IMG/VR virus record: IMGVR_UViG_3300046519_000235
Location: 1 to 25,161 of that record
Direction: 5' to 3' (one strand)
DNA length: 25,161 bases
Origin: a virus
Under the pieces are notes generated by a model, which worked only from the letters and a program-made list of their open reading frames with translations, did no database searches and was not told where the DNA came from. Below, one piece after another: positions 1 to 25,161 of this stretch; within the stretch, counting starts at the first letter, position 1, and the number at the start of each line of letters is the position of its first letter. The position numbers were made by a program, and so were the translations under genes.

Positions 1-14
1 CATCAGATGTTTGA

Positions 15-88
15 GGCCGAGTAGCAAAATGGTTATGCAGTGGATTGCAAATCCACCTACGCCGGTTCGATTCCGACCTCGGCCTCCA
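15..88 (+). tRNA. tRNA-Cys (GCA anticodon), probable prophage attachment site
   Basis: A full cloverleaf is visible. The acceptor stem pairs GGCCGAG (15-21) with CTCGGCC (78-84), followed by discriminator T and an encoded CCA (86-88). The anticodon stem GTGGA/TCCAC (40-44/52-56) encloses the loop TTGCAAA with anticodon GCA at 47-49, and the T loop is TTCGATT (66-72). An integrase gene reading toward this tRNA lies 2 kb to the right, and phage genes follow. The 3' end of the tRNA is therefore the likely attB core, but the matching attR copy is outside the window and the exact core cannot be defined here. Confidence 0.96.
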
Positions 89-96
89 CTATAAAT

Positions 97-130
97 AGCC
101 CTGTAGATCAACGATCTACGGGGCTTTTTT
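97..130 (+). terminator. Rho-independent terminator after tRNA-Cys
   Basis: A 13-bp stem (97-109 with 113-125, one T-G wobble) closes a three-base loop (AAC) and is followed by a run of six T (125-130). It lies 8 bp past the tRNA CCA end and should end the tRNA transcript. Whether it is host DNA or was brought by the phage next to the attachment core cannot be told without attR or an empty site. Confidence 0.9.
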
Positions 131-149
131 ATTGCTCTCAGGAAAGTGA

Positions 150-183
150 GGTGTTCCGCAATTTTCGGGTGGTGTTCCGCAAT
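150..183. repeat. 13-bp direct repeat, 21-bp period, near attL
   Basis: The 13-mer GGTGTTCCGCAAT occurs at 150-162 and again at 171-183, so the copies start 21 bp apart, about two helical turns. They lie in the 193-bp gene-free stretch between the tRNA and the OLD-like gene. Spaced direct repeats beside an attachment core are typical of integrase arm-type or excisionase sites, which is the inferred role. Nothing else recognisable is seen between 184 and 240. Confidence 0.6.
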
Positions 184-240
184 CTAGTGAAGTTTTTCGT
201 ACTAAACGCAGGGGCGTATGTTCGCATGTCGAGTTTTCCG

Positions 241-271
241 AAAAGCAATACCCCCAAATTTTCTTTGGGGG
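241..271 (-). terminator. Probable terminator of the leftward OLD-like/integrase operon
   Basis: An 8-bp perfect stem (CCCCCAAA 251-258 with TTTGGGGG 264-271) with a 5-base loop sits 11 bp downstream of the OLD-like stop codon. On the minus strand it is followed by a T-rich but interrupted tract (TATTGCTTTT). The position after the last gene of the left operon fits a terminator. The T tract is imperfect, so efficiency is uncertain. Confidence 0.6.
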
Positions 272-281
272 GCGAAATAAT

Positions 282-1940
282 TTAGCTATTCCAAATGCGT
301 ATTTTTTGTACAAGTCCCGTGATCTTCTGCTCTAATTCTGGGCGAAATGACAAATTCTCTTTCGTGAGATGCTCTGCATACACGAATGCTTTGCTGTGTT
401 TATTTGTGTACTCTTTTGCGCTTGAGATATGGTTGACTCGCAGGTAGTCCTGAATCGTTTCATACTCACCAATCTGGGGAAGATTGACCTTTTTGTGCGC
501 AGCTTCGAAGGCTTCTTTCGGGATGTAGTTTTCGATTTCTGTGCAGCGTGTGATCCAGACCATTGCACGGGTGTTCTCTATTTCTTTTATCAATTGAGTA
601 ACTCTAGGTTTAAGAGAGCCGCTAGAAGTCTTTCGATCGCTATCGCAAACAAACGCAAAGTTTCTATTTATTTTGAAAGCATTGATTGCCTCTTTTGTTT
701 CACTTTCAGGTAGGCTAGCGTCTATATTCGCAAGTACGCTTCCTCCATAAAATACAAATTGATAATGTCGCCCTTCACTGAGTTCACCATTGCTCCAAAT
801 ATCTATCCATTTTTTCAAATAAACACGATCTGACGGGCCTTCTACCCAAATCAAGCCATTGGCCTGTAATAGGTCGCTGGCCCTCACTCCGAGGTCATCC
901 AATACACCGTGACCTTCAGCGTCACCGGCATATGTGTTGCCGATTACGCCGTCCTCACTACGCAATATATGCAATATCTGGGAGTGTTCGGAGCTGCCAA
1001 AAATATCGATGGCGACGTTAGAGTGGGTTGTAAGGAAAATATGGCAGTCATTTTTGACTGCAAATTCCTCTAGAAAAGCGAATAGGTTTCGTTGAAGTGC
1101 GGGGTGTAAGTTATTTTCCAGTTCTTCTAATGAAAAGATATAGCTGCTAGCAGATCTATTTTCAAAATTTGGTCGGACTAGCAGATTAAGCAGGGTAAGG
1201 ATGACTGTCTTTAGCCCGCTTCCTGAAGAAGATAAGGCGATAGGCCCCTTCCTATCTTCGCCAAGAAATATTTCCCATTTATTGGTCTGGGAGTGAAAGC
1301 GCGTTGCGATTTCGTTGAAAGTTATATCTGGTAAAAAAATTTTATTGAGTGCTTTTAATAGCGTTGTTTGTATTATTGTTCTGTCAAATTCCACGTGGTG
1401 GAGGTACTTGTGTACTATCTGAGTTGCCCCGATACCGCTGCTGCCGAGTGACATATCACCACTTACACTCTCGGGAGTGATGTCCCTGTCTGCGTCCAGT
1501 TTTATGTGTGAAAGATCTCGCAATGCTGATTTCGGCGTTATCGATGAGAGATAGGCTGTTTCTTCTTTTGAAGTTTTTTGATCCAGCTTTACAAATTCTA
1601 ATTTGTTACTTCCAAGATCTTTCCATGTTAGTTTTGCGCCAATGAAGTGCTTGCCATGATCGCGCCAATGGTTATATTCAAGTGTGCCGCCACTTGCGCT
1701 CTCGGAGAATACCGGTCTCAGGTCTGACTCGCCCAATACTTCTGTAATCTCGATGCAATTGCTGATGGTGGAGTCGGCCTTGTTTTCCTTGCATAAGTAA
1801 TCAAGGGCAAGCAGTAAACTAGATTTCCCGATGTTGTTCCTACCCACGATCACGTTAATTGGCTTGATCGATTGGAAACCAGCTCCCGTGGGGCCGAAGC
1901 TTTTGTAATTTTTGAGAATGATACCGGTGTCTATGGTCAT
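282..1940 (-). CDS. OLD-family-like ATPase/TOPRIM nuclease (probable defence or exclusion cargo)
   Basis: This 552-residue protein has an SMC/ABC-type ATPase half followed by a TOPRIM half. Walker A is GRNNIGKSS (about 33-41), a signature-like SSSGSG is at about 237, Walker B-like EELENNLHP at 272-280 and the H-loop TTHSN at 304. The TOPRIM part shows WVEGPSD (365-371), CDSD (432-435) and EIENY (468-472), as in OLD-type nucleases related to P2 Old and GajA. Such proteins exclude other phages by DNA cleavage; that role is inferred here. The start has AGGAGGG upstream. No UvrD-like GajB partner lies downstream, so it resembles a stand-alone OLD. It is the last gene before the attachment site and is clearly more AT-rich than the neighbouring integrase, suggesting acquired cargo. 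Confidence 0.88.
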   Translation of the reverse strand: MTIDTGIILKNYKSFGPTGAGFQSIKPINVIVGRNNIGKSSLLLALDYLCKENKADSTISNCIEITEVLGESDLRPVFSESASGGTLEYNHWRDHGKHFIGAKLTWKDLGSNKLEFVKLDQKTSKEETAYLSSITPKSALRDLSHIKLDADRDITPESVSGDMSLGSSGIGATQIVHKYLHHVEFDRTIIQTTLLKALNKIFLPDITFNEIATRFHSQTNKWEIFLGEDRKGPIALSSSGSGLKTVILTLLNLLVRPNFENRSASSYIFSLEELENNLHPALQRNLFAFLEEFAVKNDCHIFLTTHSNVAIDIFGSSEHSQILHILRSEDGVIGNTYAGDAEGHGVLDDLGVRASDLLQANGLIWVEGPSDRVYLKKWIDIWSNGELSEGRHYQFVFYGGSVLANIDASLPESETKEAINAFKINRNFAFVCDSDRKTSSGSLKPRVTQLIKEIENTRAMVWITRCTEIENYIPKEAFEAAHKKVNLPQIGEYETIQDYLRVNHISSAKEYTNKHSKAFVYAEHLTKENLSFRPELEQKITGLVQKIRIWNS

Positions 1941-2012
1941 GGTGCCCTCCTGGCGGCACTATCGTTTTACCTGAAAGGGCCAAAACTCCATAGCGACGTT
2001 TAGTGTCCTTAG

Positions 2013-3080
2013 CTATTTCGTAGGTTTTACTATTTCTCCAATACGTCGATAGACCTTTTTCGTCATCTCTTGCGTAGAGTGCCCCAGCAAGCGACTGGCA
2101 TGACTGATGTCTTCAATATCACTGGCCGCTTTCGGTCGGATATCGCGGAATTGAAACTTGCGAATTGTTGCTGAAAGGGTTAGGTCACCATTTGCCATGG
2201 CTTCAATTGCTGCTTTTTCTCGTGCTTCATCCCAGCGATTACGCAACATTGCATAGCTCATGCGTAGGCCTGCCTGATTGGTAATCAGATTAGAGCTTCT
2301 GATTCCGGCCATGGTTTTGCGCTCGAGCAGGGCATCGAGGAAGGTGCTGAGGGCTGATGCGTCTGTTCCATCGTGCAGGCGGATGCGTAGGCGTTTCTCG
2401 GTTTTGCCCTGGCCTACCATCAGGAACCCGTTGTTGAGGTCGGCAGTTGATGCTTTGAGCACATCGGCGGGGCGTTGGCCGGTCAGGTAGGCCAGGTCCA
2501 TTGCGTCTTTCAGCTCGGGCGGTGCCTCTGCGTACACAGCATCCCAAACGATTTTCCCAGCGTAGAAGTCGCGGGGTGTCTCTTTGTTCCTGCGTAGGCG
2601 GGCGCAGGGGTTCGCTTTTTCGGTCAGCCCCCATTCGCGGGCAAAGGTGAATATGGTCGAGAGGAGGGCAATCTCGCGGTTGGCGCGCACCTTTGCTGTC
2701 CGTGCATCACGATATTGGGCAATCACTTGTGGGGTGACCGCGTCGACGGGGGCTGACTCGAAGGCGTTGCGTAGCTGCTTGAGGCCTTTGAGGTAGTCCT
2801 TCTGGGTGCCGGACTTCAGCCCTGGGATGACCTTTTCTTCGTAGTCGTCAAATAGCCTGCCCATCAAGTGGGCAGGCTTGGGTGTAGCTTTGCGATCCAG
2901 GCGAGCCCATTCGACTTTGGCCTCATCGAGGTCGCCGCCGAGCGGGATCTCCACACGGTTACCGTCGGCGTCCCGGCCGTTGTAGTAGTAACCCACCCAG
3001 GTGCTGCCGTTCTTTCTCTTGCGGGAGCGGCGGATCATCCGTGGAGGCAGGTCTCGGTTTGCTGATTTCTTCTGGCGCAT
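2013..3080 (-). CDS. int: Tyrosine-recombinase phage integrase
   Basis: The 355-residue length is usual for a phage integrase that catalyses site-specific insertion and excision at the tRNA. The N-terminal region (about 15-65) resembles an arm-binding domain and 70-150 a SAM-like core-binding domain. The catalytic domain shows Arg203 in TGQRPADVL, a probable Lys226, Arg315 in RDIR, His334 in LLGHS and the nucleophile Tyr344 in KKVYRR. The first His of the usual HxxR box is Arg312 here. It follows the DUF4224 gene by 2 bp in the same operon and reads toward the tRNA. The ribosome site is weak, so translational coupling to the upstream gene is likely. Confidence 0.95.
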   Translation of the reverse strand: MRQKKSANRDLPPRMIRRSRKRKNGSTWVGYYYNGRDADGNRVEIPLGGDLDEAKVEWARLDRKATPKPAHLMGRLFDDYEEKVIPGLKSGTQKDYLKGLKQLRNAFESAPVDAVTPQVIAQYRDARTAKVRANREIALLSTIFTFAREWGLTEKANPCARLRRNKETPRDFYAGKIVWDAVYAEAPPELKDAMDLAYLTGQRPADVLKASTADLNNGFLMVGQGKTEKRLRIRLHDGTDASALSTFLDALLERKTMAGIRSSNLITNQAGLRMSYAMLRNRWDEAREKAAIEAMANGDLTLSATIRKFQFRDIRPKAASDIEDISHASRLLGHSTQEMTKKVYRRIGEIVKPTK

Positions 3081-3082
3081 TA

Positions 3083-3337
3083 TTAGCTCACGCGTGATAG
3101 ATCAAGGGACCACGTTTCAGCCACAGCATTGGTTGCTGATGGCTTCACCCCAGCTAGCTTTAAGCGGGCGTATACACGGCCCACAATGGGGCGTTGCGCG
3201 CCAGTGAGTACGTGTTCCCAAGCGTTTCGAGTCAGCCATTGGCGCTGGAAGGATGGCGTCTTGTACCCGGTGATGGCTGCCAATTCATCTTCCGATAAGG
3301 TCTCGCTTGGTATCTGGAGGGTGTTTCCACTGTTCAT
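3083..3337 (-). CDS. DUF4224 domain protein, integrase-adjacent
   Basis: This 84-residue protein carries the DUF4224 pattern LSEDELAAITGYKTPSFQ near residues 14-31, followed by a basic stretch. DUF4224 proteins are small phage proteins usually found just upstream of integrase; a DNA-binding or excisionase-like role has been supposed but is not established here. The start at 3337 has GGAGG seven bases upstream and overlaps the preceding gene's stop (ATGA). A longer upstream reading to 3475 runs through the neighbouring gene in another frame and is not favoured. Integrase starts 2 bp after its stop. Confidence 0.85.
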   Translation of the reverse strand: MNSGNTLQIPSETLSEDELAAITGYKTPSFQRQWLTRNAWEHVLTGAQRPIVGRVYARLKLAGVKPSATNAVAETWSLDLSRVS

Positions 3338-4008
3338 GCGTCCTCCAGCGGGAGGTAGTCCCGCTCCGGTTGATGCTGTAGCAAGGCAAACGCATTTAGC
3401 TGTGCTCTTAGGCTGGCGTTTGTTTGTTCTAGCTGCTGCAGCTGTCCGGCATGTTTCCACCCTCTGCGCTTCCATGCTGCAAAGCCCGCCCGGTACGCGT
3501 AATGCTCACGAGCGAACGTGTCGGATGTCTTCGCGGCTGGTGCGGTGATGTAAGTGTCGCGTTGAACGCAATACTGCAGGCCTTCGGGGACTGGAAACTC
3601 CTTCTCGAACTCGGCGTGTTCGTCAATTTGGAACACTTCGACGGCTTGCTGTTGCGGAGTCTCTTGATCAGGCAGAAGGGGCTTATACCCCACGACAGGC
3701 TGCGCGGGGGGGCGATTCTGAGCGATTAGCGTTGCATCAGGTGTGGCTGCCCCGCGCAGCTTGTCGTGGGGTATAGGTACCTCGGCAGTGGCATTGGGAG
3801 GGGCAATAATGCCTGCTGCTGCGCAGCAGAGGCTGTTTGTTTCTGGTGTGTCGACGCCTTTGGCGTTGCAGAGCAAAGCGGTCGATGTTTGGGTGGTGTG
3901 CTGGTCCTTTTTCATGCCGCTTTCCTCCGGTGTTCGATAGCGAGTTGGTCCGTCAGGCGCTGGTGAAGCGTGAGCCGTATTGCGATGGTGGTGAGAAATG
4001 TGGCTCAT
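3334..4008 (-). CDS. Hypothetical phage protein with inverted repeat in its coding sequence
   Basis: The frame encodes 224 residues from 4008, where ATG overlaps the previous stop (ATGA) and AAGGAGG lies just upstream. A second strong start at 3915 (GGAGG eight bases before ATG) would give 193 residues beginning MKKDQHTTQ. The early stretch with CNAKGVDTPE recalls a short motif in small phage proteins of the Ash/Icd-like type, but I do not claim that identity. Residues from about 110 on are charged and the C-terminal part (QQLEQTNASLRAQLNA) looks like a coiled coil. The function is unknown. A near-perfect 26-bp inverted repeat lies within the gene. Confidence 0.65.
   Translation of the reverse strand: MSHISHHHRNTAHASPAPDGPTRYRTPEESGMKKDQHTTQTSTALLCNAKGVDTPETNSLCCAAAGIIAPPNATAEVPIPHDKLRGAATPDATLIAQNRPPAQPVVGYKPLLPDQETPQQQAVEVFQIDEHAEFEKEFPVPEGLQYCVQRDTYITAPAAKTSDTFAREHYAYRAGFAAWKRRGWKHAGQLQQLEQTNASLRAQLNAFALLQHQPERDYLPLEDA
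3684..3775. repeat. 26-bp inverted repeat, 40-nt loop
   Basis: The arms at 3684-3709 and 3750-3775 are reverse complements with one mismatch, separated by 40 bases. They lie wholly inside the hypothetical gene at 3334-4008, in its early part when read on the minus strand. A long stem like this in coding sequence would form a stable hairpin in mRNA of either strand. It could affect translation or RNA decay, or be a remnant of an inserted repeat element. Confidence 0.8.
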
Positions 4009-4226
4009 GCTGCCTCCTTGACCAGATCCGCCAGCAGCAGGGCGTTTTTGGTGTCTTTGGTCAGTTTGCGCAGGGCGTCGTTGCCGATCAGTGCGACCAG
4101 TTGCCGGTCGAACTCTTTTCGAAAGCGCGTCAGATCCAGCAACTCGGTGATGGCTTTGGTGCATTGCTGTTGCAAGGCGCCGGCTGCCTGTGGCGTCAGG
4201 CGCAACATTTGGGGAGCGCGATTCAT
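4005..4226 (-). CDS. Small hypothetical phage protein
   Basis: This 73-residue protein, rich in Leu, Lys and Ala, is predicted largely helical (AITELLDLTRFRKEFDRQLV and LRKLTKDTKNALLLADLVK). It matches no family I can name. The start at 4226 has AGGAGG eight bases upstream, and the ATG overlaps the previous gene's stop. The stop overlaps the start of the next gene in the same way. The chain of ATGA overlaps with good ribosome sites makes it a convincing member of the left early operon. Confidence 0.75.
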   Translation of the reverse strand: MNRAPQMLRLTPQAAGALQQQCTKAITELLDLTRFRKEFDRQLVALIGNDALRKLTKDTKNALLLADLVKEAA

Positions 4227-4642
4227 GCCGCATCCTCCTGCGTCGCTGGCTCCAGAAGGGCTGCCATGGAGAGAGCTTGGTCACGCAGGGCGAGTGAATC
4301 GCGTTCGAGTTTTTTGCCTGTGCGGAATGCGCTGAATGTCTCGGCGGCGATCCTGAGCTTTTCAGCGATGGCCAGTAGGGTTTGACGCTCTTGCTCTCCC
4401 AGTTTTGAGGCCGCTAGTGCGCGCTCGTAGTGGCCGTACAGTTGCAAGCGCTCGGCGCGTGCTTGGAGTAGTGAGTGCTCCAAGTTTCGGAGGGCTTGTG
4501 AGTTGTCGGATTGTTGGATGGCTTTGCCTTCGTCGATTCCCTCGATGCGGCCATCGATCAGGCCGCCTCGGTAGCCGGTCCAGTAGAGAAGGGCGGCGCC
4601 GATGATGAGGCCGATCAATGCGCAGATTTGAATTGCAGTCAT
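4223..4642 (-). CDS. Hypothetical membrane-anchored coiled-coil protein
   Basis: The protein has 139 residues. One N-terminal transmembrane helix (about 4-21, ICALIGLIIGAALLYWTG) is followed by a long helical, charged region (about 45-130) likely to form a coiled coil. It is probably anchored in the inner membrane with the coiled part in one compartment; the topology is not certain. AGGAGC lies before the start and the stop overlaps the next gene (ATGA). I do not recognise the family. A 57-bp gap without clear signals separates it from the PrtN-like gene upstream. Confidence 0.75.
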   Translation of the reverse strand: MTAIQICALIGLIIGAALLYWTGYRGGLIDGRIEGIDEGKAIQQSDNSQALRNLEHSLLQARAERLQLYGHYERALAASKLGEQERQTLLAIAEKLRIAAETFSAFRTGKKLERDSLALRDQALSMAALLEPATQEDAA

Positions 4643-4699
4643 GTGGTGTGCTCCTGGTGTCGTCGTAGGCTGGTAGTGGCAGCCTTTGGGTCAGGTGTC

Positions 4700-5017
4700 T
4701 TACTCGGTTGAGTCGTCCTGCGGTCGCAGCATCTCTTCATCCGCCTTGTAGGCGCGGATATCGATCAGCGAAGCGACATGGCGGATGTGCGCGTACTTCG
4801 GTGCCTTGCGGCTGGTGTCCAGTGTGGTGATGGGTAGCTGAATCCGTCCGCTGTTGATCTCGGCCACGAACGATTGCTCGTTGAGGTTGCGGAAGTACTG
4901 CTCGCGGACTTTTTCCAACGGGATCAGCACGTCGCCAAAGGTGCGGTAAAGCAGCTCCACGGTGGCTGATTCGGGGGCGGGTCGCAGTCGTAGCGGTGTC
5001 TGGCTGGTGTTATGCAT
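4700..5017 (-). CDS. prtN-like: PrtN-family pyocin-activator-like transcription regulator
   Basis: The core at about residues 22-90 (LLYRTFGDVLIPLEKVREQY, then FVAEINSGRIQLPI and HVASLIDIRAY) matches the PrtN pattern of P. aeruginosa, a positive regulator of pyocin genes that binds P boxes. From the start at 5017 the protein has 105 residues. AAGGAGG lies 12 bases upstream, a somewhat long spacing, and the start overlaps the end of the 59-residue gene by 8 bp. An upstream ATG at 5068 is less likely because it falls inside that gene. Placement in the repressor-controlled left operon suggests it is made on induction and may switch on phage or host bacteriocin genes. The target is not visible here. 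Confidence 0.8.
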   Translation of the reverse strand: MHNTSQTPLRLRPAPESATVELLYRTFGDVLIPLEKVREQYFRNLNEQSFVAEINSGRIQLPITTLDTSRKAPKYAHIRHVASLIDIRAYKADEEMLRPQDDSTE

Positions 5018-5189
5018 TGGCTTGCTGAGCCTCCTTGCGTTGTGTTCTTGTCGGGTGGTTCCAGGCATTCAGGCAGTGTGTTTTGGTCAGCTCCCGCAGA
5101 TGTTCCGGCACTTCGAGGAGCGCGGCGTTGCGCTCCTCGCGTGTGCGCATGGCGACGATCTGGCGAGCGTATTCCCTAGGCCACGTCAC
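5010..5189 (-). CDS. Small phage protein, GTG start
   Basis: A 59-residue frame begins at GTG 5189, reads VTWPREYARQIVAM and ends at TAA 5012-5010. The charged, helical sequence (TREERNAALLEVPEHLRELT) resembles short early proteins common in Pseudomonas prophages, though I cannot name a family. It fills an otherwise unexplained gap and overlaps the KilAC gene by 14 bp and the PrtN-like gene by 8 bp, as neighbours in this operon do. There is no clear ribosome site, so translational coupling to the gene before it is likely. An internal ATG (at MRTREERN) would give a shorter product. Confidence 0.7.
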   Translation of the reverse strand: MTWPREYARQIVAMRTREERNAALLEVPEHLRELTKTHCLNAWNHPTRTQRKEAQQANA

Positions 5190-5463
5190 GGTGGTTTACC
5201 GGAATGGCTGGTAGATCCAGCAGCCCCAGTTGATCGGCCAGCCAGCGGATGCCGGGGTGTCTGACGCGGGTTGACTGGCTGTACTGCATGCCGGCGGTCT
5301 CGTGGTACCAGTTGCTGTCCTTGACACGCAGGTACTCACGATCGCGGGTCGGGTAGGTAGGGAGGTTCCGGTTGTTGAGCAGACCTTTTGCCCGCATAAG
5401 GTCGATCAGCTTGGGCCGAGTGATGCCGAGGTGTTTCGCGGCTTGGGCGAGTGTGCGTTCCAT
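5176..5463 (-). CDS. KilAC/antirepressor C-domain-like protein
   Basis: This 95-residue protein matches the ANT/KilAC domain found at the C-terminus of phage antirepressors: LAQAAKHLGITRPKLIDLMR at the start (a winged-helix-like segment), then REYLRVKDSNWYHE and VRHPGIRWLADQLG. Here the domain stands alone without the N-terminal Bro/KilA part. It likely binds DNA or protein in control of the lytic switch; direct antirepression is not shown. The start at 5463 has GAGGGG upstream. It lies third in the left operon and overlaps the next gene. Confidence 0.8.
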   Translation of the reverse strand: MERTLAQAAKHLGITRPKLIDLMRAKGLLNNRNLPTYPTRDREYLRVKDSNWYHETAGMQYSQSTRVRHPGIRWLADQLGLLDLPAIPVNHRDVA

Positions 5464-5473
5464 GTCGTCCCCC

Positions 5474-6064
5474 TCAAGCGGCGTGCGCGGCGGGTGTTGC
5501 CGCTGCCGCCAGGTGGTTGATGGACTCGGCTACTTGCTTGTAGATCTCGACGTCGCTGCCGTACACGGTGAAGCATTTGGTGCGCGGCCTTTTCTTGCCG
5601 ATGCTCATGATGGTGGTGACACCAGAGCGGGTTTGAGTGCGATGCAAGGCAATGTGGAGGGGGAGCTCGAAACCCATCTCGAGGCTCACCACGCCACCGG
5701 TACGCACAAGCTCAAGCACTTGTTGCTTATGCTCGATATCGAAGCGGGCGTACTGGCGGCCAGCGTGCGAGATGTTCAACAGATTGGCTGCGTTACTGAC
5801 ATCGAACGGGCCGTTGACGATCTCTTCGATGAAGTCAGCCAGCTTGAGGTGCATCTTTTTTTCGTTCTTCAGGGTCAGCGTGTGGCGCTCGCTGCCAAGT
5901 TCAACGGTGAAAAGGGTGTCGCATGTGTTGCGTTCAACTTTCAGGCGGAACGAGAGAGCCTCGCGCTTAGGTGTCGACCTTAGCGTGTGGTTGAAGGTCT
6001 CGGTCAGGTTGACCTGGGCGTTGAGCAGTTGGAGGGTGCGGTTGTCTAGCTTGTACTTGCTCAT
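5474..6064 (-). CDS. Hypothetical phage early protein
   Basis: This 196-residue protein starts at 6064 with GGAGGG upstream, and its ATG overlaps the stop of the preceding gene. It has mixed helix and strand character, no membrane segment and no motif I recognise. The middle part (DVSNAANLLNISHAGRQY and FDIEHKQQVLELVR) and a basic segment at KKRPRTK stand out. A DNA-related role is possible but unsupported. It is clearly coding: it fits the overlap chain, and the opposite-strand frames have none of these signals. Confidence 0.75.
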   Translation of the reverse strand: MSKYKLDNRTLQLLNAQVNLTETFNHTLRSTPKREALSFRLKVERNTCDTLFTVELGSERHTLTLKNEKKMHLKLADFIEEIVNGPFDVSNAANLLNISHAGRQYARFDIEHKQQVLELVRTGGVVSLEMGFELPLHIALHRTQTRSGVTTIMSIGKKRPRTKCFTVYGSDVEIYKQVAESINHLAAAATPAAHAA

Positions 6065-6237
6065 GCTGCATACCCTCCGCCATTCGGATCGAACGGAGAG
6101 GGTGAGGTGCGGGCTTTCTGCTTTGGTTTGGTGGTGACAAACGTGCAGCCGTATTCGCGGGCTAGGCGGCGGATTTCGAAGATGCGGAATGGATCAGCAG
6201 CGGCCGGATGGACGTGCAGGGTAGCTGTGGTGTGCAT
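6061..6237 (-). CDS. First gene of left operon, small hypothetical protein
   Basis: From the ATG at 6237 this encodes 58 residues (MHTTATLHVHPAAADPF onward), with GAGG upstream. A farther ATG at 6273 would fall in the predicted -10 region of the left promoter and is rejected. The protein has a basic central part (RRLAREYGCTFVTTKPKQKA) and a glycine-rich end. No family is recognised. It is the first gene read from the operator-controlled promoter, and its stop overlaps the next start. Confidence 0.7.
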   Translation of the reverse strand: MHTTATLHVHPAAADPFRIFEIRRLAREYGCTFVTTKPKQKARTSPSPFDPNGGGYAA

Positions 6238-6272
6238 GGTGTTGCCTCGCTCTGTGGTGGAAGAGTGAGGCA

Positions 6273-6301
6273 ATAGTTAACCGTAAAGGTTATATTGTCA
6301 A
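6273..6301 (-). promoter_or_regulatory. Predicted left early promoter (PL-like)
   Basis: On the minus strand a perfect -35 box TTGACA (6301-6296) is followed after 16-17 bases by a -10-like TAACTA/AACTAT (about 6278-6273). The spacer contains operator site 1, so repressor binding would block RNA polymerase directly. Transcription would enter the small gene starting at 6237 and run through the left operon to integrase and the OLD-like gene. Confidence 0.7.
6278..6292. promoter_or_regulatory. Repressor operator site 1 (left)
   Basis: The sequence is TAACCGTAAAGGTTA, an inverted repeat TAACC-N5-GGTTA. It lies in the spacer of the predicted left promoter and overlaps its -10 box. The same pattern recurs at 6309, 9526 and 9566, flanking the repressor gene region, which points to a CI/Cro operator. 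Confidence 0.75.
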
Positions 6302-6308
6302 TGCTAAA

Positions 6309-6323
6309 TAACCTTTATGGTTA
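6309..6323. promoter_or_regulatory. Repressor operator site 2 (left)
   Basis: The sequence is TAACCTTTATGGTTA, with perfect TAACC/GGTTA half-sites. It is centred 31 bp from site 1, about three helical turns, which would suit cooperative binding. It lies just upstream of the left -35 box and only 3 bp after the HNH gene stop codon. There is no terminator between the HNH gene and this promoter. Confidence 0.75.
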
Positions 6324-6326
6324 TTT

Positions 6327-7181
6327 CTAGATTGCTGGATCTTTGCGTCCAAAGCAGAATTGGAAGCCGCCATCACAAAACTCTTCAGATTCCGCCAAAG
6401 CTTTTAATAGAGCCGATTGCCAATGATTTGGGCCGAAGTCTCTGCATGAGGTCGTATAGCTTTTATTCAAAAAAGCCTTGAGTACCGGTGCCCCTACGGC
6501 AGAAAAAATTTCAATGCTGGTTCGTAATGTTCCTAAATAGGTATTGATTGGTACTTTGTAGCGAGAATTTAAATCTAAGGTATCAAATTGAAACTTAAGG
6601 CGTTCAAATTCATTGGCATCAAGCGTTGTTGTACGTGACAACGAGAAAGTAACGAGGAGTCCCGTTGGGCGAACTTCTGCTTCTGCAAGGAGAAAAGCGT
6701 CAACTGGCCGTTCCCCAAAGTAAACATGCGAGAATTGACCTTCAGGAGCATCCCCAGCTTTTGCTCGTTTTAAATTATTGCAGGGATGGCAACAAGGAAT
6801 TAGGTTTTTAGCATAAATGGAATGTGCTTTATACTTTGAGCGCGGTAAGTGATGGTCTAGATCGGTGATTGCCCCAAAGCCGCAATAGGGGCAAATTTCA
6901 GCATTTAATTTTAATCTGTCCCGATAATCTTCAAGCCTTCCGCCTATCTGAACTTGGCTGTATGCGTTGTGAATTGCTTCTAATAATGGCGTTTCTGCAA
7001 CTGTCCCTTTCAAAGTGTCGCAAGGGTTGCCTAGTTTTGCATCGTAAGCCTGGTAAAGTTGTAAAATTCGTAGTTTCTCAATTTCAGTTATAGGGTATAC
7101 GGGGTTGCCATTTACTAATGTCAGGGCAGTGGAGAGGTCGGTAGTTGATGTGTCGGCATTTGGTGCTGTTAATCGCCACAT
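6327..7181 (-). CDS. HNH endonuclease, PtuB-like partner of the upstream ATPase
   Basis: This 284-residue protein contains a zinc-type HNH nuclease core: CPYCG (97-101), DLDHHLPRSKY (107-117), then NLIPCCHPCNN (126-136). The paired CxxC motifs should hold zinc, and the DHH and later Asn form the catalytic HNH set. The N-terminal 90 and C-terminal 130 residues have no motif I recognise. Its ATG overlaps the ATPase stop (TAATG), so the two are translationally coupled. An ABC-type ATPase followed by HNH is the layout of Septu (PtuA/PtuB) anti-phage systems, in which the nuclease acts with the ATPase against invading DNA. Assignment to Septu proper is inference. It is more AT-rich than the flanking early genes. 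Confidence 0.85.
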   Translation of the reverse strand: MWRLTAPNADTSTTDLSTALTLVNGNPVYPITEIEKLRILQLYQAYDAKLGNPCDTLKGTVAETPLLEAIHNAYSQVQIGGRLEDYRDRLKLNAEICPYCGFGAITDLDHHLPRSKYKAHSIYAKNLIPCCHPCNNLKRAKAGDAPEGQFSHVYFGERPVDAFLLAEAEVRPTGLLVTFSLSRTTTLDANEFERLKFQFDTLDLNSRYKVPINTYLGTLRTSIEIFSAVGAPVLKAFLNKSYTTSCRDFGPNHWQSALLKALAESEEFCDGGFQFCFGRKDPAI

Positions 7182-8830
7182 TACAAGTGACCTTCAATGA
7201 CGAGTTGGCTCATTACATAAGCCCTAGCTTGCATGCTCAATCCATATGGTTGAAAAAACTCTTCAATAATATCTAGATTTTTGTGTTCCTTGATTAAGCG
7301 ATCTAGTACTGAATGGAAGTCCGTCGCTCTAGTATTTAATCCAAACGTTTCACCAGTTAAGGTGCCTATGTTTTCGCCGAACGTTTCTTTGCTCGGCTTT
7401 TGTATTGCGGTTATTTTTCCTTCGCGGCGAACGATATAGGTGTGTTTTACAATTGTTTCTTGTAGTACGACGGGGGAGTGAGTCGCTACGATTGCAAACG
7501 CTTTTTTTGTGGAAAGTATGATGCGTATGGCATGCATGAGTGAAGCAAGTAGCGGCGGATGCAGGTGTGTTTCAGGCTCATCAATCAAAATCAAAGAAGA
7601 TTGCGTTGTGTGCGCTGCAAGACTTGCAACTATCTGCATAACAATTTTATGGCCGGTACTCCATAGAAGAAACAGTTTTTCAGGGTCGCTATCGAGGAGC
7701 AATTGTGTAGTTAGTTTGTGCTGGTATGAGGAAAATGATGCGTCGCTTGCGAGGCATCTTAGCGCTCTGTCTAGTATGTGTGTCGCGCCGTTATGCACCA
7801 CAAGTTGCAAGGTTTCCCGATATTCTTCTGCTAGTGATTCAACAGGTTTTAAAAGTGTTGTTGAAACTTTATCTGTCGACGATGTAATAGCTGTGCTTGA
7901 CTCCTCATTGTCAATTTGTGCTTTAAGTTCGGCGGCAATATCTCTTAGGCCGCAAAAAACAAATCGACCACCTCCATCTTGAATGTCTTTGATGATTTGT
8001 ACACGTTCATCCGACTCCCCATCAACACTTGGTTTTAATCCAGGTAGTCGAAAGCTATCGAAAGCACTATAGGAGACAGTAATAATCCGTGGGAATCCAA
8101 TTCCTTCTGGGATTATCTTTCCCACGTCGTCAAAGACTCCATCTTGTCTACTTTTTGTTGTGCCATGAGCTACTCGCGCCAGGCGAGCTAGTAAAGTGCT
8201 TTTGCCAGAGCCATTTTTGCCAATTATTGAAATAATTCGACTGGGTATGGGATGTGCTATGCCTCCTACTCTTTGTACGAACTCAGGAAGAGAGTAGTCG
8301 AACTGTATTTCTTGTTCCCAGCCCGCGACATGAAAAGAGAAATTTAAATCAGTATGTTGAAGGCTGTCGAAATTTTTGTTCAGAAGCGATATTGCCGTGA
8401 GTAAAAAGTCATCATTCTCATTGAAATACCTAAACAGTGAGACGCTCCATCCTTCTTCGCTTCTGAACTCATCGCCCAAACTCGGATTGTAAGCGTAGTC
8501 ATTTAAAGACTCGACTAGGATAACTTTTAAACTTTCATCTAGGGCAGAAAGTCGCTGGTAATAATCTAATGACTGCCCCACCGATACAAAATCTTCAGTT
8601 AGAAAATTGAAGTCTTCAGTGATCTGAAGGAGGTCTGCTGATTTTTGACCTTTTTTCAGTATTTTTACAGTGCCTATTAGGTTGTGCGCTCTTTTTTCTG
8701 GTGGGCCTAGATAAACAAGGCTGTATTGAGTTTCATAGCTATAGTCATTCCAATTATTTTGGATTAAGGCGAATTTATACGCGCTATTATAACTAGGCTC
8801 GGTGCGAGGGGGGAGTACTTGGAATATCAT
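7181..8830 (-). CDS. AAA/ABC-type ATPase, PtuA-like, with long N-terminal extension
   Basis: This 549-residue protein has Walker A GKNGSGKST (about 204-212), a signature-like region LLWSTGHK (388-395), Walker B SLILIDEPETHLHP (412-425) and H-loop VATHSP (448-453). These are features of the SMC/ABC-like ATPases found in Septu, OLD and retron-associated defence. There is no TOPRIM nuclease domain after the H-loop; a separate HNH nuclease gene overlaps its stop by 1 bp instead. The first 195 residues before Walker A, strand-rich and acidic, match nothing I recognise and may be a sensor or interaction domain. AAGGA lies upstream of the start. It begins 28 bp after the repressor stop on the same strand, so co-transcription with the repressor in the lysogen is likely. 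Confidence 0.85.
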   Translation of the reverse strand: MIFQVLPPRTEPSYNSAYKFALIQNNWNDYSYETQYSLVYLGPPEKRAHNLIGTVKILKKGQKSADLLQITEDFNFLTEDFVSVGQSLDYYQRLSALDESLKVILVESLNDYAYNPSLGDEFRSEEGWSVSLFRYFNENDDFLLTAISLLNKNFDSLQHTDLNFSFHVAGWEQEIQFDYSLPEFVQRVGGIAHPIPSRIISIIGKNGSGKSTLLARLARVAHGTTKSRQDGVFDDVGKIIPEGIGFPRIITVSYSAFDSFRLPGLKPSVDGESDERVQIIKDIQDGGGRFVFCGLRDIAAELKAQIDNEESSTAITSSTDKVSTTLLKPVESLAEEYRETLQLVVHNGATHILDRALRCLASDASFSSYQHKLTTQLLLDSDPEKLFLLWSTGHKIVMQIVASLAAHTTQSSLILIDEPETHLHPPLLASLMHAIRIILSTKKAFAIVATHSPVVLQETIVKHTYIVRREGKITAIQKPSKETFGENIGTLTGETFGLNTRATDFHSVLDRLIKEHKNLDIIEEFFQPYGLSMQARAYVMSQLVIEGHL

Positions 8831-8858
8831 CTTGGCTTGTCCTTAAGCAATATGCTTA

Positions 8859-9506
8859 TTATAGGTCCGTTATTTTCCAGCGCGCGCGGCCACATATACT
8901 CCAATCTTCAGTCATCCGAATTATGCGCTCGGGCCAGTCTGGATTAAGGGCATATAAATAATTTTCATTACCCTCTTGCTTAAGTTGTTTAAGGGTCGCG
9001 GCCTGATCTCTAGATCTTTTTGCCGCTACGAAATGTCCTGGGAGCGCTTCAAGGGATGGGTCAATAACAATTTTGTCCCCAGCCATGAATTTTGGCTCCA
9101 TGCTGATCCCTTCTACACGAAGAATAAAAGCCCTCGGGCCAACTGGTCCAGGTGCATCGATCCATTCTTCCGCATCCTTAGGATCGAAATTTCCGGCAGT
9201 CTCACACCATGCTCCCGCCGCAATTGACCCTATTACCGGCAATTTGCGCCCTGTGTGGCTCAAAACGGTCGCATTATTGAATTCGCCGACCCCATAAAGC
9301 ACGTCTAGGTAGCCGCTAGGTAGTTCCAATGCTTTTTCGATTTCGCGAGCTATTTGGTCACCTATGCCTTTCGTGGGATTTTTGCCTCCAAAGGCGCTCA
9401 CTTGCGCCGGAGCCTTCCCTAGAAGATCAGCAATGTCTGTCAGGCGGAGCTTTTTTTCCGCTAACACCCTTCGAAAGTTGTGTAATCGCGTATCTGATAT
9501 TTTCAT
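8859..9506 (-). CDS. cI-like: CI/LexA-type self-cleaving prophage repressor
   Basis: This 215-residue protein has an N-terminal helix-turn-helix (about 20-62, LTDIADLLGKAPAQVSAFGG) and a C-terminal S24 peptidase domain. The probable cleavage bond is Ala97-Gly98 (SIAAGAW), the nucleophile Ser135 (GISMEP) and the general base Lys173 (ATLKQL), at LexA-like spacing. It should maintain lysogeny by binding the TAACC-N5-GGTTA sites at both flanks and be inactivated through RecA after DNA damage. The start at 9506 has only a weak ribosome site. It is divergent from the Cro-like gene, and the ATPase/HNH pair follows on the same strand. Confidence 0.93.
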   Translation of the reverse strand: MKISDTRLHNFRRVLAEKKLRLTDIADLLGKAPAQVSAFGGKNPTKGIGDQIAREIEKALELPSGYLDVLYGVGEFNNATVLSHTGRKLPVIGSIAAGAWCETAGNFDPKDAEEWIDAPGPVGPRAFILRVEGISMEPKFMAGDKIVIDPSLEALPGHFVAAKRSRDQAATLKQLKQEGNENYLYALNPDWPERIIRMTEDWSICGRARWKITDL

Positions 9507-9525
9507 ACGCCGATTCTCGCTGGAT

Positions 9526-9540
9526 TAACCTTTAAGGTGA
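9526..9540. promoter_or_regulatory. Repressor operator site 3 (right, cI-proximal)
   Basis: The sequence is TAACCTTTAAGGTGA, matching TAACC-N5-GGTTA with one mismatch in the second half-site. It lies 20-34 bp upstream of the repressor start, so binding here could autoregulate the repressor gene. A weaker CC-N5-GG element centred near 9549 may be a degenerate middle site. Confidence 0.7.
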
Positions 9541-9555
9541 ATGTCCTTCTAGGTA

Positions 9556-9584
9556 TTGCTAAAAATAACCCGAAAGGTTAACTT
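9556..9584 (+). promoter_or_regulatory. Predicted rightward promoter for the cro-like gene (PR-like)
   Basis: A -35-like TTGCTA (9556-9561) and a -10-like TAACTT (9579-9584) are 17 bp apart, with operator site 4 filling the spacer. The arrangement copies the left promoter, where an operator also sits between the boxes and runs into TAACT. Transcription would enter the Cro-like gene at 9607. Confidence 0.65.
9566..9580. promoter_or_regulatory. Repressor operator site 4 (right, cro-proximal)
   Basis: The sequence is TAACCCGAAAGGTTA, with perfect TAACC and GGTTA half-sites. It lies inside the predicted rightward promoter, centred 40 bp from site 3. Binding would shut off the Cro-like gene and the right early operon. 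Confidence 0.75.
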
Positions 9585-9606
9585 GTGGTCTCGAGAGGGT
9601 ATAACC

Positions 9607-9840
9607 ATGAAGCTGCGTGACTACATCAACCAACTGGATTCTCAGGCCCTTGAGGCATACGCGGGACGCTGCAATATTGCCCTGAGTTATCTGCGTCTTC
9701 ACGTTAAATATGCAAGCAAAGACCCTAGCGTTTCGCTGATCAAGTCGTTAACACGTCAGAGCCAGGGGCACGTGTCGCTTGCGGAGGTTCTGGACCATTT
9801 CGGAATTACAGAATCCGATCCTGAGATAGCAGCTGCATAG
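9607..9840 (+). CDS. cro-like: Cro-like repressor (YdaS/Cro type helix-turn-helix)
   Basis: From the ATG at 9607, with GAGAGGG about 6 bases upstream, this encodes 77 residues (MKLRDYINQLDSQALEAYAG onward). It is small and helical: AYAGRCNIALSYLRLHVKYA forms a helix-turn-helix-like unit and VSLAEVLDHFGI a further helix. An upstream start at 9556 lies in the promoter and is rejected. Divergence from the CI-like gene across shared operators marks it as the Cro partner of the lysis-lysogeny switch. Confidence 0.8.
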   Translation: MKLRDYINQLDSQALEAYAGRCNIALSYLRLHVKYASKDPSVSLIKSLTRQSQGHVSLAEVLDHFGITESDPEIAAA

Positions 9841-9844
9841 CTAG

Positions 9845-9868
9845 AAAAAAGGCGACCCAAAGGCCGCC
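9845..9868 (-). terminator. Leftward rho-independent terminator downstream of cro
   Basis: On the minus strand a 7-bp stem (GGCGGCC with GGTCGCC, one G-T pair, loop TTTG) is followed immediately by TTTTTT (9850-9845). On the plus strand no T run follows, so it acts on leftward transcripts. No minus-strand gene lies nearby to the right, so it points to an unannotated leftward RNA. Confidence 0.75.
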
Positions 9869-10170
9869 CAGTTCCTCCCGGCACGCACCACCACAGCGCT
9901 GTCGGGTCGCGATAAAGAGAGGCGGGCACACCACATGCGAACCGTCGATCTTTACCGCGCTTTCCAAGGCTCGGATGCCTTGGTGTTGCTGCCTTTTCCA
10001 CCACAGATTGGGCAGCTGTTGCGCCAGAGGTGAACGACGGATCGTTCGCCTCGGCACGGTGCCGGTGTCGATCCTGAAGATCTAACCGGCGTTTGGGCCC
10101 TTTCAAGCCTCGCGGCAAATGTACCACCACTGCATGTCGCGCGGCACTGGCAACCTTAAGGATTAATGCC
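9869..10170. other. Gene-free structured stretch between cro and cII-like genes
   Basis: About 300 bp without a convincing gene hold several perfect hairpins: CCAAGGC/GCCTTGG at 9964-9970/9977-9983, a 9-bp stem at 10029-10037/10042-10050 with a CGGA loop, and CGGCAC/GTGCCG at 10052-10057/10059-10064. With the leftward terminator at its left end, it could encode a leftward regulatory RNA (OOP-like) or a structured leader on the rightward mRNA. Only a weak minus-strand promoter candidate (TTGAAA near 10112) was seen. Confidence 0.5.
9935..10033 (+). CDS. Possible 32-residue peptide
   Basis: An ATG at 9935, preceded by GAGAGG at a long spacing, opens a 32-codon frame (MRTVDLYRAFQGSDALVLLP onward) ending at TGA 10031-10033. 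The same frame then stays open to near 10159, so it might be a leader peptide or a remnant of a longer gene interrupted by the stop. It overlaps the hairpin at 9964-9983. The composition looks protein-like but evidence is thin, and a structured RNA reading is equally possible. Confidence 0.25.
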   Translation: MRTVDLYRAFQGSDALVLLPFPPQIGQLLRQR

Positions 10171-10689
10171 ATGAGCCGAATCGCTCTGAGTTCTGTAGAA
10201 CGGGCGCAGCGGGAGATCCTGCCGCTCGATTTAGCGCTTTACCATGCTGCCCGGGACTACCCGGGCGGCGCTGCTGCAATTGCCGCCACCACCGGCAGAA
10301 ACGCCACCACGCTGCAGCACAAGCTGTCTCCAACCCACCCCAGCCACACGGTGAACATTCAGGAATTCGGCGAGATCCTGGAGCTGACCAAGGACCGCCG
10401 CATTTTGGATGCAGTGCATGCGCTGGTCGGGGATACGACTTGGCAGGAGTTGGCCGAGGCGTACACCAACGACATGCCTGAAACCTTGACCACTGGTATT
10501 GCTGAGTATTTTCGGCAGGTCGCGGATTTGGCTGATACCTGGGCCAAAAGCATCGGCGACGGTGTAGTGACGGACCACGAACTGGCCGCGATTCGCCTGC
10601 AGGTGTTTCGAGGTATTCAAGGGCTGTTGGGGATGTTCAACCGCGCCACCTACGTTAATCAAACAACGCGGGGTGTCGACCGTGGCTGA
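10171..10689 (+). CDS. CII-like phage regulatory protein (CP76 family)
   Basis: The protein has 172 residues from the ATG at 10171, with AAGGA nine bases upstream. Residues 20-90 (LYHAARDYPGGAAAIAATTG, then NIQEFGEILELTKDRRILDA) match the phage regulatory CII/CP76 pattern, in which an N-terminal helix-turn-helix decides entry into lysogeny or controls early genes. The C-terminal half is helical and acidic. The in-frame extension to 10093 lacks a ribosome site and crosses the structured leader. It opens the right early operon after the Cro-like gene and overlaps the next gene by 8 bp. Confidence 0.8.
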   Translation: MSRIALSSVERAQREILPLDLALYHAARDYPGGAAAIAATTGRNATTLQHKLSPTHPSHTVNIQEFGEILELTKDRRILDAVHALVGDTTWQELAEAYTNDMPETLTTGIAEYFRQVADLADTWAKSIGDGVVTDHELAAIRLQVFRGIQGLLGMFNRATYVNQTTRGVDRG

Positions 10690-10909
10690 TATCGCTGACT
10701 TTGCCAACGACCTGGTGCAGGAGCGTCTTGATCGGGCACTCGCTTCACGTAACGCCGCCAAGCCCGCTTCGGCGGCGCATTCATTCCTGTTCTGCGAAGG
10801 TTGCGATGATCCCATCCCTGAAGACCGTCGTTTAGCGCAACCCGGTTGTTCGCAGTGCGTGTCTTGCCAATCGATCGAAGAATGGCGGGAGGCCCGTCAT
10901 GCTCGATGA
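10682..10909 (+). CDS. TraR/DksA-type zinc finger protein
   Basis: From GTG 10682 this encodes 75 residues (VADIADFANDLVQERLDRAL onward), with GGGG eight bases upstream; a GTG at 10673 is a less likely alternative. Cys38 and Cys41 (FCEGCDDPIP) with Cys59 and Cys62 (CVSC) form the C4 zinc site of the DksA/TraR family, and GCDDPIPEDRR is typical. TraR-like proteins bind the RNA polymerase secondary channel and change promoter activity without ppGpp; phage versions probably redirect host transcription. It overlaps the CII-like gene before it and the replication gene after it (by 11 bp). Confidence 0.88.
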   Translation: MADIADFANDLVQERLDRALASRNAAKPASAAHSFLFCEGCDDPIPEDRRLAQPGCSQCVSCQSIEEWREARHAR

Positions 10910-13118
10910 GGTATTGGGTCAATTCGCAGACTACGGCCTTGAGCCGGATCAGCCGCTAATTTTTGGCAAGCTGACTCGCTGCAAGACTACTCAGGACAAG
11001 GGCAAGGAAAAGAACGGTTGGTATGTCGTCCATGAGCATCGCACCGAAAAAGACGAGACGCTGATCTTTGGCAGCTTCGGTGACTGGCGTTCGGGCGAAA
11101 CGCAGAAGATTAAGGTGAAGGCGGGGCGGATGTCGCCTGAAGAGCGTGAGGTTATGCGCGCTCGCCAAGAGGACGCCAAACGTCGCGCCGCGGAGATAGC
11201 GGCCAATGCTGCACGTCGAGCGGCGAACCGGGCGGCGGGGCTGTTCAAACGCATGCGGGAGAAGGGCCGTAGCGACTATCTGGATCGAAAGCAGATCGTC
11301 GGTTTTGGTGTTCGTTACGCGCCGCGCACCGGCGCGTTTTTAGTGCCGATGTGCAACGTGCGGGACCAGATCGTCGGCTTGCAGGTGGTCTTTCCGGCTA
11401 AGCAGGAAGACACCGGCCGGGATAAGTCCTACTGGCCTTACGGAATGTCGAAAGAGGGCGCCTTTCACCTGATCGGGCCACATCCTGAGCCGGGGGAACC
11501 AGTGCTGGTATGTGAGGGCTACGCCACGGGCGCCAGCCTGCATATGGCGACCTCGCTGACGGTGGCCATCGCCTTCGATGCGGGCAATCTGCTGGTGGTG
11601 TGCAAGGCGATGCGAGAACGCTTTCCGGGTTGCCCGCTGATAGTCTGCCGGGATGATGACTGGAAGACGAAACGCCCGAATGGTGATGCCTGGAACCCCG
11701 GTGAAGAGAAGGCGAACAACGCCGCCTTGATCGTCGGGGGCCAGGTGGTTGCTCCTATCTTCTCGGGTGAACGGGAAGACAAGTGGACGGACTTCAATGA
11801 CCTGCACGTCGCCGAAGGCTTGGAGGCGGTCCGGCGTCAGGTGTTGGCGGTGGTCAAGCCGCCAGCCGCGGGGGGGTGGAAAGACCAGCTTGCCCGCGCC
11901 GAAAGCGGCGCCCTGATCGCGCACATGCAGAACGTCGAGTTGATTCTTGGCAACGACGAGCGCTGGGCCGGAGTGATCACCTACAGCGCCTTCAGTTCGA
12001 AGATCGTCAAGCTACGTTCTGCCCCTTATGGCGGTGGTACGGGCGACTGGGCAGACATCGATGACGTGCGGGTGATGAAATGGCTCGCGCAGCAATACAA
12101 CCTACGGGTTAAGTCGACCCAGGTAATTGAGGCGGTGAGCGTTGTTGCTCATGACCATGCATTTCATCCAGTGCGGGAGTACCTGCAAAAGCTCGAATGG
12201 GACCGGGTACCTCGGTTGGAAAGTTGGCTCACCGATGTCATGGGCGTGCAGGCCAGCGACTACTCGGCCAAGGTCGGTAAGCGATGGATGCTATCGGCGG
12301 TAGGGCGGGTAATGAGGCCCGGCTGCAAGGCTGACTCGGTGATGATTCTGGAAGGCGCGCAGGGCGCGGGTAAGTCGACGGCAATGAGCATCCTCGGCGG
12401 CGAGTGGTTCATGGATACGCCTTTTGCCCTGGGTGACAAGGACGGCTTTCAGGCTATCCGTGGCAAATGGATTGTCGAGTTGGGAGAGCTGGATAGCTTC
12501 AACAAGGCTGAGAGCACTAAGGCCAAACAGTTCTTCTCGGCATCGACCGATACCTACCGCGAGAGCTACGGCCGCCGAACAAATGACGTGCCACGCCAGT
12601 GTGTGTTCGTGGGGACGACCAACCAAGACGAATACCTTAAGGACGCCACCGGCAACCGGCGTTATTGGCCGGTGGCTTGTACCAAGGTCGACTTGGAGCA
12701 GCTGCGTGAGATCCGTGACCAGCTCTGGGCTGAAGCGAAGTTTTGCTATGAGGCGGGTGACATCTGGTGGGTGACGCCTGATGAGGCGCCGACCTTTGCC
12801 GAGGCGCAGGAAGATCGCTTTGTTGTGGATGAGTGGGAAGGGCCAATTTTGACCTGGTTGGAGGAATCGCAGATTGGTGAAACCACGTCCGGCAGTGAGG
12901 TGCTGACTAATGCGCTGAAGCTCGACTTCGGCCATTGGGGTAAGCCCGAGCAGATGCGTGTTGGGGCGATCATGCACCGGCTTGGTTGGCGGCGGACGCG
13001 GATGCCGGCGCTGGCGAAAAGTGGGCAGCGTCCTTGGGCTTACAAGAAGCCGGTGGGTTGGGGTGGCGCTTCGGCGTTGAAGGTGGAACCGATCGAGGAG
13101 CCTTGCTTCGGTGATTAA
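10899..13118 (+). CDS. TOPRIM primase-VapE (D5-like) helicase replication protein
   Basis: This 739-residue fusion has a TOPRIM-like region (VLVCEGYATGASLH at about 202-215; CRDDDW at 250-255) as in P4-alpha/DUF927-type primases. It is followed by a VapE/virulence-associated-E P-loop domain with Walker A EGAQGAGKST (485-494) and IVELGELDSF (about 530). A basic, Ala/Arg-rich helical stretch lies at 85-125. The protein probably primes and unwinds phage DNA at its origin. It starts at ATG 10899 inside the end of the zinc-finger gene, implying translational coupling, and overlaps the following gene by 8 bp. The classical N-terminal zinc-binding domain of primases is not seen. Confidence 0.88.
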   Translation: MLDEVLGQFADYGLEPDQPLIFGKLTRCKTTQDKGKEKNGWYVVHEHRTEKDETLIFGSFGDWRSGETQKIKVKAGRMSPEEREVMRARQEDAKRRAAEIAANAARRAANRAAGLFKRMREKGRSDYLDRKQIVGFGVRYAPRTGAFLVPMCNVRDQIVGLQVVFPAKQEDTGRDKSYWPYGMSKEGAFHLIGPHPEPGEPVLVCEGYATGASLHMATSLTVAIAFDAGNLLVVCKAMRERFPGCPLIVCRDDDWKTKRPNGDAWNPGEEKANNAALIVGGQVVAPIFSGEREDKWTDFNDLHVAEGLEAVRRQVLAVVKPPAAGGWKDQLARAESGALIAHMQNVELILGNDERWAGVITYSAFSSKIVKLRSAPYGGGTGDWADIDDVRVMKWLAQQYNLRVKSTQVIEAVSVVAHDHAFHPVREYLQKLEWDRVPRLESWLTDVMGVQASDYSAKVGKRWMLSAVGRVMRPGCKADSVMILEGAQGAGKSTAMSILGGEWFMDTPFALGDKDGFQAIRGKWIVELGELDSFNKAESTKAKQFFSASTDTYRESYGRRTNDVPRQCVFVGTTNQDEYLKDATGNRRYWPVACTKVDLEQLREIRDQLWAEAKFCYEAGDIWWVTPDEAPTFAEAQEDRFVVDEWEGPILTWLEESQIGETTSGSEVLTNALKLDFGHWGKPEQMRVGAIMHRLGWRRTRMPALAKSGQRPWAYKKPVGWGGASALKVEPIEEPCFGD

Positions 13119-13476
13119 GCGAATTGATGAAATGCTCAAGCTTTGGGCTGAGGATCTGCATTCTCCTGTGACTGCGGCCTCCTGTGGGTCGAGCGGCGGG
13201 AACATGATCGCCATGTTAATGGAGTGCAAAGGGGAGCTGATCCGTGGGACTCGCGGTAGTCGGGTGTTATTGGATGAGTCGGCGGATATTGAGCTGATTG
13301 TGAACAAGCATCTTGCACCTGAGCTTGCCCTGGTGGTGATGGAGCACTACTGCAACCACGAAAGCTTTCTGTCGCAGAAGATGCTGCATTGCGGATGCAG
13401 TGCGCCGACGTATTACCGTCGTTTGCACGATGCCCATGTGAACATTGAAGGCATGTTGATGGGGACGGCTGCGTGA
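13111..13476 (+). CDS. Candidate late transcription regulator (antiterminator Q / RinA-like)
   Basis: This 121-residue protein starts at GTG 13111, overlapping the replication gene's stop, with GAGGAG upstream. The C-terminal part (about 68-121) contains VVMEHYCNHESFLSQKMLHC and a probable helix-turn-helix with PTYYRRLHDAH, like the sigma-like ends of ArpU/RinA and some Q proteins. The position, last gene of the right early operon just before the lysis genes, is where late regulators sit. Such a protein would allow transcription through the terminators found downstream. The family call rests on pattern and position only. Confidence 0.55.
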   Translation: MIKRIDEMLKLWAEDLHSPVTAASCGSSGGNMIAMLMECKGELIRGTRGSRVLLDESADIELIVNKHLAPELALVVMEHYCNHESFLSQKMLHCGCSAPTYYRRLHDAHVNIEGMLMGTAA

Positions 13477-13502
13477 CCCCCGGCATGACTCCGGCTGTTG
13501 TT

Positions 13503-13777
13503 GTCCCACTGGCCCGCCTTGCCCCACTGCGTTTTGACGTGGTGGGACAAGCGCGGGCCTTGTCGTTGTTGGGCTGTCCCACCGTCCCGCCTGTCGAGGC
13601 CTCCCGCCCATGTGTGCGGAGCGGGCACCAGCACGCGCCCGTGGCGCGCACGCGTGTTATTCAATTTCTTCCTTTACACGAGAAAGTAGATAGAACAGTA
13701 GGACAGTGGGGCGAGGCCCCGAATTTAGGCGCTCTCAGGCGTCCCACTTCGATCTTGAAAGGTGGGACAAATGGGAC
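13503..13777. repeat. GTCCCAC heptamer cluster, both orientations
   Basis: Exact GTCCCAC copies lie at 13503-13509, 13576-13582 and 13741-13747, with inverted copies GTGGGAC at 13542-13548 and 13762-13768. One-mismatch copies are at 13584-13590, 13698-13704 (inverted) and 13771-13777 (inverted). Two sets form inverted pairs (13501-13509/13542-13550 and 13741-13747/13762-13768). Such density is not expected by chance and suggests protein-binding iterons. Confidence 0.7.
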
Positions 13778-13958
13778 AACGCAGCAGCAACAGATAGCCG
13801 TGGTGGTGTATTCACCGACATTGCCTAGGCGTTCACCCTGCGTTACCCACATATTCACCGGGTGGCATTAAAGTGGGGTTGCTGCCATGAGAATCCACCT
13901 GTAAAAAGTAGTCATCTTCGATAGGTGCGACCGCAGAGAGCGGCAGGCGTCACACACC

Positions 13959-13984
13959 AAACCCGGCCATTGCGCCGGGTTTTT
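13959..13984 (+). terminator. Rho-independent terminator before the lysis region
   Basis: A 9-bp stem AAACCCGGC (13959-13967) with GCCGGGTTT (13974-13982) and a 6-base loop is followed by a short T run (13980-13984). It would end rightward early transcription and would need antitermination, or a new promoter, for the late genes. It also lies 11 bp past the stop of the convergent membrane-protein gene. Confidence 0.85.
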
Positions 13985-13995
13985 GCGTTTATGGA

Positions 13996-14373
13996 CTACA
14001 GACTAGGAGCAAGGGCGCTTTTCTTTTTGTCGGTCAGTTGAAAGCTAACAATCACAATCAGCGACATCACTGAAAAGACGGTAAGGCTCATCAAATTCAT
14101 GAGCAGCAGCAAAACGTCAGGCCGAGTCATTGGTTCTACGCTGGTTGCAAATTGAGTCACTTTGCCAACACCAGTTGCTACAAGGACTGCACAGGATAAG
14201 TAGACCCAGATCCTGTATGCCTTTTGCCCCAGTTTCGCCCAAAACCTCCGGAAGCGTTTTTTGTGATCTTCACTGGCTTGTATCCACATCAAGGCAAAGG
14301 CAGGAACTGCTACGAATCCTGCTAGTACGCCAGCGACACCAACTGCAAGGCTTACCAACTCAAAGCTTGTCAT
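13996..14373 (-). CDS. Counter-oriented three-helix membrane protein (moron-like)
   Basis: From ATG 14373, with GGGGG seven bases upstream, this encodes 125 residues. Three probable membrane helices lie at about 7-29, 53-70 and 87-112, with basic loops (HKKRFRRFWAKL at 37-48) and a basic C-terminal tail, suggesting inner-membrane insertion. A start at 14442 is possible but lacks a ribosome site. It reads against all genes around it, the usual arrangement for a separately expressed lysogenic-conversion gene. I do not recognise the family; superinfection exclusion is one idea without direct support. Confidence 0.7.
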   Translation of the reverse strand: MTSFELVSLAVGVAGVLAGFVAVPAFALMWIQASEDHKKRFRRFWAKLGQKAYRIWVYLSCAVLVATGVGKVTQFATSVEPMTRPDVLLLLMNLMSLTVFSVMSLIVIVSFQLTDKKKSALAPSL

Positions 14374-14479
14374 TGAATACCCCCATAAAAAACAAAACGT
14401 GTGAGTTATGAAATTCAGCAGCGGCGAGACCGCGCGATACACAACCGTAAAGTCGTCGACGATTAATCAGGAAAATCAT

Positions 14480-14824
14480 ATGACAAACGAGCAGCAAGCG
14501 CTGGCAGAGATGCCGATCTGGTTAGTGATCGTCCTGGCTCTGGTCGGCGGTGTTTCGGGTGAAATGTGGCGGGCAGACAAGGACGGGGCGAGAGGTTGGG
14601 CATTGTTACGGCGCCTGGCACTTCGGTCCGGTGCCTGCATCGTCTGCGGCGTGTCAGCGATGATGCTAATGATCGGTGCCGGCATGACGATCTGGACCGC
14701 TGGCAGCTTGGGCTGCCTCACTGCAATGGCCGGTGCCGATGTTGCCATAGGGTTGTACGAACGCTGGGCCGCCAAGCGGCTGGGTGTCTGCGAAGTGCCA
14801 CCCTCCAACGGTGAACAGGGGTGA
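14480..14824 (+). CDS. Phage holin-like protein (LydA-type)
   Basis: The protein has 114 residues from ATG 14480, with AGGAAA upstream. Hydrophobic segments lie at about 12-28, 50-67 and 70-90, followed by GADVAIGLYERWAAKRLG, which fits the LydA/phage-holin-3 pattern of small inner-membrane lysis proteins. It would form the lesion that releases or activates an endolysin; no endolysin gene is in the window. It lies immediately before the cos-like repeats and the terminase genes, as in other Pseudomonas prophages. The longer frame from 14408 adds residues without membrane character and is rejected. Confidence 0.72.
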   Translation: MTNEQQALAEMPIWLVIVLALVGGVSGEMWRADKDGARGWALLRRLALRSGACIVCGVSAMMLMIGAGMTIWTAGSLGCLTAMAGADVAIGLYERWAAKRLGVCEVPPSNGEQG

Positions 14825-14978
14825 TGCACCGGTCCGGGGCGCCGAAAAACGCCGGGGACCCTGGGGTTATCCGAGGGGTACGGGGTCGGAAACCCGCGGG
14901 AAAGTGTTAGCGGACAGTTCACCAGCTTAGTGAACTGGGGTGAACAGGTGAACCCCCCGTATTCATTAGGTGAACAGG
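14810..14978. repeat. GGTGAACAGG repeat array before terminase (cos/TerS-site candidate)
   Basis: GGTGAACAGG occurs at 14810-14819, 14939-14948 and 14969-14978, with a variant GGTGAACCCC at 14947-14956. An 8-bp inverted repeat CAGTTCAC/GTGAACTG lies at 14915-14922/14930-14937. The array fills the 164-bp gap between holin and small terminase. A GC-rich segment at 14832-14860 includes GGGGCGCCG and CGCCGGGGACC. In lambda-type phages, cos with its TerS binding sites lies just upstream of the small terminase gene, so this is the likely packaging site. The cut position cannot be read from sequence alone. Confidence 0.65.
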
Positions 14979-14988
14979 ACATTCCATC

Positions 14989-15549
14989 ATGACTGTAATC
15001 AGCAAAACGGAGTTTGCAGCACGGCGAGGTTGGGCCAAATCGTATGTTTCCAAGTTGGCCAATCAGGACCGGTTGGTCCTGACTGAGGATGGCAAAAAAA
15101 TTGAGTTGGAGGCTACTGAGGCGCTGCTCGCCAAGACGGCGGACCCAAGCAAAGCAGGTGTTGCCGAGCGGCATGAGCGGATTCGGTTGGAGCGCGAGGC
15201 CCAAATAGCCGCCGAAGAACCTGCGGTGCCGCAAAACGCAGAGGTGGCGGACTTCCAGAAGTCTCGCGCGCTTCGAGAGCACTACTTGGCGCTGCAAGAG
15301 CGCGACAACTTTCTCAAACAACAAGGCGTTTTGGTCGCGCGTGAAGCCGTCGAAATGGGCGCCTATAACGCCGGCCGCCTTCTGCGCGACCAACTGTTGG
15401 GCATGCCTCCGCAGTTGGCACCGGAGCTGGCCGTCATGACCGACCCCTGGCAAATCGAAAAGCACCTGACGGCGGCTATCCGTCGCTCGCTCGAGGATGC
15501 AGAACGCTTGTCCTCAGCGGATCTTGAACACGCCCTGACCACGAGTTAA
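14989..15549 (+). CDS. Terminase small subunit (Nu1-like)
   Basis: This 186-residue protein begins with a winged helix-turn-helix (MTVISKTEFAARRGWAKSYV, about 1-55) like lambda Nu1 and related DNA-packaging proteins. A helical region rich in Glu and Arg (about 60-110) follows, suited to oligomerisation and to contact with the large subunit. It would recognise the packaging site, probably the repeat array directly upstream. The start at 14989 follows AGGAC. The gene ends 4 bp before the large terminase. Confidence 0.88.
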   Translation: MTVISKTEFAARRGWAKSYVSKLANQDRLVLTEDGKKIELEATEALLAKTADPSKAGVAERHERIRLEREAQIAAEEPAVPQNAEVADFQKSRALREHYLALQERDNFLKQQGVLVAREAVEMGAYNAGRLLRDQLLGMPPQLAPELAVMTDPWQIEKHLTAAIRRSLEDAERLSSADLEHALTTS

Positions 15550-15553
15550 ACCC

Positions 15554-17581
15554 ATGCCTACGGAAATCCCTGACGGTGTAGAGGTGTACCGGGAGGCGTA
15601 TTTCCGAGGGCTGCATCCTGACCCTGACGTCTGGGTCGATGAGTGGGCCGACGAGTACATGCGCATCCCGCGTGACACCGGAGCCGCTGAGCCCGGCCAA
15701 TACCGCACCTCGCGTACACCGTATGCCCGCGAGCCCATGCGTTGTCTGTCTCCGGCTCACCCCTGCAAGCGCGTGATCACCATGGTCGCCTCGCAGCTGA
15801 TGAAAACGCAGATCGCCTTGAACTGGATCGGCGGCCTGATCCACATGGCGCCATCCAATATCCTGACCCTGCTACCGAGCCTCGGGCTGGCCAAGCGGGT
15901 GTCGTCGCGGATCGGCAAGACCATCAAGGCTACGCCAGTGTTGCGCGAGCGTGTCGCGTCCAGCCGCTCGCGGGATGCACGCAACACCATGGACACCAAA
16001 GAGTTCGAGGGCGGTTCGCTGTACGTCACCACCGCCGGCTCTGCGGCCAACCTGTCGGAACTGTCGGCGCGTTACGTGTACGGCGATGAGATCGATCGCT
16101 GGGAAGTGGACATTGGTGAAGAGGGTGACCCCATCGAGTTGGCGGAAACCCGGGGCAGTACCTTCGGCCGTAACGCCAAGTTCTACTTCTCCAGCTCGCC
16201 GACGATCAAGGGCGCCTCGCGGATCTCCGATCTGTTCGAAGGCAGTGACCAGCGTTACTACTACGTGCCATGCCCGTATTGCGGTCACATGCAGGTACTT
16301 GAGTGGGAAAACCTTCTCTACTCGGCCGACTTCAGCGTAGTGCATTACAAGTGCGCAGCGTCCGGGATGGGCTGTGACGTGCTGATCGAGGAGTACCACA
16401 AGGGCGAGATGCTCGCCAAAGGCGAATGGCGCGCCCATGCCGAGGGTGACGGCGAGACGGTGGGTTTCCACCTCAATGCCTTGTATTCGCCGCTGGGCTG
16501 GATGGACTGGAAGTCGCTGGCCAAGCAATTCGAGAAAGCCAAAAAGGCCCAGGCCAAAGGCGATCTGGAGCCCATGCAGGTGTTCTACAACACCCGTCTA
16601 GCGAAGGTGTGGGACAGCGCACAGGAGCAAACCAAGGCCGACACCCTGCGCAAACGGGCGCGGCTGGAGGGCTTCGACCTCGGCTCAATGTCGGCAGCGG
16701 TGTTGATGATCACCGGAGCCGTCGACGTTCAGGCCAATCGCCTGGAGTTCATGGCCATGGGTTGGGGCGTCGGCATGGAGCGCTGGGTCATCGACTTTCA
16801 GGTGGTCTCGGGCGACCCCGCAGACGAACGCACCTGGGCGGCACTCGACGAATTGCTCAAGGCCAAATACCGCCATCCGTGCGGGGTTGGCCTCGGCATT
16901 CTCGCGGTGGCCGTCGACTCCGGCGGTCACCACACCGATGAGGTCTACCAGTTCTGTCGCGTCCGTCGCTGGCGAAACGTGTTCGCCATCAAAGGCGCGA
17001 GCAAACCCGGCAAACCGGTCATTGCTCAACGGCCGTCGATGGTGGACGTGACCTGGAAAGGGCAGACCGAACGCAACGGCGCCGAGCTGTGGTTCGTTGG
17101 TACCGACACGGCCAAGGACTGGATCTACAACCGCTATCCATTCGAGTCCGGACCGGGTGCACTGCACTTTGCCAATGATTTACCAGACGAATTCTTCGAC
17201 CAGTGCGTCGCGGAGCGCAAAGTTGCGCGGTACATCCGGGGCCACAAACGCATCGAGTGGGTGAAGGGCAAAGCCGAGCGCAACGAAGCGCTCGACCTGA
17301 TGGTGTATTGCCTGGCCATGGCGCACTACTTGGGCCTCAACCGTTACAAAGAACACGACTGGGAGCGGGTACGTCAGTCGCTGGCGCAGTCGGGTTTGTT
17401 TGACGAAGCGCTGGGCATCAAACCTGTTCAAGGCGAACGCGTCAGCAACACCGAACGCGCAACACCAGCTGCACCGCCTCAACCGGCGCCGCAACTCGCT
17501 GCACCGGTCGCGCAATCACGACCCGCAGCAACACCACCTAAACGCCGCAGCTCCACCAGCGGTTACTTGAAGAGGCGTTGA
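15554..17581 (+). CDS. Terminase large subunit (GpA family)
   Basis: This 675-residue length is normal for lambda gpA-type packaging motors. The ATPase part has the non-classical Walker A region VASQLMKTQ (78-86) and Walker B-like YGDEIDRW (176-183). CPYCG (240-244) belongs to a zinc-binding patch. The nuclease part shows acidic sites in GAVDVQANRLE (Asp391) and AVDSGGH (Asp455), with KAERNEALD near 575. It cuts concatemers and drives DNA into the prohead. The Pro/Ala-rich tail (about 630-665) may dock on the portal. The stop lies 1 bp from the stop of a convergent moron-like gene. Confidence 0.95.
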   Translation: MPTEIPDGVEVYREAYFRGLHPDPDVWVDEWADEYMRIPRDTGAAEPGQYRTSRTPYAREPMRCLSPAHPCKRVITMVASQLMKTQIALNWIGGLIHMAPSNILTLLPSLGLAKRVSSRIGKTIKATPVLRERVASSRSRDARNTMDTKEFEGGSLYVTTAGSAANLSELSARYVYGDEIDRWEVDIGEEGDPIELAETRGSTFGRNAKFYFSSSPTIKGASRISDLFEGSDQRYYYVPCPYCGHMQVLEWENLLYSADFSVVHYKCAASGMGCDVLIEEYHKGEMLAKGEWRAHAEGDGETVGFHLNALYSPLGWMDWKSLAKQFEKAKKAQAKGDLEPMQVFYNTRLAKVWDSAQEQTKADTLRKRARLEGFDLGSMSAAVLMITGAVDVQANRLEFMAMGWGVGMERWVIDFQVVSGDPADERTWAALDELLKAKYRHPCGVGLGILAVAVDSGGHHTDEVYQFCRVRRWRNVFAIKGASKPGKPVIAQRPSMVDVTWKGQTERNGAELWFVGTDTAKDWIYNRYPFESGPGALHFANDLPDEFFDQCVAERKVARYIRGHKRIEWVKGKAERNEALDLMVYCLAMAHYLGLNRYKEHDWERVRQSLAQSGLFDEALGIKPVQGERVSNTERATPAAPPQPAPQLAAPVAQSRPAATPPKRRSSTSGYLKRR

Positions 17582-17582
17582 G

Positions 17583-18023
17583 TTATGACGGAAGACCAAT
17601 TACTGGCCCGAGGAATTTAACGCCAATCCCAAGTAGTTCAGAAACGGAAGCCCTCAGTGTTTCTTTGCCTCCTTCTTTAGCAGCAGCGGTAATGCTCTCA
17701 CCGAACGATGCACCTCCCTCCAGACTGGCGGGAGTGGCCTTCAGAATTTCAAGACCGCTAGCGGTAAGTACGGCGTCCTGAATGTAGTAAGGGTTGCTGT
17801 CCTTGAATTTAAGGTATCCAGCAGATTCTAGCCATAGGACTGTGGCAATGAAGAACTCAGCTTTTTCATTAGGCACATCAGCACAAACGATATCGCACCA
17901 GCGAGTAGCGGGATCGACAAACGTCGCCGGCATTAATGACTTGGGAACTGGGAATTTTGCATACAGCTCTGCAAGTACGAGTCCGGTTATTTCATTGAAT
18001 TGGTCAATATTGGAGACAGCCAT
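17583..18023 (-). CDS. Moron-like unknown protein, antisense within the head gene cluster
   Basis: This 146-residue protein starts at 18023, with GGAG nine bases upstream on the minus strand. The central part (EKAEFFIATVLWLESAGYLK, then DAVLTASGLEILKA) looks like a winged helix. The C-terminal 40 residues are Gly/Ala-rich and end in a hydrophobic stretch (LLGIGVKFLGPVIGLPS) that could be a membrane or amphipathic helix. No family is recognised. The gene is visibly more AT-rich than the flanking terminase and portal genes, reads against them, and has its stop 1 bp from the terminase stop. Its start codon overlaps that of the divergent gene at 18022. These are marks of a later insertion. Confidence 0.7.
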   Translation of the reverse strand: MAVSNIDQFNEITGLVLAELYAKFPVPKSLMPATFVDPATRWCDIVCADVPNEKAEFFIATVLWLESAGYLKFKDSNPYYIQDAVLTASGLEILKATPASLEGGASFGESITAAAKEGGKETLRASVSELLGIGVKFLGPVIGLPS

Positions 18024-18273
18024 GTCAGAAAACTCCGAGGAGAAAGCACAACAAGTGCAAAAGGTAAAAGCCGCCGCCGAACTCCAGGATGAGCTTCGTC
18101 GGGTAGTGGCAGATCAGTTAACAGGACGAATGGACTGGGTGCGCGCACGAACTTACTGGCGGATCCGTCTTTGCGATATTCCGTCTGAAGAGCTGGCCGA
18201 CGCTCTGACACACGTTTTGGCAGGCGGGAGCTTTCGGCAAGAGATTCAGTCGCGAAACCAGAACTTTGTCTGA
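18022..18273 (+). CDS. Small helical unknown protein, divergent partner of the moron-like gene
   Basis: From ATG 18022, with GGAG seven bases upstream, this encodes 83 residues (MSENSEEKAQQVQKVKAAAE onward). The N-terminal half is a charged helix likely to coil, followed by WVRARTYWRIRLCDIPSEEL and a second helix. The longer frame from 17794 runs antisense to the neighbouring gene and is not favoured. The start codon overlaps that of the gene on the other strand through the shared bases CATG, so each ribosome site lies in the other gene's coding sequence. No family is recognised. It ends 45 bp before the gpW-like gene. Confidence 0.6.
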   Translation: MSENSEEKAQQVQKVKAAAELQDELRRVVADQLTGRMDWVRARTYWRIRLCDIPSEELADALTHVLAGGSFRQEIQSRNQNFV

Positions 18274-18318
18274 CGGTTTTTATATCACAGTGCCACTGCA
18301 TTTTTAGAGCCTCCTCCT

Positions 18319-18525
18319 ATGTCATTTACCCAGAAGCACCTCGACGCGGTTGAGGCGGCCATTGCTCGCGGTGAGAAAACCGTGCGCTACACCGACCGCA
18401 CCGTCGAGTACCGCACCGTCGACGAGCTGCTCAAGGCACGCGAAGAGATTCGCTCGTCGCTGATCAAAGCTGCCGGGCCGCGCTCGCGCGTGGTCAGGCT
18501 GTACCACGGAGGCAAAGGAGTCTAA
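18319..18525 (+). CDS. Head-tail joining protein (lambda gpW-like)
   Basis: This 68-residue protein matches the size and pattern of gpW: a short helix (TQKHLDAVEAAIARGEKTVR), a strand pair with TVEYRTVDELLKAREEI, and a basic tail. gpW closes the filled head and prepares the site for tail attachment. It precedes the portal gene, as in lambda, and overlaps it by 1 bp (TAATG). No ribosome site is evident: the bases before ATG are CCTCCTCCT, the complement of a Shine-Dalgarno. This may reflect the adjacent insertion. Confidence 0.88.
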   Translation: MSFTQKHLDAVEAAIARGEKTVRYTDRTVEYRTVDELLKAREEIRSSLIKAAGPRSRVVRLYHGGKGV

Positions 18526-20006
18526 TGGCCCGCCACTATCCGACGCTCACCCGTAACGGATTCTTGCTGCCGTCGAACATCAAGGCCAGTTACGAAGGCG
18601 CCGGAGAGGGACGCCGATCCACTGGCTGGGATGCTCCCGACAACGGAATCAATAGCATCAACACCCCGGCGTTGCGCAACTTGCGGTCGCGCTCCCGGGC
18701 AGCGGTTCGTAACGACCCTTACGCCTTCAACGTGATCGACAAACGCGTCAGCAACCTGATCGGCACGGGCATAACGCCGAGGCCGAAAACAGACGACGAA
18801 GCCCTGCGCAAATTGCAGCAGGAACTCTGGGACGATTGGGTCGATGAATCAGACGCCGATGAGCGCACCGACTTCTATGGCCAGCAGGCGTTGGCGGCTC
18901 GTACGGTAGAAACCTCGGGCGAATGTTTTGTTCGCCTGCGACCGCGCAGCCTGGATGAAGGTCTCGCGGTACCGTTGCAGCTCCAAATACTCGCGCCGGA
19001 GTTCGTGCCACATGACAAATACGAAACCACAAAAGCCGGCAATATCGTCCGCGCTGGGATTGAATTCACGCCCGACGGCAAGCGGGTGGCGTACTGGATG
19101 TACCTGTCGCACCCGCGCGATGCGTCGTCGCTGAACGCTGGTTACAACCAACTGGTGCGTGTGCCTGCTTCACAGGTGCTGCACATATTCGAGCCGGTCG
19201 AACCCGGCCAACTCCGCGGCGTACCGCGACTGTCGCCAGTGCTTAAGCGCCTACGCAGTCTCGACAACTACGACGACGCGGTGCTGTTTCGCCAAGAGGT
19301 CGCCAACCTGTTCGCCGGCTTCATCAGTCGCCCGGCACCGGACTCCGGTCCAGTGCCGAGAGACCCAGTCACCGGCCAGCCGCTAAGCCTGGATCGCGAC
19401 GGCTTCACCCCGATGGTCGCGCTGGAGCCCGGCACCATGCAGGAGCTGGGGCCAGGTGAGGAGGTTGAGTTCTCCAAACCACCGGATGCCGGCAACAACT
19501 ACCCGGACTTCATGCGGCAGCAACTGATGGCCGCTGCGGCGGGAACGGGCACGCCGTACGAGATCCTCACCGGCGACATGCGCGAGGTTAACGACCGGGC
19601 GCTACGTGTGGTGCTCAACGAGTTTCGGCGCCGCCTGGAACAGCTGCAATTCAGCGTCTATGTCCACCAACTCTGTCGCCCAGTCCGGGCCGCATGGATG
19701 GACATGGCCGTGTTGTCGGGTGTCCTGGTGCTGGACGATTACGCTAAGAAGCGCCGCAACTACCTACGGACTCGATGGGTCCCGCAGGGCTGGGCCTACA
19801 TCCAGCCGGTGCAGGACGTACAGGCGCGGCGGATGGAAGTGCAATCGGGCTTCGCTTCGCGCAGCGAGATGGTCCTCCGCACCGGCTACGACGCGGAAAC
19901 CGTTGACGCAGAAAACGCCGCCGACCTGGCCCGAGCCACGAAGCTGGGCCTCAACTACACAACCCTTGAAGCCGTCGAGGTGCTCGACGACAAGGAGCAA
20001 CCATGA
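18525..20006 (+). CDS. Phage portal protein (lambda gpB family)
   Basis: This 493-residue protein has a lambda-type portal pattern. The N-terminal part carries LRSRSRAAVRNDPYAFNVID (about 52-71) and NLIGTGITPRP, the core EPVEPGQLRGVPRLSPVL (about 222-239), and then a C-terminal clip region with FMRQQLMAAAAGTGTPYEIL (about 330-349). Twelve copies form the DNA entry ring, to which terminase and the tail connect. AAAGGAG lies upstream of the start, which overlaps the gpW stop by 1 bp. The stop overlaps the next gene (ATGA). Length and order match lambda-like head modules. Confidence 0.95.
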   Translation: MARHYPTLTRNGFLLPSNIKASYEGAGEGRRSTGWDAPDNGINSINTPALRNLRSRSRAAVRNDPYAFNVIDKRVSNLIGTGITPRPKTDDEALRKLQQELWDDWVDESDADERTDFYGQQALAARTVETSGECFVRLRPRSLDEGLAVPLQLQILAPEFVPHDKYETTKAGNIVRAGIEFTPDGKRVAYWMYLSHPRDASSLNAGYNQLVRVPASQVLHIFEPVEPGQLRGVPRLSPVLKRLRSLDNYDDAVLFRQEVANLFAGFISRPAPDSGPVPRDPVTGQPLSLDRDGFTPMVALEPGTMQELGPGEEVEFSKPPDAGNNYPDFMRQQLMAAAAGTGTPYEILTGDMREVNDRALRVVLNEFRRRLEQLQFSVYVHQLCRPVRAAWMDMAVLSGVLVLDDYAKKRRNYLRTRWVPQGWAYIQPVQDVQARRMEVQSGFASRSEMVLRTGYDAETVDAENAADLARATKLGLNYTTLEAVEVLDDKEQP

Positions 20007-21157
20007 GCAAAAAAGCGCAGCCGCGCATTTACGACAAGGCCGGTAAGCGAGTCCAGGTTCAGGACAAAAGCTGGTACACCGTGCAAGCCAGCGGCGAGGC
20101 CGAGCAACGCACCATCGAAGTTTTTGTCTATGGCGAAATCGGCTACTGGGGGATCACGGCCAACCAATTTGTACAGGATCTGCGCGCCATGGACGACGGC
20201 ACCTCTCCCGTCATTGTCGCGTTCAACAGCATCGGTGGCGATCTGTTCGACGGACTCGCCATGCACAATGCACTGTCGCGCTTGGGCGAGCGTTGCACGG
20301 GTCGCATTGATGCGTTGGCGGCCAGCGCAGCCAGTGTCGCCGTGTGTGGCGCGCACAAGGTTGTGATCGCGGCCAGCGCGATGTTGATGATCCACAACCC
20401 ATGGACCTATGCGGCGGGGGATGCCGAGGACTTCCGCAAGGTGGCCGACGTACTCGACCAGACCATGGAAGCAATCATCGCGGCCTATAAGGCCAAGGCG
20501 CCAAATATCGATGAGGTTGAATTGCGGCGCTTGGTGGCCGCCGAAACCTGGCTCACCGCCAATGAAGCCGTGGCTCTTGGGCTGGCCGATGAAGTCGGCG
20601 ACGGGGTCAAGGTCAAAGCCTGCCTCGGCCAAGGCGGCGTGTTGCAACGTTACCAGCATGCCCCGGCCGATTTGCTGGCCCAGCTCGACGAACCACCAGA
20701 GCCTGATCCTGAATTGGACCCAGATAAACCGCCACCGACGCCGCCAGAGGCTGACTCAACCAAGCTGGCTTTAATGATCACCCAGCGTTGCGCGGAGGCG
20801 GGGATCAACAACCTGGTCGCGCCACTGCTCAGCTCGACCAAGCTCGAAAGTGAGGCAGTTGTCGAGGCCGGTCTGACACGCGCAAAGGCGGTGAATGACC
20901 TCTGTGTGGCGGCGCGCTTGCCAGAGTTCAGTGCCGAATACGTCTCGGCGGGGCTCGATGTGGCAGCCGTTCGGGCGCGACTGTTCGACAAGATCGTCAG
21001 CAGCGGCAAGGGCTTTGAAATCGACAACAGTCTGCCGCTGGACGACGACCCGGCACCCAAGGTGCAGGCCAAGAAAATCGATCAGCCCTCGATCTGGTCC
21101 GCCCGCCAAGCCGCGCAGACCGGTACACCTCAATCCGCTAAAGGAGCAAGACGATGA
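20003..21157 (+). CDS. ClpP-like prohead protease with scaffold-like C-terminal part
   Basis: Residues 30-205 form a ClpP/S49-type serine protease: NSIGGDLFDGLAMHNAL (75-91), nucleophile Ser108 in LAASAAS and His131 in LMIHNPW. After a Pro/Asp-rich linker (about 232-250) a helical C-terminal region (255-340) may serve as scaffold, as lambda gene C carries Nu3 in its 3' part. The protease probably matures the prohead. AAGGAGC precedes the start, and both ends overlap neighbours by ATGA. An internal ATG near residue 257 could start a separate scaffold, but no ribosome site is seen there. Confidence 0.92.
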   Translation: MSKKAQPRIYDKAGKRVQVQDKSWYTVQASGEAEQRTIEVFVYGEIGYWGITANQFVQDLRAMDDGTSPVIVAFNSIGGDLFDGLAMHNALSRLGERCTGRIDALAASAASVAVCGAHKVVIAASAMLMIHNPWTYAAGDAEDFRKVADVLDQTMEAIIAAYKAKAPNIDEVELRRLVAAETWLTANEAVALGLADEVGDGVKVKACLGQGGVLQRYQHAPADLLAQLDEPPEPDPELDPDKPPPTPPEADSTKLALMITQRCAEAGINNLVAPLLSSTKLESEAVVEAGLTRAKAVNDLCVAARLPEFSAEYVSAGLDVAAVRARLFDKIVSSGKGFEIDNSLPLDDDPAPKVQAKKIDQPSIWSARQAAQTGTPQSAKGARR

Positions 21158-21498
21158 CGATTCAACGAGAGCCGATGCACGCAGGTGAATTCCTCCTGTC
21201 CGAAGCGGCCGGCACTATTTCCCGTGAAGCCATCAACGTCGCTGCCGGTCCTGCCTTGGAGCCGGGGCAAATTCTCGGTCTGGTAAGCGCGACCGGCGAA
21301 TTCGTACCGTATACCCCGACTGCCGAAGATGGCAGCGAAAATGCGATCGCCATTCTCTACGGTCCACTCGGCCAGTCGGATGTGGTCCGTCGCGGACGTG
21401 CGGTGGTGCGTCTGGCCGAGATCAGCGAAGCCCACCTGACCGGCCTCGATCCAGCCGCGGAAAAAGCCCTGGCGGCCCATTTCTTGATCGTCCGCTAA
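21154..21498 (+). CDS. Head decoration protein (lambda gpD-like)
   Basis: This 114-residue protein matches the bacteriophage head-decoration family: a flexible N-terminus with EFLLSEAAGTISREAI, then ALEPGQILGLV, ENAIAILYGPL and a C-terminal strand region. Trimers cap and stabilise the expanded capsid. AAAGGAG lies before the ATG, which overlaps the protease stop. A strong hairpin terminator follows, before the capsid gene. Confidence 0.92.
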   Translation: MTIQREPMHAGEFLLSEAAGTISREAINVAAGPALEPGQILGLVSATGEFVPYTPTAEDGSENAIAILYGPLGQSDVVRRGRAVVRLAEISEAHLTGLDPAAEKALAAHFLIVR

Positions 21499-21518
21499 GT
21501 CAATCACCTCGATTACTC

Positions 21519-21541
21519 AACCCGCCCTGTGCGGGTTTTTT
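21519..21541 (+). terminator. Intercistronic terminator-like hairpin between decoration and capsid genes
   Basis: AACCCGC (21519-21525) pairs with GCGGGTT (21531-21537) around a 5-base loop, followed by six T (21536-21541). It lies between two highly expressed structural genes and just 8 bp before the capsid ribosome site. It may attenuate transcription, protect mRNA ends, or require late antitermination. Confidence 0.75.
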
Positions 21542-21560
21542 GCTTTCTGGAGATAGCTAC

Positions 21561-22556
21561 ATGGCTGACATTGAAATTTTTAATGATGATGCCTTCTCGG
21601 TCTCTTCGCTGACCGCCGCCATCAACGAACAGGAATACCTGCCGGGGCGCATCAGCAGCCTTGGGTTGTTTCAGGAGGAGGGCATCACCACCCTGACGGT
21701 TCAAATCGAAAAGGACGGCGACACCCTGGCGCTGGTGCCGGCCGGTGAGCGCGGTACGTCTGGCCTGGTGGTCAGCGGCACCAAGCGCAACATGATCCCT
21801 TTCAACACCGTTCATCTGCCGCAGCGCTTCACCATCAAGGCCGACGAAATACAGGGCATTCGTGCCTTTGGTACTCGCTCCGAGCTTCAGTCGGTGCAGG
21901 ACGTGGTCAACAAGCGCCTGGCCAAGGCTCGCCGCCAGCTCGATGCCACGCACGAGTTTCAGCGTATGGGGGCGTTGAATGGTCAGATCCTGGACGCAGA
22001 TGGCAAAACCGTTCTGCTCGACATCTACAAGACGTTCGGCGTGACGCGTAAGAAAATGTCCATGGGACTGACCAATGCCAGTACCGAACTGCGTGTCAAA
22101 TGCGGTGAAGCGCTGGATCTGCAAGAGGACGCTCTGGGCAGTATTACCAGCAGCGGTGCGCGTGCGCTGTGTGGCAAAAACTTCTGGAACGAGTTGGTCG
22201 TCCACCAGTCGGTCAAGGAAACGTTCCTTAACAGCCAACAAGCGGCGGCACTGCGTGGCGATGCCCGGGAAAGCTTCGAGTTCGGCGGCATCGTGTTTGA
22301 ACGCTATCGCGGCAAGATTGCTGGCGTGACCTTCATTCATGACGACAAGGCGCTGCTGATTCCCGAAGGTGTGCCGGACCTGTACATCTCGGTGTTTGCC
22401 CCTGCCGACTACATGGAAACCGTCAACACCGAAGGCGTGCCGTACTACAGCAAAATCGAGCCGCTGCCGTTCAATAAAGGCATGGCCGGTGAAGCGCAGT
22501 CGAACCCGCTGCACCTGTGCACAAGGCCACTTGCACAGATCCTGCTGGAGCTCTGA
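21561..22556 (+). CDS. Major capsid protein (lambda gpE family)
   Basis: From ATG 21561, with GGAG eight bases upstream, this encodes 331 residues, the usual size for gpE. Family features include NEQEYLPGRISSLGLFQEEG (about 23-42), KRNMIPFNTVHLPQRFTIKA (about 76-95), the IQGIRAFG turn, and a C-terminal VPYYSKIEPLPFNKGM segment. It builds the icosahedral shell. An in-frame TTG at 21540 lies in the hairpin's T tract and is rejected. It follows the decoration gene, as in lambda. Confidence 0.95.
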   Translation: MADIEIFNDDAFSVSSLTAAINEQEYLPGRISSLGLFQEEGITTLTVQIEKDGDTLALVPAGERGTSGLVVSGTKRNMIPFNTVHLPQRFTIKADEIQGIRAFGTRSELQSVQDVVNKRLAKARRQLDATHEFQRMGALNGQILDADGKTVLLDIYKTFGVTRKKMSMGLTNASTELRVKCGEALDLQEDALGSITSSGARALCGKNFWNELVVHQSVKETFLNSQQAAALRGDARESFEFGGIVFERYRGKIAGVTFIHDDKALLIPEGVPDLYISVFAPADYMETVNTEGVPYYSKIEPLPFNKGMAGEAQSNPLHLCTRPLAQILLEL

Positions 22557-22558
22557 AC

Positions 22559-22879
22559 GTGAGCTTTCGCGATCTGATTGCCGACGTCGATGCGGTGGTG
22601 TTCGAGACGCTAGGCGACAGCGCCCGAATCGAAGGCCGAGCGGAACCCGTGCTGGGAATGTTCGCGGCGCCTTGGCTACAGCCCCAGTTCGGCAAGCTCA
22701 ACACCGGGTTGCGTGAGCCCCGGTTCGAGATCCGCGTCAGTGACTCGGACGGTTTGCAGCAAGGGATGCTGGTCAGCGTCGATCTTCCCGCGCTGGATGG
22801 CGGCGGTGATTACGACCTGCTGCAGCTGGAACCGAGCGGTGACGGCCTGGTCGCCTTGATCCTGAGGATGCGCGCATGA
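22559..22879 (+). CDS. Head-tail joining protein (lambda FII-like)
   Basis: This 106-residue protein starts at GTG 22559, with GGAG upstream at the end of the capsid gene. It is mainly strand-forming (EPRFEIRVSDSDGLQQGMLV, then DYDLLQLEPSGDGL), in keeping with FII/attachment proteins that bridge head and tail connector. It lies between the capsid and Z-like genes, the lambda position of FII. The frame is open upstream to 22517, but that overlaps the capsid gene. Sequence similarity is weak, so position carries much of the call. Confidence 0.72.
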   Translation: MSFRDLIADVDAVVFETLGDSARIEGRAEPVLGMFAAPWLQPQFGKLNTGLREPRFEIRVSDSDGLQQGMLVSVDLPALDGGGDYDLLQLEPSGDGLVALILRMRA

Positions 22880-23538
22880 GTGTCGGCAGCTACTTCAAGC
22901 CCTCGGCCGGTGACGGGATGATTTCCATCCAGTCCTCTACGGCGGACTTGAAAGCGTTCCAGGACTTCGCCACGTTGGTGCCTAAGGCCGCCGCAGCCGC
23001 CCAACGTCGGGCGATCAACAAAACGCTGGGTTGGCTGCGCACGCATATTGCCCGGGCCGTCAGTCGGCAGGAACGCATTGCGGTGGCGGCGGTTCGTCAG
23101 CGCTTGCGCAGCTACCCGGTCTCCGGCGGAGCCACCAGCGGTAAGTTGTGGTTCGGTTTAAATGCGATCGAGTCGAGCCGAATCGGCCGGGCACGGCAGT
23201 CTGGCAGTGGTGTATCGGTGGCCGGCCGGCGTTACCAGGGCGCCTTTCTCAAGAAGGTCTACGGCAAAAAGCCCGACATCTGGATTCGCACTGCGAGCAA
23301 GCACTTCAACGCGGATGACTATCCCGATAGCACCGTGTCGTCCGGCGGCGCCAGTTCAGGGTGGGTTGCGGAAAACGGCAATCGTTTTCCGCTGGCCAAA
23401 GCCAAGGTGTCACTGGAACAAGCCCGGCCGCACTTCGACAGTTGGGTTAAACGCGCTGATGCGCGCCTGCTGGAAATCCTGCGGCAGGAATTCAACTTTG
23501 AGCTGCAAAAGTATTTGAAGGGGACAGCCAATGTCTGA
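22876..23538 (+). CDS. Minor tail protein Z-like (GPZ family)
   Basis: This 220-residue protein has a basic, helical N-terminal half (VPKAAAAAQRRAINKTLGWL, about 36-55) and a middle part with LRSYPVSGGATSGKLWFGLN and VAGRRYQGAFLKKVYGKKPD. It ends in a helical tail (ARLLEILRQEFNFELQKYLK) as in lambda gpZ-like prophage tail proteins, which help finish the tail or connector. The ATG overlaps the FII-like stop, and GAGGAT lies upstream. It overlaps the next gene by 8 bp. Confidence 0.85.
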   Translation: MSVGSYFKPSAGDGMISIQSSTADLKAFQDFATLVPKAAAAAQRRAINKTLGWLRTHIARAVSRQERIAVAAVRQRLRSYPVSGGATSGKLWFGLNAIESSRIGRARQSGSGVSVAGRRYQGAFLKKVYGKKPDIWIRTASKHFNADDYPDSTVSSGGASSGWVAENGNRFPLAKAKVSLEQARPHFDSWVKRADARLLEILRQEFNFELQKYLKGTANV

Positions 23539-24040
23539 CGAGCCTTTTAGTCTCGACCAGCTTAACCGGGCAATAGAACAGAACCTGAAGGCTCATCTGC
23601 CGGGCGTTCAAGCGGTGACGGCGTGGCCCAACATCAAGGATCGCATTGCACTACCGGCGGTGTTCATCGAGTTGGCTGAGATGGAACCTGGTGTCGACAT
23701 TGGAACGGGGCATACCACTCTGGTTTGCAAGTTCGAAGCGCGGATTATTGTCGACCCGATACGACCACAGCATTGCCAGCAAGCCGCGTACCTTGCGGCC
23801 CAATTGGCTGTGTTGTTACGACTGCAAACGTGGGGGCTTGAGGTAGAGCCCGCCGAGTTTGGCCAGGCGATGCAGGACTGGACCAAGCCGGAGCTGGATG
23901 GCTACGTGGTCTGGTTAGTGGAATGGACTCACCAACTCTACCTGGGTGTTGAGGAGTGGCCATGGCCGAATGAGCCGCCGGGCTCGCTGGTATTCGACAT
24001 TGAGTCGGACGATGGGCCGTTCAAGCCGGAGGATCTGTGA
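23531..24040 (+). CDS. Probable tail terminator/completion protein
   Basis: This 169-residue protein has AAGGGGA before its ATG. It shows an N-terminal helix ([19 protein letters not shown]), [16 protein letters not shown], and a middle strand-helix unit ([28 protein letters not shown]), the alpha/beta layout seen in tail terminator proteins such as gpU. It occupies the lambda U position after Z. The acidic, Trp/Pro-rich C-terminus ([12 protein letters not shown]) is distinctive. The role is inferred mostly from position; I cannot name a precise family. Confidence 0.6.
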
Positions 24041-24642
24041 GTTACGCCAGTGCCGAGCATGACCGCATGATCGCGGCCATGCTGATGCCCTGCGCGGTGG
24101 TCGGGGTGGATCTGACGGGACCGGCGGTGCGGGTGTCGAATGGCGAGTGGACGAGCGCCTGGGTGCGCTGGCACAGCCTTGCGGCTGGTAAGGCACGGCA
24201 TTGGCGGGCGCCGAGCCTGGGCGAGCAGGGGGTGTTGTTCAACCCCAGCGGTCAGGCTGGTATAGGCACCTTTATCCCGGGGCTGTACGACAATGCTGGC
24301 GCGCCGCCGGATAACCGCGACCATGTGGAGGTTTGGCGTTTCGACGACGGCGGTTCATTAGTCTATGACTGGCAGGCCAAGAGCTACACCATCACGCTAC
24401 CCACCGGCACCGTCACCATCAAGGTCGGCAGCACCGAGGTCGTCGTTACGGATAGCGACGTGACGACCAAGGTCGGCGGTACTGAGGCCGCTTTGACGCC
24501 GGAGTCGGCGACGGTCAAAGCAGCAGCTATCAAGTTGGTGGGCGCAGTGGAGATCGACGGGCCGTTACACGTCACGCAGGACATCACCAGTGACGCCTCG
24601 ATTCTCGACGCCACGGGTAACAGCAACCATCACTCGCACTAA
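24037..24642 (+). CDS. Baseplate assembly/spike protein V (P2 gpV-like)
   Basis: This 201-residue protein starts at GTG 24037, overlapping the previous stop, with GGAGG close upstream. The N-terminal OB-fold region includes [18 protein letters not shown] and [19 protein letters not shown] repetitive strand part ([20 protein letters not shown]) would form the triple beta-helix spike. The C-terminus NHHSH supplies the His-x-His metal site at the spike tip. This is the membrane-piercing tip of a contractile tail and the first clearly P2-like gene after the lambda-like head genes. Confidence 0.9.
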
Positions 24643-24656
24643 TCACTACCCCATCC

Positions 24657-24680
24657 AAGCCCGCCCAATGCGGGCTTTTT
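24657..24680 (+). terminator. Intercistronic terminator-like hairpin after gpV
   Basis: AAGCCCGC (24657-24664) pairs with GCGGGCTT (24670-24677) around a 5-base loop and is followed by TTTTT (24676-24680). As with the hairpin before the capsid gene, a ribosome site (GGAG) for the next gene follows within about 10 bp. The baseplate genes continue beyond it, so it must be leaky, processed or antiterminated. Confidence 0.72.
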
Positions 24681-24696
24681 CATGCCTGGAGAAATC

Positions 24697-24945
24697 ATGG
24701 CGAAGACAAACGATGTTCTCAGTATTGAGCAGCCGCAGCCGCAGCCGCAGCCGCAGCCGCAGCCGCAACGGACGGGGGATCTGACGATGAAATTTCGCGA
24801 CAGGGTGTACACGTCGCGCACCTTGGTCCTTCCCGAATCGGGACGGACGTTGCCGGTCGCCAAGGCTTGCGTCGAGGTCTCCGCGTCCGATGAGCAGGCG
24901 GTCAGCTACCTGAAAGCCCACGAAGAATTCGAACCGCTGGAGTGA
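24697..24945 (+). CDS. Small hypothetical protein with Gln-Pro repeat, between baseplate genes
   Basis: From ATG 24697, with GGAG six bases upstream, this encodes 82 residues. A QP-repeat segment lies at about 12-24, followed by a compact domain (MKFRDRVYTSRTLVLPESG, then VAKACVEVSASDEQAVSYLK). An internal ATG at MKFRD (24787) would give a product without the repeat. Homologous small proteins of Pseudomonas phages begin near that point as far as I recall, so the true start is uncertain. The function is unknown; a tail or baseplate accessory role is possible from position. Confidence 0.7.
   Translation: MAKTNDVLSIEQPQPQPQPQPQPQRTGDLTMKFRDRVYTSRTLVLPESGRTLPVAKACVEVSASDEQAVSYLKAHEEFEPLE
24730..24765 (+). 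repeat. Hexanucleotide repeat (CAGCCG)6
   Basis: Six perfect tandem copies of CAGCCG encode a Gln-Pro run in the small baseplate-region protein. The unit is a multiple of three, so slippage would change protein length by two residues per unit without a frameshift. Confidence 0.95.
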
Positions 24946-24950
24946 GATAG

Positions 24951-25161
24951 ATGATCGGAATGGACCGCCACACCGGCCAACCCATCTCCGGCATCGAGCA
25001 TCTGCGGCAGTCTATCGCGGACATCTTGGGCACGCGCCTGGGCAGTCGCCGGCAGCGGCCGGAGTACGGCAGCAAAATCCCCTTGTACGTCGACATGCCG
25101 ATTAACGAAGGCTGGAAAAGTTCGGTGCAAGCCGAGGCGGTCCGCGCGATCGGGCGGTGGG
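24951..25161 (+). CDS. Baseplate wedge protein W (P2 gpW/T4 gp25-like), partial
   Basis: The gene begins at ATG 24951, with GGAG upstream at the end of the previous gene, and runs off the window after 70 codons. The start MIGMDRHTGQPISGIEHLRQ and RLGSRRQRPEYGSKIP are typical of the GPW/gp25 family, a baseplate wedge component needed to trigger sheath contraction. A second ATG three codons on is an alternative start. With gpV just upstream, it establishes a contractile tail. The 3' part is missing. Confidence 0.9.
   Translation, partial: MIGMDRHTGQPISGIEHLRQSIADILGTRLGSRRQRPEYGSKIPLYVDMPINEGWKSSVQAEAVRAIGRW

Follow-up and report, generated by a model that had tools for sequence, protein, structure and literature searches.

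A family of lambda-like Pseudomonas prophages has an exchangeable slot between the repressor gene cI and the left operators. In the stretch analysed here (the window, 25,161 nt of an IMG/VR virus record), this slot is occupied by an ATPase gene and an HNH nuclease gene. With a probability of roughly 0.78, the pair is a two-gene PDC-M01 anti-phage module, an interchangeable cargo made in the lysogen and acting through an HNH nuclease that the ATPase licenses. Prophage-carried defence in the rexAB position is well supported by sequence comparison; for the pair itself, we infer a defence activity, shared transcription with cI and a nuclease target.

The window is a lambda-like Pseudomonas prophage, and its relatives are located in Pseudomonas genomes. 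It starts with a tRNA-Cys gene and contains an integrase gene (2013-3080, minus strand) and an excisionase gene (4700-5068, minus strand), both identified by profile matches. The immunity region follows a lambda-like order: left operators, HNH, ATPase, cI, right operators, cro and cII. The CI-type repressor (8859..9506, minus strand) carries an S24 peptidase domain, matching Peptidase_S24 (E 2.2e-21) and the PHROG 4 transcriptional repressor (E 2.6e-30). Divergent to cI lies a Cro-like gene (9556..9840, plus strand, start codon uncertain), which is assigned by position and conserved in relatives; the profile scan of the window proteins returned no match for it. A CII-like regulator of the Phage_CP76 type (10093..10689, plus strand, E 1.5e-21) comes next, with a VapE-type helicase and a GpA-type terminase behind it, again by profile match. 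On the opposite side, the small ORF o6061 (6061..6273, minus strand) is the first conserved gene left of the slot and marks its border. Between the tRNA-Cys gene and the integrase sits an OLD/AriA-like ATPase of 552 aa (282-1940, minus strand, G+C 0.43). Relatives show differing, mostly low-G+C ORFs in the stretch beyond int, which is probably a second cargo site.

The pair itself consists of an Ea59-like and PtuA-like ABC ATPase of the PDC-M01A type (7181..8830, minus strand, 549 aa) and an Ea31-like and PtuB-like HNH nuclease of the PDC-M01B type (6327..7181, minus strand, 284 aa), whose frames share a TAATG at 7179-7183. A junction of 28 nt (8831..8858, minus strand) connects cI to the ATPase gene, and the palindrome TAACC-ATAAA-GGTTA lies downstream of the HNH stop codon (6327-6329), at a distance of 3 nt. 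The preliminary description had placed the pair directly behind a CI-type repressor on the same strand, with this overlap, gap and distance to the operator, and the coordinates and repressor profiles agree with it on each count. The ATPase contains a Walker A motif GKNGSGKST (residues 204-212, K210) preceded by about 190 residues, a signature STGHK, a Walker B LILIDEPE (D417/E418) and an H-loop ATHSP (H451). The nuclease core, zinc cysteines included, comprises CxxC (97/100), LDHHLP (D109/H110), NL (N126) and CxxCN (131/134/135). All the motifs first read from the letters are thus present, and both sets are invariant in alignments with lambda Ea59 and Ea31, respectively, and with two chromosomal Pseudomonas pairs. 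Both genes are intact at the same place, in the order cI-ATPase-HNH-operator, in four other distinct prophages; a search of viral contigs with the ATPase alignment returned only contigs that were already known.

Operator-like sites flank both ends of the HNH-ATPase-cI block. Exact AACC-N5-GGTT sites begin at only three positions of the whole window, 6279, 6310 and 9567, with a near-match at 9527. On the left, one site (6310..6322) adjoins the HNH stop codon and the other (6279..6291) is positioned between the -35 and -10 of a PL-like leftward promoter (6273..6301, minus strand), which combines TTGACA (6296-6301), a 17-nt spacer and a weak -10, AACTAT (6273-6278), read by eye. OL and PL of lambda are arranged likewise. 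The right sites comprise one with a single mismatch (9527..9539) and one exact (9567..9579). Two right operators are found in 73/73 records and one or two left operators in each record, and a TTGAC ahead of the last operator recurs in many relatives. When one mismatch is allowed, the pattern occurs 14 times in the window against 8 expected, and therefore only exact sites and their positions were used. The position and symmetry of the AACC-N5-GGTT sites suggest that they would be bound by CI.

The slot was delimited by comparing relatives. A scan with the CI protein gave 80 viral contigs; with the window and L003 counted in and known duplicates taken out, the census covers 71 contigs. Their shared backbone presents VapE, CII, cro and CI on one side and o6061 on the other. 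Across the 71 contigs the distance from CI to o6061 ranges from 55 to 4367 nt (IQR 1199-2340), with neighbouring anchor distances nearly constant. Three slots are empty, measuring about 54 bp, with the first operator within a few nt of the cI stop codon. The remaining 68 hold one to three genes (0.7-4.4 kb) of about 30 unrelated, AT-rich cargo types; mean G+C is 0.41 in the slot and 0.58 in the flanks, the slot being lower in 70/70 records. The CI tree is weakly resolved, and only its small, well-supported clades were used. Within one such clade, L060, L062 and L064 are 87-96% identical in DNA on both sides of three unrelated cargos, and L003 carries the ATPase-HNH pair. Since near-identical flanks enclose different cargos in L060, L062 and L064, the cargo has been exchanged within a standing backbone. 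The repressor is also present in 11 of 299 Pseudomonas genomes, among which the slot content differs again. Not every phage with this type of repressor has the slot: in Turba and Meadow, the P. aeruginosa phages whose CI comes nearest in the phage collection (about 70%), other genes follow CI.

Much of the cargo resembles defence systems. When cargo was typed by cluster representative at a PADLOC threshold of 1e-6, 39 of the 68 filled slots and 20 of 40 representatives were positive. PDC-M01 and PD-T7-3 occupy five slots each; PDC-S59, AbiTii and PARIS-like AriA/AriB four each; a UG17 reverse transcriptase with a SLATT protein and a retron-type reverse transcriptase three each; and a SIR2-type protein and a cytosine methylase with HATPase two each. 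Single slots hold Nsn/PD-T4-2, PDC-M34, an HNH protein like CBASS effectors/PDC-M68, AbiC/AbiP, PDC-M29, an LmuA-like protein and an AAA protein. Two further types show a TIR domain of CAP12/Pycsar effectors and a dCTP deaminase-like domain. Thirteen types, filling 29/68 slots, have no PADLOC match. The commonest cargo is a nine-member cluster of 319-367 aa proteins (L058, L010, L017, L043, L045, L046, L053, L063 and L069; for example L058 7689-8792, plus strand), whose representative matches nothing in Pfam or PADLOC. For control, 60 non-slot protein families of the same contigs were scanned, leaving out the end beyond int, the apparent second cargo site. There, each of 22 PADLOC models had a single matching member, and these matches fall into three sorts (methyltransferase, 2TM effector and SLATT), corresponding to about 2-3 proteins. 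Cargo therefore exceeds the non-slot families by 20/40 to 3/60 (Fisher p 2e-7). The slot has the features of a prophage defence hotspot: conserved borders, exchangeable content and a higher share of defence genes than elsewhere in the phage. This comparison lends good support to the earlier suggestion that the prophage carries a repressor-linked defence, the architecture being lambda-like and the interval in relatives holding known or candidate defence systems.

Some features of individual cargos were recorded alongside. L014 contains a three-ORF cargo (7645-9664) resembling, by eye, a cytidylyltransferase, a membrane protein with a macro-domain-like end and an ADP-ribosyltransferase; the latter two ORFs gave no Pfam or PADLOC match. 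Short hexamer-like repeats lie at or near cargo ends in L041 (7712-8797, with an N-terminal MGMGMG/GIGIGI run), in L060 and L067 near cI, and in L063 before the left operators, and a late gene of the window includes a QPQPQP run (24739-24777). These repeats are possibly phase-variable.

Lambda keeps rexAB behind its repressor and expresses it in the lysogen. The window pair occupies the corresponding position, between cI and the left operator and promoter and on the cI strand; order, strand and operators all bear out the rexAB-like placement proposed at the outset. RexAB itself, a RexA-like DNA-binding protein with a RexB-like membrane protein, is ruled out as the identity of the pair by the ATPase and HNH nuclease families. 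For the window, the natural reading is that cI, ATPase and HNH would form one transcript from the repressor-maintenance promoter, so that the pair would be made in the lysogen and its level would fall off, and be lost, on induction. Alternatively, the defence pair may have its own promoter or be induced by infection, the place behind cI being a safe landing site, flanked by conserved DNA, where no promoter is shared. This view draws on the 37/68 filled slots in which the cargo next to cI opposes it and must have its own promoter, often with a hairpin placed to stop the cargo transcript before cI; co-transcription with cI is thus not a general rule of the slot. In the other 31/68 the cargo is codirectional with cI; the gap between the two has a median of 31 nt and in nearly every case lacks a terminator-like hairpin, and some of the ORFs overlap the cI stop codon, with start codons as predicted. 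The window is of this second kind, its 28-nt junction containing neither a terminator-like hairpin nor a promoter-like site, which makes a separate promoter for the pair unlikely.

Profile comparison assigns the pair to the PADLOC candidate family PDC-M01. The ATPase matches PDC-M01A with E 4.5e-103 (residues 1-542 on profile positions 1-501 of 510) and the HNH protein matches PDC-M01B with E 2.2e-45 (residues 68-274); the ATPase gene precedes an adjacent, overlapping HNH gene, and no tested feature departs from the family. The full-length ATPase match, the match over most of the nuclease and the four further prophages confirm, at the level of sequence, that the pair is more than chance. A literature search found no PDC-M01 paper with a functional test. 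Among described phage proteins, the nearest relatives are Ea59 and Ea31 of lambda, which fit the PDC-M01A and PDC-M01B models far better than the window pair does (E 3.9e-201 and 5.8e-113), making lambda ea59-ea31 (L087 2010-4474, equal to lambda 24509-26973) a strong PDC-M01 pair by PADLOC. The two pairs agree in gene order, overlapping frames, core residues and family. They differ in sequence, at 26% identity, and in place, the lambda pair lying in the b region left of int and not behind cI. No paper tying Ea59/Ea31 to defence was found among the open-access papers searched, which are only part of the literature. A distant PDC-M01 pair is also seen in a faecal phage contig (L118 697-7460), beside a recombinase and genes for an OLD-type ATPase and a UvrD-type helicase, the last two resembling Gabija when read by eye.

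The preliminary description had called the pair Septu-like, and this stands for its type, an operon of an ABC ATPase and an HNH nuclease as in Septu and retron I-A PtuA/PtuB. Strict Septu or retron PtuA/PtuB membership is rejected in favour of the PDC-M01/Ea59-Ea31 kinship, with scores far under the NCBIfam cut-offs (29.4 against 500 bits for PtuA NF041760; 13.9 against 52.15 bits for TIGR02646). The proposed profile search accordingly gave a mixed outcome. The PADLOC PtuA1 model PDLC00282 covers the ATPase over its full length (1.3e-81), the same model fitting lambda Ea59 at 5.4e-184, and for the remaining PtuA1 models among the matches listed the best-matching stretch is confined to the C-terminal ATPase half. 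Retron PtuA (E 8.8e-9) is among the best sequence-profile matches in the PDB and aligns with half of the ATPase. Walker A is located near residue 43 in Septu EcB88 and near 204 in the window ATPase (PMC13096335), PtuB-type proteins in the PDB have 215-266 aa against 284 aa here, and the reverse transcriptase of retron I-A has no counterpart next to the pair or among the window proteins scanned by profiles. The predicted structures have low mean pLDDT values of 37.9 and 56.7 and derive from shallow alignments of five sequences. DefenseFinder has named Septu the same proteins that PADLOC named PDC-M01 (PMC11811056), so the border between the two is soft. The pair is filed here under PDC-M01 and, by analogy, probably works like PtuAB.

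Septu EcB88 requires ATPase and HNH residues alike (PMC13096335, PMC11555353), and characterised PtuAB systems target tRNA-Tyr or DNA, some of them arresting growth of the infected cell (PMC11555353, PMC13096335). On the analogy with PtuAB, the window ATPase would bind and restrain the HNH protein and license it after sensing infection. Infection by another phage would change the nucleotide state of the ATPase and release the nuclease on DNA or RNA, and its action would block phage multiplication or arrest the infected cell. A different proposal is that the pair serves the phage in DNA metabolism, homing or recombination during lytic growth. HNH proteins are indeed common among phage enzymes, and lambda holds the related ea59-ea31 in its b region with, to our knowledge, no known role. 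Related pairs nevertheless exist outside phages (L116 and L117); the chromosomal L116 lies outside any obvious prophage or defence island, a point against the defence reading. Other prophages fill the same place with retron- or DRT-type reverse transcriptases, SIR2, Abi- or PARIS-like proteins, or leave it empty; the slot is thus not bound to any phage function, and a role in lytic growth is very improbable. Least credible is a neutral or decaying cargo, to which the low G+C and patchy distribution of any recent insert would be suited, since five divergent prophages have both frames at full length, with catalytic residues unchanged at 61-89% identity.

Repressor-linked exclusion genes have precedents. 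BstA (PMC8585504), the Gifsy immunity region (PMC12724215) and P. putida RexAB (RexABpp), with two genes intervening between it and its repressor gene (PMC12894663), all place exclusion genes behind a prophage repressor; the proteins of lambda rexAB, BstA and RexABpp are unrelated to the window pair. P2/P4 hotspots combine a fixed place in a conserved backbone with exchangeable, defence-rich cargo (PMC9122126), and the lambdoid cI-N interval is a hotspot of mosaic diversity according to Degnan 2007, as cited by Owen et al. (PMC8585504). The present family shares the fixed place and exchangeable cargo and differs in its host, Pseudomonas, its S24-type CI and its VapE-type helicase. The open-access papers searched, which are only part of the literature, contained no census of the slot in Pseudomonas. 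The pair adds to a known candidate family, and the slot adds to a known type of place.

In conclusion, the slot and the kinship with lambda Ea59/Ea31 outweigh the single window pair in importance. One fixed place receives defence systems that are known, candidate or unknown, each prophage carrying a single cargo with clean borders. This gives the place practical value for finding new systems and lets it serve as a natural experiment on how cargo in either orientation is tolerated at a repressor locus. A broader reading, to which we give not quite even odds, is that the slot is dedicated to defence, that most of the 13 unmatched types are undescribed anti-phage systems, and that Ea59-Ea31 is a defence pair of lambda that has gone unrecognised. 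Experiments would be best spent on the unmatched cargos and the link to lambda, and the Ea59-Ea31 kinship offers a testable defence hypothesis for two unexplained lambda genes in the best laboratory phage.
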